Positions 1-64,000 of a stretch of DNA of 64,000 bases are shown here, one piece after another. Source of the stretch: Flavivirga spongiicola (GTDB lineage Bacteria; Bacteroidota; Bacteroidia; Flavobacteriales; Flavobacteriaceae); NCBI RefSeq assembly GCF_030540825.1, contig NZ_JAUOEO010000001.1, positions 2,949,001 through 3,013,000 of the forward strand. The letters run 5' to 3'. Under the pieces are notes generated by a model. It did no database searches. It was not told where the DNA came from and saw only the letters and a program-made list of their open reading frames with translations. Within the stretch, counting starts at the first letter, position 1. Every line of letters starts with the position of its first letter. A program made the translations under genes and the position numbers.

Positions 1-80
1 ATAATTGGAAAGGAAAGATTAACTTTAAAATCTTTAGAAACCAAAAACCAATGGATTTAATCGTTAATGTAAAAAAATAA
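1..80 (+). CDS. C-terminal end of a gene cut by the window edge
   Basis: Reading from base 3, an open frame of 25 codons runs to a TAA at 78-80 and enters from outside the window. The residues are basic and end in VNVKK, which resembles the tail of an extracellular hydrolase, but it is too short to assign. It points the same way as the esterase and sulfatase genes that follow, so it may be the preceding member of the same carbohydrate cluster. Confidence 0.35.
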   Translation, partial: NWKGKINFKIFRNQKPMDLIVNVKK

Positions 81-129
81 ACCTATTGAAGTTTAATTGG
101 TGTAATATATAATTAAAGATATCAGACTT

Positions 130-1566
130 ATGAATTTTGTTGTAAACAGTACTACCAAGCCTCTTAGAAAAATAGTATTAGCCTATGTGTTCTTTTTATG
201 TTGTTTGAATGCTCAGGCAAAAATTTGGTTACCTTCTGTATTATCAGATAATATGGTTTTACAACAAAATTCTGAAGCCACAATCTGGGGTTGGACTACA
301 AGAGCAAATGAGAAAATTTCTGTTACAGGATCTTGGGATAACATAAAAATAACCGTTGAAGCTTATCAAGGTACTTGGTCTTTAAAATTACCTACGCCTA
401 AAGCAGGTGGACCATTTACCGTAACTATTGAAGGACATGAAAAGATAATTTTAACTAATGTACTAATAGGGGAAGTATGGATTTGTTCCGGGCAATCGAA
501 TATGGAATGGACACCGCTTCATGGATTGGACAATGCTGAAAAGGAAATAGCAAATGCTACGTATTCAAATATTCGATTTTTTTCAGTCCCAAAACACATT
601 TCAAAGTATCCCCAGGATGATTCCTTTGGAGAATGGGTAGAGAGCGCTCCGGAAACCATGAAGAATTTTAGTTCTGTTGGATATTTTTTTGGTAGAAGAT
701 TACATAAAGATTTAAATGTTCCGGTTGGATTAATTAACTCAAGCTGGGGTGGAACTAATGTGGAAGTGTGGATTCCAGAAGAAGTCATACAACAGAAGAA
801 AGAACTTGTAAAAAGTATAGATCGTATTCCTGAGAATGTATGGCGACCGAGAAATGAGGCTTTAGCTTATAATGCCATGATTCATCCATTGATTAATTTT
901 GATGTAGCAGGTGCTATTTGGTATCAAGGAGAATCAAATAGAGTGAATGCGGAATATTATCACCAAGCATTTTCAATGATGATAAATTCTTGGCGAAAAG
1001 ATTGGAAAAAGGAGTTTCCATTTTATTTTGTGGAAATAGCACCATATAATTATAATTCTGAAACCAATTTGGAAGCTGCATATGTGCGTGAAGCACAATT
1101 GAAAACTATGCAGACAGTTGAGAATACAGGAATGGCTGTTACCAATGATATTGGAAACCTTAAAGATATTCACCCTACCAATAAACAAGAAGTAGGAAGA
1201 CGTTTGGCTTTGTGGGCGCTTGCGAAAACCTATGGAGTAAAAGATATAGCCTACAGTGGACCCATATATAAGTCATTAAAAATTGAAAAGAGTAAGGCCA
1301 TCGTAACATTTGATTTTACAGGAAAAGGTTTAGAAGTAAAAGGAAAAGAAGTGAAGGAATTTTTTATAGCAGGGGCTGATAAAAAATTCTATCCAGCCAA
1401 AGTGAAAGTTTACGGAAATAGGGTAGAGTTAAAATCAAAAAAAGTAAAAAAACCAGTAGCAGTGCGTTTTGCTTTTACCGAAACGGCATTGCCAAACTTA
1501 TACAACAGTCATGGTTTGCCGGCAGCGGCTTTTAGAACCGATGATTGGGGTGTTAAGAAAAAATAA
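130..1566 (+). CDS. Sialate O-acetylesterase-like SGNH hydrolase
   Basis: 478 residues, usual for bacterial members of the sialate O-acetylesterase (SASA/SGNH) family that removes O-acetyl esters from sugars. An N-terminal hydrophobic segment (about residues 14-30, ending in AQA) looks like a signal peptide, so the enzyme should be periplasmic or exported. The nucleophile motif GQSNMEW carries Ser123. The C-terminal catalytic pair is seen as DIHP, Asp346 and His348. The next gene, a sulfatase, starts 30 nt downstream, suggesting one transcript that removes acetyl and sulfate decorations. Substrate (sialic acid, acetylated mannan or xylan) cannot be decided from sequence. Confidence 0.85.
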   Translation: MNFVVNSTTKPLRKIVLAYVFFLCCLNAQAKIWLPSVLSDNMVLQQNSEATIWGWTTRANEKISVTGSWDNIKITVEAYQGTWSLKLPTPKAGGPFTVTIEGHEKIILTNVLIGEVWICSGQSNMEWTPLHGLDNAEKEIANATYSNIRFFSVPKHISKYPQDDSFGEWVESAPETMKNFSSVGYFFGRRLHKDLNVPVGLINSSWGGTNVEVWIPEEVIQQKKELVKSIDRIPENVWRPRNEALAYNAMIHPLINFDVAGAIWYQGESNRVNAEYYHQAFSMMINSWRKDWKKEFPFYFVEIAPYNYNSETNLEAAYVREAQLKTMQTVENTGMAVTNDIGNLKDIHPTNKQEVGRRLALWALAKTYGVKDIAYSGPIYKSLKIEKSKAIVTFDFTGKGLEVKGKEVKEFFIAGADKKFYPAKVKVYGNRVELKSKKVKKPVAVRFAFTETALPNLYNSHGLPAAAFRTDDWGVKKK

Positions 1567-1596
1567 AAAGAAAAAATAAATTTAAGGAATAGATAT

Positions 1597-3186
1597 ATGA
1601 GAGTCCGAAATGTAAATAAAATTGGGATTGGAATACTAGCGGTTATGCTTATGATTGGTTGTAATAAGAACCAAAAAGTGAAGCAAGTAAGCCCTGCTAA
1701 AAAACAGCCAAATATTATTTATGTATTAGCCGATGATTTGGGATATGGAGATATTACTGCTTTTAATAAGGACAGTAAGATTTCAACTCCAAATATTGAT
1801 AAAATGGCAGCAGAAGGGATGAAATTCACTGATGCGCATACATCATCTTCGGTATGCACACCTACCAGATATGGAATTTTAACCGGTCGCTATAATTGGA
1901 GGTCGAGATTGAAATCAAGTGTTCTTGGTGGAAAATCTAAAGCGTTGATTCCTAATTCTAGAACTACGATAGCATCTTTATTGAAAAAGCAAGGATATAC
2001 CACTGCATATATTGGAAAATGGCATTTAGGTTGGGATTGGGCATTAAAAAATGACCAAGATACGTTGTCGGAAGGCTGGAGTCCAAAAGATGATGTAAAA
2101 GAAATTGATTTTTCAAAACCCATAACCAATGGTCCAAAAGAACTTGGGTTTGAATACTCATATGGTCATAGCGGGTCGCTAGATATGGCACCTTATGTGT
2201 ATGTCGAAAACGGCATGCCTACGATGATCCCAACAAAGACAACGGTGAATGAGGGGCAAGGGTTTTGGAGAAAAGGTTTGACAGCTGATGATTTTGTGCA
2301 TGAAGATGTGACGCCTAATTTCTTTAGAAGAGCTATTTCTTATGTTGAAGAAAAGGCGAAAGAAGATAAACCGTTCTTTTTGTATTTGCCCTTACCATCA
2401 CCACATACACCCATTTTACCAACGGAAGCATTTCAGGGAAAAAGTGGATTGGACAACCCTTATGGAGATTTTGTGATGTTGGTAGATGCTTATATGGGAC
2501 AATTATTGGAACAATTGAAAAAATCGGGTATTGAAGAGAATACCCTGGTGGTTTTTACGAGTGATAACGGCTGTTCTCCACAAGCGAATTTTAAAAGGTT
2601 GATAGAAAAAGGACACAATCCCAGTGCGCAATATAGAGGGCATAAAGCTGATATTTTTGAAGCAGGGCATAGAGTGCCTTTTATTGTAAAATGGACAAAT
2701 AGTGTGAAGGCAGGAACCGTGAATAATCAAACCATTTGTACAACTGATTTTGCAGCCACTGCCGCTTCAATTTCCAATTATAATTTGAATGATCAAGAGG
2801 CTGAAGATAGTTTTGATATGATGCCTCTATTAACTCAGAGTTTTAAAGGAAATACCTTCAGAAAAGGAACCATTCACCATTCTATCAATGGAAGTTTTGC
2901 CATTAGAAAAGGGGACTTTAAATTAATTATGTGCCCAGGTTCTGGTGGATGGAGTTTTCCCAGACCTAATAATAAAAAGGTGATTGATACGCTTCCTGAA
3001 ATTCAGCTGTATAATTTGAAAGAGGATCCGAGTGAAACGCGTAATTTACAGAATGATTTTCCAGAGATTGTAGAAGAACTTAAGAGTTTATTGACACTTC
3101 AAATTACTAATGGAAGGAGCACTCCTGGTGTTAATCAACAAAATGATACTGGTGCACATTGGAAGCAATTATGGTGGATAAATTAG
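1597..3186 (+). CDS. Formylglycine-dependent sulfatase (arylsulfatase family, S1), lipoprotein
   Basis: 529 residues. The family hydrolyses sulfate esters on aryl groups or sugars using a formylglycine made from Cys in C-x-P-x-R; here CTPTR with Cys87, followed by GILTGR. Metal-binding DDLGYGD lies near residues 46-52 and the KWHLG segment follows. The N terminus ends in MLMIGC, a lipobox, so the protein is probably an outer-membrane or periplasmic lipoprotein. It follows an acetylesterase and lies near a GH92/GH130 cluster, so carbohydrate desulfation is more likely than phenolic sulfates. An anaerobic or aerobic sulfatase-maturating enzyme must be encoded elsewhere. Confidence 0.9.
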   Translation: MRVRNVNKIGIGILAVMLMIGCNKNQKVKQVSPAKKQPNIIYVLADDLGYGDITAFNKDSKISTPNIDKMAAEGMKFTDAHTSSSVCTPTRYGILTGRYNWRSRLKSSVLGGKSKALIPNSRTTIASLLKKQGYTTAYIGKWHLGWDWALKNDQDTLSEGWSPKDDVKEIDFSKPITNGPKELGFEYSYGHSGSLDMAPYVYVENGMPTMIPTKTTVNEGQGFWRKGLTADDFVHEDVTPNFFRRAISYVEEKAKEDKPFFLYLPLPSPHTPILPTEAFQGKSGLDNPYGDFVMLVDAYMGQLLEQLKKSGIEENTLVVFTSDNGCSPQANFKRLIEKGHNPSAQYRGHKADIFEAGHRVPFIVKWTNSVKAGTVNNQTICTTDFAATAASISNYNLNDQEAEDSFDMMPLLTQSFKGNTFRKGTIHHSINGSFAIRKGDFKLIMCPGSGGWSFPRPNNKKVIDTLPEIQLYNLKEDPSETRNLQNDFPEIVEELKSLLTLQITNGRSTPGVNQQNDTGAHWKQLWWIN

Positions 3187-3232
3187 ATTGATAAAGAAAT
3201 AAAAATCCGCTAGATTTGTGAAAAATATAACG

Positions 3233-3266
3233 ATAGATATATGTGTACTGGTACACATATTCTATT
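3233..3266. promoter_or_regulatory. Long palindrome downstream of the sulfatase gene
   Basis: Arms TATGTGTAC and GTACACATA are perfect inverted repeats separated by TG, with partly matching ATAG/CTAT flanks. There is no T-run after it, so it is a poor terminator. It could be an operator or an mRNA 3-prime stabilising hairpin. It lies between the sulfatase stop and the start of the broken metallo-beta-lactamase-fold gene. Confidence 0.4.
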
Positions 3267-3297
3267 GTTACTCAACATAAAAAAACACTCGAAACCG

Positions 3298-3821
3298 ATG
3301 AGTAATAAAGAAAAAGTTAAAGAGTCAATTGAAAAAATTATAATCACCCTTACCTAATTGTATTAATAGCTAACAGCTCATGGGCAGCGCATGTTAATTC
3401 TGACTTTGTGGTAACCACCATTACCGAAAATGGCTATAGTATTGTTTCTCCATCAACCGGATTACCTACCCCTGAAAACAAAGGTTGGAATTCCAATATT
3501 CACTTTGTTGTTACTGGAAATGGGGTATTGCTTTTTGATACTGGGTCCTCTGAATTAATCGGTAACAAAATTAAAAGAGTCATTAAATCGGTCACTGACC
3601 AACCGGTTCGCTGGGTGATTAATTCGCATAGTCATGCAGATCATTGGCTAGGTAATGTGGCGTTTACAGGTACGAATGCTGAAATTGTTGCAAGTAATGA
3701 AACGTTAACAACAATGAAAAGGTATGGACAGGAAGATGTTAAATTTTATTCACGTGTGACAAAAGATACAATCGAATCTACTCAACTTGTGTATCCTACT
3801 TTGTTATTGACTCAAGGATAA
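3298..3821 (+). pseudogene. Broken metallo-beta-lactamase-fold hydrolase
   Basis: The frame from about 3333 to 3821 encodes a signal-peptide-like stretch (LIVLIANSSWAA), a metallo-beta-lactamase fold start and the zinc motif HSHADHWLGN. It then ends abruptly after about 150 residues, where family members run to about 300. The only good start, ATG at 3298, is in a different frame and hits TAA at 3355-3357. A one-base shift near 3350 would join its MSNKEKVKE start to the signal peptide. So the gene carries an N-terminal frameshift and lacks its C-terminal half, including the later metal ligands. The GTG at 3408 would give a protein without the signal peptide and is unlikely to be functional. 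Confidence 0.65.
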
Positions 3822-3854
3822 AAACGTAATCTCGGGGGAGTAGATGTTGAATTC

Positions 3855-3894
3855 GTTAAAAAAAGAGGAGACTACACTTAATGTAATCTCCTCT
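3855..3894 (-). terminator. Rho-independent terminator of the SusC/SusD operon
   Basis: Imperfect inverted repeat at 3864-3876 and 3882-3894 (13-bp arms, one G-U pair on the minus-strand RNA) with a 5-nt loop. On the minus strand it is followed by a run of seven T. It sits 29 nt past the SusD stop codon. Confidence 0.8.
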
Positions 3895-3922
3895 AAAATT
3901 AATCTAAAAACTAATACCTAAC

Positions 3923-5665
3923 CTAATTAAAATCTGGTAATAACGATGTTTTAAACGTTACATAATCATTACGATAATATGTACTAGCATCGGTTCTCCA
4001 GAAAATTGGAGAGGTCCAGTTATTTTGGTCTATAACTTTCAAGAAAGCGTCAGTATTTGTAGATAATTCAGAAGCAGGATACATTAACCGCTCTGGTTGT
4101 GGTTTCATAACTTTCCCTTGAAACGTCATCGGTTCTAATTTTGGATGTCTTGTTCTTCTCAACTCACTCCATAATTCAATTGGACGCAATAAATTCATAT
4201 GAATATATTTTTGCTGCATAATAATTTCCATTTGATTGTCTATATTTCCTGCTGCGCTAAAGGCGTTCTTTACTTTTCCAGCGTAAGAATTTATGATAGC
4301 ACTACTAGGCTTTACAGGACGAATAAGATCTGCCCATGGTCCTATAAAGTCAGCTCCGTAACCACTTAAAGAATTTAGGTTATACCAAAAATCTGTAGAA
4401 TGCATAACGGCATCTTCCACATGGTCTTCAGCATTTTTTCCTGTAGGTACTAATCCTTTTGCGGCTACCTCTGCTAATAACAAATCTATTTCTCCAAGTG
4501 TAATCATATCTGCAGGCACATTATTATGAGTTAATGTAACATGGCTGTACATAGATCTTGCATTATTTGTAGAAGATGATTCCAAATCATCAGCCCAAGC
4601 ATAATATCTATCACCATCCACATAGCCTTGATTTTGCCCATCAGCATCTAAAGATACGCCTCTATAATCATTATACTTTGTTGGGAATGCTATAACTGGT
4701 AATCTTGGGTCATCTATATCCTCTTCATATTCCAAATTATGAAAGTTCATCCTGTTCATTATTATATTAGGAATAAAGGTCACATATGGTCTTTCGTATA
4801 GACCTCTCTGCCACGTACCACCTCCAGGAAGTGCGGCTGCAGCATCAATGTGTGGTAAATCAAAGGTTAAATCCTGAGTTGGTAAATTGGTAATCGCATC
4901 GCTAATATGAGCGTTAGCAAATGACGCATCTACACTCGCTAATTTTACAGCAAATCTTAAACGCAAAGCATTTGCATATTGTACCCATTTGTCAATATCA
5001 CCTTGTAACGCAATATCTTGCGTTTGCAATGTTGCAATACCATCGGGAGACATTTTTGCATATATCCCAGGTAACTCATCCGCAATAGATTTTAAATCAT
5101 CTAATATCGTTTTATAGATCACCTCAGGATCATCATACTCGGTAAAAAATTCACCTTGAGACCCTTTAAATGCAAGTAGGTAAGGGATAGAGTTATACAA
5201 ATCTACATTTCTAAGTGCAGCCCAATCTTTTACAATAGATATTAATTTAAAATAGACGACACTATCATCATATTCTTGCCCACTTAGTCCTTCTAATACA
5301 TCTTGAATAATACCCCAGTTACGCATTCTAAGATAAAAATCATTGAACCAATTGAATCCGCTTTGACTAAAACCATTTCCATTAGTTACATCATCGTAAT
5401 CAATAAACCATGAATACCTTGGTGTGATATAACGAGACGATATTTGTGCATAGCTTGGCATACCATTACCACCTAATTGCCACCAGTATTCACCATAATC
5501 TTTAATAAAAAACTTATATTGTAATAAGGCATTGGTAAATAATCCAGAAGCTAATTGGTCTGGTTCTGGCTCGTACTGCTGTGGGTTTTGAAATTCTTCT
5601 TCCAAGACGTCTTGGCAAGACCAAAAGATCATCATGGAAAGCATTAATAAGATTATTTTTTTCAT
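3923..5665 (-). CDS. SusD/RagB-family nutrient-binding outer-membrane lipoprotein
   Basis: 580 residues, typical of the SusD-like_2 group. SusD proteins sit on the cell surface over the SusC barrel and bind the glycan before import. The N terminus is a lipoprotein signal peptide ending in FWSC, followed by acidic residues (QDVLEEEF) consistent with a surface-export signal. The PEPDQLASGLFTNALLQY stretch is typical of this subgroup, and a helix-rich body follows with a C-terminal YPASE region. The SusC gene is 27 nt upstream and the operon ends at the terminator just downstream. Nearby GH92 and GH130 genes suggest a mannose-rich ligand, but binding specificity cannot be read from sequence. Confidence 0.93.
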   Translation of the reverse strand: MKKIILLMLSMMIFWSCQDVLEEEFQNPQQYEPEPDQLASGLFTNALLQYKFFIKDYGEYWWQLGGNGMPSYAQISSRYITPRYSWFIDYDDVTNGNGFSQSGFNWFNDFYLRMRNWGIIQDVLEGLSGQEYDDSVVYFKLISIVKDWAALRNVDLYNSIPYLLAFKGSQGEFFTEYDDPEVIYKTILDDLKSIADELPGIYAKMSPDGIATLQTQDIALQGDIDKWVQYANALRLRFAVKLASVDASFANAHISDAITNLPTQDLTFDLPHIDAAAALPGGGTWQRGLYERPYVTFIPNIIMNRMNFHNLEYEEDIDDPRLPVIAFPTKYNDYRGVSLDADGQNQGYVDGDRYYAWADDLESSSTNNARSMYSHVTLTHNNVPADMITLGEIDLLLAEVAAKGLVPTGKNAEDHVEDAVMHSTDFWYNLNSLSGYGADFIGPWADLIRPVKPSSAIINSYAGKVKNAFSAAGNIDNQMEIIMQQKYIHMNLLRPIELWSELRRTRHPKLEPMTFQGKVMKPQPERLMYPASELSTNTDAFLKVIDQNNWTSPIFWRTDASTYYRNDYVTFKTSLLPDFN

Positions 5666-5692
5666 AATATGTGTCTTTTATATTTTTTTTGT

Positions 5693-8600
5693 TTAAAAAC
5701 TAATATTCAGTCCCATTCCTAATGAAGTTGCTGTTGGGTAAGCAGAATCTTCTACCCAAGAATCTGTTCCGAGAGTAGATTCAGGATCTATATTAGGTAT
5801 GGTCTTATATAAATAAAATAAGTTTCTGGCTAGAAAAGAAACTGTCATTTTCTGCATACCAACTTTATTCACTAAGTCTTTAGGTAATGTGTAACTTAAT
5901 GATAATTCCCGTAGCTTAATGTAATCATTTTTATGCAAGCCATCTGGCGCATAATTCTGCCCTAAATCGTTTATATATATTAAGCTACGCTCGTATGCTG
6001 ATAAAATTCTATCGTTTTCCTGATAAACAGGATTGTCTGCTGTACCAACATTAACAACCCCAGGGTTAATAACACCATCATGATATACTCTACCATCTGT
6101 AGCATCAGCTGGAGCAGGCTGACTATGTTGCCACGGTATTCTTTCTCCACTAGGATCTATATAATATGCTAAACCACCATGTGCTTCATCACGATATTGT
6201 AAAGTTTCTTTAGTAATACCCATACCTAAGTAATAGTAGTTAGAACGAGAGAATATCGTAGAGCCATACTTGTAATCTAATCCTATGTGAAAATTAAAGC
6301 CCTTGAAATAAAAATCACTTAAAAACCCTCCAAAAATGTCAGGCGTTGTATTTGCCACAGCCTTTAATTCTGATTGATCTAAGACATAATAACCATTATT
6401 ATCAACAACTCTATTTCCTTGACCATCCGTTAGATAATCGAACATATGTAATTCTCCAAAAGGCTTGCCTTCTTCTGCTATTTGAACAATGCTGTTACCA
6501 ACACTTCCAGTTATTTTTTGTGTAATCCCTGGATATAGTTTTTTTACTTCAGATTGTTGTTTAGCTGCAGTAAAAGTAAGATCCCATCGGAATTTATCGG
6601 TTAATAACGGTGTTCCCTTTAACAATAATTCGTAACCCCAGTTAGCAACATTACCTGCATTAATCTTAATATCTCCCGCTCCTGTGGTTGGGGATAAATC
6701 TACACCCATAATCTGATCATAGATGTTATTATGGTAAAAAGAAAAACTAGTTTCTAGTCTGCTCCCTTTTAAAAAGCGCGCATCAAAACCAATTTCAAAT
6801 TCTCTTTTACGCTCTGGTTTTAAATTACCGGCAAATAAGGAAGATGGAGAATTTACTGTAAGTGCATCCGTATTATTTACACCGCCAACACCAAAAGATC
6901 TGTTAGCAAAGTAGCTAGTTAAACCACCCGGAGCACCTCTACCTACATCTGCCCAACTTGCTCTTAATTTACCGTATTCTATAAAAGGAATATCGAAGGT
7001 ATTCGTAAAATTCCAACTTAAACCAACGCCCGGATAGAAAAATGAATTATCTGTTGGAGGTAAAGTAGAAGACCAGTCATTTCTAGCCTGAAGTTCTAAA
7101 TATAAATCATTTTTCCATGAAAGTGTTGTCGATCCGAAAGCACTATACGTAACCTGGGATCCATAGGTATGCCCTCTTACACGTCCTCTACTACTTCCAT
7201 CTGGCCAATCTTGTTCGTTGTTAAGTGACCAAAAATCAGGAAACCTTAAATCACCAAAAGTTGCTACATTGATACTTTTAAAAGTAGCCTTTCTATATTC
7301 TCCTCCAACAAATGAAAATATTTTTAATTGGTCATCAAATAAGCTAAAGTCATAATTTAAAATCCCTCGATAATTCTCTACAGAAATATTATCACGCCCA
7401 TAAGAATAGCGTCCACCAGCGTTTTCTGGTTCAAATCTTGTAATTGGATTTTTAGTTGTAAAATCAGTATCGGTATAATCCAATCCAATTTGGCCGATAA
7501 ATGACAATTTATCAGTAAAATTTAAGGTCGTTTTAAGAGAAGTTATTAAGTGAAATTTATCATCCAAATCACTATTCTCATATTGTTCCCAAAGGGCGTC
7601 CATTAAATAAGTCGGAGCAAATTGACCAGGCCATCCGGTATCTTCAGCATTAAACCTTGAACCATCATCATTTTTATATAAGTCCTTTATAGCATTAAAA
7701 TCATAATCTCTGTTAATTCCCCAAGCTACAATGTTCTGAAGATTAGGCTGTCTGTTATGTGTTTTTATCTTATAAAGGTTGGTGTTTATTTCTACACTCG
7801 CAAAATCTGAAGCATTTAGAGTTCCGCTAACATTAAAAACATGTTTCTTTTGGTAGTTATTAGGAAGTAATCCTTGATACTCTTGATTTGTATAAGATAC
7901 ACGCATATTACCTATTTCATTCCCACCAGATATGGCTACTGTATGGATAGCGTTACTTCCGTTTCTAAACAAATCAATATAGTTATTAGGATAAGCTTGA
8001 TAAGGTCTTATTGAGCCATCTAAAAATTGAACAGGTGAGCCATCAAATTTAGGTCCCCAATTAAATCGACTCCAAACATTTTGTCTTGGTCCTTGACCTC
8101 CACCGGGCAATGTTTCAAATTGTGTAGTATATTGGCTAGTTCCTGTACCATATTCATTTTGAAAATCGATAAATGTTCTTGGAATTTCATAAGTGTATTG
8201 CGTATTAATATTCACTCCTAGGCCTCTAGTGCCAGAACCTTTTTTAGTTGTAATTAATACCACGCCATTTGCACCTTCACCACCATAAAGTACGGTTGCT
8301 TTTGCTCCCTTTAATATCTCTATAGATGCAATATCTTCCGGGTTAATGTCGTTGATACCAGATCCATAATCAAATGAGTTTAAAGGATCATAGCCTCTTG
8401 CTGCCATACTAGATCCAGAATCATATATAGGCATACCATCCACTACAAATAGAGGTCTCGTATTTGCAGATGATTCTAAACCTGCAGCACCACGTATTTT
8501 AATATCTACAGCCCCCGTTGGTCCTGCCGCATTGGTTGTAATACCAACCCCTGAGGCTTTACCATATAAACTTGAAACAGGATTTGTAGATACGCCCGCT

Positions 8601-9349
8601 ACCGTAATATCTTTTGACTCAATTCTACTAACGGCATATCCCAGCGATTTCTTGTCACGTTTAATGCCAAATGCGGTTACCACAACTTGATCTAAGGTTT
8701 CTGTACTCTCGTGCATGGTAACATTAATAGTTGATTGCCCATTAATTGCTATTTCTTTGGTTGTATACCCAACAAAAGAAAACACTAAAGTTGCCGATTG
8801 ATCTTTGACATTAATAGAATAGTTTCCATCAAAATCGGATGACACTCCGTTTGATGTTCCTTTTACAATAATATTTACTCCAGCAAGAGGGATTCCGCTA
8901 TTTACATCAGTAATTGTTCCTGTTACTGTTGTTGTTTGCTTTATCTTATCCTCATAAATTATTGGCTTATCTTTTGTAGGTTCTTTTTTCGCTTTGCTCA
9001 ACAGTATTTGACGATCGCGTATTTGATACTCAATATCAGACCATTTAAACAAGTACTTCAATATTTCAGAAATCTTTTGTTTTTTTACATCTATACTTAC
9101 TTTACGCTTAAGGTCAATCTTATCACTTTCAAATAGAAATCTAAATTCTGAAATTGATTCTATCCTATCAAAAACAGCTTCTACATCTACCTGATACATA
9201 TCTAATGTAAGTTTGGTATTTTGAGAGTACGTATTTGCTTCAATTTTAAATAAAGAAACTATTAATAATAATGTAGTCAACTTCATTTTTAAGTCAATTT
9301 TAGGAAAGAAATAGCCTGTTAAACGCCTTTCTTTAATGAAATTTTTCAT
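5693..9349 (-). CDS. SusC/RagA-family TonB-dependent receptor with STN signalling domain
   Basis: 1218 residues. Order seen: export signal within the first about 45 residues; an STN (secretin/TonB N-terminal) domain at about 50-115; a carboxypeptidase-regulatory-like beta domain at about 140-210 (GVNIIVKGTSNGV, FSFVGY); the TonB box/plug start DQVVVTAFG; a plug with ANGVVLITTKKG; then a long beta-barrel ending in an aromatic residue. The STN domain marks a receptor that signals to a FecR anti-sigma factor, and a FecR gene lies 152 nt upstream. The receptor imports oligosaccharide with the SusD partner and should induce its own operon through the sigma/FecR pair. Confidence 0.95.
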   Translation of the reverse strand: MKNFIKERRLTGYFFPKIDLKMKLTTLLLIVSLFKIEANTYSQNTKLTLDMYQVDVEAVFDRIESISEFRFLFESDKIDLKRKVSIDVKKQKISEILKYLFKWSDIEYQIRDRQILLSKAKKEPTKDKPIIYEDKIKQTTTVTGTITDVNSGIPLAGVNIIVKGTSNGVSSDFDGNYSINVKDQSATLVFSFVGYTTKEIAINGQSTINVTMHESTETLDQVVVTAFGIKRDKKSLGYAVSRIESKDITVAGVSTNPVSSLYGKASGVGITTNAAGPTGAVDIKIRGAAGLESSANTRPLFVVDGMPIYDSGSSMAARGYDPLNSFDYGSGINDINPEDIASIEILKGAKATVLYGGEGANGVVLITTKKGSGTRGLGVNINTQYTYEIPRTFIDFQNEYGTGTSQYTTQFETLPGGGQGPRQNVWSRFNWGPKFDGSPVQFLDGSIRPYQAYPNNYIDLFRNGSNAIHTVAISGGNEIGNMRVSYTNQEYQGLLPNNYQKKHVFNVSGTLNASDFASVEINTNLYKIKTHNRQPNLQNIVAWGINRDYDFNAIKDLYKNDDGSRFNAEDTGWPGQFAPTYLMDALWEQYENSDLDDKFHLITSLKTTLNFTDKLSFIGQIGLDYTDTDFTTKNPITRFEPENAGGRYSYGRDNISVENYRGILNYDFSLFDDQLKIFSFVGGEYRKATFKSINVATFGDLRFPDFWSLNNEQDWPDGSSRGRVRGHTYGSQVTYSAFGSTTLSWKNDLYLELQARNDWSSTLPPTDNSFFYPGVGLSWNFTNTFDIPFIEYGKLRASWADVGRGAPGGLTSYFANRSFGVGGVNNTDALTVNSPSSLFAGNLKPERKREFEIGFDARFLKGSRLETSFSFYHNNIYDQIMGVDLSPTTGAGDIKINAGNVANWGYELLLKGTPLLTDKFRWDLTFTAAKQQSEVKKLYPGITQKITGSVGNSIVQIAEEGKPFGELHMFDYLTDGQGNRVVDNNGYYVLDQSELKAVANTTPDIFGGFLSDFYFKGFNFHIGLDYKYGSTIFSRSNYYYLGMGITKETLQYRDEAHGGLAYYIDPSGERIPWQHSQPAPADATDGRVYHDGVINPGVVNVGTADNPVYQENDRILSAYERSLIYINDLGQNYAPDGLHKNDYIKLRELSLSYTLPKDLVNKVGMQKMTVSFLARNLFYLYKTIPNIDPESTLGTDSWVEDSAYPTATSLGMGLNISF

Positions 9350-9501
9350 ATTTTCGTTATGTTTTAAATGGTTAATTAGTGTTACATCGTTTAATTCATT
9401 TTATGAATCGGGAAATGCTGGAACCATTTTCCGATTTTTCTATAAATTGTATAATTTTAGTAAAGTTTGTTTTATATCATAGGCATTATTGTTTTTTTTA
9501 G

Positions 9502-10665
9502 TTAGTATATTATTATTTGGTTATCTATAATTTTATAATCAAAAGGAGATATCTTATTTATAGATTCCATAACATCTTGTATGTTTTCAACGTTCACACT
9601 AAATCTAGCGTTGAATTTTTTGTTTTGAAGATCTACATTATTATTACTAATAGAAACATTATATCTGCGCTCTAATTTTCGAACCATATTATTGAATGTA
9701 GATCCTCTGAAAATGAGTTCACCGCTTATCCAACCTATGTAGAGACCTGTATCAACTTCTTCTACATAAGTATGCTTCTCCGATTTATTCCAAGCTCCTT
9801 TATAGCCAGGCTTAAGAATAATCTTATTATTAGGAGAATGTGTATTATACATATTGACCTTTCCTTCGACCAATACCGTTTTTATTTCTGTATCTTCTTT
9901 ATATGAAGATATATTGAATGATGTTCCTAATACTTCTACAGCTACCGAATCTGCATTAACAATAAAGGGGTGATTAATATCTTTAGCTACATCAAAGTAG
10001 GCTTCACCGTCAATAAAAACCTCTCTTTTTTTACCTTTTAAGAAATTAACGGGATACTTTATTGAAGTACCTGAGTTTAAATGGACTATTGTACCGTCTG
10101 ATAATTCTATGTCAAAAATTTTGCCATATGGTACCTCTAATTCGTTATATACTAATTCTTTTATCTCAGGATTTGTATGATATATAATTTTGTTGCCATT
10201 TTGAATGCCAAGAACTTCTCCTGACACAGCAACTATTTCTCTGGTTTCCCCTTGTCTAATAACTTTTATGTTATCTTTTCCAACCTTTAGTTTAATTACT
10301 TCTTCTGAGATTTGAATTTCATTACTAGGAGCTTTTTTTATTTGTATGAAATAAATAGTTGTAAAGAGTCCTATAAAAATAGCAGCTACCCTCCCCAAAA
10401 AAACCAAATAACGAATATTAGTTTTTTTACCTTTCTCTAACTTTTTCCAATTTTCGCTTTTTGATTTTTCGATCTTTTTTCTCAACAGATATTGCTCTCT
10501 TAGTTTTTCTTTATCAACTAAGTTATTTATGATGTATTCTCGATCTTCCTTTTCAAAAAAACGCGCAATATCCTTATTGTCTGGATTATCTTTATTTAGA
10601 ATAGAATTACTAATCCTTTTCGACAATTCTAATATTTCAATAATTTTTTTCACAAATTTATCCAT
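9502..10665 (-). CDS. FecR-family anti-sigma factor
   Basis: 387 residues. A cytoplasmic N-terminal part (about 1-85) should bind the sigma factor. One membrane segment lies at about 86-108. A periplasmic FecR domain follows (about 130-290, with VEVLGTSFNISSY and VLVEGKV). The C-terminal DUF4974 domain has FRGSTFNNMVRKLERRYNV. FecR proteins relay substrate-bound SusC signals through the STN domain to an ECF sigma factor. It lies between the sigma gene and susC on the same strand, the standard order for this regulatory triplet. Confidence 0.93.
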   Translation of the reverse strand: MDKFVKKIIEILELSKRISNSILNKDNPDNKDIARFFEKEDREYIINNLVDKEKLREQYLLRKKIEKSKSENWKKLEKGKKTNIRYLVFLGRVAAIFIGLFTTIYFIQIKKAPSNEIQISEEVIKLKVGKDNIKVIRQGETREIVAVSGEVLGIQNGNKIIYHTNPEIKELVYNELEVPYGKIFDIELSDGTIVHLNSGTSIKYPVNFLKGKKREVFIDGEAYFDVAKDINHPFIVNADSVAVEVLGTSFNISSYKEDTEIKTVLVEGKVNMYNTHSPNNKIILKPGYKGAWNKSEKHTYVEEVDTGLYIGWISGELIFRGSTFNNMVRKLERRYNVSISNNNVDLQNKKFNARFSVNVENIQDVMESINKISPFDYKIIDNQIIIY

Positions 10666-10733
10666 CTGTTAAAACTATAATAATAGGTCTATATTATATA
10701 AACGATGGAAAAGGAGTAAAGGACTAAAAAAGA

Positions 10734-10746
10734 TTTTTTTTTTTTT
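10734..10746. repeat. 13-base T homopolymer between sigma and FecR genes
   Basis: An uninterrupted run of 13 T on the plus strand (13 A on the coding strand) lies 4 nt past the sigma-gene stop. It is followed on the coding strand by TCTTTTTT, so an A/T-only hairpin could form. Such tracts are prone to length change. Confidence 0.7.
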
Positions 10747-10750
10747 ACTT

Positions 10751-11299
10751 TTATAAAAAAAGAGGACTTAATAATAGTAAAAAATAATCTTTTAATAAAG
10801 GGCGCATTTTTTGATATGCGATTTTTTTTTGCGTTTTTATTGTACTAGTAGATATTGATAACTCTTCTGCTATTTGCTTGTTTGATAGGCCCTTAAGGCT
10901 TAAGTTTATAATTCTTTTACACTTAATAGGCAAAGTGTTTACAGCCTTTTCTATAATTTCTGAAGCTTCTACAACAACAACCTCTCTTAAAAAGAAAGAA
11001 TCTTTCTCAGATTTTTTTATATCGTCTAAAGTTTGGTCACTTTTTACCCTTTGATATTTACTTTTAAGATAATCTAAGGATTTATTTTTAACAGCGGTAT
11101 ACAGATAGGCTTTTGTAGCAAGTTTCTCTTTAGGAATTGTTTTTTTTTGCCAAATATTAATAAATACATCCTGAACAACATCTTTGGAAAGCTCAACGTC
11201 ATTCATGTATTTATTTGAGAATAAACACAACGAGGTGTAATATGCATTAAATAATGCTTTATATTCTTTTCTATTTAGTTGATTCGTTTTTTTTAACAA
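10751..11299 (-). CDS. ECF-type RNA polymerase sigma factor (sigma-70 family)
   Basis: 182 residues. Sigma region 2 is at about 20-85 (ELSKDVVQDVFINIWQKK) and region 4 helix-turn-helix at about 120-170 (LSNKQIAEELSISTSTIKTQ), with no sigma-1 or -3 regions, as in extracytoplasmic-function factors. It starts the leftward set sigma, FecR, SusC, SusD and should drive transcription of the susCD genes when FecR releases it. Confidence 0.93.
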   Translation of the reverse strand: MLKKTNQLNRKEYKALFNAYYTSLCLFSNKYMNDVELSKDVVQDVFINIWQKKTIPKEKLATKAYLYTAVKNKSLDYLKSKYQRVKSDQTLDDIKKSEKDSFFLREVVVVEASEIIEKAVNTLPIKCKRIINLSLKGLSNKQIAEELSISTSTIKTQKKIAYQKMRPLLKDYFLLLLSPLFL

Positions 11300-12403
11300 G
11301 ATCTTCTAAAGATTAAATAATTTAAATTAACATTTCAAATAATTCTATCCCTCTCAACTAGAATCGTAATATTTTTAAAGTACTTCTGTTTTTTCAAATA
11401 TAAATATAAAAAAACAGTGATTTTCATTTTATATTTCAAAGATTATAAGCTAAACGCTAATTTCGTGAAATTAAGCAAGGAACCTGATGGATATTTACAA
11501 TCTTTATAATCACTTGGCTAAGTACGTTTGTTTATTTTTGTATTATTTTACCGAGAAATATTATAGTTACAATCAATTATATTCGGACATCGATTGGTGA
11601 AATTCAAAGTTATTATAATATTCCTAAAAAATCGAAAGAGCTTTAATGCTCTGGTTTTAAAATATACTTAGAAATAACCCTAAAATTTGACAGGTTCACA
11701 ACAATTAAGAGTTGATTATCCCAAGTGAGAGAATTGTTTTTTCAATTTTTTGTACAGAATATACTACTTTCCATCAAAGGGATGATGGCCACTATGTCTT
11801 GTATCTAACAACGATTTCTATTGGTTAGTAATCAAAGCAAAAGTATCAATGTTAAAAATTAATACTAGAATGATTTTAAAAATCTAATGATGCATCAGTC
11901 TTGACTTTCTTCACAATAATATTAGTTCCTTGTTAGAAGAATTTCAGTATAAACATCTGGGATAGTTTCTGTTACCGTAGTTTTAGCTTCAACACTCTAA
12001 AAGTCAGAATAAAAAAAGTAAAAACAGTAGCTTAGTTGCTTTGTGGATCATAATTTTTAGTTTTTTTAGTTAAAAAACTAAAGTAATTAAAAAGGAAGTA
12101 AAAACCTAAACTATTTCGACAAATGACAATTCTAAAAAGACCTAGGATGTTTATCTATTATAGATTGCTGAATTGAAGAATAAACAAATAAGTTGATTTT
12201 AAATTGTTAAAACGCTAAGTTTTATTGGGTAGATGTGCTGAATTCGTAAATGGCGATTAATTAGTTTAACCGAAAATCCCTATATATGATCCACTTTTTT
12301 GTTGCAAGTTCAGTTTTTGTTGTATGTGTCTCTTACCAATTGTTTTGATATTCTTACATAGGTTTGTCGCTGTTCTATGCTATACATGATAATTTATTTC
12401 AAG
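11300..12403. other. Gene-free AT-rich stretch upstream of the sigma gene
   Basis: About 1.1 kb without a convincing coding frame on either strand; only short open stretches of under 40 codons occur. No tRNA, repeat array or IS end was recognised. Together with the GH92 remnant next to it, the region reads as decayed coding DNA between two leftward carbohydrate gene sets. It must also contain the promoter of the sigma factor gene. Confidence 0.5.
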
Positions 12404-12560
12404 TTAATCTTTAGTACTCCCATTTACTAATGCTTTATGTGAAATAAAATAGCCTTCATGTGGCTTTCCATTAATTTGAATGTCTTTAATATATTTTTTC
12501 AATAATTCGCTTACTTTTCTACTGGTTCTATGTTCCTGTCCTTTAATATAATCAAAGAGG
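12404..12560 (-). pseudogene. Remnant of a GH92 alpha-mannosidase C terminus
   Basis: Read leftward, an open stretch of about 50 codons ends at a TAA (12404-12406). It contains YIKDIQINGKPHEGYFISHK followed by ALVNGS. This aligns by eye with the C-terminal domain of the intact GH92 protein nearby, which has FVKKVSLNGKP, YITHKEIVNGG. No start codon or upstream GH92 motifs remain, and the stop comes earlier than in family members. It is most likely the last trace of a third GH92 copy. Confidence 0.5.
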
Positions 12561-12636
12561 AACCTGAGACCAAAACAAAAAAACAGTAAGGTAACAGGTG
12601 TATTTTGTATAAAAAGATAGGGTCATAAATACTTTT

Positions 12637-14943
12637 TTATTTGGTATGACTCAATGAATAGGGAACAGCCTCTTTAGAAATTCCCCAACTCATATTTGGT
12701 TGTATTCCCATTTCTAAATTCAAACTTCCACCATCTTGAATGGTTTGAGTTGTCACCCAAGTTTGATTAAACGCTTTTCCATTTAGGCTTGCGTTTTGAA
12801 TAAAATGACTATTCTTTTTATTTCCTTTAGCAGAAATTGTGAATGTGTTTCCATTTTGAAGATGTAATTTTACCTTGTCAAAAAGTGGACTTCCCATAAC
12901 ATATTGATTCGTTGCCGGTGCTACAGGATAAAACCCTAAAGCACTAAAAACATACCAGGCAGATGTTTGTCCGTTATCTTCATCACCACAATACCCGTCT
13001 GGAGTGGGCGTATATAATTTATTCATAATGCCACGAACTTTAGCTTGTGTTTTCCAAGGTTGTTTGGCATAATTATACAGATATACCATATGTTGTATGG
13101 GCTGGTTTCCGTGTGCATAATTACCCATATTCACAATCTGCATTTCGCGAATTTCATGAATAGTAAATCCGTAATACGAAGCATCAAAATCTGGAGGCAT
13201 ATTAAAAACACCATCTAAAGCTGCCACAAATTTTTCATCGCCTCCCATTAAATCGATTAACCCCTGCACATCATGAAAAACGCTCCAGGTATAATGCAGA
13301 CTATTTCCTTCGGTAAAGGCATCTCCCCATTTTAAAGGATTAAAAGGCGACTGGAAACTTCCGTCTTTATTTTTTCCCCGCATTAAATTATTTGATGGAT
13401 CAAAAAGATTTTTATAATTCAAAGATTTCTCATAATACTTTTTAGCGACATCGTTTTTACCAAGTGATTTTGCCATTTGTGCTATTGTGAAATCAGCATA
13501 GGCATACTCTAAGGTTCTTGCTGCATTTTCATGAATACCAACATCGTAGGGTACATAACCTAACTCATTATAATAATCAATACCTGCACGACCAACACTA
13601 TTTACTGGACGACCATCGGCCACGGTTGCATTTTTTATGATTGCTTCGAATAGTAATTCTTTATCAAAACCATCAACGCCTGTTAAATGTGCATCTGCAA
13701 TTATAGGCGCCGAATTTGAACCAATCATACAATCTCTATGGCCCGGACTGGCCCATTCGGGAAGCCAACCCGATTCTTTATAAGTGTTTGCCAAACCTTC
13801 CATGATCTGACCATTTAGTTCGGGATACATCATATTAAAGAATGGAAATACCGCTCTAAAGGTATCCCAAAACCCATTATCCGTAAACATATAACCCGGT
13901 AGTACCTTTCCGTTGTATGGACTGTAATGCACAACATCGTTATTAGCATTAAATTCATAGAATTTTCTAGGAAACAACAGTACTCTATACAAACAAGAAT
14001 AGAATGTTTTTAGTTGTTCTTTATTTGAAGAGAACGCTTCAATACGACCCAATTCTTTTTCCCAAGCCTTGGTGGCTTCTGCTTTTACTTCATCAAACGT
14101 TTTACTCCCTATTTCTCTGTTCAAATTCAATTGTGCTTGTTCTGGGCTAATAAAAGAAGATGCTACTTTTACATGAATTTGTTCGCCGCGTTTGGTTTTA
14201 AAACCAATGATAGCACCAACATGTTCACCTTCATTATTTGTGCTGTTCTCTACTAATGTCCAATCATTACCCCAAGTATGATTTAGTTCAAAATCTTTAT
14301 CAAATTCTGCCACGAAGTAATTATGAAAATTATCAGGAACACCACCACTATTATTTCTACAATATCCAATGATTTTTCGCTCTTCAGGGATAATTTTCAC
14401 CATGGAGCCCTTAAAAAAGGCATCTAGCATGATGTAAGCTTTGTCGGTCTCAGGAAAAGTAAATTGAAACTGAGCAGCTCGTTCGGTAGGTGCTACCTCT
14501 GCAACAATATCATAATCTGCTAAATAGACACTATAATAATCTGGACGAACCGTTTCTGCTTTATGTGAAAAATAAGATTCTCGCTCGTCTTCTTTAAATT
14601 TTAGATCACCTGTAATAGCCATAAGAGAAAATGCCGCGTAATCATTTATCCAAGGACTCGGTTGATGCGTCTGTTTGATGCCTCTTATTTTTTTATCGTG
14701 GTATTTATAAGTCCATCCGTCACCCATCTTGGAAGTCATTGGCGTCCAAAAATTCATTCCCCAAGGTGTTGCGATGGCTGGATATGTATTGCCGTTAGAA
14801 AGACTAAAATCAGAATCGGTACCCATAAGTGGATTTACATAATCTATTAAATCAACTTGAGTAAGTACTTCATTTTGTTTTTTACCTTCATGACATGAAA
14901 GTATTAAAAAACAAGCCGTTATAAATCCTATATGTATTTTCAT
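12637..14943 (-). CDS. GH92-family alpha-mannosidase with Gln at the usual acid position
   Basis: 768 residues, full length for GH92, calcium-dependent inverting exo-alpha-mannosidases. A lipoprotein signal (FLILSC, Cys17) is followed by DYVNPLMGTDS and the N-terminal beta domain; the (alpha/alpha)6 domain contains GFWDTFRAVFPFF and CGDEDNGQTSAWYVFSALGFYP; a short C-terminal beta domain carries NGKAFNQTW. In the segment HGNxPxxH, where typical members have Glu as catalytic acid, this protein has Gln614. The neighbouring GH92 keeps Glu there (Glu605). From recalled work on GH92, the Gln variant occurs in an enzyme acting on mannose-1-phospho-6-mannose, where the leaving group needs no acid. 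This specificity is an inference. Confidence 0.9.
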   Translation of the reverse strand: MKIHIGFITACFLILSCHEGKKQNEVLTQVDLIDYVNPLMGTDSDFSLSNGNTYPAIATPWGMNFWTPMTSKMGDGWTYKYHDKKIRGIKQTHQPSPWINDYAAFSLMAITGDLKFKEDERESYFSHKAETVRPDYYSVYLADYDIVAEVAPTERAAQFQFTFPETDKAYIMLDAFFKGSMVKIIPEERKIIGYCRNNSGGVPDNFHNYFVAEFDKDFELNHTWGNDWTLVENSTNNEGEHVGAIIGFKTKRGEQIHVKVASSFISPEQAQLNLNREIGSKTFDEVKAEATKAWEKELGRIEAFSSNKEQLKTFYSCLYRVLLFPRKFYEFNANNDVVHYSPYNGKVLPGYMFTDNGFWDTFRAVFPFFNMMYPELNGQIMEGLANTYKESGWLPEWASPGHRDCMIGSNSAPIIADAHLTGVDGFDKELLFEAIIKNATVADGRPVNSVGRAGIDYYNELGYVPYDVGIHENAARTLEYAYADFTIAQMAKSLGKNDVAKKYYEKSLNYKNLFDPSNNLMRGKNKDGSFQSPFNPLKWGDAFTEGNSLHYTWSVFHDVQGLIDLMGGDEKFVAALDGVFNMPPDFDASYYGFTIHEIREMQIVNMGNYAHGNQPIQHMVYLYNYAKQPWKTQAKVRGIMNKLYTPTPDGYCGDEDNGQTSAWYVFSALGFYPVAPATNQYVMGSPLFDKVKLHLQNGNTFTISAKGNKKNSHFIQNASLNGKAFNQTWVTTQTIQDGGSLNLEMGIQPNMSWGISKEAVPYSLSHTK

Positions 14944-15042
14944 GTGTTTGTATTTATTGTCTTTTATCTGTCACATGCGACATCCATTTAATCATTCCCT
15001 TGAGTATCAGGTTTTAGTTATGGATGTTTCATGAGTTTGTTT

Positions 15043-16014
15043 TTATTGTATTTTAAAATCTGCATTAATCAATTTGTTTTTAATTTTCTTGGTTTGAATG
15101 GCATAATTAAAACCTGAACGCAAGCAATAAGCCCCGTGTTCTCCTTGTTTATTTAAAGCTATAAAACCAACTTGCAACCATTCTAAATCAGGGTGCCCTT
15201 TATAAATCTTGTATATGCGTTCAACAACTTCTTTACACGCTTCGTAGGGTGATTTTCCATGACGCATTAATTCGACTACCATCGCACTACCAGCTGTTTT
15301 CATCATGGCTTCTCCCATTCCTGTAGCTGCCGCTGCGCCAATCTCGTTATCTAAAAATAACCCGGCACCGATAATCGGCGAATCTCCAACACGTCCATGC
15401 ATTTTCCATGAAGCCCCACTGGTGGTACAAGCTCCAGAAAGATTTCTATTTTCATCCAGGGCCAGCATGCTAATAGTATCGTGGTTTTCGATATTAATTA
15501 CAGGTTTATATTCCGATTTCAATAGCCATGCTTCGTAAGCTTTCTTTGATTTTTCGGTTAATAAATCTTCTTTTTCGAAACCTTCTTCTAATGCAAACTG
15601 CAAAGCACCTTCGCCCACTAACATAACATGTGGTGTTTTTTCCATAACTTTTCTCGCCACAGAAACAGGGTGTTTTATGTTTTGTAAAAATGCTACCGAA
15701 CCACAATTGTTATATTGATCCATAATGCAAGCATCTAAAGTGACATAGCCTTCTCTATCCGGAAAACCTCCTAATCCAACGGTTTGAACATTTGGATTTG
15801 CTTCAGCTGTTTTCACACCTAGCTCTACAGCATCCAAAGCATGACCTCCATTAGCCAAGATTTTCCAGGCTTCATTGTTAGCAGCGATGCCATGATTCCA
15901 TGTAGAAATTACAACAGGTTTAACGATGCTCAGACTAATTATTTTATTTTGGTAATTAAGAACAATTAAAAACATTGCTACTAATACAAACAGGCTTGCA
16001 ATTGTTTTTTTCAT
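15043..16014 (-). CDS. N4-(beta-N-acetylglucosaminyl)-L-asparaginase (glycosylasparaginase family)
   Basis: 323 residues. This N-terminal-nucleophile hydrolase cuts the GlcNAc-Asn bond left after an N-glycan is trimmed. The autocleavage site is visible as NHDTISM, with Thr180 the new N terminus and nucleophile, followed by TSGASWKMHGRVGDSPIIGAG, the substrate-binding region. An N-terminal hydrophobic segment (about 4-22) suggests a signal peptide or anchor. Its start overlaps the stop of the upstream GH92 (TAATG), so the two are translationally coupled. The alternative, a plain isoaspartyl peptidase/asparaginase, is less likely because of the HDT and GRVGDSPI pattern and the GH92 neighbours. 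Confidence 0.87.
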   Translation of the reverse strand: MKKTIASLFVLVAMFLIVLNYQNKIISLSIVKPVVISTWNHGIAANNEAWKILANGGHALDAVELGVKTAEANPNVQTVGLGGFPDREGYVTLDACIMDQYNNCGSVAFLQNIKHPVSVARKVMEKTPHVMLVGEGALQFALEEGFEKEDLLTEKSKKAYEAWLLKSEYKPVINIENHDTISMLALDENRNLSGACTTSGASWKMHGRVGDSPIIGAGLFLDNEIGAAAATGMGEAMMKTAGSAMVVELMRHGKSPYEACKEVVERIYKIYKGHPDLEWLQVGFIALNKQGEHGAYCLRSGFNYAIQTKKIKNKLINADFKIQ

Positions 16015-18290
16015 TAGTTATATACTTTATTTGGTTCGGGTATTTCTACTTTCTTGAAAAAATCATCATTGGGAGTATCTGACATTATAAACTCCAAAAC
16101 ACCGCCATTAACAATTTCCTTATGTGTTATATAAACCCTTTTTAAAGGTTTTCCATTTAAAGAAACTTTTTTCACAAATTTGTTTTGATCAGAGAAGTTA
16201 GTTGTTGTTATTTTAAATGTCTTATGATTAGGTAAATGAATTGATGATTCTTCAAATAAAGGGATCCCTATATGATAAATACCTTGTGCTGGATTAACAG
16301 GGTAAAAGCCTAATGAATTAAAAATATACCATGATGACATTTGTCCGCAATCTTCATTTCCACAATGCCCATCAGGTTCATTTTTATATTGTTCTTCTAA
16401 AATTTGACGAACTAACTTTTGTGTTTTTGATGATTTTCCTAAATAATTATATAAATAAGCTACATGATGACTGGGTTCATTTCCATGAGCGTATTGCCCA
16501 ACCATACCCGTACTAAATAGTGGTAGTTTATCATGAGCTTCCGGATAATAAGAAAACATGGAATCTATTTTTTGTTCAAAACGTTCTTTTCCACCTGTTT
16601 TATTAATTAATTCATCAATATTGTGTGGCACAAACCAGTAATATTGCCACGCATTACTTTCACAGAAATAAGGCGAGTATTCTTTAGGAATAAAAGGCTT
16701 AATAAAATGTCCTTTGGTGTCTTTTGGTTGCATCCATGAGTTATTCTCATTATATAGGTTTTTCCAATTTTCTGAACGTTTCAAGAAATATTCATAATCC
16801 TTTTGTTTGCCCAAATCTTTAGCAAACATGGCAATACACCAATCATCATAGGCATACTCCATAGTTTTTGAAACCGACCAGTTTTCATGTTGATCATCTA
16901 CTGGAATATATCCTAACTCTTTATATATATCTATTTGCCGATCGTTAACCATCGCACTGGCTTTACAAGCTTTAAATGCGAGTTCTGAATCAAAATCAAA
17001 CCCCTTAAAATAGGCATCTACAATAACGGGAACGGCATGATAGCCAATCATCATATTGGTTTCACTTCCTTGCATGGACCAAACAGGAAGTTCATCTGTT
17101 TCTTTATAATGAGCTAAGAGTGATTTTATCATATCTGGAACGCGCTCTGGCTGCGTAATAGTATATAAAGGATGGGCCGCTCTAAAGGTATCCCACAGTG
17201 AAAAGGTGTCGTAACGTTGAAACCCCTCAGCCTTTGAAATCGTATCCATGCCTTTCTTATACTTTCCATTTTCATCATTAGCAGCTTTGTAACCGCCATC
17301 TCTGTCACTCAATAATGTGGGCGCTAACATGGATTGATACATCATGGTATAGAAGATGCTTTTTTTGTCTTCATCCGGAGATTGTATTTTAACTTTTTGA
17401 AGCTCTTGTTCCCAAACCAATAGGGCTTTTTTTCGATGAAAATCAAAATCAAAGCCTGTCGTTTCTGCCTTTATGGCATGGGCTGCCGCTTTGCAACTTG
17501 TAGTAGATAAACCCGTTTTGACGATTATTTTAGCATCATCTTCAATATGATATTTAAGTACAACTTTAGTGTTGCCTTTAGTAGGGGAAACACTCACCTC
17601 ACCTTCTTTATAGTAGCTGAGAGAAGAAAATGGTTTAGAAAACTGCATCTGAAAATACACTTTTTGATTTCTAGCCCAGCCTGTTGACATACGATAGCCT
17701 TGAATGGTAGAGTCATTTACTTTTTCAATGTAAGTATGGGTTGGTTTATCCCAATTTAAAGAGTAACCTAAGTCGACATGTATTTCTGTATTTTCATCTT
17801 TTGGAAATGTATAACGATGTATTCCAACTCTATCTGTTGCTGTTAGCTCGGCTTTTATACCATAATCTAATAAATCTACAGTATAATAACCTGGAGATGC
17901 TTTTTCCTGGTTATGTGAAAAAGATGAAAATGGTTTAAAATTATTGGCTTGTATCCTTTTATTGGATCTACTATTGATTGGCATGACCAAGATATCGTAT
18001 AAATCGCCTGCTCCCGTTCCTGTGAGATGTGTATGAGAAAACCCTGTAATGATTGAATCTTGGTAAAAATAGCCCGCTATTCTATCCCAACCGGGAATTC
18101 CTATATCAGGACTCAATTGTACCATTCCGAAAGGTACTGTAGCTCCAGGATATGTGTTTCCCGGACCATCGGTACCAATAAAGGGGTTTACAAAATCGAC
18201 TAACATTTTTGTGTTAGCTGTGCGCTGTGCTTCTTTTTTACAAGCGAATAGAGAAACAATAATAAAAAGATAAACGCATAGATTTTTCAT
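16014..18290 (-). CDS. GH92-family alpha-mannosidase
   Basis: 758 residues. Lipobox FACKK at about residue 17, then DFVNPFIGTDGPGNTYPGA, the hallmark GH92 start; later DTFSLWDTFRAAHPL, HGNEPSHHVAYLYNYLG with the expected catalytic-acid Glu605, and GNEDCGQMSSWYIFNSLGFYP with the Asp used with bound calcium. The C-terminal beta domain has VSLNGKPL and ITHKEIVNGG. Known members remove terminal alpha-1,2-, 1,3- or 1,6-linked mannose; linkage cannot be assigned here. It lies directly upstream of the glycosylasparaginase and downstream of the GH130 gene, consistent with stepwise high-mannose N-glycan breakdown. Confidence 0.93.
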   Translation of the reverse strand: MKNLCVYLFIIVSLFACKKEAQRTANTKMLVDFVNPFIGTDGPGNTYPGATVPFGMVQLSPDIGIPGWDRIAGYFYQDSIITGFSHTHLTGTGAGDLYDILVMPINSRSNKRIQANNFKPFSSFSHNQEKASPGYYTVDLLDYGIKAELTATDRVGIHRYTFPKDENTEIHVDLGYSLNWDKPTHTYIEKVNDSTIQGYRMSTGWARNQKVYFQMQFSKPFSSLSYYKEGEVSVSPTKGNTKVVLKYHIEDDAKIIVKTGLSTTSCKAAAHAIKAETTGFDFDFHRKKALLVWEQELQKVKIQSPDEDKKSIFYTMMYQSMLAPTLLSDRDGGYKAANDENGKYKKGMDTISKAEGFQRYDTFSLWDTFRAAHPLYTITQPERVPDMIKSLLAHYKETDELPVWSMQGSETNMMIGYHAVPVIVDAYFKGFDFDSELAFKACKASAMVNDRQIDIYKELGYIPVDDQHENWSVSKTMEYAYDDWCIAMFAKDLGKQKDYEYFLKRSENWKNLYNENNSWMQPKDTKGHFIKPFIPKEYSPYFCESNAWQYYWFVPHNIDELINKTGGKERFEQKIDSMFSYYPEAHDKLPLFSTGMVGQYAHGNEPSHHVAYLYNYLGKSSKTQKLVRQILEEQYKNEPDGHCGNEDCGQMSSWYIFNSLGFYPVNPAQGIYHIGIPLFEESSIHLPNHKTFKITTTNFSDQNKFVKKVSLNGKPLKRVYITHKEIVNGGVLEFIMSDTPNDDFFKKVEIPEPNKVYN

Positions 18291-18353
18291 ACACCGTTTT
18301 TATTTTTTAATAGGTTGTAGAGCTTATATAGAAGCCACTTTATATATGCGTTT

Positions 18354-18743
18354 TTAAGAATACCGAACATAATTCGTTTTACGTTGATATTTTCCTTTTT
18401 CTAATTGAAATTCCCAATGAACCCTAGAAAAATTCATAGGCCAAAAATCATCTTTGAGAGCTTTTTTTTGAGAAAAAGATGTTTTGAAAGGGGCTAATGG
18501 AATGGCTATTTCTGTACGCCATTTTTTATCTATGTCATTGGGATTGTTCAATGCACTATCAACATAAGTAGCAGGTTTAACCTTTATATTTTCTTTTGTA
18601 TGATTGTTTATATATATATTGAGAATATTTTCTTGTGTTTTACTTTGGGCGTTTATTTCATCATTGGCTAAAATAGAAATTATAAATACGAAAAGAAAGT
18701 TTATAGTTTTAACCCAAAAATATGTCGCATTTAATTTATACAT
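18354..18743 (-). pseudogene. Shortened CBM9-like carbohydrate-binding protein
   Basis: 129 codons. A hydrophobic export segment (about 11-33) runs straight into NPNDIDKKWRTEIAIPLAPF and later NFSRVHWEF. These are the central motifs of CBM9-like (DOMON-type) proteins, which are normally about 220 or more residues. The N-terminal strands and the C-terminal part after the HWEF motif are missing. The simplest reading is an internal deletion fusing a signal peptide to the middle of the domain plus an early stop. It starts 3 nt downstream of the GH130 stop in the same operon. A small functional binding protein cannot be excluded. Confidence 0.55.
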
Positions 18744-18746
18744 AAG

Positions 18747-19715
18747 CTATAAAGAATTTTGTTTTGTAAATTCAATAATCTCACTTATGTAACCAAAAGC
18801 TAAACCAACCACAGTGTCTGCTGCACCATAATAGATTGCAACTTTATCTGCTTCTAAATCTTGTAATGTGGCACATGGAAAAATAACATTAGGTACATCT
18901 CCGACTTGTTCATATAATTTTGAAGGCGTTAAGAGATAAGGCTGGGTTCTATATTTTACAATATTTGGGTTTTCTTTATCTAAAATAGCTGATCCCATAG
19001 CATATCTAAAACCACTGCATGTAGTAATAACGCCATGGTAAAACATAAGCCAGCCTTCATCTGTTAAAAAAGGAACCGACCCTGCACCTATTTTTGTGCA
19101 CTGCCAGGCACTGTCCTTAAAAGGTGTTGGAGACATCATATGTCGATGTTCTCCCCAATATTTCATATCTGGACTATAGCTTAAATAGATATCACCAAAT
19201 GGTGTATGACCATTATCGCTTGGTCTACTCATCATCGCATACTTTCCATTAATCTTTTCTGGAAACAATACCCCATTTCTATTAAAAGGGAGAAAAGCAT
19301 TTTCACACTGAAAAAAATCTATAAAATCGAATGTGTAACCGACTCCAATTGTAGGACCGTTATGTCCTTCGCACCAAGTAATCCAATAACGATCTTCTAT
19401 AAAAACAACTCTTGGGTCGTATTTATAATCTCCTTGAACTTTGTCTATGTCGCCTGCTTTAAAGTCGATAGGTTGATGGTCTATGTCCCAATTGATTCCA
19501 TCTTTGCTAAAACCTGCAAAAATATTCATTTGCACGGCTTTATTGTCACACCTAAAAACACCTGCATAGCCATCTTTAAAAGGTACTACGGCACTATTAA
19601 AAACACTATTTGATGTAGGTATGGCGTCTCTCTTAATTATTGGATTTTCATTATATCTCCATACGACTTCATGACACTTTTGTGGTCTCTCTTGCCAGGG
19701 TAGTTTTAGTTTCAT
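18747..19715 (-). CDS. GH130-family beta-mannoside phosphorylase, probable Man-beta-1,4-GlcNAc phosphorylase
   Basis: 322 residues, no signal peptide, so cytoplasmic. GH130 enzymes phosphorolyse beta-mannosides to mannose-1-phosphate. Recognisable segments: WRYNENPII near residue 19, [35 protein letters not shown], and [20 protein letters not shown], whose Asp-Pro-Arg Asp is the probable general acid. The NSAVVPF and [12 protein letters not shown] pattern resembles the group that acts on Man-beta-1,4-GlcNAc, the core unit of N-glycans. Two GH92 mannosidases and a glycosylasparaginase in the same leftward cluster support that choice over mannosyl-glucose phosphorylase. Confidence 0.88.
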
Positions 19716-19918
19716 TATTTGTTATAGCTTTTATTATATTAATATTTTTGCTTTTGGAGTTTAATTTATTATACCAGATTCGTTTTAAAATAAACGATGT
19801 TATCACCATAATTCCAATAACAATATACAAACTATTGTATTCTTTGATGATTAAATATATTGGAAATAAAACAAAGACCATTTACCAAAAATTCCTATAA
19901 GGGAATTAAATAGATCCA
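19669..19918 (-). pseudogene. Possible decayed membrane transporter C terminus
   Basis: Two overlapping leftward frames encode membrane-like segments: FNSLIGIFGKWSLFYF (stop in frame) and then, one frame away, LYIVIGIMVITSFILKRIW followed by a lysine-rich tail that runs into the start of the GH130 gene. This looks like the end of a multi-pass sugar transporter (perhaps sodium:solute symporter family) broken by a frameshift and a large deletion. A transporter is expected beside the cytoplasmic GH130 enzyme. The region is AT-rich, so chance membrane-like translation is a real alternative. Confidence 0.25.
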
Positions 19919-20355
19919 TTTTTATATGATTTGTTTGGAACAAAATTTGGACCCGTTTTTTGAGTTTTTTTAATAATCGGTATCTAAAACCCCATGGTTT
20001 TGTGATTTTATAAAAATGTTTAAGAACTTATATGTCATCTGATTTAAAAACATTCAATATGTTTACTTTCTACTACTATTCAAAACATAAACAGCTACAT
20101 GTAATACAAGTAATTGATTACAAGTTCTGTGTGATCTGTAAAAAGAAAAAACAAGAGATGATAGCGTACTTTTTTTCTATATTTGTTCTACTTATATTTG
20201 TCGTCAATACACTTTTAAAAACTACCTATCTACTTAATAATTTTTTAGTGCATTCATTAATGATATTAAATATTTATAATTTTATTTATTGCGCAAATAT
20301 TTTTAGACCAATAACAAGTGTAGAAAGCTAAACGCCCTAAAAACCGAATAGTATT
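19919..20355. other. Intergenic stretch between GH130 region and sensor kinase
   Basis: About 440 nt without a convincing gene. It is the divergent control region: the leftward mannosidase cluster and the rightward LytS/LytTR pair both start from it. A 99-codon frame at 20032-20331 has AT-driven composition (runs of Tyr, Lys, Phe, Ile) and no recognisable domain. Confidence 0.4.
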
Positions 20356-21435
20356 ATGTTTCAAAAAATTAAGGATATTATTAATATAAATGATAGCAAT
20401 AATTTTAATATTACGTTTAAGCATCATGTTATATTTTGGTTGGTCTATTTTTTGTTTACCACATTTAGATGGGGGAGTTATTTTAATGACTATGAATATG
20501 CTTTTAAAACAACGATTTTAGGGTTTTCTATTCATATGACATTATGTTATTTTAACGTTTACTACTTAATGCCTAAGTTTATTTATACACGTAGATACTT
20601 TATCTATGGTATAGCCCTAGTTGCTGCTTTGTTTTTTATGGTCATATTAAAATTCAATTTAACATACTTTTTAGTTAGTAGTAATGTGTGGCCGGAAGGT
20701 CCTGGAACAACTTCTACATTGACTTTAAATTATGTTATTGAAATGATGTTAGGAGAGTTGTATGTTGTAACTTTTGTAACAGCTATAAAAGTAACATTTG
20801 ATTGGATTAGAGAGCATAAAAGGCTTCTGGATATGGAAAAACGGCAACTAGAAACGGAGTTACGATTATTAAGAACCCAGATTTCACCACATTTTTTCTT
20901 TAATACTTTAAATAATATTTATGCACTAACGATTGAGAAATCTGATAAAGCCCCAAAAATCATTCTTAAATTATCGGAATTAATGAGGTATCTTTTGTAT
21001 GAAACAAAACAAAGAAGGCAGAGCTTAACTAAAGAAATAATGTGTCTTCAAAGTTATCTGGATTTGGAACGTATTCGATACGGGGATCAGTTAAAAATAA
21101 ATATAAATATTTCTGGAGAAATAGGAGGTAAAGAAATAGCCCCAATGCTCTTGTTATCTTTTATAGAAAACTCTTTTAAACATGGAGCTAATAAAAATGT
21201 TGGAGAGGTAAATATAAATATAGATTTTAATGTTATTGAAGATTTTCTTCACTTTAGAATTTCAAATCCTATTCCGACTGAAAAAAATAATAATATTGTA
21301 AAAACGACGACGGGGGGAATTGGTATTGGGAATGTTAAAAAAAGATTAGAATTAGGTTATAATGAAGGTGAATATTACCTTGATATCAATAATGATGGTA
21401 AAGAATACGTTGTGAATCTTAAAATTAAAGTATGA
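20356..21435 (+). CDS. LytS/YpdA-type sensor histidine kinase
   Basis: 359 residues. Four membrane segments in about the first 160 residues, a coiled linker (ERQLETELRLLRTQ-like), then the His_kinase domain (PF06580 type) with ISPHFFFNTLNNIYAL; His179 is the phosphorylation site. The ATPase part has SFIENSFKHGA as N box and GGIGIGNVKKRLELGY as G box. No separate input domain is seen, so the signal is sensed in or near the membrane. The response regulator gene overlaps its end by 4 nt. It lies divergent from the mannosidase cluster, which it might regulate. Confidence 0.92.
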   Translation: MFQKIKDIININDSNNFNITFKHHVIFWLVYFLFTTFRWGSYFNDYEYAFKTTILGFSIHMTLCYFNVYYLMPKFIYTRRYFIYGIALVAALFFMVILKFNLTYFLVSSNVWPEGPGTTSTLTLNYVIEMMLGELYVVTFVTAIKVTFDWIREHKRLLDMEKRQLETELRLLRTQISPHFFFNTLNNIYALTIEKSDKAPKIILKLSELMRYLLYETKQRRQSLTKEIMCLQSYLDLERIRYGDQLKININISGEIGGKEIAPMLLLSFIENSFKHGANKNVGEVNINIDFNVIEDFLHFRISNPIPTEKNNNIVKTTTGGIGIGNVKKRLELGYNEGEYYLDINNDGKEYVVNLKIKV

Positions 21436-22154
21436 TGAGTTTGAAATGTGTTATTGTAGATGATGAACCATTGGCGATCAATGTTATTAAAAGTTATATA
21501 GAGGAAACCACAGGGTTGGAGTTGCTGAACACTTTTAGCAATGCCGTAGAAAGTATTAATTATATAAGGGATCATACTATCGACTTGCTTTTTTTAGATA
21601 TTAATATGCCTTTATTAGACGGTTTGAATCTTTTAAAAAGTTTAGATAAGAAACCGCTGACTATTATAACGACTGCTCATGAAGAGTTTGCGGTAGAAAG
21701 TTATGAATTGGAAGTTTTGGATTATTTAGTCAAGCCGATCCCTTTTCATAGGTTTATTATGGCCATAAACAAAGCGTTTAAAGCACATAATCAGACTAAG
21801 GGTGTAGCTGTTGCGCATAATGATAGGGCTTTTATCTTTGTTAAAGTAGATAAAAAGAAAATGGCAAAAGTTTATTTAGATGAAATCTTATCTGTAGAAA
21901 GTTTAAAAGATTATATAAAAATAACGACACATACAAATAGGTATATTGTACACCAAACTTTAGGGAGTTTTACTGATGAGTTGCCTTCTGACAGATTTAT
22001 AAGAATACATCGTTCTTATACCATTCCGATTGAAAAAGTAGAAACTGTTGAAGGTAATAGTCTTGAGATAGAAGGTATAAGATATACCATTGGGAGAAGC
22101 TATTTAAACGAAGTGAAAAGCATTATTTTAAAAAATAATGCTTCAAATGAATAA
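21432..22154 (+). CDS. LytTR-family response regulator
   Basis: 240 residues. Receiver domain at 1-120 with the acidic pocket near the start (VDDEP), phospho-acceptor Asp56 in LFLDINMP, and the conserved Lys in YLVKPIP. The LytTR DNA-binding domain at about 135-235 has LSVESLKDYIKI and RIHRSYTIP. The start codon overlaps the kinase stop (ATGATG/TGA), so the pair is cotranslated. LytTR proteins bind direct repeats in promoters; targets cannot be named from this sequence alone. Confidence 0.93.
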   Translation: MMSLKCVIVDDEPLAINVIKSYIEETTGLELLNTFSNAVESINYIRDHTIDLLFLDINMPLLDGLNLLKSLDKKPLTIITTAHEEFAVESYELEVLDYLVKPIPFHRFIMAINKAFKAHNQTKGVAVAHNDRAFIFVKVDKKKMAKVYLDEILSVESLKDYIKITTHTNRYIVHQTLGSFTDELPSDRFIRIHRSYTIPIEKVETVEGNSLEIEGIRYTIGRSYLNEVKSIILKNNASNE

Positions 22155-22638
22155 ATGTTTTTATGTGAATCTCAATCATTACTTGCGGGTTTTTATTTGA
22201 GATCTTGTTCTATTTCCGTGTCCCCACTAGCGCTATTATTTATTAGTGCCATATCAAGAGGTTTTCAAAAAGATCTCGACCAGGCATTACGTCATATATA
22301 CATGGTAATTTTTTTGCCTCTAATCTCAGAATGACACCTTTTAGCTTTTTTTAGATTGAACTCACCCTGATTTTTTGTTTTTAACCGAAAATGAGATAAA
22401 ATTTGTTCAGATGAGATCCTTTTGAAAGGATAGTATCACTAAGCATAAAAAAGCAACGAAATATGGACGAATTATAGCCGTTCGTGCCGTTCGATAGGTT
22501 TTAGGAAATAGAAAAATCAAGAAGAATTCATTGCTTTTAATTATAATTTAGAAGTACTTTAACCAAAAAGAGCTTCGCAGATATTAATAAAAAAATTGAT
22601 TTTAAAAACTAAAAGAATGACGAATGCCATTATGTAAC
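22155..22638. other. Gene-free stretch between LytTR regulator and Rrf2 gene
   Basis: About 480 nt with only short frames on both strands. No tRNA, terminator with a clean T-run or repeat array was recognised. The boundary marks the switch from the accessory sugar region to core sulfur metabolism. Confidence 0.4.
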
Positions 22639-22670
22639 ATTTGTAACAAACCTTAAATTGAGTATATTAG
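22639..22670 (+). promoter_or_regulatory. Promoter of the rrf2-like gene
   Basis: ATTTG at 22639-22643 and TATATTAG at 22663-22670 are separated by 19 nt, close to the Bacteroidetes consensus TTTG, 17-23 nt, TAnnTTTG. The ATG of the gene is at 22675, so the message would begin at or within a few bases of the start codon. Confidence 0.5.
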
Positions 22671-22674
22671 CAGC

Positions 22675-23088
22675 ATGCTATCCAAAAAGACTAAATACGG
22701 CTTAAAAGCACTAACCTATATAGCCAAAAGCGAAGGGGATAATCCTGTGCAAATAAGTGAGATTTCAAAGAGTGAAAATATTCCACAGAAATTTTTGGAA
22801 AGTATTATGCTTACGCTTAGAAAATCGGGTTTTTTAGGTTCAAAAAAAGGAAAACACGGAGGGTATTATCTTATAAAAGAACCAGCTCAAATTAAAATGT
22901 CTGATGTTATGCGTGTTTTAGAAGGTCCCATTGCCATGGTGCCTTGTGTGAGTTTGAATTTTTATGAGAAATGTGATGACTGTCCGGATGAGCATGAGTG
23001 TAGTGTTCATAAACTTATGATTCAAGTACGTGATAATACCTTAAAAGTACTAAGGAATAATACCTTAGAAGATCTGTCTGGATCTTAA
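22675..23088 (+). CDS. Rrf2-family transcriptional regulator with Cys cluster
   Basis: 137 residues. Winged helix-turn-helix of the Rrf2 family (MLSKKTKYGLKALTYIA start, KKGKHGGYYL wing). The C-terminal half carries Cys91, Cys100, Cys103 and Cys109, a candidate iron-sulfur or redox site like those of IscR and NsrR, though the spacing C-x8-C-x2-C-x5-C differs. It lies directly upstream of the complete sulfate-to-cysteine operon and is the obvious candidate regulator of it, playing the part that CysB or CymR plays elsewhere. The start is fixed by the family-typical N terminus. Confidence 0.92.
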   Translation: MLSKKTKYGLKALTYIAKSEGDNPVQISEISKSENIPQKFLESIMLTLRKSGFLGSKKGKHGGYYLIKEPAQIKMSDVMRVLEGPIAMVPCVSLNFYEKCDDCPDEHECSVHKLMIQVRDNTLKVLRNNTLEDLSGS

Positions 23089-23182
23089 AGTGATGAAAAC
23101 TTCATAAAATAAATCGATTTTCTCTTAAAATTTGGTTTATTAACCTTAAAATATTCCATTATTCCAAATAAATAGTTAATAA

Positions 23183-23214
23183 TTTTTGTCACTTAAGAAA
23201 AAGTTCTATTTTTG
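23183..23214 (+). promoter_or_regulatory. Promoter of the sulfate assimilation operon
   Basis: TTTTTG at 23183-23188 and TATTTTTG at 23207-23214 with an 18-nt spacer match the Bacteroidetes promoter consensus very well. Transcription should begin near 23220, at the edge of a palindrome (23220-23236). Confidence 0.75.
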
Positions 23215-23219
23215 TAATT

Positions 23220-23236
23220 CCTATTAAATCGATAGG
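23220..23236. promoter_or_regulatory. Candidate Rrf2 operator
   Basis: CCTATTAAATCGATAGG is an inverted repeat with CCTAT/ATAGG arms and a 7-nt centre, placed at the expected transcription start of the sulfate operon. A bound dimer there would block transcription. Binding by the adjacent Rrf2 protein is inference. Confidence 0.45.
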
Positions 23237-23257
23237 ATTAATATAATACAGTGACAA

Positions 23258-23515
23258 ATGATAGCACAGATGTTATTAAAAAATAAAGAAAAATCTACTT
23301 ATAAAGTTGATAGTACTGGTGAGAAACCTATCAGAAGTATAGCTAAAGCTTTAAGTTGGAGGGTTATAGGGACTCTAGATACATTAATTGTTTCTTATGT
23401 GTTAACTCAAGAAATAACAGTAGCCTCGCTTATAGCGTCTGTAGATTTTTTAACTAAAATGGTGTTATACTTTTTCCATGAGAGAGTTTGGAATAAGATT
23501 AAATGGGGAAAATAA
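23258..23515 (+). CDS. DUF2061 small membrane protein
   Basis: 85 residues. A single DUF2061 domain: RSIAKALSWRVIGTLDTLIVSY, then a second hydrophobic segment and the conserved FFHERVWNKIKWG end. Two membrane segments are expected. The biochemical role of the family is unknown. It is the first gene of the sulfate assimilation operon and its end overlaps or abuts the PAPS reductase gene, suggesting a role linked to sulfate uptake or assimilation. Confidence 0.85.
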   Translation: MIAQMLLKNKEKSTYKVDSTGEKPIRSIAKALSWRVIGTLDTLIVSYVLTQEITVASLIASVDFLTKMVLYFFHERVWNKIKWGK

Positions 23516-23526
23516 TTAGAAAGAAG

Positions 23527-24147
23527 ATGTTTACAGAAAATCAAATACAAGAATTGAATGAGGCATTTAAAGATGCATCACCAATAGAAATTATTAAAAA
23601 AGCTTTTGAGCTTAATAATAAAACGGTAGTAACCACTAATTTCAGACCTTATGAAGCAGCTATTTTACATGCGGTAAGTTCGGTTGAAGTAAAAGTACCG
23701 GTGGTTTGGTGCGATACAGGATATAATACACCTCAAACATACAAACATGCAGAGCAGGTAATTAAAGATTTAGATTTAAATGTCTTTTTATATGTGCCAA
23801 AGCAAACATCATCACATCGTGATGTTGTTATGGGAATTCCAAGTATAGATGCTCCGGAACACGCTTTGTTTACAGAACAAGTAAAATTAGAGCCTTTTAG
23901 AAGAGCCATGGATGAACATAAACCTAACGTTTGGTTTACAAACCTACGCCAAGGACAAACAGCATTTAGAAATAGTATTGGGATTTTTAGTTTGAGTAAA
24001 GATGGTGTCTTAAAAGTAAGCCCATTTTATTATTGGTCTGATGAAAAATTAGACAGCTATTTAGAAGACAATAATTTAACAAACGAGTTTAAATATTTCG
24101 ACCCAACAAAAGCATTAGAGAATAGAGAGTGTGGTTTACATGCTTAA
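23527..24147 (+). CDS. cysH: Phosphoadenylyl-sulfate (PAPS/APS) reductase
   Basis: 206 residues from ATG 23527 (an in-frame ATG at 23503 overlaps the upstream gene by 13 nt; the later one has an A/G-rich site in front). The enzyme reduces activated sulfate to sulfite using thioredoxin. Seen: a PP-loop-like start (VVTTNFRPYEAAILH), VPVVWCDTGYNTPQTYKHA, and the catalytic Cys in the C-terminal ECGLH. The two Cys pairs that hold the 4Fe-4S cluster of APS reductases are absent, so it is of the PAPS type by motif. No APS kinase gene is present in this operon. Confidence 0.88.
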   Translation: MFTENQIQELNEAFKDASPIEIIKKAFELNNKTVVTTNFRPYEAAILHAVSSVEVKVPVVWCDTGYNTPQTYKHAEQVIKDLDLNVFLYVPKQTSSHRDVVMGIPSIDAPEHALFTEQVKLEPFRRAMDEHKPNVWFTNLRQGQTAFRNSIGIFSLSKDGVLKVSPFYYWSDEKLDSYLEDNNLTNEFKYFDPTKALENRECGLHA

Positions 24148-24224
24148 AATAGTAAACAGTTGGCAGTAAGTAAATATTTGTTATTAGAATTAAAAAAGTA
24201 AAAGTTGTTAGCGGGCGTTTTAAA

Positions 24225-24256
24225 AACCAACAACCAAAAACGAACAACCAACAACA
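24225..24256 (+). repeat. CAAC-rich dispersed repeat, copy 1
   Basis: AACCAACAACC-like units (ending AACAACCAACAAC) lie between cysH and cysD. Similar tracts occur at 35057-35088 and inside aroA at 57774-57801, in the same orientation. Confidence 0.6.
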
Positions 24257-24270
24257 ATATAAAAGAGATT

Positions 24271-25176
24271 ATGAACAAAGACACATCACATATCAACTCG
24301 TTAGAAAATGAAGCGATATATATTATGAGAGAAGTAGCAGCACAATTTGAAAAACCGGTGTTGTTATTTTCAGGAGGAAAAGATTCTATCACTTTAGTGA
24401 GATTGGCAGTAAAGGCGTTTTACCCAGCTAAAATCCCATTTCCTTTAATGCATATTGATACAGGGCATAACTTTCCTGAAACTATAGAATTTAGAGATCG
24501 ATTGGTTAAAGAATTAGGGTTAGAACTCATTGTTCGACATGTACAAGATTCTATCGATCAAGGAAAAGTAAAGGAGGAAACAGGTAGATATTCAAGCAGA
24601 AATCAACTTCAAACAACAACGCTTTTAGATGCTATAGAAGAATTTAAGTTTGATGCATGTATTGGTGGTGCGCGTCGTGATGAAGAAAAAGCAAGAGCTA
24701 AAGAACGTATTTTTTCTGTACGTGACGATTTTGGGCAATGGGATGAGAAAAACCAACGTCCGGAGTTATTCGATATGTTGAATGGAAATATTGAGCATGG
24801 ACAAAATGTGCGTGTATTCCCAATATCAAACTGGACAGAATTAGATGTTTGGTCTTATATAGAAAGAGAGGACATCGAAATACCATCCATATATTTTGCA
24901 CATAAACGTAAAGTATTTTTAAGAGATGGTTTGATCTGGTCTGCAGAAGATGGTGTTGTTTATAGAGATGATAGTGAAGAAGTTGTAGAAGAATTGGTGC
25001 GTTTTAGAACCGTAGGAGATATGAGTTGTACAGCGGCTGTATTGTCTGACGCCGTATCTATTTCTAAAGTAGTAAAAGAAATTAGAGAAAGTACTATTTC
25101 AGAACGTGGTGCGCGTATAGATGATAAACGCTCTGAGGCAGCCATGGAAAAACGTAAACAACAGGGGTATTTTTAG
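24271..25176 (+). CDS. cysD: Sulfate adenylyltransferase subunit 2
   Basis: 301 residues from the ATG at 24271; an upstream TTG frame extension would read through the CAAC repeat and is rejected. The small subunit of ATP sulfurylase makes adenylyl sulfate. Seen: PP-loop SGGKDSITLVRLA, HIDTGHNFPETIEFRD, GGARRDEEKARAKERIFSVR, and the C-terminal RISERGARIDDKRSEAAME-type end followed by KRKQQGYF. It pairs with CysN downstream; a repeat element fills the gap between the two. Confidence 0.95.
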   Translation: MNKDTSHINSLENEAIYIMREVAAQFEKPVLLFSGGKDSITLVRLAVKAFYPAKIPFPLMHIDTGHNFPETIEFRDRLVKELGLELIVRHVQDSIDQGKVKEETGRYSSRNQLQTTTLLDAIEEFKFDACIGGARRDEEKARAKERIFSVRDDFGQWDEKNQRPELFDMLNGNIEHGQNVRVFPISNWTELDVWSYIEREDIEIPSIYFAHKRKVFLRDGLIWSAEDGVVYRDDSEEVVEELVRFRTVGDMSCTAAVLSDAVSISKVVKEIRESTISERGARIDDKRSEAAMEKRKQQGYF

Positions 25177-25202
25177 CCCCCTAACCCCCAAAAGGGGGAC
25201 TA
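25175..25202. repeat. C-rich palindromic repeat (family A), copy 1
   Basis: A CCCCCTAACCCCCAAAAGGGGG core starts inside the cysD stop codon. Arms CCCCC and GGGGG can form a hairpin. Related copies follow at 25301, 26583, 26665, 28778, 28885 and 48122. Confidence 0.7.
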
Positions 25203-25300
25203 GCAAGTTTGCTAGTATAATCCTGCAAGACCTTAAAAACCTTGTAGGTGTAAAAGAATAAAAGAATAAAAACAAATTTTAAAATATAACCCGAACAAAC

Positions 25301-25332
25301 GCCCTCTCCTTCGGAGAGGGTTGGGGAGAGGC
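25301..25332. repeat. C-rich palindromic repeat (family A), copy 2
   Basis: CCCTCTCCTTCGGAGAGGG with a GGGGAGAGG tail ends one base before the cysN ATG, so the tail probably serves as its ribosome binding site. Confidence 0.75.
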
Positions 25333-25333
25333 T

Positions 25334-26581
25334 ATGGAAGTATTAAAAATTGCAACAGCAGGAAGTGTAGATGATGGGAAAAGTACCTTAATAGGACGTA
25401 TTCTATATGATACAAAATCATTAACTACAGATAAGTTAGAGGCTATTGAGAAAACAAGTAAACAAAGAGGCTACGATTATTTAGATTTTTCTTTAGCAAC
25501 AGATGGTTTGGTGGCAGAGAGAGAGCAAGGGATTACCATAGATGTGGCTCATATTTACTTTTCAACAGCTAAGAAGAGTTACATTATAGCAGATACACCT
25601 GGTCATGTGGAATACACGCGTAATATGGTAACCGGGGCTTCAACATCTCAAGCATCTATTATTTTAATTGATGCTAGAAAAGGGGTGATCGAGCAAACGA
25701 ATCGCCACTTTTTTATTAATAATTTATTGAGAATTAAAGATGTCGTTGTAGCCATTAATAAAATGGATTTGGTTGATTATTCAGAAGAAATCTACAATAA
25801 AATTAAAGCAGATTTTGAAGACCTGATGAGCAAAAGAGATTATCAGGGTCAAAAAATAACCTTTATTCCTGTGAGTGCTTTAAAAGGAGATAACGTTGTA
25901 AATAAAACGGATAAGATGTCTTGGTATGAAGGTCAGACTTTATTAGAACATTTAGAGGAAATAGATAAAGCTGATATTTTTAATATCGGAACTCCAAGAT
26001 TTCCAGTACAATATGTAGTACGTCCAAAAACTGAAGATTTTCACGATTTTAGAGGTTACGCAGGGAAAGTATATGGTGGGAATTTGACTGTTGGAGATGA
26101 TATTGTGGTATTACCATCGCAAACAAAATCTAAAATAAAAGATATCTATTTCTATGATGAAAAGTATGAAACGGCTTCAAGACGTTCATCAGTAACTATC
26201 ACTTTAGAAAATGATATCAATGTGAGTAGAGGAGATATGATCGTGAAAGATGGCGATTTACCAACTATAGATAAACAATTTACTGCTAATGTTTGTTGGA
26301 TGGATTCAAACCAATTAACAGCTGGTTCTAAATATATAGTGCAGCATGGTATCAATAAAGTGTTAGCAAAAGTAGATACAATTCATCATAAAATACATCC
26401 AGATTATTCAGGAATAGATACAGAAGTATTTGGGTTAGGAGTTAACGATATTGCTTCGATAACTTTCAAATTAAATAAGCCAATTTTTTACGACCAATTT
26501 AAAAATCACAGAACAAATGGATCATTTATTTTAATCGATCCGCAAACGAATAATACGGTTGGAGCTGGTTTTATCCAGTAA
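25334..26581 (+). CDS. cysN: Sulfate adenylyltransferase subunit 1 (GTPase)
   Basis: 415 residues, an EF-Tu-like GTPase whose GTP hydrolysis drives adenylyl sulfate formation by CysD. Motifs: G1 AGSVDDGKSTLIGR, G3 DTPGHVEY, G4 NKMD, then two beta-barrel domains (RVVRPK-like FPVQYVVRPKTEDFHDFRGY). No C-terminal APS kinase domain is fused, unlike NodQ-type proteins. Its ATG is directly preceded by a GGGGAGAGG tract belonging to a family A repeat. Confidence 0.95.
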   Translation: MEVLKIATAGSVDDGKSTLIGRILYDTKSLTTDKLEAIEKTSKQRGYDYLDFSLATDGLVAEREQGITIDVAHIYFSTAKKSYIIADTPGHVEYTRNMVTGASTSQASIILIDARKGVIEQTNRHFFINNLLRIKDVVVAINKMDLVDYSEEIYNKIKADFEDLMSKRDYQGQKITFIPVSALKGDNVVNKTDKMSWYEGQTLLEHLEEIDKADIFNIGTPRFPVQYVVRPKTEDFHDFRGYAGKVYGGNLTVGDDIVVLPSQTKSKIKDIYFYDEKYETASRRSSVTITLENDINVSRGDMIVKDGDLPTIDKQFTANVCWMDSNQLTAGSKYIVQHGINKVLAKVDTIHHKIHPDYSGIDTEVFGLGVNDIASITFKLNKPIFYDQFKNHRTNGSFILIDPQTNNTVGAGFIQ

Positions 26582-26582
26582 A

Positions 26583-26611
26583 AGCCTCCTAGCCTCCGAA
26601 AGGGGAAGGTC
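26583..26611. repeat. C-rich palindromic repeat (family A), copy 3
   Basis: CCTCCTAGCCTCCGAAAGG-type sequence beginning 2 nt after the cysN stop; a degenerate copy of the family. Confidence 0.5.
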
Positions 26612-26664
26612 GAAAATAATATCATTAAGAAAAAGAAAAGTTTAACTAAAAAGGACTCGTAAAA

Positions 26665-26698
26665 AGCTCCTTCCTTTTGGGGAGGTCGGGTGGGGCTC
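26665..26698. repeat. C-rich palindromic repeat (family A), copy 4
   Basis: CTCCTTCCTTTTGGGGAGG followed by TCGGGTGGGGCTC, ending immediately before the sulfite reductase ATG at 26699. The G-rich arm probably provides the ribosome binding site. Confidence 0.7.
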
Positions 26699-28816
26699 AT
26701 GCAAAGTTTTAGAACAGAAATAGAAAATCCGATTGTCGAAAATGACATTATAGAATTAGCTAATAAAATTGAGCTTTTTCATAACGGTAAAATAGATGAA
26801 GAAAAATTTAGAAGTCTTCGTTTAGCAAGAGGTGTTTACGGACAGCGTCAAGAAGGTGTGCAAATGATCCGTATTAAATTGCCTTACGGAAAAGTTAAAA
26901 GTAATCAATTACGAAGAATTTCGGAAGTGTCTGATGAGTATTCTCGTGGTCGTTTACATATTACGACACGTCAGGATATTCAAATTCACTATGTTGATTT
27001 AAACAGAACGCCTGAACTCTGGGCTGAGTTAGAACGTGACGATGTTACACTTAGAGAAGCTTGTGGTAACACCGTTAGAAATGTAACCGCTTCAGAAACT
27101 GCGGGAATAGATGTCAATGAACCGTTTGATGTATCACCTTATGCAGATGCGTTATTTCGTTCCTTCTTGAGGAATCCTATTTGTCAGGAAATGGGGCGTA
27201 AGTTTAAAGTGTCTTTTTCTTCTTCAGATGAAGATACAGGTTTATCATACATGCACGATTTAGGTTTTATAGCAAAGATTGAAAATGGTGTGCGCGGATT
27301 TAAAGTGATGCTTGGTGGTGGATTAGGTTCACAGCCGCGTCACGCAGATGTGTTATATGATTTTTTAGAAACAGACAAAATTATTCCGGTAACAGAAGGT
27401 GTTTTAAGAATTTTTGACCGTCATGGTGAGCGTAAAAGTCGTGCCAAAGCACGTATGAAATTTTTAATAAAAGATATCGGGTTAGAGGCTTTTAAGGACT
27501 TAGTTGAAGAAGAGCAACATGCTATTGAATTTAAGTCAGTTGCTATTGATGCGGATTCATATGAAGCTTCAACACCGGTTGAAGTAAATGAGATACCACA
27601 AGTTGAAATAAAAGACCAAAAAGCTTTTGAAACTTGGAAGTCAACAAATCTGATTCCTCAAAAACAAGACGGTTATGTAGCCATTGGTATTAAGGTGCTT
27701 TTAGGAGATTTTTATACAGACAAAGCAAGATTATTAGCCGATTTAATTGAAAAATATGCGGCTGGTGAAATAAGACTATCATTGCGTCAAAACATAGTCA
27801 TTCCTTTTGTAAAAGAAGAATTGGTACCGTTTTTCTATAATGAATTAGAAAAATTAGGATTTGTAGAAGCAGGTTATAATAAAGCAGTTGATATTACAGC
27901 GTGCCCAGGAACAGATACTTGTAATTTAGGAATTGCAAGCAGTACGGGAATTGCAGATGAGTTGGAACGTGTTATTAAAGCTGAATATCCACAGTACTTA
28001 AATAATGAAGATTTAGTCATTAAAATTAGTGGTTGTATGAATGCCTGTGGACAACATAATATGGCAAATATTGGTTTTCAGGGTATGTCTGTTCGTACAC
28101 CGGATAAATTAGTAGCACCTGCATTACAAGTATTATTAGGTGGTGGAAACTTAGGAGATGGTAACGGCGTGTTTGCAGATAAGGTGGTTAAAGTGCCTAG
28201 TAAAAGAGGGCCGGAAGCATTACGACGTATTTTAGATGATTTTGAAGCAAATGCAAAAGGGAAATCGTTTGTAGACTATTATAAAGAAAAAGGAGAAAGA
28301 TATTTCTACGATTTCTTAAACGACCTTCAAGATGTTACTAATTTAACACAAGACGATTTTATCGACTGGGGAGAAGAAGAGAAATATGTTAAGGAAATTG
28401 GTATTGGTGAATGTGCCGGTGTGGTTATCGATTTAATAACAACATTGTTTTTAGAAAGTGAAGAAAAGATTGATAATGCTAAAAAATCTTTTGGAGACAA
28501 AGTGTATTCAAGTGCCATTTATCATGCTTACAGTTCTTTAGTTAATTCCGCGAAAGCGTTATTATTGGCAGAAAATAAGAAAACAAATACGCATGCAGGC
28601 ATTGTAAGTCAGTTTGATGAATTGTTTATAGCAAGCGGAAATATAGATTTAGGAACATCTTTTTCAGAATTGATATATCAAATTAATAAATTTGCTCCGA
28701 CAGAAGCGTTTGCTGCAAAGTATATTAGCAATGCTAATTTGTTTTTAGAAAAAGTAAGAACATTCAGAGAAGCTGAAAGCCCCCTAGCCCCCAAAGGGGG
28801 AAAAATAACGGCATAG
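26699..28816 (+). CDS. Sulfite reductase hemoprotein with C-terminal HEPN domain
   Basis: 705 residues from ATG 26699; a GTG nine bases earlier lies in a repeat. The enzyme reduces sulfite to sulfide with a siroheme and 4Fe-4S cluster. Two ferredoxin-like/nitrite-sulfite reductase repeats are followed by cluster ligands Cys402, Cys408 (ACPGTDTCNLG) and Cys446, Cys450 (SGCMNACGQHN). After about residue 562 comes a HEPN-like helical extension (YSSAIYHAYSSLVNSAKALL), absent from the E. coli protein. The last residues (ESPLAPKGG) are encoded by a family A repeat. No flavoprotein gene follows but a ferredoxin reductase does, so electrons probably come from ferredoxin. Confidence 0.93.
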   Translation: MQSFRTEIENPIVENDIIELANKIELFHNGKIDEEKFRSLRLARGVYGQRQEGVQMIRIKLPYGKVKSNQLRRISEVSDEYSRGRLHITTRQDIQIHYVDLNRTPELWAELERDDVTLREACGNTVRNVTASETAGIDVNEPFDVSPYADALFRSFLRNPICQEMGRKFKVSFSSSDEDTGLSYMHDLGFIAKIENGVRGFKVMLGGGLGSQPRHADVLYDFLETDKIIPVTEGVLRIFDRHGERKSRAKARMKFLIKDIGLEAFKDLVEEEQHAIEFKSVAIDADSYEASTPVEVNEIPQVEIKDQKAFETWKSTNLIPQKQDGYVAIGIKVLLGDFYTDKARLLADLIEKYAAGEIRLSLRQNIVIPFVKEELVPFFYNELEKLGFVEAGYNKAVDITACPGTDTCNLGIASSTGIADELERVIKAEYPQYLNNEDLVIKISGCMNACGQHNMANIGFQGMSVRTPDKLVAPALQVLLGGGNLGDGNGVFADKVVKVPSKRGPEALRRILDDFEANAKGKSFVDYYKEKGERYFYDFLNDLQDVTNLTQDDFIDWGEEEKYVKEIGIGECAGVVIDLITTLFLESEEKIDNAKKSFGDKVYSSAIYHAYSSLVNSAKALLLAENKKTNTHAGIVSQFDELFIASGNIDLGTSFSELIYQINKFAPTEAFAAKYISNANLFLEKVRTFREAESPLAPKGGKITA
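28778..28804. repeat. C-rich palindromic repeat (family A), copy 5, inside a gene
   Basis: CCCCCTAGCCCCCAAAGGGGG lies within the sulfite reductase frame and is translated as SPLAPKGG just before the stop codon. Confidence 0.75.
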
Positions 28817-28846
28817 GTATAAAATCGCCTTGGCATTAATTTATTG

Positions 28847-29653
28847 ATGAAAGAAAAAAAATCACATAGCAACAATATTGTATCTGTCCCCCCTTCGGGA
28901 GTTAGGGGGCGTTTAACCGTTGTAGGAGCTGGACCAGGCGATGTGGATTTAATAACGCTTAAAGCTATTAAATCTATTGAATCTGCAGATGTTATCCTGT
29001 ACGATGCTCTTATAAATGAGGCGTTGCTAAAATACGCATCAAGCGAGGCCGAACTTATTTTTGTGGGTAAACGTAAAGGGTGTTACGCGTTTCAGCAAGA
29101 ACAAATCAATGAGCTTATAGTTAGTAAAGCTAAAAGTCATGGACATGTTGTAAGGTTGAAAGGCGGAGATCCATTTATATTTGGAAGGGGTGCAGAAGAG
29201 ATAGATTATGTAAGGTCATTTGGTTTAGAAACTTTTGTGGTTCCCGGAATATCATCGGCTCTTGCAGTACCTGCATATCGAGGGATTCCTTTAACAAAAC
29301 GAAACACTGCAGAAAGTTTTTGGGTCATTACAGGAACAACTAAAAATCATCAGTTGTCATCAGATGTTGCTTTGGCAGCAAAATCAACGGCAACCGTGGT
29401 CATTTTAATGGGAATGAGTAAGTTGGACGAAATTGTTCGTATTTTTTCAGAAGAAAACAAACAAGGCATGTCTATTGCAATTATTCAAAATGGCACCAGA
29501 GAAGATGAAAATGTTGGTATTGGTACTATTGAAACTATTAGGGGCATTGTAGCAGAAAAAGGGTTGGCAAACCCTGCTATTATTGTTATTGGTGATGTTG
29601 TTAAAGAACGAGCCGTATTAACATCCATTTATAAAGAAGTTAATGCCATATAG
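28847..29653 (+). CDS. cobA: Uroporphyrinogen-III C-methyltransferase (SUMT)
   Basis: 268 residues from ATG 28847. It transfers two methyls from SAM to uroporphyrinogen III, giving precorrin-2 for siroheme, the cofactor of the upstream sulfite reductase. Seen: LTVVGAGPGDVDLITLKA (SAM pocket), DALIN, VGKRKG, RLKGGDPFIFGRGAEE, VPGISSA and PLTKR. The family normally begins near the VGAGPGD motif; here about 25 extra residues precede it, including VPPSGVRG encoded by a family A repeat. No start codon exists between the repeat and the motif, so the repeat must be translated. Confidence 0.95.
   Translation: MKEKKSHSNNIVSVPPSGVRGRLTVVGAGPGDVDLITLKAIKSIESADVILYDALINEALLKYASSEAELIFVGKRKGCYAFQQEQINELIVSKAKSHGHVVRLKGGDPFIFGRGAEEIDYVRSFGLETFVVPGISSALAVPAYRGIPLTKRNTAESFWVITGTTKNHQLSSDVALAAKSTATVVILMGMSKLDEIVRIFSEENKQGMSIAIIQNGTREDENVGIGTIETIRGIVAEKGLANPAIIVIGDVVKERAVLTSIYKEVNAI
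28885..28912. repeat. C-rich palindromic repeat (family A), copy 6, inside a gene
   Basis: CCCCCCTTCGGGAGTTAGGG plus GGC lies in the 5-prime part of the SUMT gene and is translated as VPPSGVRG. Confidence 0.75.
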
Positions 29654-29664
29654 TTTGATTAGGT

Positions 29665-30252
29665 ATGGAAGAAAGGAATAACTTATATCCTGTTTTTTTA
29701 AAGGCTAAAAACTTAAGCGTACTTATTGTAGGTGGAGGTTTTGTGGCCGAAGAAAAATTAACTTTTTTACTAAAATCGAGTCCAGATGCACATGTCACAA
29801 TGGTATCACCTATGTTTAGAGAAGGTACTATAGAACTTGCAAAGAAAGGTGATGTTACATTAATAGAAGCTATTTATAGTAAATGCTATTTAAAAGGAAA
29901 GCATGTGGTTGTAGCTACGACTGATGTACCCGAAGTAAATATAAAAATTTACAAGCATTGCAGGAAAAGAAGTATTTTAGTTAATGTTGCCGATAATCCA
30001 CGATATTGTGATTTTTACATGGGAGGTATTGTAACAAAAGGCCATGTGAAAGTAGCAATTTCCACGAATGGAAAGTCGCCAACAACAGCCAAAAGATTAC
30101 GTCAGTTTTTTGAGGATGTCATTCCGGAAAATGTAGACGATTTGGTTAAAAATTTAAATGAATATAGAAAAACAATAAAAGGTGATTTCGAGCAAAAAGT
30201 AGAAACGCTTAATGAATTTACCAAAGGATTAATTGAAAAAAAGAAATTGTAA
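29665..30252 (+). CDS. Precorrin-2 dehydrogenase / sirohydrochlorin ferrochelatase (Met8p/CysG N-terminal type)
   Basis: 195 residues. It oxidises precorrin-2 with NAD and inserts iron to make siroheme. Seen: NLYPVFLKAKNLSVLIVGGGFVA (Rossmann fold), then VVVATTDVPEVNIKIYKHCR, and VNVADNPRYCDFYMGGIVTKG with KVAISTNGKSPTTAKRLR. In E. coli this and the SUMT activity are one CysG protein; here two adjacent genes 11 nt apart supply both. Confidence 0.93.
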   Translation: MEERNNLYPVFLKAKNLSVLIVGGGFVAEEKLTFLLKSSPDAHVTMVSPMFREGTIELAKKGDVTLIEAIYSKCYLKGKHVVVATTDVPEVNIKIYKHCRKRSILVNVADNPRYCDFYMGGIVTKGHVKVAISTNGKSPTTAKRLRQFFEDVIPENVDDLVKNLNEYRKTIKGDFEQKVETLNEFTKGLIEKKKL

Positions 30253-30253
30253 C

Positions 30254-31306
30254 ATGATTAAAACAGATATACTTATAATAGGAGCAGGTCCAACCGGATT
30301 ATTTGCAGTTTTTGAAGCGGGTTTATTAAAACTTAAATGTCACTTAATTGATGCATTACCACAACCTGGAGGACAATGTTCTGAGATTTACCCTAAAAAA
30401 CCTATTTATGATATTCCTGGGTTTCCAGAAATTTTAGCAGGAGATTTAACTAAAAATTTACTTGAACAAGGCAAGCAATTTGAGCCTGGTTTTACTTTAG
30501 GTGAACGTGCTGAAACAATAGAAAAACAGGAGGACGGTTCTTTTATTGTTACGACTAATAAAGGAACGCAACACCATGCGTCTGTTGTAGCTATTGCAGG
30601 AGGACTAGGGTCTTTTGAACCTAGAAAACCAGCTATCGAAGGTATTGCTGATTATGAAGATAAGGGTGTTGAATACATCATTAAAGACCCGGAATTTTAC
30701 AGAAACAAGAAGGTAGTGATTTCCGGAGGAGGAGATTCAGCTTTAGACTGGAGTATCTTTTTATCGGGTGTAGCTTCCGAAGTCACATTAATTCACAGAA
30801 GAAATGAATTTAGAGGCGCGTTGGACTCTGTTGAGAAAGTTAGAGAGTTAACCCTCTTAAATAAAATAAACCTAATCACTCCAGCTGAAGTTAAGGAACT
30901 TCATGGTGACGGAAAAATTGAGGCGGTTAGTGTGATAAAGGATGGTGAAACGACTAAAATTGAAACCGACCACTTTATTCCTTTATTTGGTTTGTCTCCT
31001 AAATTAGGACCTATTGGGGATTGGGGATTAGAGATTGAAAAAAATGCTATAAAAGTTGATAATGCTTTAAACTATCAGACAAACATCCCTGGCGTTTTTG
31101 CCATAGGAGATGTTAATACATATCCGGAGAAATTAAAATTAATTCTTTGTGGCTTCCATGAGGCTACATTAATGTGTCAGGCAGCTTATAGAATTATCAA
31201 CCCAGGTAAAAAATATGTCTTGAAGTATACAACAGTTAGTGGAATTGATGGGTTTGATGGGACACGTAAGGAAGCTCCAAAAGCAGTTGTTCAAGCGATT
31301 AATTAA
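30254..31306 (+). CDS. Ferredoxin--NADP reductase, thioredoxin-reductase-like type
   Basis: 350 residues from ATG 30254, one base after the previous stop. FAD motif GAGPTGLFAVFEAGL at the start, NADPH motif VISGGGDSALDWSIFLSG in the middle, and the C-terminal GVFAIGDVNTYPEKLKLI. The Cys-x-x-Cys redox pair of thioredoxin reductases is missing, which marks the ferredoxin/flavodoxin reductase group. In this operon it most likely feeds NADPH electrons through ferredoxin to sulfite reductase. Confidence 0.9.
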   Translation: MIKTDILIIGAGPTGLFAVFEAGLLKLKCHLIDALPQPGGQCSEIYPKKPIYDIPGFPEILAGDLTKNLLEQGKQFEPGFTLGERAETIEKQEDGSFIVTTNKGTQHHASVVAIAGGLGSFEPRKPAIEGIADYEDKGVEYIIKDPEFYRNKKVVISGGGDSALDWSIFLSGVASEVTLIHRRNEFRGALDSVEKVRELTLLNKINLITPAEVKELHGDGKIEAVSVIKDGETTKIETDHFIPLFGLSPKLGPIGDWGLEIEKNAIKVDNALNYQTNIPGVFAIGDVNTYPEKLKLILCGFHEATLMCQAAYRIINPGKKYVLKYTTVSGIDGFDGTRKEAPKAVVQAIN

Positions 31307-31381
31307 ATAAATGCATGAAACGACATGTCTAAAATAATCTTTAGACGTACAAGGAAATGATTATTTTAAATATCACAGTAC

Positions 31382-31403
31382 ACCTGCCTGCCGACAGGCA
31401 GGT
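31382..31403. repeat. Palindromic repeat (family B), copy 1
   Basis: Perfect 9-bp arms ACCTGCCTG and CAGGCAGGT with a CCGA loop, followed by TCTGAC. It lies between the ferredoxin reductase and cysE genes. Confidence 0.75.
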
Positions 31404-31434
31404 CTGACAAATAAAAAGCAATAAAAGTAAACAG

Positions 31435-32178
31435 ATGAAAAAAAGTTACAACGTTTGTTTAAAAGATACAGTTAAAACATTTACAAAAAGGTTGTTTTAT
31501 GCTTTGTTTGATGAAGAACAACAGGTCGTACATGCGCAATATTTAGAAACTACTTTTCTTAAAATACTTTCTAAACTATCAATAGAAGACGGGGAAGAAA
31601 AGTGGAAAAGCTTCAACCAAAACCTCTCTGAGATTAGAAAGCAATTAGATTTAGATGCAATAGCTTTTGAAAATAATGACCCAGCATCACACAGTTTAGA
31701 GGAAATCTATTTGGCTTACCCTGGTTTTTATGCGATATCTATTCATAGATTGAGTCATGCACTTTATAAATTGAATGTGCCTATTCTCCCTAGAATGATG
31801 AGTGAGTATATTCACGGTATTACGGGTATAGATATACATCCAGGAGCCACTATTGGAGAATCATTTTATATAGATCACGGAACGGGAATTGTAATAGGAG
31901 AAACATCCATAATAAAAAACAACGTTAAAATTTATCAAGGTGTTACTTTAGGGGGCATTCAGGTTAGTAAAGACTTGGCCCAAGTAAAAAGACACCCAAC
32001 TATAAATGAAAACGTGACCATATATGCCAATGCAACCATTTTAGGAGGTGATATTGTTATAGGTGCCAATAGTATTATAGGTGCCAATGTATGGATTACC
32101 CAATCGGTTCCGGAAAATTCCTTGGTAACCTATCAAACTGAAATAAAAATCAGACCCAAAAAGAATGGCATACGGTAA
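31435..32178 (+). CDS. cysE: Serine O-acetyltransferase
   Basis: 247 residues. It acetylates serine with acetyl-CoA to give O-acetylserine. An N-terminal helical domain is followed by left-handed beta-helix hexapeptide repeats (IDIHPGATIGESFYIDHGTG, VIGETSIIKNNVKIYQGVTLGG). The catalytic His in DHGTG is present. The cysteine synthase gene overlaps its end by 14 nt, so the two enzymes are made together, as expected for partners of the cysteine synthase complex. Confidence 0.95.
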   Translation: MKKSYNVCLKDTVKTFTKRLFYALFDEEQQVVHAQYLETTFLKILSKLSIEDGEEKWKSFNQNLSEIRKQLDLDAIAFENNDPASHSLEEIYLAYPGFYAISIHRLSHALYKLNVPILPRMMSEYIHGITGIDIHPGATIGESFYIDHGTGIVIGETSIIKNNVKIYQGVTLGGIQVSKDLAQVKRHPTINENVTIYANATILGGDIVIGANSIIGANVWITQSVPENSLVTYQTEIKIRPKKNGIR

Positions 32179-33055
32179 AACAATTTTAGATTTTATTGGC
32201 AACACACCTTTGGTAGATGCTAGTCATTTAATTTCTAAAGAAGGTGTTAAGCTTTTTTTGAAATTAGAAGGGAATAATCCCGGAGGTAGTGTTAAGGACA
32301 GACCTGCTTTTAATATGATTAATGAAGCGCTTAAGCGTGGTGATATTAAAAAAGGAGGCACCTTAGTTGAAGCCACTAGTGGTAATACAGGGATTGCCTT
32401 AGCGTTTATTGCAAAACTTTTAGAATTAAATATGGTGTTGATCATGCCTGAAAATTCTACGGAAGAACGCGTAAAGACGATGAAAGCTTATGGAGCCGAA
32501 GTTATTTTAACCTCTTCAGATATCGGAATTGAAGGGTCAAGAGATCTGGCATTCAAACTTAGAGATGAAAAAGGCTATACGCTGTTGAATCAGTTTGAAA
32601 ATGATGATAATTGGAAAGCACATTATAAAACTACTGGGCCTGAAATTTGGGAAACAACACAAGGTAAAATAACTCATTTTGTTTCGGCTATGGGAACAAC
32701 CGGAACCATTATGGGGGTCTCAACATATTTAAAAGAACAAAATAAAGATGTAACCATTGTAGGAGCACAGCCAGATGACAATTCCAGAATTCCGGGAATA
32801 AGAAAATGGCCTGAAGAATATGTGCCTAAATTTTTTAATCGGTCTAAGGTAGATCAGGTTATAGAAGTGACAGAAGCTAATGCCAAAGCAATAACACAAC
32901 GTTTAGCAAAAGAAGCAGGCGTGTTTGCTGGAATGAGTAGCGGCGGTTCTGTGTTTTGTGCCTTAGAAGTTGCTGAGTCCATTAATGAAGGTGTAATAGT
33001 GGCTGTTATTTGTGATAGAGGTGATAGGTATTTATCATCTCCCTTATTTGAATAA
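32165..33055 (+). CDS. cysM: Cysteine synthase (O-acetylserine sulfhydrylase, CysM type)
   Basis: 296 residues, PLP-dependent fold type II. It joins sulfide and O-acetylserine to cysteine. Seen: IGNTPLVDASHL, NPGGSVKDRPAFNMI with PLP Lys44, EATSGNTGIALAF, and GTTGTIMGV. The PAFNMI wording and 296-residue length fit the CysM branch better than CysK. It is the last gene of the sulfate operon before the SAM riboswitch. Confidence 0.95.
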   Translation: MAYGKTILDFIGNTPLVDASHLISKEGVKLFLKLEGNNPGGSVKDRPAFNMINEALKRGDIKKGGTLVEATSGNTGIALAFIAKLLELNMVLIMPENSTEERVKTMKAYGAEVILTSSDIGIEGSRDLAFKLRDEKGYTLLNQFENDDNWKAHYKTTGPEIWETTQGKITHFVSAMGTTGTIMGVSTYLKEQNKDVTIVGAQPDDNSRIPGIRKWPEEYVPKFFNRSKVDQVIEVTEANAKAITQRLAKEAGVFAGMSSGGSVFCALEVAESINEGVIVAVICDRGDRYLSSPLFE

Positions 33056-33111
33056 ATCAAGTAATTTTTTAAAATTTTTTGTTTTAATGTGAATAAAAAA
33101 AATATTGTTAG

Positions 33112-33119
33112 TATTTTTG
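33112..33119 (+). promoter_or_regulatory. Minus-7 element of the methionine operon promoter
   Basis: TATTTTTG matches the Bacteroidetes TAnnTTTG box 30 nt before the riboswitch aptamer. The minus-33 element is weak or absent at the normal distance. Confidence 0.5.
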
Positions 33120-33148
33120 TTCGCTAGTTCATTAATGTATAAATATTG

Positions 33149-33255
33149 TTATCCAGAAAGGTAGAGGGAATAGACCCTGTGAAACCTTGGCAACCCTTTA
33201 ACTTTAAAGAAGGTGCTAAATTCTACTAATATTCAATAATATTAGAAAGATAACG
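33149..33255 (+). ncRNA. SAM-I (S-box) riboswitch
   Basis: Conserved aptamer parts are visible in order: TATCCAGAAAGG, TAGAGGGAATAGACCCT, TGAAACCTTGGCAACC, then AAGGTGCTAAATTCTAC and a closing GAAAGATAAC. Base pairs GGG/CCC around GAATAGA and the AAGGTGC junction match the SAM-I class. It sits upstream of the split metH gene, so high S-adenosylmethionine should lower expression of the methionine operon. A short GAAAAGT/ACTTTTC stem follows at 33255-33277 and may be part of the expression platform, though without a strong T-run. Confidence 0.92.
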
Positions 33256-33339
33256 AAAAGTGTTTCTTTTACTTTTCTTGATGACATATAGATAAAACGA
33301 ATATTTGAAAATCAAACATTCGTCAAAAATAATATCAAA

Positions 33340-34353
33340 ATGTCAAACATAAAACAAGCTTTACAAGATCGTATTTTAGTACTGGATGGTGCTATGGGGA
33401 CTATGTTGCAGGCTTATAAATTTACCGAAGAGGATTTTAGAGGCGATCGTTTTAAAGATTATCCAACACCATTGCAGGGTAATAACGACTTACTATCTAT
33501 CACACAGCCAAAAGCGATTAAAGAAATACATGCCAAATATTTTGAAGTAGGAGCAGATATTGTAGAAACTAATACCTTCTCTGGCACAACAATCGCTATG
33601 GCAGATTATCAAATGGAAGATTTGGTATACGAACTTAATTACGAATCGGCTAAGATTGCCAAAGAAGTTGCCGATGAATTTACAGCAAAAGAACCACACA
33701 AACCTCGTTTCGTAGCGGGGTCAATCGGACCTACAAACCGTACGGCGAGTATGTCGCCAGATGTTAACGATCCTGGTTATAGAGCAGTTACTTTTGATGA
33801 GCTGCGTATAGCCTATAAACAACAAGTGGAAGCTTTAATTGATGGTGGAGCCGATTTGTTATTGGTAGAAACTGTTTTTGATACCTTAAATGCTAAAGCA
33901 GCTTTGTTTGCTATAGAAGAAGTCAAAGAAGAACGGGGCATAGATATTCCTATTATGCTTAGTGGTACCATTACCGATGCATCAGGGAGAACACTTTCCG
34001 GTCAAACAGCAGAAGCATTTTTAATTTCCGTATCACATATTCCATTATTGTCAGTAGGTTTTAATTGTGCTTTGGGAGCTAACTTATTACAACCACACTT
34101 AGAGGCGATTGCTTCTAAAACAGATTTTGCAATTTCTGCACATCCCAATGCAGGGTTACCAAATGCTTTTGGCGAATATGATGAAACACCAGAAGAAATG
34201 GGGGGGCAAATAGAAGAATATTTAAAAAAGAATTTAATAAATATTATAGGAGGCTGTTGTGGTACAAGTCCGGAACATATTAGAGTTATTGCAGACATAG
34301 CAGCTAAATATAAACCAAGAACTGTCATTCCTGCAGAGGCAGGAATCTCATAA
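33340..34353 (+). CDS. metH: Methionine synthase N-terminal part: homocysteine S-methyltransferase
   Basis: 337 residues, corresponding to the homocysteine-binding module of cobalamin-dependent MetH. Seen: [36 protein letters not shown] with the first zinc Cys and [14 protein letters not shown] with the other two. The pterin, B12 and activation modules are in a separate gene at 35098, so MetH is split in two, with two other genes between. The last residues VIPAEAGIS are encoded by a family B palindrome (34325-34348), so an inserted repeat now supplies the C terminus. Confidence 0.93.
34325..34348. repeat. Palindromic repeat (family B), copy 2, inside a gene
   Basis: ATTCCTGC (34327-34334), loop AGAG, GCAGGAAT (34339-34346). 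It is translated as VIPAEAGIS at the end of the MetH N-terminal part. The same peptide-coding palindrome type is known from dispersed repeats in other bacteria. Confidence 0.8.
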
Positions 34354-34363
34354 AATAGGAGTT

Positions 34364-34660
34364 ATGATTCTCGAAGTAGCCATATTAAACATCAAGAAAG
34401 GACTTTCAGAAGATTATGAAAAAGCTTTTCAAGAAGCGAAAAGTATTATTTCGTCCATGAAAGGCTACATATCGCACGAATTAAAAAAGTGTGTGGAGCA
34501 AGAAGATAAATATATATTATTAGTGAATTGGGAAACGGTTGAAGATCACGAAATCGGATTTAGAAAATCGAAAGAATATCAAGAATGGAAAACATTGTTG
34601 CATGATTTTTATGAACCATTTCCTATAGTAGAACATTATACAATAGTTGATGGTTGTTAG
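34364..34660 (+). CDS. Antibiotic biosynthesis monooxygenase (ABM)-domain protein
   Basis: 98 residues, one ABM-like dimeric alpha/beta-barrel domain: ILEVAILNIKKGLSEDYEKAF start, then KYILLVNWETVEDHEIGFRKS. Such small proteins range from heme-degrading enzymes to quinol monooxygenases and many have no known activity. It lies between the metH halves. Its last codons (ending in VDGC) merge into the left inverted repeat of the four-helix unit, so its original C terminus may have been altered. Confidence 0.82.
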   Translation: MILEVAILNIKKGLSEDYEKAFQEAKSIISSMKGYISHELKKCVEQEDKYILLVNWETVEDHEIGFRKSKEYQEWKTLLHDFYEPFPIVEHYTIVDGC

Positions 34661-34679
34661 TTTTTTGGTTGATGGTTAG
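34652..34679. repeat. Left inverted repeat of the four-helix-bundle unit
   Basis: GGTTGTTAGTTTTTTGGTTG followed by ATGGTTAG. Its reverse complement resembles the CAAC-rich tract on the other side of the gene (35057-35088), about 70-75% by eye, so the two form imperfect terminal inverted repeats. The left copy contains the stop codon of the ABM gene. Confidence 0.5.
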
Positions 34680-34690
34680 AAAATAGCTAT

Positions 34691-35044
34691 ATGAATTATA
34701 CAGAATTAGATGTTTGGAAATATTCAAGAGAATTGGTTAAGTTGGTTTATAAATTAACAAAATCATATCCTCAAGAAGAGCTATATGGCTTAACAAATCA
34801 AATTAGAAGAAGTGTAATTTCTATACCATCAAATATAGCAGAAGGAGTTGGCAGACAATCAAACAAAGAAACTATTCATTTCCTTTTTATAGCAAAAGGC
34901 TCTCTTAATGAAGTGGAAACCCAATTATATTTATCCTTTGATTTAGGATATATTTTAGAAGAAGAATTAAAAAACATATTAGAAAAAGTGATTTCAAGCA
35001 AAAAATTGTTAAGTGGTTTTATTAATTATTATAAAAAAATATGA
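34691..35044 (+). CDS. Four-helix-bundle protein (23S rRNA intervening-sequence/S23 type)
   Basis: 117 residues. Typical features of the family: [19 protein letters not shown] start, [20 protein letters not shown] with IAEGVGRQS, then [19 protein letters not shown]. Relatives are encoded in 23S rRNA intervening sequences and as accessory (Avd-like) proteins of diversity-generating retroelements; they bind nucleic acid as pentamers. Free-standing copies are common in Bacteroidetes and their job is unknown. This copy is inserted between metH halves and flanked by imperfect inverted repeats, which suggests a mobile unit. Confidence 0.9.
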
Positions 35045-35056
35045 TGGATAAAACAG

Positions 35057-35088
35057 CCAACAACCAACAACTAGCAACTAATAACCAA
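35057..35088. repeat. Right inverted repeat of the four-helix unit / CAAC-rich repeat copy 2
   Basis: CCAACAACCAACAACTAGCA followed by ACTAATAACCAA, located between the four-helix gene stop and the ATG of the second metH part. Related to tracts at 24225-24256 and 57774-57801. Confidence 0.55.
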
Positions 35089-35097
35089 AGAAGGTAC

Positions 35098-37749
35098 ATG
35101 AAACTTTCGGGATTAGAACCTTTGGTTCTAAACGAAAACAGCAATTTTATAAATGTTGGTGAGCGTACTAACGTTGCTGGGTCTCGTAAGTTTTTAAGAT
35201 TAATAAAAGAAGAGAAATTTGATGAGGCGTTGGATATCGCGCGTCACCAGGTTGATGGAGGTGCACAAATAATAGACATTAATATGGACGATGGTCTTAT
35301 TGATGGTAAAGAATCGATGGTGCGCTTTTTAAATTTAATAGCTGCCGAACCAGATATTTGTCGTGTTCCCATTATGATAGATAGCTCTAAATGGGAGATT
35401 ATTGATGCCGGACTTCAAGTTGTGCAAGGAAAATGTGTAGTAAACTCTATTTCTTTAAAAGAAGGTGAAGAAAAGTTTATTTGGGAAGCAAAACAGATTA
35501 AGCGCTATGGAGCAGCTGTTGTTGTGATGGCTTTTGATGAGGTTGGGCAAGCAGATAATTACGAAAGACGTATTGAAATATCAAAGCGTTCTTATGATGT
35601 ATTAGTTAACAAAGTAGGATTTCCATCGGAAGATATTATTTTCGATTTAAATATATTCCCTGTAGCTACAGGCATGGAAGAACATCGTAGAAATGCGATC
35701 GATTTTATTGAAGCGACGCGTTGGGTACGTGAAAATTTACCAAATGTGAGTGTTAGCGGTGGTGTGAGTAATGTGTCGTTTTCTTTTAGAGGAAATGATG
35801 GTGTTCGTGAAGCGATGCACTCGGTGTTTTTATACTATGCCATTCAGGCAGGTATGAATATGGGAATTGTAAACCCTGCCCTTTTAGAAGTATATGATGA
35901 TATTCCTAAAGACTTATTAGAACATGTTGAAGATGTTATTTTAGACAGAAGAGACGATGCAACAGAGCGTTTATTAGATTTTGCTGAAACGGTAAAAGGT
36001 TCTAAAAAAGAAAAGGTTTTAGATTTATCCTGGAGGGAAAATACACTTCAAGAGCGTATTACACATGCCTTGGTAAAAGGAATTGATGCCTATATTATTG
36101 AAGATGTAGAACAAGCAAGACAAGAAGCCGAAAAACCAATAGAGGTTATTGAAGGTCATTTAATGATTGGAATGAATGTGGTTGGTGATTTGTTTGGAGC
36201 CGGAAAAATGTTTTTACCACAAGTGGTTAAATCGGCAAGGGTCATGAAAAAAGCGGTGTCCTATTTAAATCCATTTATTGAAGCTGAAAAAGGCGAAAAA
36301 CAACAAGCCTTAGGAAAGGTGTTAATGGCAACTGTAAAAGGAGATGTACACGATATTGGTAAAAATATTGTGAGCGTTGTTTTAGGTTGTAATAATTACG
36401 AGATAGTTGATTTGGGGGTCATGGTGCCACCAGAAAAAATAATTTCTGAGGCTAAAGAACATAATGTAGATGCTATTGGTTTGTCAGGTTTAATTACGCC
36501 GTCTTTAGACGAAATGGTGTATTTAGCTAAAGAAATGGAACGCCAAAACTTTTCGGTACCCCTACTAATAGGTGGTGCAACGACATCGAAAGCACATACG
36601 GCTGTGAAAATTGATCCTCAGTATAAAAATGCTGTAGTTCATGTAAATGATGCATCCAGAGCGGTGACTGTTGTCGGAGATTTATTGAATAAGAAAACTT
36701 CCAATGCGTATGTTGCAAAACTAAAAAAGGATTACGATGAATTTCGCGAGAAGTTTTTAAAACGAGGCAAAGAGAAATCATATATATCCATAGAAGAAGC
36801 TCGAAGTAAAAAACACCCTATAGATTGGGAAACATCTAAAATTGTAAAGCCTAATGAGCTAGGAATTCAAATATTAAAGCAATTAAGCTTAAAAGAATTA
36901 CTACCATACATAGATTGGAAACCTTTCTTTATTTCGTGGGATTTGCATGGTAAATTCCCAGAGATCTTAACGGATAAGGTTGTGGGTGAACAGGCAACAC
37001 AATTATACGAAGATGCACAAGCTATGATTAAACAAATTGTTGCAAAACAATTATTAAAACCAAAAGCTGTTTTTGGTTTGTTTGAAGCCAACACTATTAA
37101 CCATGACGACATATCTATTCAGAAAAAAGGTCGCGAGATTGCAGTGTTTAGAACCCTACGCCAGCAATTAAAGAAAAGAGATGGGATTCCAAATATAGCC
37201 TTGTCTGATTTTATTGCACCAAAGGAAACAGGTAAAATGGATTATATGGGAGCTTTTTGTGTAGGTATTTTTGGAGCCCAGGAACTAGCAACTTATTACA
37301 AGGAAAAAGAAGATGATTATAACTCTATAATGGCACAAGCCATTGCTGATAGATTTGCAGAAGCATTTGCAGAATATTTACATAAACAAGTGCGAACAAA
37401 ACATTGGGGATATGCAGCAGGTGAAAGTTTATCTAATGAAGAATTGATAAAAGAAACTTATAAAGGGATTCGTCCGGCACCTGGTTACCCGGCATGTCCG
37501 GATCATTTAGAAAAAGAAACTATTTGGGAGTTATTAGATGTCGAAAAGCTTATAGGCGTTTCTTTAACGGAAAGTTTGGCCATGTGGCCGGCTGCTGCAG
37601 TATCTGGATATTATTTTGGGAATCCAGAAGCAAAATACTTCGGTTTAGGTAAAATTACGGATGATCAGGTAACCGATTATGCTACTAGAAAAGGGATTAA
37701 AAAAGATAAAGCCAGAAAGTGGTTGCATCCTAATCTTGCTAATCAGTAG
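35098..37749 (+). CDS. metH: Methionine synthase C-terminal part (pterin, B12 and activation domains)
   Basis: 883 residues from ATG 35098, preceded by AAGAAGG; the longer frame from 35041 reads through the CAAC repeat and is rejected. Order: pterin-binding domain with [14 protein letters not shown]; cap and B12-binding domain with [11 protein letters not shown] (Asp416, His418; His418 replaces the cobalt ligand base); and the SAM-dependent activation domain ending in [15 protein letters not shown] and [13 protein letters not shown]. Together with the separate N-terminal protein it gives a full cobalamin-dependent methionine synthase under the SAM riboswitch. Confidence 0.95.
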
Positions 37750-37753
37750 ATAA

Positions 37754-37773
37754 ATTCCTGCGAAGGCAGGAAT
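37754..37773. repeat. Palindromic repeat (family B), copy 3
   Basis: ATTCCTGC, loop GAAG, GCAGGAAT, followed by CTTATGAAATT, just after the metH stop. Confidence 0.75.
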
Positions 37774-37824
37774 CTTATGAAATTAAATTGAAGAGTTTCT
37801 AATTGTGAGTAATAATAAAAAATA

Positions 37825-38058
37825 ATGGAGTTTATAGAGTTAACATTAGGAAGTCATATTATTGTACATGGTTATGATAATGATAATAAAGAAATAACAG
37901 AGCATATAACTCTGGATGGGTTTTCTAAAAAAGTAGTAGCTGTTTCCAGAATAAAATCAGTTAGTGAAAAATATATTTTAACAGACTACATAGATGGTAG
38001 ATGGATATATTGGGAGTATGAAGAGGCTTTTGAAGATTTGAAGAAAACATTGGTTTAG
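37825..38058 (+). CDS. Small hypothetical protein
   Basis: 77 residues, MEFIELTLGSHIIVHGYDND start, acidic, no signal peptide or membrane segment. The order of short beta-like segments (SHIIVHG, KYILTDYIDGRWIYWEYEE) looks like a small beta-barrel or SH3-like fold, but no family is recognised. It lies between metH and metF, flanked by family B repeats on both sides, and may be a recent arrival. Confidence 0.5.
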   Translation: MEFIELTLGSHIIVHGYDNDNKEITEHITLDGFSKKVVAVSRIKSVSEKYILTDYIDGRWIYWEYEEAFEDLKKTLV

Positions 38059-38149
38059 TCTGCGTTAGTGATTACAGTAGAAAACTCACAGTACATAATA
38101 AGTAAGGACTTGAAACGTAGGTTAAAAGGTAAGAACTAAAATTGAAGAG

Positions 38150-38193
38150 ATTCCCACTTTCCTGCCCGTCCGGCAGGCGGGCGTAGGAATGAC
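38150..38193. repeat. Palindromic repeat (family B), copy 4, nested form
   Basis: An outer TTCCCAC/GTAGGAA-type arm encloses CCTGCCCGTCCGGCAGGCGG, followed by GAATGAC. A longer, nested member of the family. Confidence 0.65.
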
Positions 38194-38217
38194 AAAAAAT
38201 AAATAATGAATTAAAAG

Positions 38218-38236
38218 ATTCCTGCCTTTGCAGGAA
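38218..38236. repeat. Palindromic repeat (family B), copy 5
   Basis: ATTCCTGC, loop CTTT, GCAGGAA; ends 7 nt before the metF ATG. A TTG within it would extend the metF frame by five codons. Confidence 0.7.
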
Positions 38237-38242
38237 ATAAAT

Positions 38243-39199
38243 ATGAAGGTAACAGAACATATAAAAAAGGCAGACGGAAAAACATTGTTTTCCTTTGAAA
38301 TTATTCCACCACAAAAAGGTAGAAGTATTCAGGAATTGTATAATAATATAGATCCTTTAATGGAGTTTAATCCACCATTTATTGATGTGACAACCTCAAG
38401 AGAACAGTACGTTTATATTGATAAAGGAGAAGGTTTATTAGATAGGAAAATAACCCGTATGCGTCCAGGTACCGTAGGTATTTGTGCAGCTATAAAACAT
38501 AAATATAATGTGGATACAGTTCCACATGTATTGTGTGGTGGTTTTACAAAAGAGGAAACCGAATATTTGCTGGTTGATTGTCATTATTTAGGGATTGATA
38601 ATGTGATGGCTTTACGTGGAGATGCTATGAGTCATCAAAAATATTTTGAACCCTCAAAAGGAGGTAATAACTATGCAACAGATTTAGTGGCTCAAATTCA
38701 GAATTTGAATTGTGGAAAGTATTTGCATGAGGTTATAGAGTCGGATCATAAATCTGATTTTTGCATTGGTGTTGCCGGCTATCCGGAAAAACATATGGAA
38801 GCTCCTTCGATGCTGGCCGATTTAAGACGCCTTAAAGAGAAAGTAGATGCCGGAGCAGACTATGTAGTAACACAAATGTTTTTTGATAATAAAAAATACT
38901 TTGAATTTGTAGACAAAGCAAAAGAGGCGGGGATTGATGTGCCTATTATTCCGGGAATAAAACCACTGGCAGTAAAGCGTCATTTACAGATATTACCACA
39001 AGTATTTAAAATAGATTTGCCAGAAACCTTAGTTGATGAAGTTGAAAAATGTAAAGACAATAAGCAGGTAAGACAAGTGGGAATAGAGTGGGCTATAAAG
39101 CAATCAGAAGAGCTTAAAAAAGCAGGAGTTCCTGTACTTCATTATTACTCTATGGGTAAGAGCGATAATATAAAAGCCATTGCATCACAGTTGTTTTGA
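38243..39199 (+). CDS. metF: Methylenetetrahydrofolate reductase
   Basis: 318 residues from ATG 38243. It makes 5-methyltetrahydrofolate, the methyl donor for MetH. FAD-binding TIM-barrel motifs are present: FSFEIIPPQKG with the catalytic Glu, FIDVTTSREQ, NVMALRGDAM, CIGVAGYPEKH, GADYVVTQMFFDN and VPIIPGIKPL. It is the third enzyme of the SAM-riboswitch methionine cluster, separated from metH only by a small unknown gene and repeats. Confidence 0.95.
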   Translation: MKVTEHIKKADGKTLFSFEIIPPQKGRSIQELYNNIDPLMEFNPPFIDVTTSREQYVYIDKGEGLLDRKITRMRPGTVGICAAIKHKYNVDTVPHVLCGGFTKEETEYLLVDCHYLGIDNVMALRGDAMSHQKYFEPSKGGNNYATDLVAQIQNLNCGKYLHEVIESDHKSDFCIGVAGYPEKHMEAPSMLADLRRLKEKVDAGADYVVTQMFFDNKKYFEFVDKAKEAGIDVPIIPGIKPLAVKRHLQILPQVFKIDLPETLVDEVEKCKDNKQVRQVGIEWAIKQSEELKKAGVPVLHYYSMGKSDNIKAIASQLF

Positions 39200-39236
39200 T
39201 AATTCTGTTATTTTTGCTCTTTAAGCAAATCTGTTA

Positions 39237-40337
39237 ATGAGGTTATTTTTAGTCTGTATTTTTTGTGCAGTTTTCAGTGTTTCTTTTTCACAAGAAAAAG
39301 CATATACATCTTACATAGATGTTAATTATTTTAAAGGAAACATCGCGTTGCACAATAACGATATTCTGCATTTAATTAAAGGACATCCAGAAGGTGTAAT
39401 TTTAGGTTGGAACAAAAAAACCTATGGATTTAAAGATTGGGAACAACGCTATAATTATCCTGATTATGGTATCTCTTTTGCTTACCAAAATCTAAAAAAC
39501 GATGTTTTAGGAAATAATTATTCACTATATGCGCATTACAATTTTTATTTCTTAAAACGCCATTTAATGCTGCGTGTTGGTCAAGGATTAGCCTTAACGA
39601 CCAATCCTTATGATAAAGAAGAAAATTTCAGAAATATTGCTTTTGGTTCTAAAATAATGAGTAGTACCTACTTGATGTTTAATTACAAAAAGGAGCATAT
39701 TATAGATAGGTTTGGGGTGCAGGCAGGTTTGTCATTTCTTCACTATTCTAATGCTAATGTAAAAGCTCCTAACGCAAGTATAAATACATTAGCTCTAAAT
39801 GTTGGAATAATTTATAGTTTAGATGATGTAGAACCGGAATATATAACACTTCTTAGTAATGAGGAAAAAGAAACATTTATACAACCCATAAAATATAATT
39901 TTGCTTTTAGAAGTGGTATTAACGAAAGTGATATAATTGGTAGCGGACAATTCCCTTTTTATATTTTTTCTGCCTATGCAGATAAGCGTATTAATATAAA
40001 AAGTGCCTTACAATTTGGAACCGATGTGTTCTTTTCAAATTTTTTAAAAGAGATTATTCATCACAAATCAGTTGCTTTCCCAGAAGATGGTGTATCTGGT
40101 AAGGAAGATTATAAAAGAGTTGGTGTTTTTGCAGGTCATGAATTGTTTATTAATAAAACGTCACTAATTACACAGTTTGGGTACTATGTTTATTATCCGT
40201 TTGATTTTGAGGGGCGTACATATGTTAGGATAGGTTTAAAACGCTATTTTAGTGATAAATGGTTTGGGGCATTGACACTAAAATCGCATGGTGCCAAAGC
40301 AGAGGCGGTAGAATTTGGGGTTGGTGTTAGATTGTGA
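39237..40337 (+). CDS. Acyloxyacyl hydrolase / lipid A 3-O-deacylase (PagL-like) outer-membrane protein
   Basis: 366 residues. Signal peptide of about 18 residues (ending FSQ), then beta-barrel strands. The catalytic segment FLHYSNANVKAPNASIN holds His169 and Ser171 in the H-x-S-N order of the PagL/acyloxyacyl hydrolase family, which trims acyl chains from lipid A. The C terminus ends in a strand-like GVGVRL. The protein is longer than PagL (about 170), as usual for Bacteroidetes members. It starts 37 nt after metF. Confidence 0.8.
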   Translation: MRLFLVCIFCAVFSVSFSQEKAYTSYIDVNYFKGNIALHNNDILHLIKGHPEGVILGWNKKTYGFKDWEQRYNYPDYGISFAYQNLKNDVLGNNYSLYAHYNFYFLKRHLMLRVGQGLALTTNPYDKEENFRNIAFGSKIMSSTYLMFNYKKEHIIDRFGVQAGLSFLHYSNANVKAPNASINTLALNVGIIYSLDDVEPEYITLLSNEEKETFIQPIKYNFAFRSGINESDIIGSGQFPFYIFSAYADKRINIKSALQFGTDVFFSNFLKEIIHHKSVAFPEDGVSGKEDYKRVGVFAGHELFINKTSLITQFGYYVYYPFDFEGRTYVRIGLKRYFSDKWFGALTLKSHGAKAEAVEFGVGVRL

Positions 40338-40340
40338 ACA

Positions 40341-40360
40341 ATTCCCACGAAGGTGGGAAT
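40341..40360. repeat. Palindromic repeat (family B), copy 6
   Basis: ATTCCCAC, loop GAAG, GTGGGAAT, 3 nt past the acyloxyacyl hydrolase stop. Followed by CTCATAAA, as in copy 2. Confidence 0.75.
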
Positions 40361-40502
40361 CTCATAAATTGAAACTTAAACCCAAAAGGAATTAAAAAAG
40401 ACTATTATAAATAGTATGGTCAGATATCTGTCCAAGGCTTGGTTTAAAAATTTTGATTAGCATGTGGTAATGACGCCATTGAAAAAGATTGTTCTGCTGT
40501 TT

Positions 40503-40522
40503 CCCTGAGCGCAGTCGAAGGG
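40503..40522. repeat. Short palindromic repeat CCCTGAGCGCAGTCGAAGGG
   Basis: An imperfect palindrome whose CCCT...GAAGGG form is a dispersed intergenic repeat type seen in many bacteria. It lies in the 260-nt gap between the acyloxyacyl hydrolase and DUF2807 genes. Confidence 0.6.
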
Positions 40523-40571
40523 TTTGTAAGACTAAGCAAAATAAGTTTAAATTGTTAAAATATAATAATAG

Positions 40572-40591
40572 ATTCCTGCCTTCGCAGGAAT
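40572..40591. repeat. Palindromic repeat (family B), copy 7
   Basis: ATTCCTGC, loop CTTC, GCAGGAAT, ending 6 nt before the next ATG, so it overlaps the translation start region. Confidence 0.75.
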
Positions 40592-40597
40592 GAAAAC

Positions 40598-41344
40598 ATG
40601 AAAAGAATAACTCAAATATTAGTTTTGTTTTTAATAATAGCTTGTGATAGCGAAAATTCTGGGGACTGTTTTCAGAAAGCAGGATCCATTATTCAACAGG
40701 AAATAGTTGTCGCACCTTTTAATAGAATATTAGTAAATCGCGATATTGAATTAGTCATTAAAGAAGGAGTTGAACAAAAGGTTATTATCGAAACTGGAGC
40801 GAATTTATTAAATGATGTAGAAGCTTCTGTTTTAGACGGTAAGCTAACATTAACAGATAATAACACTTGTAACTATGTGCGCGATTATGGTACTACTAAG
40901 GTATACGTGACATCCCCAAATATTACAGAAATAAGGAGTTCTACACAATATGATATAAGCTCTGATGGCATTTTAACATATCCAAGTTTAACTATTCTAT
41001 CAGAAGATTTTGGAGTACCGGATACCTTTACAACTGCTAATTTTAGATTGCAGATTGATAATAATACGTTTCGATTAGTCTTTAACAATTTGTCTAATTG
41101 TTTTATTTCAGGTAAAACAGAAAACTTAAATCTTACTTTTGCAGCAGTATCATCGCGTTTTGAAGGACGAGATCTTGTTGCTCAAAAGGTACAATTATGG
41201 AACAGGTCATCAAACGATATGATTGTAAACCCGCAACAAGAAATAAAGGGTACTATTTCTGGAACGGGTGACGTGATTTCTGTAAATCGACCACCAATAG
41301 TTGCCGTTGATGAATTATATAAAGGACGATTAATTTTTGAATAG
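40598..41344 (+). CDS. DUF2807 (head GIN domain) lipoprotein
   Basis: 248 residues. Lipobox IIACDS at about residue 16, then a single GIN-type beta-helix domain (DUF2807): PFNRILVNRDIELVIKEG, VEASVLDGKLTLTDNN, IRSSTQYDISSDG. Such proteins are surface or periplasmic with no proven activity, and are common in Flavobacteria. It converges on ackA with a shared hairpin between them. Confidence 0.85.
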   Translation: MKRITQILVLFLIIACDSENSGDCFQKAGSIIQQEIVVAPFNRILVNRDIELVIKEGVEQKVIIETGANLLNDVEASVLDGKLTLTDNNTCNYVRDYGTTKVYVTSPNITEIRSSTQYDISSDGILTYPSLTILSEDFGVPDTFTTANFRLQIDNNTFRLVFNNLSNCFISGKTENLNLTFAAVSSRFEGRDLVAQKVQLWNRSSNDMIVNPQQEIKGTISGTGDVISVNRPPIVAVDELYKGRLIFE

Positions 41345-41348
41345 AGAC

Positions 41349-41421
41349 TGGTCGGAAACAGACTAATTTTATCAAAAGATTGTAAAAAGAAACTTTTTTA
41401 ATTTTGCTCTGTTTCCGATCA
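41349..41421. terminator. Shared hairpin between convergent DUF2807 and ackA genes
   Basis: TGGTCGGAAACAGA (41349-41362) and TCTGTTTCCGATCA (41408-41421) form 14-bp arms with one imperfect pair. The 45-nt loop holds an inner AAAAAG/CTTTTTT stem (41391-41401). It can fold from either strand and overlaps the ackA stop codon, so it probably ends both transcripts. Confidence 0.55.
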
Positions 41422-42606
41422 ATCACTAAATAAATTAACCGATTGCTTAGCAATTTCTAACTCTTCATTGGTAGGAATGACCAATATTTCAACCTTTGAT
41501 GTTTCCGTATTTATATTTTTTAAGTTTTTAGGCTTTATATTATTTTTTTTAGAATCGAGCTCGATACCTAAAAAGTCTAAATCTTCACAAACCATTTGGC
41601 GCATTAAAATAGAATTCTCACCAATTCCAGCGGTAAATACGATAGCATCCAATCCGTTTAAAACTGCTGCATAACTACCAATATATTTTTTTATACGGTA
41701 CACATTCATTTGTAACGCCAATTGGCAAGCTTTGTTGCCTTTTTCAGCTTCCGCTTCGATGTCTCTTAAATCACTTAAGCCTGTTAAACCAAACATGCCA
41801 CTTTTCTTTTGGAGTAGTGTATTGATTTCATTTATGCTATAATCATATTTTTCAGCTAAATGAAAAATGATAGCAGGATCAATGTCTCCGGAACGCGTGC
41901 CCATAATCAATCCGCTAATAGGTGAAAAACCTAAAGAATGATCAATACTTTTTCCATCTTTAACAGCAGTCATACTACAGCCATTACCTAAATGAATAGT
42001 GATGATTTTTGAATTGTTTTTCCCTAGATATTCAATAGCTTTTTCTGAAACATACTTATGGCTGGTGCCATGAAATCCATAAACTCTAATATTATGTTTT
42101 TCTGAATATTCATTTGGAATCGCATATTTATAAGCATATTCTGGAATTGATTGATGAAATGCCGTATCAAAAACCGCTACTTGTTTAGCATTTGGAAATA
42201 TGGTTTCGGCAACTTCAATGCCTTCTAAATTTGGAGGGTTGTGCAAAGGTGCTAATGACGAAAGCGCTTTTATCTTATCTTTTACAACTTCAGTAATTTC
42301 AGTGGTATCGCTAAAATGTTTACCACCATGTACAACACGATGTCCTACAATATCAATATCATCAGTAGATTTAATAATGCCAGTATCTTTATCTAATAAC
42401 TGTTTTGCTAATAATTCCAGACCCCTTTTGTGATTAGGAATGGCGGTTACAACTTCAAGAGTGTCTTCTTCGGTTTTGAATTTGAATCTTGTATCATCAA
42501 ACCCAATGCGTTCAATTAAACCAGAACAAAGAATGGTTTCTTCCGGCATTGAAAATAATTGAAATTTTAAAGAGGAACTTCCTGAATTTAAAACTAATAC
42601 TTGCAT
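41419..42606 (-). CDS. ackA: Acetate kinase
   Basis: 395 residues. It interconverts acetyl phosphate and acetate with ATP. Seen: VLNSGSSSLKFQLF start, VGHRVVHGG, FDTAFHQSIPEYAY, YGFHGTSHKYV, IHLGNGCSMTAV, GTRSGDIDPAI and FTAGIGENS. It starts 2 nt after pta, so the pair forms the Pta-AckA acetate pathway operon. Confidence 0.97.
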   Translation of the reverse strand: MQVLVLNSGSSSLKFQLFSMPEETILCSGLIERIGFDDTRFKFKTEEDTLEVVTAIPNHKRGLELLAKQLLDKDTGIIKSTDDIDIVGHRVVHGGKHFSDTTEITEVVKDKIKALSSLAPLHNPPNLEGIEVAETIFPNAKQVAVFDTAFHQSIPEYAYKYAIPNEYSEKHNIRVYGFHGTSHKYVSEKAIEYLGKNNSKIITIHLGNGCSMTAVKDGKSIDHSLGFSPISGLIMGTRSGDIDPAIIFHLAEKYDYSINEINTLLQKKSGMFGLTGLSDLRDIEAEAEKGNKACQLALQMNVYRIKKYIGSYAAVLNGLDAIVFTAGIGENSILMRQMVCEDLDFLGIELDSKKNNIKPKNLKNINTETSKVEILVIPTNEELEIAKQSVNLFSD

Positions 42607-42608
42607 AT

Positions 42609-44699
42609 TTATTGATTTTGAGCTTGAATAGCAGTAATGATAACTGTACTATAAATATCATCAGCAGTACAACCTCTACTAAGATCATTTACCGGTTTAT
42701 TTAACCCTTGTAAAACAGGTCCTATAGCTAATGCTCCTGTTTCTCGTTGTACGGCTTTGTAAGTATTATTGCCTGTGTTTAAATCTGGAAAAATTAAAAT
42801 ACTGGCATGCCCAGCTACTTCAGAATCTGGTAATTTACTTTTTCCAATACGCATATCTACCGCAGCATCATATTGAATAGGGCCTTCGATTTTTAAATCT
42901 GAAGTTTGCCCTTTTACAATATCGGTAGCTTCTCTAACTTTTTCTACATCAGCCCCTTTTCCGGAAGAACCAGATGAGTAAGAAAGCATAGCAACTTTAG
43001 GCTCTATACCAAATTCTTTTGCCGTTTGTGCTGACGAAATAGCTATTTCTGCCAATTGTTGTGCATTCGGATTTGGATTAATGGCACAATCTCCAAACAC
43101 AGAAATTCTGTCTTCTAAGCACATAAAGAAAATAGATGATACCAAGTTTACTCCGGGTTTTGTTTTTATAAATTGTAATGCAGGTCGTAAAGTATGTTGT
43201 GTAGTATGTACCGCTCCGGAAACCATACCATCTGCATGACCTTTATAAATCATCATCGTGCCAAAATATGAAACGTCAGACATGGCATCTCTTGCCATTT
43301 GTATGCTTATATTTTTATGCTTTCTGAGTTCATAAAAAGTGCTTGCATAGTCTTCAAAATGTGGTGATTTAGTTGGTGATACGATGTTTATTTCCTTAAT
43401 GTTTAGTGGAATATCTAGTTTTTCAATAAGCTCCTTAATTTTATCTTCATCGCCCAGAAGTGTTAGTTCTACGACATGCGCATTAATTAATCTTGCAGCT
43501 GCACGCAAAACACGTTCATCATAACCTTCAGGTAAAACAATATGCTTTTTATCATTTAGGGCACGTTGTAGTAAATTGTATTGAAACATTCTAGGTGTAA
43601 ATATTTCAGATTCAAAAGTAATAAGCCGTTCTGCTAGCTTGTCTGTATCTACATGTTTTTCAAAAGCAGCTATAGATGTGGCTATTTTTTCTTTGTTTTC
43701 GGCATATATTCTAGATTTAATATTTCCAATACTACTAGCTACATGATATGTGCCGCCCTTTACACTAATAAGAGGCACAATACTGGAAAGTCCTTCAATA
43801 AGTTTTAAAATAGGTTCCTCAGGGATAAGGCCGCCTGTTAAAATAATCCCAGCAATTTTAGGATAATTTTTTGAAATATTAGCTTGTAAAGCTCCCAAGA
43901 TAATATCGGCTCTATCACCAGGTGCGATAACCAGTGCATTTTCCTTTAGATGGATTAAATAATTACGTAATTGCATAGCTCCTACGCTAAAATTTTCGGT
44001 TAGGTTATTTAGCATGTCTTGACCAAAAAGAACTTCGCCATTTAAAGCTTTTGAAATTTCTTTTACAGTAGGACTGCTAAGGTTAGGGATTTTAGGTATA
44101 ACAGTAATATCTGTTCCGTTGCTTATACGTGTTTTTAATTGTGCTTTAAGCGTAGAAAGGTCCTCAGGGTTTACTTTGTTAGTGATTATTGAAAGCACAT
44201 CAACATCTTGTATAAAAGTATTATGTGCTAATTGAACACTATCCACGATCTCTTTAAGTTCTTTTTTGTCTCCTTGAGAAACTATAATAACAGGAATCCC
44301 CAGATTTTTAGATATCAAAATATTAATATCTAGTTCTAAACTTGAGTTTTCGTGAGAGAAATCAGTACCTTCTACTAAAACAAAATCAAAATGGGCTTCA
44401 AGATTTTTGTATTTTTTTATAATTTCATCTATAACTTCACCAGATTTCCCCTGATTATATAAGTCAAGCACTTGGCTTCTTGTATATGCAAATGTTTTTT
44501 TGTAATTAATATCTAGTTCAAAATGAGACATCACTGTATTGATGTGATTATCCATTTCTCCAGCTTCAAGATCTTCAATGATTGGTCTAAAATACCCAAC
44601 CTTAGCAGTCTTTCCCAAAAGCATACGCATTAAGCCAAGAACAACAACAGATTTTCCACTGTTAGGCTCAATAGTAGCTACATAAATTCCTTTGCTCAT
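42609..44699 (-). CDS. pta: Phosphate acetyltransferase, long form
   Basis: 696 residues, the long form with three parts: an N-terminal P-loop dethiobiotin-synthase-like domain (EPNSGKSVVVLGLM near residue 12), a DRTGG domain at about 215-330, and the C-terminal PTA_PTB catalytic domain (about 370-690, VLPEGYDERVLRAA, GMVSGAVHTT, SSGSSGKGADVEKV). It converts acetyl-CoA and phosphate to acetyl phosphate, which ackA downstream uses. Confidence 0.96.
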   Translation of the reverse strand: MSKGIYVATIEPNSGKSVVVLGLMRMLLGKTAKVGYFRPIIEDLEAGEMDNHINTVMSHFELDINYKKTFAYTRSQVLDLYNQGKSGEVIDEIIKKYKNLEAHFDFVLVEGTDFSHENSSLELDINILISKNLGIPVIIVSQGDKKELKEIVDSVQLAHNTFIQDVDVLSIITNKVNPEDLSTLKAQLKTRISNGTDITVIPKIPNLSSPTVKEISKALNGEVLFGQDMLNNLTENFSVGAMQLRNYLIHLKENALVIAPGDRADIILGALQANISKNYPKIAGIILTGGLIPEEPILKLIEGLSSIVPLISVKGGTYHVASSIGNIKSRIYAENKEKIATSIAAFEKHVDTDKLAERLITFESEIFTPRMFQYNLLQRALNDKKHIVLPEGYDERVLRAAARLINAHVVELTLLGDEDKIKELIEKLDIPLNIKEINIVSPTKSPHFEDYASTFYELRKHKNISIQMARDAMSDVSYFGTMMIYKGHADGMVSGAVHTTQHTLRPALQFIKTKPGVNLVSSIFFMCLEDRISVFGDCAINPNPNAQQLAEIAISSAQTAKEFGIEPKVAMLSYSSGSSGKGADVEKVREATDIVKGQTSDLKIEGPIQYDAAVDMRIGKSKLPDSEVAGHASILIFPDLNTGNNTYKAVQRETGALAIGPVLQGLNKPVNDLSRGCTADDIYSTVIITAIQAQNQ

Positions 44700-44862
44700 A
44701 GTAGTGTTTTATAGTATTACAAGATAGTTTATTGTTTGTCTTTAAACGAATTAACTATGCTGTGTTTAAAATATTGTACCGCAAAATTAATGCCTTCATA
44801 TTATGATAAGGATGATATTTGTCATACTTTTCATTTAAAACTTATCCATATAAAAGAGGGGA

Positions 44863-45759
44863 TTATTTTGATGTTAAATCCCTGAAAAGTGATTCTAAAC
44901 TGGCATTCTTTTGATTGAGTTGTAAAATTTTCAATTGATTATCATGAGCAAAGTCAAATACATAAGACCGCATATCTTCCGAAGTTTTAAAAGTGATTTC
45001 ATAAACAAAACCATGCGTATTAGCTACGCTTTTTACTTTTGGAAGTTTTAGTAAAAAAGCATCTTCAACACGATAATCAAACTCTACAATAACAATTTGT
45101 TCTTTGGTATCACGTAATTCGTTAAGTTTTTTATCTGCAACAATTTCTCCCTTATTAATTATGATGACACGATCACACATAGCTTCGACCTCTTGCATAA
45201 TATGTGTAGATAGAAATACGGTTTTAGTTTCTCCAATTTCTTTTATGAGATTTCTAATATCAATCAATTGGTTTGGGTCTAAACCAGTGGTTGGTTCATC
45301 TAATATCAAAACTTCGGGATCATGTAATAATGCATTAGCTAAACCTACGCGCTGTCGATACCCTTTAGAAAGTTGTCCTATTTTTTTGTGAACTTCTGGA
45401 GTTAAACCTGTAAGTTCAATAACCTCATTAACACGTTGTTTGGAAACCTTATAAATATTGGCATTAAAGTTTAAATATTCCTTAACAAACATCTCTAAAT
45501 ATAACGGATTATGCTCTGGCAAATATCCGACACTTTGTTGAACAAGTTGTGTGCTTTCTTTTATGTCATATCCATTTACCTTCGCAGCACCCTTGCTAGG
45601 GTTAATATAAGTAGTTAAAATTTTCATCATAGTAGATTTCCCAGCACCATTAGGCCCTAAAAATCCAACAATTTCTGGTTTGTTAACTTTGAATGAAATA
45701 TTATTTAAAGCTTTCTGTTCGCCATAGTGTTTTGAAACTCCTACTACTTCAATAGACAT
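44863..45759 (-). CDS. gldA: ABC transporter ATPase, gliding motility GldA type
   Basis: 298 residues. One ABC domain: Walker A GFLGPNGAGKSTMMKIL, signature LSKGYRQRVGLANALLHDP, Walker B VLILDEPTTGLDPNQL and the H-loop STHIMQEVE. The N terminus MSIEVVGVSKHYGEQKALNN and the length fit GldA, the ATPase working with the GldF and GldG membrane subunits needed for gliding in Flavobacterium. gldF and gldG are not next to it, which is also the arrangement in F. johnsoniae. Other ABC-2 exporters are the alternative. Confidence 0.8.
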   Translation of the reverse strand: MSIEVVGVSKHYGEQKALNNISFKVNKPEIVGFLGPNGAGKSTMMKILTTYINPSKGAAKVNGYDIKESTQLVQQSVGYLPEHNPLYLEMFVKEYLNFNANIYKVSKQRVNEVIELTGLTPEVHKKIGQLSKGYRQRVGLANALLHDPEVLILDEPTTGLDPNQLIDIRNLIKEIGETKTVFLSTHIMQEVEAMCDRVIIINKGEIVADKKLNELRDTKEQIVIVEFDYRVEDAFLLKLPKVKSVANTHGFVYEITFKTSEDMRSYVFDFAHDNQLKILQLNQKNASLESLFRDLTSK

Positions 45760-45863
45760 AATTAAAATTATTTATTCAAAAATAATAATTATATAATGCA
45801 ATAGAAGTTTTGTTATATAATCTTTAAAATTTTTAAAAAATTCAAAAAAAACTAATACTACAA

Positions 45864-45895
45864 TTTTGATTTCTTAAAATATTATTTACTTTAGC
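45864..45895 (+). promoter_or_regulatory. Promoter of the aromatic amino acid leader and operon
   Basis: TTTTG at 45864-45868 and TACTTTAG at 45888-45895 with a 19-nt spacer fit the Bacteroidetes consensus. Transcription should start near 45900-45903, so the leader-peptide ATG at 45905 would be at the very 5-prime end of the RNA. Confidence 0.65.
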
Positions 45896-45904
45896 ACTGT
45901 AATT

Positions 45905-45985
45905 ATGACAACAGTATATTATACATATTTTAACAACTGGTTTTATTTCTTTTTTAGCAAAAGGAACGAGGCGTTGTATGTATAA
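45905..45985 (+). CDS. Phe/Tyr-rich leader peptide of the aromatic operon
   Basis: A 26-codon frame beginning MTTVYYTYF. Ten of the thirteen residues 5-17 are aromatic: Tyr5, 6, 8 and 14, Phe9, 13, 15, 16, 17 and Trp12. Tyr25 lies near the end. It is followed 24 nt later by a terminator hairpin and then by pheA. The layout is that of pheL-type leader peptides: ribosomes stalled on Phe/Tyr codons when charged tRNA is scarce would favour antitermination. No homologue was recognised; the call rests on composition and position. Confidence 0.8.
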   Translation: MTTVYYTYFNNWFYFFFSKRNEALYV

Positions 45986-46040
45986 TTTATAACTATAAAT
46001 TTTAAATATAAGTCTCGATGAAAATCGGGACTTTTTTTTG
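45967..46040 (+). promoter_or_regulatory. Transcription attenuator of the phenylalanine/tyrosine operon
   Basis: Terminator: AAGTCTCGAT (46010-46019), loop GAAA, ATCGGGACTT (46024-46033) and a T-run to 46039, with one G-U pair. Candidate antiterminator: CGAGGC (45967-45972, inside the leader frame after the aromatic codons) pairs with GTCTCG (46012-46017) of the terminator stem. A ribosome at the leader stop would cover 45967-45972 and allow termination; a ribosome stalled on earlier aromatic codons would leave it free to block the terminator. The alternative pairing is read by eye. Confidence 0.72.
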
Positions 46041-46075
46041 TTCAACAATGAAGATTTCGGTCTGATTAATAAAAA

Positions 46076-46909
46076 TTGAATTTGATTAAAACGGTAGCTA
46101 TACAAGGAGTAAAAGGATCATTTCATCATATTGTGTCACAACAATTTTTTGATAAGCCAGTTGATGCCATTGAATGTTTAACATTCGATAGGGTCGTTGA
46201 TTCTTTAATTACTAAAGAATGCGATGCTGCTATTATGGCCTTAGAAAATTCTATAGTAGGATCTATTATTCCTAATTATGCTTTAATTGATAAATATGGC
46301 TTACACATTGTTGGAGAGCATTATATAGATGTTCAGCACAATTTAATGGCATGGCCAGATCAACGTATAGAAGACATAGAAGAAGTGTATTCGCATCCCA
46401 TGGCATTGTTGCAGTGCAAAGAGTTTTTTAAACAATATCCTCACATTAAATTAGTGGAAGATAAGGATACAGCAGAGGTGGCCCAACGGATACATAAAAA
46501 TAAGCTTAAAGGGGTAGGTGCTATTGCAAGTACTTTGGCTGCCGATATATTTGAGTTAGATATTCTGGCACCAAGTATTCAAACTATAAAACACAACGAA
46601 ACGCGTTTTGTTATAATAAAGCGAACAAATTCTGAAGTACCCGAAAATGAAATTAGCAAAGCTTCGGTTAAGTTTGAAAGCGACCATAAACGAGGCAGTT
46701 TAGCAGCCATTCTTAATGTGATGAGTGATTGTAAATTGAATTTAACTAAAATTCAATCATTACCAATAGTTGAAACGCCTTGGAAATATGCTTTTTTTGT
46801 TGATGTTACTTTTGAAAAATACATGGATTTTAAAAAATCAAAATCTATAATTGATATTATGGGAGAAGGCCTTAAAGTGCTGGGTGAATATAAAAATGCT
46901 AAATTATGA
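46076..46909 (+). CDS. pheA: Prephenate dehydratase
   Basis: 277 residues, monofunctional. It turns prephenate into phenylpyruvate. Seen: VAIQGVKGSFHHIVSQQFF, ALENSIVGSI, HPMALLQCKEF, and NETRFVIIKR in the catalytic region. The C-terminal ACT domain starts about residue 195 and has GSLAAILNVMSDCKLNLTKIQSLP for Phe feedback. There is no ATG; the start must be TTG at 46076 or 46082, since the upstream ATG at 46048 is out of use because of a stop. It lies 36 nt after the attenuator. Confidence 0.95.
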   Translation: MNLIKTVAIQGVKGSFHHIVSQQFFDKPVDAIECLTFDRVVDSLITKECDAAIMALENSIVGSIIPNYALIDKYGLHIVGEHYIDVQHNLMAWPDQRIEDIEEVYSHPMALLQCKEFFKQYPHIKLVEDKDTAEVAQRIHKNKLKGVGAIASTLAADIFELDILAPSIQTIKHNETRFVIIKRTNSEVPENEISKASVKFESDHKRGSLAAILNVMSDCKLNLTKIQSLPIVETPWKYAFFVDVTFEKYMDFKKSKSIIDIMGEGLKVLGEYKNAKL

Positions 46910-48051
46910 TTGAAGCTGCGAATAGATTACAAACGGTGGAAGAATACTACTTTTCAAAAAAATTAAGAGAGGTGAATTTTCTTATAACCAGCGGTAAACC
47001 TATCATTAATTTGGGTATTGGTAGTCCGGATTTACAGCCGCCACAAAGAGTTGTAGAGGCCATAAAAAAAGGATTGTTAGCACCTAACGCACATAAGTAT
47101 CAAAGTTATCAAGGGCTACCGGAGTTAAGAGAGGCCATAGCGGGGTTTTACAAAGAACATTTTTCGGTTTCTTTGAGTGCTTCTACGGAGGTTTTACCAC
47201 TTATGGGAAGTAAAGAAGGTATTATGCATATTTCGATGGCATATTTAAATGAAGGTGATGCCGTGTTGATTCCAAATCCTGGTTATCCGACGTATCAATC
47301 TGTTACTAAATTAGTAGGTGCTAAACCTGTTTTTTACGAATTAGATGCAGCAAATGATTGGTTGCCGGATTTTGAAGCTTTAGAGCAATTAGATTTAAGC
47401 AAAGTGAAACTGATGTGGGTAAACTATCCACATATGCCAACAGGAGCTCAACCAAACACTTATTTATTTGAAGAATTAGTAGCATTTGCTAAGCGTCATG
47501 GAATTTTAATAGTTAACGATAATCCGTATAGTTTTATATTGAATGATGCGCCAAAAAGTATATTAAGTGTTGCCGGAGCAAAAGATGTTTGTTTAGAACT
47601 TAATTCGTTAAGTAAAACCTTTAATATGGCAGGATGGCGTGTAGGAATGGTAGTTGGCGATAGTAAGCATATAAAAAATATTTTAAAGGTGAAGAGTAAT
47701 ATGGATTCGGGCATGTTTTTTGGCATCCAAAAGGGGGCTATTGAAGCTTTAAAGTGTTCAGATATGTGGTTTGTTACCCTTAATAGTGTCTATAAACAAC
47801 GTCGCGATTTAGTTTGGCAATTAGCAGACGCTTTAAATTGTACTTATGATAAAAATGCTGTGGGGCTTTTTGTTTGGGCTAAATTACCAGCCTCTGTAAA
47901 AGCTGAAGCCTATATAGATTCAGTACTTAAAAACAATCACATATTCATTACCCCAGGAACTATTTTTGGAAGTAAAGGTGAAGGATATATTCGATTTTCT
48001 TTATGTGCATCAAACGAAGTTTTAGAAGAAGCTATAAAAAGAGTAAGATAG
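46906..48051 (+). CDS. PLP-dependent aminotransferase (class I/II), probable aromatic
   Basis: 381 residues, overlapping pheA by 4 nt (ATGA). Seen: NLGIGSPDLQPPQRVVEA, YQSYQGLPELREAIAGFY, PNPGYPTYQS, MWVNYPHMPTGA (NYPHMP in place of the usual NPNNP), and LNSLSKTFNMAGWRVGM with the PLP-binding Lys. Placement between pheA and tyrA suggests it makes phenylalanine and tyrosine from their keto acids, or acts on prephenate. LL-diaminopimelate aminotransferase-like specificity is the alternative by sequence feel. Confidence 0.88.
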   Translation: MIEAANRLQTVEEYYFSKKLREVNFLITSGKPIINLGIGSPDLQPPQRVVEAIKKGLLAPNAHKYQSYQGLPELREAIAGFYKEHFSVSLSASTEVLPLMGSKEGIMHISMAYLNEGDAVLIPNPGYPTYQSVTKLVGAKPVFYELDAANDWLPDFEALEQLDLSKVKLMWVNYPHMPTGAQPNTYLFEELVAFAKRHGILIVNDNPYSFILNDAPKSILSVAGAKDVCLELNSLSKTFNMAGWRVGMVVGDSKHIKNILKVKSNMDSGMFFGIQKGAIEALKCSDMWFVTLNSVYKQRRDLVWQLADALNCTYDKNAVGLFVWAKLPASVKAEAYIDSVLKNNHIFITPGTIFGSKGEGYIRFSLCASNEVLEEAIKRVR

Positions 48052-48121
48052 TTTGCAGTATGCAGTTAAGTTTATTATGAGTAAAAAATATAGAGAAAAA
48101 TAATTAAATAAACCCGTAATA

Positions 48122-48155
48122 ATTCTCTCTCATTTGGAGAGGGTTAGGGAGAAGA
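48122..48155. repeat. C-rich palindromic repeat (family A), copy 7
   Basis: TCTCTCTCATTTGGAGAGGG followed by TTAGGGAGAAG, ending 2 nt before the tyrA ATG. Its AGGGAGAAG tail probably acts as the ribosome binding site, as for cysN and sulfite reductase. Confidence 0.65.
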
Positions 48156-48157
48156 AA

Positions 48158-49009
48158 ATGAAAAATATTTACATCATAGGAGTTGGGTTAATAGGTGGTA
48201 GCCTTGCTATAGATATTAAACAAAATAATCCTGAAGTAGTTATTCACGGTATTAGTAGAAAGGAAGCCACACTCAATGAAGCTTTGTCACTTGATTTAAT
48301 TGATAAAAAAGCAACCTTAGAGGATATTGATAATGCCGATTTAGTTATTATATCTATCCCCGTGGATGCTACGGTAAAGTTGTTACCAACTATTTTGGAT
48401 AAGATCTCCGATTCGGGATTGGTTGTAGATGCGGGATCTACCAAATTAGATATATGTAAAGTCATTGAAAACCACCCTAAGCGTAGAAATTTTTTAGCAA
48501 TGCACCCTATAGCAGGAACAGAGCATTCAGGTCCTAGTGCAGCCATTAGCGGTTTGTTTAAGGGTAAAACGAATATTGTTTGTGAAGTAGAAAAAACGGC
48601 ATTCAAACTTCAAGAAAAAGCGTTGAAACTTTTTGTAGATATAGGGATGCGGATTCGTTACATGAACCCGGAAGCGCACGATAAACACATTGCGTATATG
48701 TCGCATTTATCACATATAAGTTCATTTATGTTAGGAAAAACGGTGATAGAAAAGGAAAAAAATGAACGTGATATTTTTGATATGGCAGGCAGTGGGTTTG
48801 CATCCACAGTCCGTCTGGCAAAGAGCTCCCCAGAGATGTGGACACCTATTTTTAAACAAAATAAAGAGAATGTCATTGAGACTTTAGAAGAGTACATCAA
48901 TAATCTGAAGAAGTTTAAAGAACTTATGGAAAAAGATGACTTTGAAGAAGTTTACAACGAAATGAAAAACACGAATCATATAAAACAAATTTTAAACGGA
49001 ATAGCTTAG
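48158..49009 (+). CDS. tyrA: Prephenate dehydrogenase
   Basis: 283 residues from ATG 48158; the TTG at 48134 lies in a repeat and is rejected. It oxidises prephenate to 4-hydroxyphenylpyruvate for tyrosine. The Rossmann motif IIGVGLIGGSLAIDIK is at the start, then VVDAGSTKLDI, FLAMHPIAGTEHSGPSAA and the helical dimerisation domain with SHLSHISSF. No ACT domain is present. It is the third gene of the aromatic operon. Confidence 0.95.
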   Translation: MKNIYIIGVGLIGGSLAIDIKQNNPEVVIHGISRKEATLNEALSLDLIDKKATLEDIDNADLVIISIPVDATVKLLPTILDKISDSGLVVDAGSTKLDICKVIENHPKRRNFLAMHPIAGTEHSGPSAAISGLFKGKTNIVCEVEKTAFKLQEKALKLFVDIGMRIRYMNPEAHDKHIAYMSHLSHISSFMLGKTVIEKEKNERDIFDMAGSGFASTVRLAKSSPEMWTPIFKQNKENVIETLEEYINNLKKFKELMEKDDFEEVYNEMKNTNHIKQILNGIA

Positions 49010-49029
49010 TCGGCTGAATATTAAGTAAC

Positions 49030-50112
49030 ATGGAGAATAAAAAAGAAATGAAAAACTGGTTGGATGCATTGAATTTAAATCATCCTTTGGTTATTGCAGG
49101 ACCTTGCAGTGCTGAAACAGAAGAGCAAGTATTAAAAATAGCTCATGAGTTAAAAGATACAGACGTTAACTATTTTAGAGCTGGTATTTGGAAACCAAGA
49201 ACAAGACCGGGAATGTTTGAAGGTGTTGGTGCATTGGGTTTAAAGTGGCTACAAAAGGTGAAAGCAGAAACAGGAATGAAAATCTGTACAGAAGTAGCAA
49301 ATGCGGCTCATGTAAAATTAGCCTTAGAGCATGATGTAGATTTATTATGGATAGGCGCACGTTCTACAGTGAGTCCATTCATTATGCAAGAAATTGCAGA
49401 TGCTTTACAAGGAACAGATAAACCTGTATTGGTGAAAAATCCGGTAAATCCAGATTTGTCTTTATGGTTAGGTGGTATTGAAAGAATATATAAAGCAGGC
49501 GTTAAAAATATAGGCGCTATTCATAGAGGGTTTTCAACATATCAAAAAACCAAATATAGAAACATTCCAGAATGGCAATTAGCTATTGAGTTTCAAAATA
49601 AGTTTCCAGATATCCCTTTAATTAATGATCCATCTCATATAACGGGTAATCGCGATATGATTTTTGATGTGTCTCAAGCTGCATTAGATTTAAATTTTGA
49701 TGGGCTAATGATTGAAACTCATTATGATCCTGAAAATGCTTGGAGTGATGCTGCCCAACAAGTAACGCCTAGTACTTTAGTGCAAATTATGAAAGATCTT
49801 AAAATTAGAAAAGAGACGAATGCTGAAGCAGAATATAACAGTGCCCTAAATAATTTAAGAGCGCAAATTGACGTTGTAGATAATCAAATTATCACTTTGT
49901 TAGGAAAACGTATGGAAGCTGCAGATGGTATTGGATCTCTTAAAAAGGAGAAGAATGTAGCCGTATTACAATCTAAACGTTGGAATGAGATTTTAGGAAA
50001 AATGGTTTTAGAAGGAGAAGAACACGGATTGAGTGAGGAGTTTATTCTAAGAATGTTTAAAGCGATTCACCAGGAATCTATTAATCATCAAGAGAAGATT
50101 ATTAATGGTTAA
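49030..50112 (+). CDS. Bifunctional DAHP synthase / chorismate mutase
   Basis: 360 residues. The N-terminal part (about 1-260) is a type I-beta DAHP synthase (KDSA/AroG-like: VIAGPCSAETEEQ, RAGIWKPRTRPGMFEG, LWIGARSTVSPF, NDPSHITGNRD). The C-terminal about 90 residues are an AroQ chorismate mutase (NLRAQIDVVDNQIITLLGKRM, EAADGIGSLKKEKNV). It thus covers the first step of the shikimate pathway and the branch to prephenate, fused in one chain, and completes an operon devoted to Phe and Tyr. Confidence 0.95.
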   Translation: MENKKEMKNWLDALNLNHPLVIAGPCSAETEEQVLKIAHELKDTDVNYFRAGIWKPRTRPGMFEGVGALGLKWLQKVKAETGMKICTEVANAAHVKLALEHDVDLLWIGARSTVSPFIMQEIADALQGTDKPVLVKNPVNPDLSLWLGGIERIYKAGVKNIGAIHRGFSTYQKTKYRNIPEWQLAIEFQNKFPDIPLINDPSHITGNRDMIFDVSQAALDLNFDGLMIETHYDPENAWSDAAQQVTPSTLVQIMKDLKIRKETNAEAEYNSALNNLRAQIDVVDNQIITLLGKRMEAADGIGSLKKEKNVAVLQSKRWNEILGKMVLEGEEHGLSEEFILRMFKAIHQESINHQEKIING

Positions 50113-50130
50113 ATAGTAATTTGATTTTAT

Positions 50131-50160
50131 AAAAAAGCCTCGCAATTGCGAGGCTTTTTT
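50131..50160. terminator. Bidirectional rho-independent terminator
   Basis: A perfect hairpin: AAAAAAGCCTCGCAA mirrored as TTGCGAGGCTTTTTT, giving A-run and T-run on both sides. It ends the aromatic operon on the plus strand and the convergent gene at 50182 on the minus strand. Confidence 0.95.
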
Positions 50161-50181
50161 ATTGAGATAAAAGAAATAAAA

Positions 50182-50631
50182 TTATTTGTTTCTTTTAAAA
50201 ATATAACGAGTAATAAAAATACCTTGTTTGTCATCTTTACCACCTTTACTTTCAACAGCACTAGTTACAAAAGCTAACTCCCAGCCTTCTTCTATCATTG
50301 TATTGATTTTAGAAGTAATTAGAGCATCATTGGCAGCAATATTTTGAAAACGGATACCACCAATGTTATAAAAGTTTAATAATTTTGTTTCATCAAAACC
50401 TTTAACTCTTATATCTCCACGTTTAGATTTGTTTCGAGTTTTATCTTCTTCAGTTTGTGTACTGGTGTATTCTTTGTAATCTTTTTCTTCGTTTGCGCTA
50501 ATGATTCTAGAACGTCCTAATCCACTAGGAACAATAGATTCTACACTGGTAATAACTTTGTACTGAACTTGAGCACTTGAATCGATAAAAGAAAATAATG
50601 CAATAGTAAAAACAATAAGTAGTTTTTTCAT
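50182..50631 (-). CDS. Secreted hypothetical protein
   Basis: 149 residues from the ATG at 50631, which begins a clear signal peptide (MKKLLIVFTIALFSF, ending SSAQ). The mature part is charged and includes EEGWELAFVTSAVESKGG and a C-terminal FITRYIFKRN, a pattern seen in small DUF4177-like domains (EGWELV...RYIFKR). No family is assigned with confidence. It is a single-gene leftward unit ending at a strong shared terminator. Confidence 0.65.
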   Translation of the reverse strand: MKKLLIVFTIALFSFIDSSAQVQYKVITSVESIVPSGLGRSRIISANEEKDYKEYTSTQTEEDKTRNKSKRGDIRVKGFDETKLLNFYNIGGIRFQNIAANDALITSKINTMIEEGWELAFVTSAVESKGGKDDKQGIFITRYIFKRNK

Positions 50632-50705
50632 CTTAATAGAGGTTTTTAAAATTAATAATGACAAGATTAAACAATATCTATGCCAAAAAAAAGATTTTTT
50701 AACTT

Positions 50706-50713
50706 TACTTTTG
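50706..50713 (+). promoter_or_regulatory. Minus-7 element before rsgA
   Basis: TACTTTTG matches TAnnTTTG and lies 7 nt before the rsgA ATG, so the message would be nearly leaderless. A minus-33 element is not clear. Confidence 0.45.
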
Positions 50714-50720
50714 AAAAAAT

Positions 50721-51671
50721 ATGACAGGACTCGTTTATAAATCTACTGGAAGTTGGTACACGGTTAAAACCGATTTGGGCCATGTTTATGAATGTCGCAT
50801 AAAAGGGAAGTTTCGCATAAAAGGTATTAAAAGCACGAACCCCATTGCTGTTGGTGATATGGTGGATTTTGAACTTGAAACCAATAATAATCAAGAATCT
50901 GGTATCATACATAAGATTCATGATAGAACAAATTACATTGTTAGAAAATCGGTTAACTTATCTAAACAAACACATATTATTGCTGCCAATTTGGATCAGG
51001 TTTTTTTAATGATCACCATTAATAATCCACCAACATTAACCAGTTTTATCGATCGATTTTTAGTCACAGCCAATGCCTATTCTATTAAAACAGTATTGCT
51101 ATTTAACAAAATAGATACCTATGATGAAGAAACACTTTTAGAAGTTAAATATCTGGCACATGTCTATAGGAAAATAGGGTATGAATGCATAGGCGTTTCT
51201 GCTAAAACTGGTAAAAATGTAGATAAAGTAAAGGCTTTAATGCGTGATAAGGTTAGCATGTTTTCGGGACATTCTGGAGTAGGCAAATCGACACTTGTAA
51301 ATGCTATAGAGCCAGCTTTAAACATTAAGACAAAAGAAATTTCAACACAACACATGCAAGGACAACATACGACAACCTTTGCAGAAATGTTCGATTTAAG
51401 CTTTGATGCAAAAATTATTGATACACCTGGAATAAAAGGTTTTGGGGTGGTTGATATGGATAAGGAAGAAGTTGGCGATTATTTTCCAGAAATATTTGAA
51501 TTGAAACAAGACTGTAAATTTAATAATTGTTTACACATTCAGGAACCTAAATGTGCAGTTAAAAAGGCGCTGGATAATGATGAAATAACGTTTTCGCGTT
51601 ACAGAAGCTATTTACAAATTATAGAAGGTGAAGATGAACATTACAGAACTGATAATTGGGATAATCAGTAA
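50721..51671 (+). CDS. rsgA: Ribosome small-subunit-dependent GTPase A
   Basis: 316 residues. It helps 30S subunit maturation. The order of motifs is circularly permuted as in the family: OB domain (TGLVYKSTGSWYTV), G4 LLFNKID, G5 SAKTG, G1 GHSGVGKSTLVNAI, G2, then G3 DTPGIKGFG. A C-terminal zinc module follows with Cys-x4-Cys, His and a third Cys (CKFNNCLHIQEPKC). Confidence 0.96.
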   Translation: MTGLVYKSTGSWYTVKTDLGHVYECRIKGKFRIKGIKSTNPIAVGDMVDFELETNNNQESGIIHKIHDRTNYIVRKSVNLSKQTHIIAANLDQVFLMITINNPPTLTSFIDRFLVTANAYSIKTVLLFNKIDTYDEETLLEVKYLAHVYRKIGYECIGVSAKTGKNVDKVKALMRDKVSMFSGHSGVGKSTLVNAIEPALNIKTKEISTQHMQGQHTTTFAEMFDLSFDAKIIDTPGIKGFGVVDMDKEEVGDYFPEIFELKQDCKFNNCLHIQEPKCAVKKALDNDEITFSRYRSYLQIIEGEDEHYRTDNWDNQ

Positions 51672-51819
51672 TCAGTCTCAGTTTGTTAATGGGTAGTTTG
51701 AAATCCACAGTCGATTTCATCATTTTTAAACCTTTGTGGTTTAGCGTCTTTGCGAGAAAAGAAGTATTCAGTTTATTAATAAATTTAAAAAAGAAGTTTC
51801 TTTTGCTATTTAGGAGTTT

Positions 51820-52272
51820 ATGAAAGTTGTTATTCAAAGAGTATCAAAAGCAAGTGTAACTATTGATGAGGTAAAAGTAGCATCCATTTCTAAAGGGCTT
51901 TTAATCCTTTTAGGTATTATTAATGAAGATACGTTAGAAGACATTAAATGGTTAACAAATAAAATAGTGAATCTTCGTGTTTTTAATGATGAAAATGATA
52001 TAATGAATAACTCTTTGTTAGATGTTAGTGGTGATGCTGTGGTGGTAAGTCAGTTTACTTTGCATGCTTCTACAAAAAAAGGAAATAGACCAAGTTATAT
52101 TAAAGCAGCAAAACCCGATGTCGCTGTTCCACTTTATGAAAGTTTTGTGAAACAATTAGAAGTTGATTTAGGTAAAAAAATACAGACTGGACAATTTGGA
52201 GCCGATATGAAAGTAGAACTGCTAAACGACGGGCCGGTAACTATAATAATCGATTCAAAAAACAAAGTCTAA
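51820..52272 (+). CDS. dtd: D-aminoacyl-tRNA deacylase
   Basis: 150 residues, full length. It removes D-amino acids wrongly attached to tRNA. Motifs: MKVVIQRVSKASVTIDE start, the catalytic VSQFTLHASTKKGNRPSY, and the C-terminal GPVTIIID (Gly-Pro motif). A TTTAGGAGTTT sequence precedes the ATG. Its stop overlaps the next start (TAATG). Confidence 0.96.
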   Translation: MKVVIQRVSKASVTIDEVKVASISKGLLILLGIINEDTLEDIKWLTNKIVNLRVFNDENDIMNNSLLDVSGDAVVVSQFTLHASTKKGNRPSYIKAAKPDVAVPLYESFVKQLEVDLGKKIQTGQFGADMKVELLNDGPVTIIIDSKNKV

Positions 52273-52808
52273 TGGCATCTATATTTGGACATGGTGTGGT
52301 CGGTTTTACATTGGCTAAAGTCATTGATCAGCACAATGCTAAATGGCTAATAGCACTAGCTATATTTTCAACAATACTTCCTGATTTTGATGTTATAACC
52401 TTTAAATTTGGTATTCCCTATGGTCACCCTATGGGACATCGAGGATTTACTCACTCCATTTTGTTCTCCATTTTATGGGCTTTTGTTCTAATGATTACTT
52501 TTGGTAGAAAAAATAAAGGTATTTGGTTTTCGGTTATTTTTTTATCAACGCTTTCACATGGTATTTTAGACGCTATGACATCTGGAGGGAAAGGTGTTGG
52601 CTTTCTTATTCCTTTTAACAATAGTCGTTTTTTCTTTCCGTTTAGAGGGATACAAGTGTCTCCAATTGGTATAAAAGAATTTTTTTCAGAATGGGGAATG
52701 AAAGTACTATTTAGCGAGTTTAAATATGTTTTTGTCCCATCTTTTCTTATATTGTTTGTGAGAATTTTATTTTTCTGGGTAAAAAAGGGTCTTTATGGTA
52801 AAAACTGA
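52272..52808 (+). CDS. Membrane-bound metal-dependent hydrolase (YdjM/LexA-binding type)
   Basis: 178 residues with three to four membrane segments. Conserved metal-binding pattern: FGHGVVGFTLAKVID, then ILPDFDVI, GHRGFTHSILF and SHGILDAMTSGGKG, giving the His/Asp set of the family (zinc-dependent phospholipase C-like fold). Biological substrates are unknown. Overlap with dtd suggests coexpression. Confidence 0.88.
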   Translation: MASIFGHGVVGFTLAKVIDQHNAKWLIALAIFSTILPDFDVITFKFGIPYGHPMGHRGFTHSILFSILWAFVLMITFGRKNKGIWFSVIFLSTLSHGILDAMTSGGKGVGFLIPFNNSRFFFPFRGIQVSPIGIKEFFSEWGMKVLFSEFKYVFVPSFLILFVRILFFWVKKGLYGKN

Positions 52809-52868
52809 GTTTTCTCATATAATAATCAGTCAGATACAAATATCTTTGACGTTTAAAGCAATAAATAT

Positions 52869-54791
52869 ATGATAGTAAGAAAAATTATGAGTATGGTTAT
52901 TTTACTCATAGCTTTATCTGTTTCTTCACAAGAAAATTTATATCAAAGTTTAACCCTTCCAGAAAGCCTAACCAAAAATGCAAATGCAGTTCTTAGAGTA
53001 GACGATACTCAGATTAATATTTCTTCGGTAAAAAAATTAAACCATTCATATAGGCGGGTAGTTACAGTATTAAATAAAAAAGGAAATGAATATATAAGTT
53101 CATATGTTTATTACGATGACAAGATTACTATAAAAAAACTAAGAGCTGTTGTTTATGACAAATTTGGAAAAGAAATAAAAAAGTTTAAAAAAAATGATTT
53201 TAAGGATGTTGCTGCCGTAAGTAGTTTTTCTTTATATGAGGATGATAGAATGAAATATTTGGAATATACGCCTATTGACTACCCATATACGGTTGAGTTT
53301 GAATATGAAACAGAGACATCAAATACAGCATGGATTCCTTTTTGGAGGCCGTTGGAAGGGTATCTTATAAGTACACAACATAGTTCGTTTAAAATTATTT
53401 ACGATGCTTCTGTTGGGATAAATAAAAAAGAGAAAAACTTTTCAGGATATAATATTATTGATAATAGCGAAGCAGGTGTTTTAGCTTATGAAGCTAAGAG
53501 TATTGAAGCTTTAAAGCAGGAAGAAATGAGCCCTAAACTTATGACATTTGCGCCTAGGCTATTGGTCTCAACAAAGAATTTTCATTATGATGGATATTAT
53601 GGAGATAATAATGAAAGCTGGGGAGGGTTAGGTAAATGGATTAATGATAAATTATTAATTGGTAGAACAAAAATCTCCGAAGAATCATTAGAAAAAATTA
53701 GAAATTTAACCGCAAATGTTGAAGACCCAATAGAAAAAGCAAGAATTGTATATCAATTTGTACAAGATAATACAAGGTATATTAGTGTTCAGGTTGGTAT
53801 TGGGGGAATTCAGCCAATTTCGGCTTTAGAAGTTGATAAAATGAAATATGGGGATTGCAAAGGGCTTACAAATTACACAAAAGCTTTATTAGAGGCTGTT
53901 GGAGTTAAATCTAATTATACAGAAGTTTACGCATCACCTAATACTCAATATAATATTGATAGTGAATTTGCATCTTTAATGGGGCAGGCAAATCACGTTA
54001 TTCTTAACATCCCACAAGAAAATAAAGAAGATATATGGCTGGAGTGCACAAGCCAAAAACTGCCCTTTGGTTTTATTGGAGATTTCACCGATGATAGAGA
54101 TGTATTGGTTATAACTTCGGAAGGGGGTAAAATTCAGCACACAAAAAAATACGAAGCAGAAGAGAGTGTGCAAATAATTAAAGGAAATTATACGATTTCC
54201 AATGATGGTGGTATTAATGCGCATGTAAATGTTAATTCCAAAGGGATACAATATGATAATAAATATTGGTTAGAAACAGAAACAGAGAGAGACCTTGATA
54301 AACATTATAAAGAACGATGGAAATACATAAATACGGTTACAATTAATAACATGCATATTACGAATGATAAAGAAGCTGTTGAATTTATAGAAGATGTTAG
54401 TTTCCAGGCATCGAAATACTCTAAAATATTAGGAGATAGAATGCTGCTTACGCTAAATGCTTTAAATAGAAATACAGATATACCGGATCGTTACAGAAAT
54501 AGAAAGCTCCCTCTTAAAATTAAAAGAGGGTTTACAGATATAGATGAGGTCGAGATTAAATTACCACAAGATTATAAAGTAGAATCTAAGCCTGATAATA
54601 AAAATATTGAAAATAAATTTGGTAGTTATAAATCAGAGGTGATTGTTAAAGATGAAAACACGCTTATTTATAAAAGAGAATTTGTAGTAAAAGATGGAGA
54701 GTTTCCAAAAGAAGATTACGAATTGTTCAGAAACTTTTATAAAGAAGTGAATAAACAAGACAATGCAAAAATGGCCCTGATTAAAAAATAA
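52869..54791 (+). CDS. DUF3857 and transglutaminase-like exported protein
   Basis: 640 residues. Signal peptide about 1-20. DUF3857 domain at about 40-200 (RVVTVLNKKGNEY, EYTPIDYPYTVEFEYE). Transglutaminase-like domain at about 275-400 with YVQDNTRYISVQVG-type lead-in and the catalytic Cys330 in KYGDCKGLTNYTKALL, followed by NHVILN with His. A C-terminal domain follows. The family is common in Bacteroidetes, its role is unknown (possibly a peptidase of the periplasm). A paralogue follows 5 nt downstream. Confidence 0.88.
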   Translation: MIVRKIMSMVILLIALSVSSQENLYQSLTLPESLTKNANAVLRVDDTQINISSVKKLNHSYRRVVTVLNKKGNEYISSYVYYDDKITIKKLRAVVYDKFGKEIKKFKKNDFKDVAAVSSFSLYEDDRMKYLEYTPIDYPYTVEFEYETETSNTAWIPFWRPLEGYLISTQHSSFKIIYDASVGINKKEKNFSGYNIIDNSEAGVLAYEAKSIEALKQEEMSPKLMTFAPRLLVSTKNFHYDGYYGDNNESWGGLGKWINDKLLIGRTKISEESLEKIRNLTANVEDPIEKARIVYQFVQDNTRYISVQVGIGGIQPISALEVDKMKYGDCKGLTNYTKALLEAVGVKSNYTEVYASPNTQYNIDSEFASLMGQANHVILNIPQENKEDIWLECTSQKLPFGFIGDFTDDRDVLVITSEGGKIQHTKKYEAEESVQIIKGNYTISNDGGINAHVNVNSKGIQYDNKYWLETETERDLDKHYKERWKYINTVTINNMHITNDKEAVEFIEDVSFQASKYSKILGDRMLLTLNALNRNTDIPDRYRNRKLPLKIKRGFTDIDEVEIKLPQDYKVESKPDNKNIENKFGSYKSEVIVKDENTLIYKREFVVKDGEFPKEDYELFRNFYKEVNKQDNAKMALIKK

Positions 54792-54796
54792 AAAGA

Positions 54797-56815
54797 ATGA
54801 GAATCACAATGATTTTATTGAGCTTATGCTTTACGCTAACAGCATTTGCTCAAGATTACAAATTCAGAAAAGTATCTAAAGAAGAGTTGCAAGAAAAATT
54901 TAACCCGTTAGATTCAGCAGCTAGTGCAACGTATTTATATAAGTACAGAAAGACTTTTTTTGAATATCACCAGGGAAAAGGGTTTCAGCTTATTACTGAG
55001 ATACATGAACGGATAAAAATATACAATAAAGAAGGCTTCGGTTATGCTACTAAACAAGTGAGTTTGTTTAATAATGGCGGTCATAAGGAAGAAATAAATA
55101 GTATAAAGGCTTATACCTATAATTTATTGGAAGGAAAAATAGAAGAAGCTAAGCTAACCAAAGAAGGGATGTTTGAAACAGAAAAATCTAAACGTCTTAA
55201 TGAAATGAAATTTACCTTGCCAAATATTAAAGAAGGCTGTGTAGTTGAGTTTAAATATAAAGTGGTGTCACCTTTTTATTCTCTCGTTGATGATTTTGTT
55301 TTTCAGTATGATATTCCTGTAAAAAAATTAGATGCTAGATTTGAAGTCCCTGAGTATTTTGTTTTTAAAGTGAATACTAAAGGGTTTTTGCCAGTGATTC
55401 CTAAAACAAAAAAGAAAAATGATAAAATTACTTTCACAAATAAGACTAGGTCAAGTGGTACAGGTATACGTAATGGAATAACTAGAACATCATACAGCTC
55501 ATCAGATCTAGAATTTATTAAGAATATATCATCATATAACCTTACAAATGTACCTGCTTTAAAAGAAGAACCTCATGTGAATAGTATAAATAATTATAGA
55601 TCTTCTGTAAAATATGAGTTGTCTTATGAAAAGTTACCACAATCTACTATTAAGTATTATTCAACAACATGGGAAGATGTTGTTAAAACCATTTATAAAA
55701 GCTCATATTTTGGAGAGGAATTAAACAAAACAAGCTATTTTAAAGATGAAATTGATGCTGTGATTAGTTCTATATCGGACCCTGTGCAGCGTACCGCTTT
55801 AATTTTTGATTTTGTTAAATCTAAAGTAAAATGGAATGGTTATAATAGTAAGTACACAAATGATGGTGTTAAAAAGGCATATAAGGATCAAGTAGGAAAT
55901 GTTGCAGAGATAAATTTGATGCTAACGTCCATGTTAAAATATGCAGGTTTAAATGCATATCCTGTTTTGGTCAGTACAAGGCGAAATGGTGTCCCAATAT
56001 TCCCTACAAGAGAAGGTTATAATTATGTAGTAAGTTATGTTAAATTCCCTGAAGGAAGTGTTTTGTTAGATGCAACTAACAAATATAGTACGCCTAATGT
56101 TTTGCCATTTAGAGCGTTGAATTGGCAGGGACGGGTCATTTCAGAAAACGGAGGCTCTACATTGGTAGATTTGTATCCTAAAGAAAAATCAAAGAATAAT
56201 ATTTCTATGATGATCAATTTAAATGAAGACGGTAGCATAAGCGGTGGGTGTAGAAGTGTTAAAACAAATCATAACGCCCTGTCGTATAGAGAGCGTTATA
56301 ACGATGCTAATGAAGATGATTTTATAGAGAAATTAGAGAATAAATATAGTGGTTTAGAAATTTCAGAATTTAAAGTTACAAATGGATTAGATTTATCAAA
56401 ACCAATAATAGAGTCTTACAAATTTGTTAAGGAAAGTCAAGCAGATATTATAGGAGATAAAATATACTTTTCACCAATGTTTTTTTTAAGAACAGCAGAG
56501 AATCCTTTTAAGTTGGAAAAAAGAGCATTTCCAGTCGATTTTGGATATCCTTCTACCTCTAAATATCGAATCATAATCAATTTGCCTGAAGGGTATAAAG
56601 TGGAATCCGTTCCAGAATCCGCTGCATTTAGTATGCCAGATAATTTGGGGCTATTTAAGTTTAATATATCGAATAATGGATCCTCAATTCAGTTATTAAT
56701 CGATGCTAAAATCAATGAATCTATCATTTCTCCCTTATATTATGATGCTTTAAAAGAGTATTTTAAACAAATTATTGAAAAAGAAAACGAACAAATAGTA
56801 TTAACTAAAGTATAG
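54797..56815 (+). CDS. DUF3857 protein with Cys-less transglutaminase-like domain
   Basis: 672 residues, tandem paralogue of the preceding gene. Signal peptide about 1-18, DUF3857 at about 55-230 (IKIYNKEGFGYATKQVSL, NIKEGCVVEFKYKVVSPF), transglutaminase fold at about 310-440. At the place of the catalytic G-D-C the sequence is Gly367-Asn-Val369 (QVGNVAEINLML), and the expected His segment reads GYNYVVSYV. So the active-site Cys and His are lost and it is probably non-enzymatic, maybe a binding or scaffold partner. Confidence 0.87.
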   Translation: MRITMILLSLCFTLTAFAQDYKFRKVSKEELQEKFNPLDSAASATYLYKYRKTFFEYHQGKGFQLITEIHERIKIYNKEGFGYATKQVSLFNNGGHKEEINSIKAYTYNLLEGKIEEAKLTKEGMFETEKSKRLNEMKFTLPNIKEGCVVEFKYKVVSPFYSLVDDFVFQYDIPVKKLDARFEVPEYFVFKVNTKGFLPVIPKTKKKNDKITFTNKTRSSGTGIRNGITRTSYSSSDLEFIKNISSYNLTNVPALKEEPHVNSINNYRSSVKYELSYEKLPQSTIKYYSTTWEDVVKTIYKSSYFGEELNKTSYFKDEIDAVISSISDPVQRTALIFDFVKSKVKWNGYNSKYTNDGVKKAYKDQVGNVAEINLMLTSMLKYAGLNAYPVLVSTRRNGVPIFPTREGYNYVVSYVKFPEGSVLLDATNKYSTPNVLPFRALNWQGRVISENGGSTLVDLYPKEKSKNNISMMINLNEDGSISGGCRSVKTNHNALSYRERYNDANEDDFIEKLENKYSGLEISEFKVTNGLDLSKPIIESYKFVKESQADIIGDKIYFSPMFFLRTAENPFKLEKRAFPVDFGYPSTSKYRIIINLPEGYKVESVPESAAFSMPDNLGLFKFNISNNGSSIQLLIDAKINESIISPLYYDALKEYFKQIIEKENEQIVLTKV

Positions 56816-57142
56816 ATGGATATTAAAAACGCACAAAAAATAGTTGACGATTGGATAAATGAACACGGTGTTCGCTATTTTAACGAGCTTACCAATATGG
56901 CTCAGCTTACAGAAGAAGTAGGCGAAGTAGCTCGTATTATAGCAAGACGTTATGGTGAACAAAGCGAAAAAGAAAGTGATAAAGGGAAAGACCTAGGAGA
57001 AGAATTGGCAGATGTTTTATTTGTGGTATTATGTTTAGCAAACCAAACAGGCGTTGATTTGCAAAAAGCTTTTGATAAAAGAATGGATAAGAAGGCAAAA
57101 CGAGATCATGATAGGCACCATAATAACGAAAAATTAAAGTAA
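56816..57142 (+). CDS. MazG-like nucleotide pyrophosphohydrolase
   Basis: 108 residues; starts directly after the preceding stop. Metal-binding motif QLTEEVGEVARIIARRYG (E-E-x-x-E) and DLGEELADVLFVVLCLANQTG (E-x-x-D), the all-alpha NTP-pyrophosphatase fold. Single-domain members clear abnormal nucleotides such as dUTP or oxidised NTPs; the substrate here is unknown. Confidence 0.92.
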   Translation: MDIKNAQKIVDDWINEHGVRYFNELTNMAQLTEEVGEVARIIARRYGEQSEKESDKGKDLGEELADVLFVVLCLANQTGVDLQKAFDKRMDKKAKRDHDRHHNNEKLK

Positions 57143-57172
57143 ATTTGCAGCTTTAAAAGAGAATTTACAAGC

Positions 57173-58399
57173 ATGCATATCACACTTCAAAAATCTAAAA
57201 TTGACAAGCAATCTTCAATTCAAATAACAGGGTCTAAAAGTGAATCCAATAGATTACTGCTTTTAAAAGCACTGTATCCTGAAATCAGTCTTAATAATGT
57301 GTCTAATTCTGATGACAGTAACCTAATGACTAAGGCGTTGCGTACAGATTCGGATTTGGTTGATATAAACCATGCTGGAACAGCCATGCGTTTTTTAACG
57401 GCTTATTTTTCTGTTCAGGAAGGAAGAGAAGTGACTCTTACAGGGTCTAAGCGCATGAAAGAACGCCCCATTGAAGTTTTAGTAGAAGCACTTCAAGAAC
57501 TTGGTGCGGATATTAGTTATGTTGAAAATGAAGGATTTCCACCAATAAAAATAAAAGGGAAAAAATTAACTAAGCATAAAGTATCATTAAAAGCAAATGT
57601 AAGTAGTCAATATATTTCTGCTTTATTGCTTATTGCTTCCAAACTTGAAAATGGATTAGAACTAACTTTGGAGGGTGAAATAACATCGGTTCCATACATA
57701 AAAATGACACTTAGTTTATTAGATGAAATTGGGGTAGAATCTTCATTTAAAGGAAATGTGATTACAGTTAAATCAACAACCAACAACGAACAACCACAAA
57801 CATTAACTGTAGAATCAGATTGGTCATCAGCATCCTATTATTTTAGTATTGCTGCTATTAGTGAGATTGGAACAGAAATTACATTGTCTTCATACAAAGC
57901 AAATTCCTTACAAGGTGATTCTGTTTTAGTCGATGTTTATAGACATTTTGGAGTAAGCGCAATTTTCAATGATAATAGTAGCGTTACTTTAAAGAAAGAA
58001 TTTTCAAACTTAGAGCCATTAGCTTTAAATTTAAAAAACGCTCCAGATATTGCTCAAACTATAGCAGTAACATGTTTTGTTTTAGGAATACCTTGTGATT
58101 TAACAGGACTTCATACACTTAAAATTAAAGAAACGGATAGGTTGGTTGCTTTGAAAAATGAAATCGAAAAATTAGGAGGTCACGTTAAAATTACAGACAA
58201 GTCTCTGCATTTATCAGCTTCAAATAGGATTAATGAACTCGTGTCAATTGAGACATATCATGACCATAGAATGGCCATGGCATTTGCTCCTATAGCACTT
58301 AAAACAGCTGTTGTTATTGAAGATGCGGATGTCGTTTCAAAATCATATCCAAGCTTTTGGGATGACCTAAAATCTATTGGATTTAAAATAACTAAATAA
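57173..58399 (+). CDS. aroA: 3-phosphoshikimate 1-carboxyvinyltransferase (EPSP synthase)
   Basis: 408 residues, somewhat short. It adds enolpyruvate to shikimate-3-phosphate. Seen: GSKSESNRLLLLKAL, HAGTAMRFLTAYF, LTGSKRMKERPIE, VSSQYISALLLIA, PDIAQTIAVT, LKIKETDRLVALKNE and YHDHRMAMAFAPIAL. A CAAC-rich repeat (57774-57801) lies in frame in the linker before VESDWSSASYYF and is translated as STTNNEQPQT. A TAAATTTG box 26 nt upstream (57140-57147) may be its own promoter element. Confidence 0.95.
   Translation: MHITLQKSKIDKQSSIQITGSKSESNRLLLLKALYPEISLNNVSNSDDSNLMTKALRTDSDLVDINHAGTAMRFLTAYFSVQEGREVTLTGSKRMKERPIEVLVEALQELGADISYVENEGFPPIKIKGKKLTKHKVSLKANVSSQYISALLLIASKLENGLELTLEGEITSVPYIKMTLSLLDEIGVESSFKGNVITVKSTTNNEQPQTLTVESDWSSASYYFSIAAISEIGTEITLSSYKANSLQGDSVLVDVYRHFGVSAIFNDNSSVTLKKEFSNLEPLALNLKNAPDIAQTIAVTCFVLGIPCDLTGLHTLKIKETDRLVALKNEIEKLGGHVKITDKSLHLSASNRINELVSIETYHDHRMAMAFAPIALKTAVVIEDADVVSKSYPSFWDDLKSIGFKITK
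57774..57801 (+). repeat. CAAC-rich dispersed repeat, copy 3, inside aroA
   Basis: CAACAACCAACAACGAACAA followed by CCACAAAC, in frame in a variable loop of EPSP synthase. Related to copies at 24225 and 35057. Confidence 0.6.
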
Positions 58400-58413
58400 T
58401 AATCACCCATTTA

Positions 58414-58446
58414 CTTGACAACCCCTACTCGGAGATTGTATATTTG
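58414..58446 (+). promoter_or_regulatory. Promoter of queA
   Basis: CTTG at 58414-58417 and TATATTTG at 58439-58446 with a 21-nt spacer. It lies 127 nt before the queA ATG, leaving a leader of about 120 nt in which no known RNA element was recognised. Confidence 0.6.
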
Positions 58447-58573
58447 CAACTTTCAAAAAATAACTAACGGCTTGCTAAATAAACCTTTCAATACTATTAT
58501 AGGTTATTTTTAACCTAAGATTTATACTATTGAAAAACACCTTTGACGCAATAAAAACAATAAAAACTAACAA

Positions 58574-59623
58574 ATGAAATTATCACACTTTGGCTTCAAT
58601 TTACCAGATGAATTATTAGCAGAACATCCTGCAGAAAATAGAGATGAGTCACGTTTAATGGTTTTAAATAGAAAAGAGCAAACCATTGAACATAAAATGT
58701 TTAAAGACTTAATTGACTATTTTAACGAAGATGATGTTTTAATTCTTAATAACACCAAAGTTTTTCCTGCAAGATTATACGGTAATAAAGAAAAAACAGG
58801 AGCAAGAATAGAAGTGTTTTTGTTAAGAGAATTAAACGAAGAACAACGTCTTTGGGATGTTTTGGTAGACCCGGCACGTAAAATAAGAATTGGTAATAAA
58901 TTGTACTTCGGCGATGATGATACATTGGTCGCAGAAGTTATAGATAATACAACATCCAGAGGACGTACATTACGTTTTTTATATGATGGGTCGTACACAG
59001 AGTTCCGAAGAAAACTAACCGAACTTGGAGAAACGCCGCTTCCAAAATATATAAAAAGAGATGTAGAGCCAGAAGATGAAGAACGTTACCAGACTATATA
59101 TGCAAAAAATGAAGGTGCAGTAGCAGCTCCAACTGCTGGGCTTCACTTTTCTAAACATTTACTAAAAAGATTAGAGATTAAAGGTATTGACTTTGCCGAA
59201 GTGACTTTGCATGTGGGGTTAGGTACTTTTAACCCGGTTGAGGTAGAAGATTTGTCGAAACACAAAATGGACAGCGAAGAGTTAAAAATTGATGAAAAAG
59301 CAGTAGATATTGTAAACAAAGGTATAGCAAATAAAAGACGTATCTGTGCTGTTGGGACTACTGCTATGCGTGCTATAGAAAGTTCTGTATCATCTAATGG
59401 AAAGCTAAATGAAATTGACGGATGGACCAATAAATTTATTTTCCCTCCGTACGATTTTAGTATCGCTAATTGTATGATTACTAATTTTCACACCCCAAAA
59501 TCAACATTATTAATGATGGTTTCGGCATTTGCAGGACACGATTTTATTAAAAAAGCATACGATGAAGCTGTAAAAGAAAAATACAAATTTTACAGTTATG
59601 GCGATGCCATGTTAATTATTTAG
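58574..59623 (+). CDS. queA: S-adenosylmethionine:tRNA ribosyltransferase-isomerase
   Basis: 349 residues, full length. It adds the ribosyl part of SAM to 7-aminomethyl-deazaguanine in tRNA during queuosine synthesis. Motifs: [20 protein letters not shown] start, [52 protein letters not shown] [16 protein letters not shown], and a C-terminal [17 protein letters not shown]. Confidence 0.97.
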
Positions 59624-59668
59624 TCCTAAAACTTGTTTCAGAATCTTATTAAAGAGAAATATGTTCTT

Positions 59669-59700
59669 AAGCCTTGTTTTATTTTAACAAGGCTTTTTTT
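59669..59700 (+). terminator. Rho-independent terminator after queA
   Basis: AAGCCTTGTT (59669-59678) and AACAAGGCTT (59686-59695) form a perfect 10-bp stem with a 7-nt loop, followed by a T-run. Confidence 0.93.
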
Positions 59701-59708
59701 ATGGTCTA

Positions 59709-59850
59709 TGTCATTCAGAAGGAGGAACGACTGAAGAATCTGGAACAGTTCTTGTGTTGTACCTGTAGACATCTAAATGAATAGTAATAGGGACTTGAGT
59801 TTTTATCAGATGTAAGCATTAAGAGATTCTTCGCTACGCTCTGAATGACA
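59709..59850. mobile_element. 142-bp element with terminal inverted repeats (family C)
   Basis: Perfect 11-bp terminal repeats TGTCATTCAGA (59709-59719) and TCTGAATGACA (59840-59850). The match continues inward as GAAGAATCT (59733-59741) with AGATTCTTC (59824-59832). There is no coding frame inside. This is the form of a non-autonomous miniature element or REP-type bimer, of a kind often seen between genes of Bacteroidetes. Target-site duplications were not evident. Confidence 0.65.
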
Positions 59851-59968
59851 GTTTTCTTCTATAGGGAAAAGAAGTGAATCTTAAGTACAATCTATCGGTT
59901 TCAAATCCTAATACAGTATTACAACTTCAATTAATAAATCAAATATCGAAATTCGAAAAACCTTTCAC

Positions 59969-59976
59969 TATTTTTG
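59969..59976 (+). promoter_or_regulatory. Minus-7 element before rlmN
   Basis: TATTTTTG, 8 nt before the ATG at 59985. It supports that start over a GTG at 59874 and predicts a nearly leaderless message. Confidence 0.55.
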
Positions 59977-59984
59977 CAACACTT

Positions 59985-61025
59985 ATGGCAGCTGGTAAAA
60001 AAGACATTCGCGCATTAACCAAAGACGATCTAAGAGCATTCTTTGTAAAACAAGGAGATAAAGCCTTTCGGGGTAATCAGGTTTATGAATGGCTTTGGCA
60101 AAAATCAGCACATACTTTTAAGGACATGACTAACGTTTCAAAAGAAACACGTCAAATGCTGGAAGAAAATTTTGTTATCAACCATATCGAAGTTGATACG
60201 ATGCAACGTAGTAAAGATGGCACAGTAAAAAATGCAGTTCGATTGCATGATGGCCTCATAGTAGAGTCGGTTTTAATACCAACAGCAACAAGAACAACCG
60301 CTTGTGTATCCAGTCAGGTGGGGTGTAGTTTAGACTGCAAGTTTTGCGCAACAGCGCGTTTAAAACGTATGCGTAACTTAAATCCAGATGAGATTTACGA
60401 TCAGGTGGTCGCTATTGATAAAGAAAGCCGTTTATATCATAATCGGCCATTAAGTAATATTGTATTTATGGGTATGGGGGAACCTCTCATGAATTATAAC
60501 AATGTTATTAAGGCTATCGATAAAATTACATCTTCAGAAGGTTTAGGAATGTCTGCAAAGCGAATTACTGTATCTACGTCGGGTGTGCCAAAAATGATAA
60601 AGAAAATGGCAGATGATGCCGTGAAGTTTAATTTAGCAGTGTCTTTACACTCAGCTATTGATGCTGTTCGTACATCTATTATGCCTTTTAATGAAACCTT
60701 TCCATTAGCGGATTTAAAAGAGGCATTAGAATACTGGTACGAAAAAACAAACAGAAAAATTAGTTACGAATATGTAGTCTGGAAAGGGATAAACGATACT
60801 CAAAAAGATATTGATGCTTTTGTGAGATTCTGTAAGTATGTGCCATGTAAAGTAAATATAATTGAATATAACCCTATTGATGATGGTGCTTTTCAGCAGG
60901 CAACGAATGAGGCTTTAGAAAACTATATCAACACTTTAGAGAAAAACAGAATTGTTGTAAATGTACGCCGAAGTAGAGGTAAAGATATTGATGCTGCTTG
61001 CGGGCAATTAGCAAATAAAAAATGA
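59985..61025 (+). CDS. rlmN: 23S rRNA (adenine-2503-C2)-methyltransferase
   Basis: 346 residues from ATG 59985; the frame is open back to a GTG at 59874, but the promoter-like box at 59969 and the family N terminus favour the later start. A radical SAM enzyme that methylates A2503 of 23S rRNA and A37 of some tRNAs. The iron-sulfur motif CSLDCKFCATARL gives C-x3-C-x2-C, then VFMGMGEPLMNY, SAKRITVSTSGV and the C-terminal RRSRGKDIDAACGQL with the methyl-carrying Cys. Confidence 0.96.
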   Translation: MAAGKKDIRALTKDDLRAFFVKQGDKAFRGNQVYEWLWQKSAHTFKDMTNVSKETRQMLEENFVINHIEVDTMQRSKDGTVKNAVRLHDGLIVESVLIPTATRTTACVSSQVGCSLDCKFCATARLKRMRNLNPDEIYDQVVAIDKESRLYHNRPLSNIVFMGMGEPLMNYNNVIKAIDKITSSEGLGMSAKRITVSTSGVPKMIKKMADDAVKFNLAVSLHSAIDAVRTSIMPFNETFPLADLKEALEYWYEKTNRKISYEYVVWKGINDTQKDIDAFVRFCKYVPCKVNIIEYNPIDDGAFQQATNEALENYINTLEKNRIVVNVRRSRGKDIDAACGQLANKK

Positions 61026-61059
61026 AAAAAAGAACTTCAAGCCAAAGTTCTTTTTTCAT
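61024..61059. terminator. Bidirectional terminator between rlmN and the T9SS gene
   Basis: AAAAAAAGAACTT and AAGTTCTTTTTT arms around a CAAGCCA-type loop, with A- and T-runs on both sides. It begins at the rlmN stop and serves the convergent gene as well. Confidence 0.9.
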
Positions 61060-61078
61060 TTCGTCCGTTAGAATAGTA

Positions 61079-61912
61079 TTATTCTTTAACTATTTTAATA
61101 GTAGCAGATCTTTCTTCAGATTTAACAGTTATAAAATACAAGCCTTTATTGAGTGTAGACAAATTAATAGAATTATCTACAATATTATTAGGTTTAACAT
61201 CAATTATCCGTTGCCCTAATTGATTAACTATTATCGCAGAGTCAATAATTGACTTGGTGTCAATTTTTATAAAGTCTTTAACAGGGTTTGGATAAAAATG
61301 AACTATTTCTAATGTATGGTCTGTAATAGATAAAGATGTAGAAAAAGATACTTCAAAGTCATCAACTAATAATTGATTTTGATTCGTACAGTCATAATGT
61401 CTTACAAGAATCCCAATAGTTTTTCCAGCAAAAGATGCGGGTATATCAGCTGTAATATCTTTTGCACTACCATTCCCACCAGCGGTTAAAGTTTCTTCAT
61501 AAATTCCTGTTAGTGTTCCATCAAAGTCGGCATCATCATAAACTATAATAGCAAAATTCTCTGCAAAGAAATTAGGGTCATTAGACCCAACTTTCATTTT
61601 AAAAGAAATTGAAAGAGCATTTGCTGGAATTGCAAATGTGGGCGTAAACAATAAATTATCAGGTGTTATAGGTGTTCCACCAGTTGCTGCTGGTTCTGGA
61701 TCCCAAGATCTTGAGAAACCCAAGGCTCCAGTAAAACCTAATGCTTCTCCGCCACCTGAGTAAAAACCCCATGTATCATCATTTGTGTCTGCGGTTCCAT
61801 TACCTACACCCCAACCAGTTAGATCTTCTAAATCTGATGACCATGCTACCGTTTGAGCATTGATAGAAATTGTTGAAATCGAAAATATTATTAATAAAGT
61901 AAATTTTTTCAT
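61079..61912 (-). CDS. Type IX secretion cargo protein with choice-of-anchor J-like domain
   Basis: 277 residues. Signal peptide of about 20 residues (ending NAQ). The middle (about 25-190) is a jelly-roll-like domain with ALSISFKMKVGSNDPNFFAEN and LVDDFEVSF, typical of choice-of-anchor J/MAM-like modules. The last about 80 residues are a T9SS type A sorting domain: VHFYPNPVKDFIKI, then INLSTLNKGLYFITVKSEE and a basic IVKE end. It is expected to be secreted to or released from the cell surface. Confidence 0.87.
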   Translation of the reverse strand: MKKFTLLIIFSISTISINAQTVAWSSDLEDLTGWGVGNGTADTNDDTWGFYSGGGEALGFTGALGFSRSWDPEPAATGGTPITPDNLLFTPTFAIPANALSISFKMKVGSNDPNFFAENFAIIVYDDADFDGTLTGIYEETLTAGGNGSAKDITADIPASFAGKTIGILVRHYDCTNQNQLLVDDFEVSFSTSLSITDHTLEIVHFYPNPVKDFIKIDTKSIIDSAIIVNQLGQRIIDVKPNNIVDNSINLSTLNKGLYFITVKSEERSATIKIVKE

Positions 61913-62092
61913 ACTGTAATTGGTTGGTTATTATCTATTTAAGGTATGAAATCTTTTTTCTAAACAAGCATTTTATCGATTAAGCGTTTTTTTGTAAGAT
62001 AAATAGTAAACACATTGAAAAGGAACTTTCGGGAATCTATAGTAGTAATATTTTAACTTTATTAGTAATTTCGCTGAGATTAAGTTTGAATA

Positions 62093-63070
62093 TTGAAAAT
62101 AGTAGAGCAAATAAAACAACCTATAGCTTATGAGATGGATCTTTTTGAACAGAAGTTCCAACTCTCCATGTCTAGTAAGGTTGCGTTGCTTAATAGGATT
62201 ACCCATTATATTGTAAACAGAAAAGGGAAACAAATGCGTCCTATGTTCGTGTTTTTAGTTTCTAAAATGGTGTCTAATGGCGAGGTTAGCGAGCGTACTT
62301 ATAGAGGCGCTTCGGTCATTGAGCTTATTCATACGGCGACTTTGGTGCATGATGATGTGGTTGATGATAGTAATCGTCGACGTGGTTTTTTCTCTGTAAA
62401 TGCGCTTTGGAAAAATAAAATAGCCGTTTTAATAGGTGATTATTTACTGTCTAAAGGCTTGCTTTTAAGTATTGACAATAATGATTTTGATTTACTTAAG
62501 ATTATTTCTATTGCGGTTCGTGAAATGAGTGAAGGTGAATTACTTCAAATTGAAAAAGCTAGAAAACTAGATATTACAGAAGCTGTTTACTATGAAATTA
62601 TCCGTCAAAAAACAGCAACCTTAATTGCAGCTTGCTGTAGTTTGGGAGCGGCATCTGTAAAACCAGAATCGCAGCATGTGGAGTCTATGAGAAAATTTGG
62701 TGAACTTATAGGTATGGCGTTTCAAATAAAAGACGATTTGTTTGATTACGGTGATACTCAAATTGGCAAACCTACAGGCATAGATATTAAAGAACAGAAA
62801 ATGACTTTGCCTCTAATTTATGTGCTTAATCAGTCTTCAAAAAAAGATAAAAAGTGGCTCATTAATTCTATAAAAAACCATAATAAGGATACTAAGCGTG
62901 TTAAAGAAGTTATTGCTTTTGTGAAAGGTAACGGGGGCTTAGATTATGCTATAAAGAAGATGAAAGCATTTCAGGAAGAGGCCTTACAAATACTTCAAAC
63001 CTATCCGGAATCCGATTATAAAAATTCATTGGAACTTATGGTGAATTATGTCATTGATAGGAAGAAGTAG
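62093..63070 (+). CDS. Polyprenyl (trans-isoprenyl) diphosphate synthase
   Basis: 325 residues. It builds long-chain isoprenyl diphosphate, probably for menaquinone. First aspartate-rich motif LVHDDVVDDSNRRRG, second FQIKDDLFDYGDTQIGKPTG, and GKQMRPMFVFL near residue 45. The start is a TTG at 62093 (no ATG in reach); the first ATG at 62135 would drop about 14 residues that look family-typical (IVEQIKQPI). Chain length cannot be read with certainty. Confidence 0.92.
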   Translation: MKIVEQIKQPIAYEMDLFEQKFQLSMSSKVALLNRITHYIVNRKGKQMRPMFVFLVSKMVSNGEVSERTYRGASVIELIHTATLVHDDVVDDSNRRRGFFSVNALWKNKIAVLIGDYLLSKGLLLSIDNNDFDLLKIISIAVREMSEGELLQIEKARKLDITEAVYYEIIRQKTATLIAACCSLGAASVKPESQHVESMRKFGELIGMAFQIKDDLFDYGDTQIGKPTGIDIKEQKMTLPLIYVLNQSSKKDKKWLINSIKNHNKDTKRVKEVIAFVKGNGGLDYAIKKMKAFQEEALQILQTYPESDYKNSLELMVNYVIDRKK

Positions 63071-63100
63071 AATCTTTCATAATATAATTTTGATATTAAT

Positions 63101-64000
63101 TTAACTAGATTTGATGATTCTTCTTATTAGATATGGTATTAGTTTGAACGTTCGAACATAAGAACGACGAATTGATTTGTTAATTATAGAGTAAAAAAGT
63201 ATGAAGAGAAATCCAATTTTATAAAATAAACCGATCATATCCCAAAGGAATTCAGGTATTTCTAAATCAAATATAATTACTACATACAATGGAATTGCGA
63301 TAAGAATAAAAATAAATGAAATGATAAGATAGTTCGTTTCAAAGAAAAAATCTAGCTTGGTTCGTTCATTCTTGATTGTAACTTCAGCTATTCTACCATC
63401 AACTATTGGACTAACACCTTTGTTCTTTATATAATCTTCATTGATTAAGCCGATTATTTTGATATCTAAAGAATCATTTTCATCGATAAAATCAAAATTT
63501 ATTTTTAATTTATTTTCATCAATTATTTCTATGTTACCCCATCCATTTCCTTTTTTACTTTCTTTTAAGTCTATAATTCTTTCAATATTTTCACAGGTTA
63601 ACATTAGAGGTTCTTTTACATATGATTTTTCTATTCTTGAAGCTCCACTATTTTTAAAAATAATCTCATAGATGTTACATCTATATAATTTTTCATTATT
63701 AACTATAATAAATCTATCATTGGTTTTGTCAGATTCGTCTTCAAATAGAATAGGCTTATCTGTCAATTCCTTGTATGACAGTTTTTTTTTCTTTAATGAT
63801 TTAAAATAAAACAAGTAGCTTAAAATTAAGCTACTTAAAAAGGCAATAATAAAATTCAATAAAGGGTTACTGAAGTAATATTTAGTTCTGTCATAAATTC
63901 CCCCATTAGGATCAAAACCATAAGATTTAAATTTTAGAGAATATATAAATTCGCTTTCATTATTTTGTTTATTATTATGATATTTCCCTACTAATATTTT
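63101..64000 (-). CDS. Membrane protein of unknown function, 5-prime end outside the window
   Basis: The frame stays open from the stop at 63101 to the right edge, so at least 299 codons are present. A TTG at 63859 is internal, not a real start: upstream codons read GKYHNNKQNNESEFIYSLKF, then SYGFDPNGGIYDRTKYYFSN without a stop. Membrane segments lie just after that (NFIIAFLSSLILSYLFYF) and near the C terminus (two segments about 180-235 of the visible TTG frame), around a soluble domain of about 130 residues. No family is recognised. It converges on the polyprenyl synthase gene. Confidence 0.75.
   Translation of the reverse strand, partial: KILVGKYHNNKQNNESEFIYSLKFKSYGFDPNGGIYDRTKYYFSNPLLNFIIAFLSSLILSYLFYFKSLKKKKLSYKELTDKPILFEDESDKTNDRFIIVNNEKLYRCNIYEIIFKNSGASRIEKSYVKEPLMLTCENIERIIDLKESKKGNGWGNIEIIDENKLKINFDFIDENDSLDIKIIGLINEDYIKNKGVSPIVDGRIAEVTIKNERTKLDFFFETNYLIISFIFILIAIPLYVVIIFDLEIPEFLWDMIGLFYKIGFLFILFYSIINKSIRRSYVRTFKLIPYLIRRIIKSS

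Follow-up and report, generated by a model that had tools for sequence, protein, structure and literature searches.

What controls the operon that begins with pheA in Flavivirga spongiicola? A 64,000-nucleotide stretch of this genome (the window) carries, directly ahead of pheA, a short frame rich in Phe and Tyr codons followed by a hairpin and a T tract, and a preliminary description of the same DNA proposed that leader-peptide attenuation governs the genes downstream. Those genes are the ones that it had named, in the order pheA, aminotransferase, tyrA and DAHP synthase/chorismate mutase (Table 1). Of the best 80 loci among 273 confirmed ones, 79 have this order and the last is truncated at a contig end. 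By PheA, the closest named relatives are other Flavivirga species, with 90-93% identity, and comparison with relatives suggests that pheA starts at a TTG at 46082. The proposal is supported computationally by what can be observed directly, namely the anatomy of the sequence, its conservation, its coding and pairing signatures, including covariation, and its geometry. On the basis of these signatures and of folding models, the pheA element is very probably a classical ribosome-mediated transcription attenuator that responds to Phe and Tyr, and possibly to Trp.

Table 1. Positions of the leader, switch and operon features in the window.
Feature	Position	Strand	Details
Predicted -33 promoter element (TTG)	45866..45868	+	18 nt ahead of the -7 box
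Predicted -7 box TACTTTAG	45887..45894	+	Bacteroidetes-type; one mismatch to TAnnTTTG
Leader peptide ORF MTTVYYTYFNNWFYFFFSKRNEALYV	45905..45985	+	ATG 45905; 26 codons; TAA stop 45983-45985 included
Control codons 5-17 (Y Y T Y F N N W F Y F F F)	45917..45955	+	Read from the sequence
Segment 1	45918..45928	+	Able to pair with 45976-45986 (predicted protecting hairpin 1:2); MFE fold
Segment 2, antiterminator 5' arm	45967..45979	+	CGAGGC core; in the tail of the leader ORF; folding and pairing tests
Segment 3, antiterminator 3' arm	46006..46017	+	Overlaps the terminator 5' arm; folding
Segments 3:4, intrinsic terminator hairpin	46010..46033	+	-13.0 kcal/mol, z -4.8
T tract after the terminator	46034-46039	+	Terminator scan
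pheA, prephenate dehydratase	46076..46909	+	ACT match below the Pfam cut-off
Class I/II aminotransferase	46906..48051	+	Homology
tyrA, prephenate dehydrogenase	48134..49009	+	TTG start as listed; in-frame ATG at 48158
Bifunctional DAHP synthase / chorismate mutase	49030..50112	+	Homology

The mechanism that we infer, from transcript start through coupling and stalling to derepression, would operate as follows. Transcription would begin about 6 nt before the leader ATG, with a ribosome trailing RNA polymerase. When charged tRNA-Phe or tRNA-Tyr (perhaps also tRNA-Trp) is scarce, the ribosome would stall within codons 5-17, its leading edge stopping just short of segment 2; the free segment 2 would then pair with segment 3, no terminator would form and the four aromatic genes would be transcribed. 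When the charged tRNAs are ample, the ribosome would reach the stop codon and mask segment 2, leaving segment 3 to pair with segment 4, and transcription would end at about 46034-46039. If no ribosome is present, hairpin 1:2 would sequester segment 2, and termination would again be expected.

The first element of this scheme is the leader peptide. As the preliminary description had it, the frame has 26 codons, with ten aromatic residues among codons 5-17; these are codons 5, 6, 8, 9 and 12-17, comprising five Phe, four Tyr and one Trp. On both strands of the 64-kb window, two ATG-initiated ORFs of 8-60 amino acids reach 8 or more aromatics within 13 codons; of these two, only the leader ORF has a terminator-like hairpin (at least 8 pairs, at least 4 of them G-C) within 110 nt of its stop. 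Over 104 distinct control runs, aromatic codons account for a fraction of 0.80 of the reading frame, versus 0.18 and 0.30 in the other two frames. Base differences between 97 nearest-neighbour pairs of control runs are distributed 23, 68 and 98 over codon positions 1, 2 and 3, and the codon changes comprise 82 synonymous, 48 aromatic-to-aromatic, 24 other-to-other and 13 aromatic-to-other substitutions. Because the aromatics are specific to one frame, the differences are biased by codon position and the codon changes are of this kind, poly-U alone is insufficient to account for the Phe codons, and the coding signature indicates that the leader ORF is translated. Beyond the control run, the corresponding differences are 52, 54 and 72, pointing to a change in the nature of the constraint; the slight excess at the third position implies that the constraint on the tail is not purely one on RNA. 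In 7 of 136 clade-1 tails, three of which are nearly identical, a stop codon occurs no more than two codons past the run, and the downstream AACGAGRC (segment 2) is still kept. The tail also contains a Tyr codon, codon 25 (45977-45979), which lies within the antiterminator arm. A ribosome halted at this codon would mask segment 2 and promote termination; the codon is retained in many relatives (as LYV, in some as LCV), perhaps owing to the RNA pairing at this position.

The second element is a set of competing RNA structures. The rho-independent terminator that had been placed behind the aromatic frame is present, as is the pairing proposed for it, the leader's CGAGGC (45967-45972) being complementary to GTCTCG (46012-46017) in the terminator 5' arm. 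The antiterminator that this pairing would nucleate (45967-46017) has a predicted free energy of -14.8 kcal/mol (z -3.8), and the entire leader RNA folds into hairpin 1:2 plus the terminator at -32.2 kcal/mol (z -4.4), better than all 200 shuffled versions. The earlier suggestion of mutually exclusive structures is thus supported, and the predicted third one, the protecting hairpin, would complete a 1:2 / 2:3 / 3:4 scheme. A generic terminator scan by itself gives no more than chance between 45000 and 51000 (3 found, 2.8 expected); what counts against chance is the combination of leader and terminator and its conservation.

Pairing in relatives was assessed first on an alignment (A1) of 70 of 72 chosen non-redundant sequences, two (L056 and L073) having been dropped because their starts were wrongly called. 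The terminator has 98.4% of its cells paired and five two-sided pairs, a number that none of 500 shuffles reached. For the antiterminator, 70.1% of cells are paired, more than in any version with the partners slid, and for hairpin 1:2 the value is 73.8%, versus 43-60% when slid. Both structures exceed shuffles in cells paired and in covariation score; their two-sided pairs in A1 do not, numbering 13 versus 11.9 for the antiterminator (171 of 500 shuffles), where the second clade is misaligned, and 15 versus 15.5 for hairpin 1:2 (387 of 500), which in these models is the weakest of the three structures. Since A1 shifts the tail of the second clade by one base, so that its antiterminator counts probably understate the pairing, tests that need no alignment were preferred. 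Over 123 non-redundant pairs, duplexes between segments 2 and 3 of the same locus average -10.49, versus -9.32 ± 0.12 when partners are permuted. The third 2:3 pair is A-U in 141, G-U in 7 and G-C in 20 of 168 loci, and the segment-3 core occurs as GTCTCG, GTCCCG, GTCCTG, GTTCCG and ATCCTG, and segments 2 and 4 mostly change along with it. Within the family, much of the 2:3 covariation amounts to one clade-shared change from A-U to G-C through G-U, and the counts and permutations take loci as independent, ignoring relatedness. Taken as a whole, the pairing patterns support an antiterminator that shares a strand with the terminator and is conserved by covariation.

The geometry of leader and hairpins bears on how stalling could be read. 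Segment 2 begins 11 nt beyond the last aromatic codon in the window; the same distance is found in 144 of 168 loci and 10 nt in 18 others (162 of 168 together), the remaining six spacings being 8, 9, 13, 13, 28 and 28 nt, of which both 28-nt values come from an overlapping TTG frame, not the true leader, called at L073 and at its near-copy L117. By E. coli toeprint values, a ribosome whose A site holds that codon would cover about as much downstream RNA. A ribosome is described as covering up to 12 nt beyond a stop codon in the available text of one study (PMC4833913). With an 11-nt footprint assumed and segment 4 as yet unmade, the modeled probability of the 2:3 pairing is about 0.95 when the ribosome stalls anywhere from codon 3 to codon 17, and it falls to about 0 for any stall beyond codon 17. 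Averaging over the helix places the boundary between codons 17 and 18 at any assumed footprint from 10 to 12 nt; at 9, 13 and 14 nt it becomes blurred or shifts by one codon. If the footprint resembles that of E. coli and segment 4 does not enter the equilibrium, stalling at the control codons would free segment 2, and a ribosome at the stop would cover it. Equilibrium stability was considered as the decider of the switch and ruled out: for the full RNA at equilibrium, the terminator is favoured at every ribosome position tried, with P(3:4) of 0.78 or more, and antitermination must therefore be kinetic.

Which amino acids does such a switch read? Each of the 70 non-redundant leaders has at least three Phe and at least two Tyr codons, in line with the proposal in the preliminary description that mixed codons make one switch for both end products; the single Trp codon had gone unmentioned there. 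The switch may read all three aromatics, judging from the codon content, and a Trp signal would suit an operon that makes the pathway entry enzyme. Alternatively, attenuation may respond to Phe and Tyr only, the lone Trp codon being structural or incidental, a sub-question within attenuation rather than an exclusive alternative, and one on which we find the chances evenly balanced. Trp codons are absent from 15 of the 70 non-redundant leaders and from 18 of 26 order and class leaders (8 of 26 have one), and trpE carries its own candidate three-Trp leader in the same genome, all of which would fit a Phe/Tyr switch; against it, 55 of the 70 leaders have exactly one Trp codon and none has two, and the TGG falls within the stall window that frees segment 2. 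The trpE candidate also narrows the earlier claim that the element controls the whole aromatic operon: a four-gene Phe/Tyr operon does follow the leader, but trpE would have a leader of its own.

Conservation across the Flavobacteriaceae was examined in 500 nt upstream of pheA. A PheA match was found in 268 of 299 family genomes, and 170 upstream regions were sampled: 80 were the best 80 of 273 confirmed loci, 30 were the window's own locus (L001) and the next best (L082-L110), whose species overlap with the 80, and 60 were hand-picked among the matches listed in the family search, so that the 170 are not independent. In 168 of 170, a terminator accompanies a leader in which 13 codons include 7 or more aromatics. 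Under a stricter rule 160 of 170 pass, compared with 0 of 800 dinucleotide shuffles (40 of the 170 regions, 20 shuffles each). Of the two misses, one (L080) lies at a contig end and the other (L129, genome G013) has its element outside the 500 nt. Relatives with the operon and no aromatic frame or terminator, which would have spoken against attenuation, were thus not found in the family sample, and the comparison of upstream regions that the preliminary description had recommended shows aromatic codons kept along with the two-sided changes in the terminator. In the window's own genome, covariance model R1 has a sole strong match, the pheA element (7.4e-17; next 0.07). Secondary R1 matches away from pheA were inspected by eye in ten stretches and set aside: nine resembled the usual terminators close to gene ends, and the tenth (L206) proved to be the pheA element that L129 had seemed to lack, located about 640 nt before pheA, with about 500 nt of additional DNA separating the terminator from the gene.

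Strong conservation of the tail and terminator RNA, and a leader RNA that folds better than all its shuffles, would also be expected of a ribosome-independent RNA sensor, such as an unrecognised riboswitch or a T-box-like element whose ligand is an aromatic amino acid or uncharged tRNA, the U-rich frame being incidental. We consider this very improbable, as the codon signature is frame-specific, with changes that are mostly synonymous and aromatic-to-aromatic, and peptides across clades keep Phe and Tyr but not the order of residues; moreover, no riboswitch or T-box Rfam match was obtained at 45850-46090, even at E<=10, and A1 has no obvious conserved domain beyond the three switch helices.

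A ribosome-mediated attenuator also implies a promoter ahead of the leader. A generic sigma-70 scan gave nothing special (22 found, 26.9 expected). In 58 of 70 non-redundant relatives, the motif TAC[A/T]TTAG is present in the 60 nt that precede the ATG, versus 1 of 70 in a control stretch, and in relatives with this motif a TTG 18 nt before the box is by far the commonest spacing (42 TTG occurrences, next 11). In Flavobacterium psychrophilum the -7 box sits at -12 to -5, according to the available portion of a transcriptome study (PMC9723704). Carrying this placement over, a transcript start near 45899 and a 5' UTR of about 6 nt are predicted. From box-to-ATG distances, the predicted 5' UTR in relatives is about 5-19 nt, one outlier aside, suggesting that the common trait is a short rather than a strictly leaderless 5' UTR; a near-leaderless RNA is a prediction for the window. 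Counting against a 6-nt UTR is the rarity of 5' UTRs shorter than 10 nt in Bacteroides thetaiotaomicron, about 3.7% in the accessible part of the source (PMC7366714). That the hairpin is instead a constitutive terminator or processing site, with pheA transcribed from another promoter after 46040 and the small ORF a relic, is most unlikely, for although about 40 nt separate terminator and pheA in the window, in 69 of 168 relatives (25 of 70 non-redundant) no more than 15 nt lie between the end of the terminator and the start of the pheA match, which leaves little room for a promoter after it, conserved promoter boxes precede the leader (the scan covered the stretch before the ATG), and segments 2 and 3 remain able to pair even where their sequences have changed greatly.

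How far does the attenuator extend beyond the family? From 99 genomes of the order with a match, 20 regions were hand-chosen, 6 from the window's own family and 14 from other families. Twelve of the 20 pass the strict rule (6 of 6 from the own family and 6 of 14 from the others), and two more regions, from the same family as each other, have a weaker leader (5 of 13 aromatics). Leader plus terminator was not found in families f12 (0 of 1), f5 (0 of 4) and f16 (0 of 1) of this sample. In the class as a whole, a PheA match was obtained in just 43 of 159 genomes; 20 of the 38 matches from other orders were sampled, and 10 of these 20 pass the strict rule. Of the rest, two have a weaker leader, seven are without both features together, and in one (L225) the leader is strong (10 of 13) but no terminator was detected. 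Shuffles gave leader plus terminator in 0 of 400 cases for each of the two samples. Although stems outside the family differ considerably, segment 2 still fits the segment 3 of its own locus: over 26 order and class loci, 6 of them from the window's own family, the helix score is 19.79 for matched partners versus 13.47 ± 0.63 for permuted ones (0 of 10000 as high). Individually, L184, L223 and L227 are not better than shuffles, and L176 and L219 are marginal. Outside the family, the same search for relatives that lack the leader thus gives a divided answer, with the element present in 6 of 14 regions from other families and 10 of 20 from other orders and several relatives without it, suggesting a patchy presence. 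A wider reading, plausible although we lean slightly against it, is that an aromatic attenuator is ancient in Bacteroidia and predates the diversification of the class, and that its Flavobacteriaceae version integrates Phe, Tyr and Trp on an almost leaderless RNA, the 10-11 nt spacing recording the leading edge of the ribosome. If so, that spacing would imply tight transcription-translation coupling in the phylum.

Leader-like sequences also precede other amino-acid genes of the same genome, at three loci beyond the window. The trpE locus (L229) has a terminator and a candidate leader, MNTILNNAWWWNFRNLRS, in which three Trp codons follow one another; here TCGTGAA is complementary to TTCACGA in the loop region of the terminator. 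At hisG (L231), the candidate leader MNFIQFHHHFHICSQAN has four His in five codons and a terminator, with TCTCAAGCG able to pair with CGTTTGAGA of the terminator. An Ile/Val-rich leader-like ORF, MKKQILNIVSIIVIVIISQR, followed by a terminator, lies about 350-470 nt before the ilvD match (L232) and is a possible fourth attenuator on the evidence of its sequence. Classical attenuation requires a ribosome close behind RNA polymerase. The conserved pheA attenuator and the candidate trpE, hisG and ilvD leaders would make coupling in Bacteroidia testable with a natural reporter.

Part of this was known. In the available text of the 2021 F. psychrophilum transcriptome study, a structured 5' element is reported before pheA and in other Flavobacteriaceae genera, and, separately, clues are given for leader-peptide attenuation before amino-acid biosynthesis operons (PMC9723704). 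That element precedes the same gene in the same family and is probably the one described here; the text seen gives no peptide, pairing partner or covariation for it. The statement in the preliminary description that attenuation is rarely documented in Flavobacteria must be tempered to this extent, as the pheA element and clues to attenuation had already been flagged. What is new here is the conservation, the covariation, the geometry and the mixed codons, what was known being a pheA 5' element in one species; no new principle is involved. Searches of an open-access library, judged by title and abstract, yielded no description of this leader peptide. A 2004 comparative study by Vitreschak and colleagues reportedly mentions attenuators in Bacteroidetes/Chlorobi. 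A 2010 paper, in the part available, states that before their own finding in Firmicutes its authors were aware of no leader-peptide system beyond the Proteobacteria and Actinobacteria, apart from the atypical ermC leader (PMC2965389). No Rfam leader family reaches threshold for the pheA leader (Trp_leader, RF00513, scores 17.2 bits versus the 41 required), and the element represents an RNA family absent from Rfam 15. Elsewhere in the window, a SAM riboswitch aptamer (RF00162) at 33146-33256 (+), with 90.1 bits, is the only Rfam match at gathering level. The pheA attenuator is a candidate regulator of the aromatic pathway in these bacteria, and it seems to be an instance of a single leader responding to two or three related amino acids.

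The closest known counterpart is pheL of E. coli, a Phe-rich leader peptide and terminator with mutually exclusive hairpins before pheA. The Flavivirga element shares with it the Phe-rich leader peptide, the terminator, the mutually exclusive hairpins and the prephenate dehydratase gene downstream. Unlike pheL, it mixes in Tyr and usually one Trp, its operon also holds tyrA, the aminotransferase and DAHP synthase/chorismate mutase, and its predicted 5' UTR is very short. Mixed leaders that read several end products are known in thrL and ilvL; the likeness lies in the several end products per leader and the difference in their nature, threonine and branched-chain as against aromatic amino acids. 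In the text available of one account, E. coli pheA is under attenuation, and the trp and his attenuators of E. coli and Salmonella have a defined last codon whose stall antiterminates (PMC1183508). With the latter, on the same account, the Flavivirga element would have in common the stalling at a block of control codons and the competition of an antiterminator II:III with a terminator III:IV (PMC1183508), whereas the trp and his attenuators read one amino acid each and the pheA leader here mixes at least two. With the switch recurring in many relatives, and with corresponding changes in its stems, a classic form of control best known from E. coli looks old and general here.
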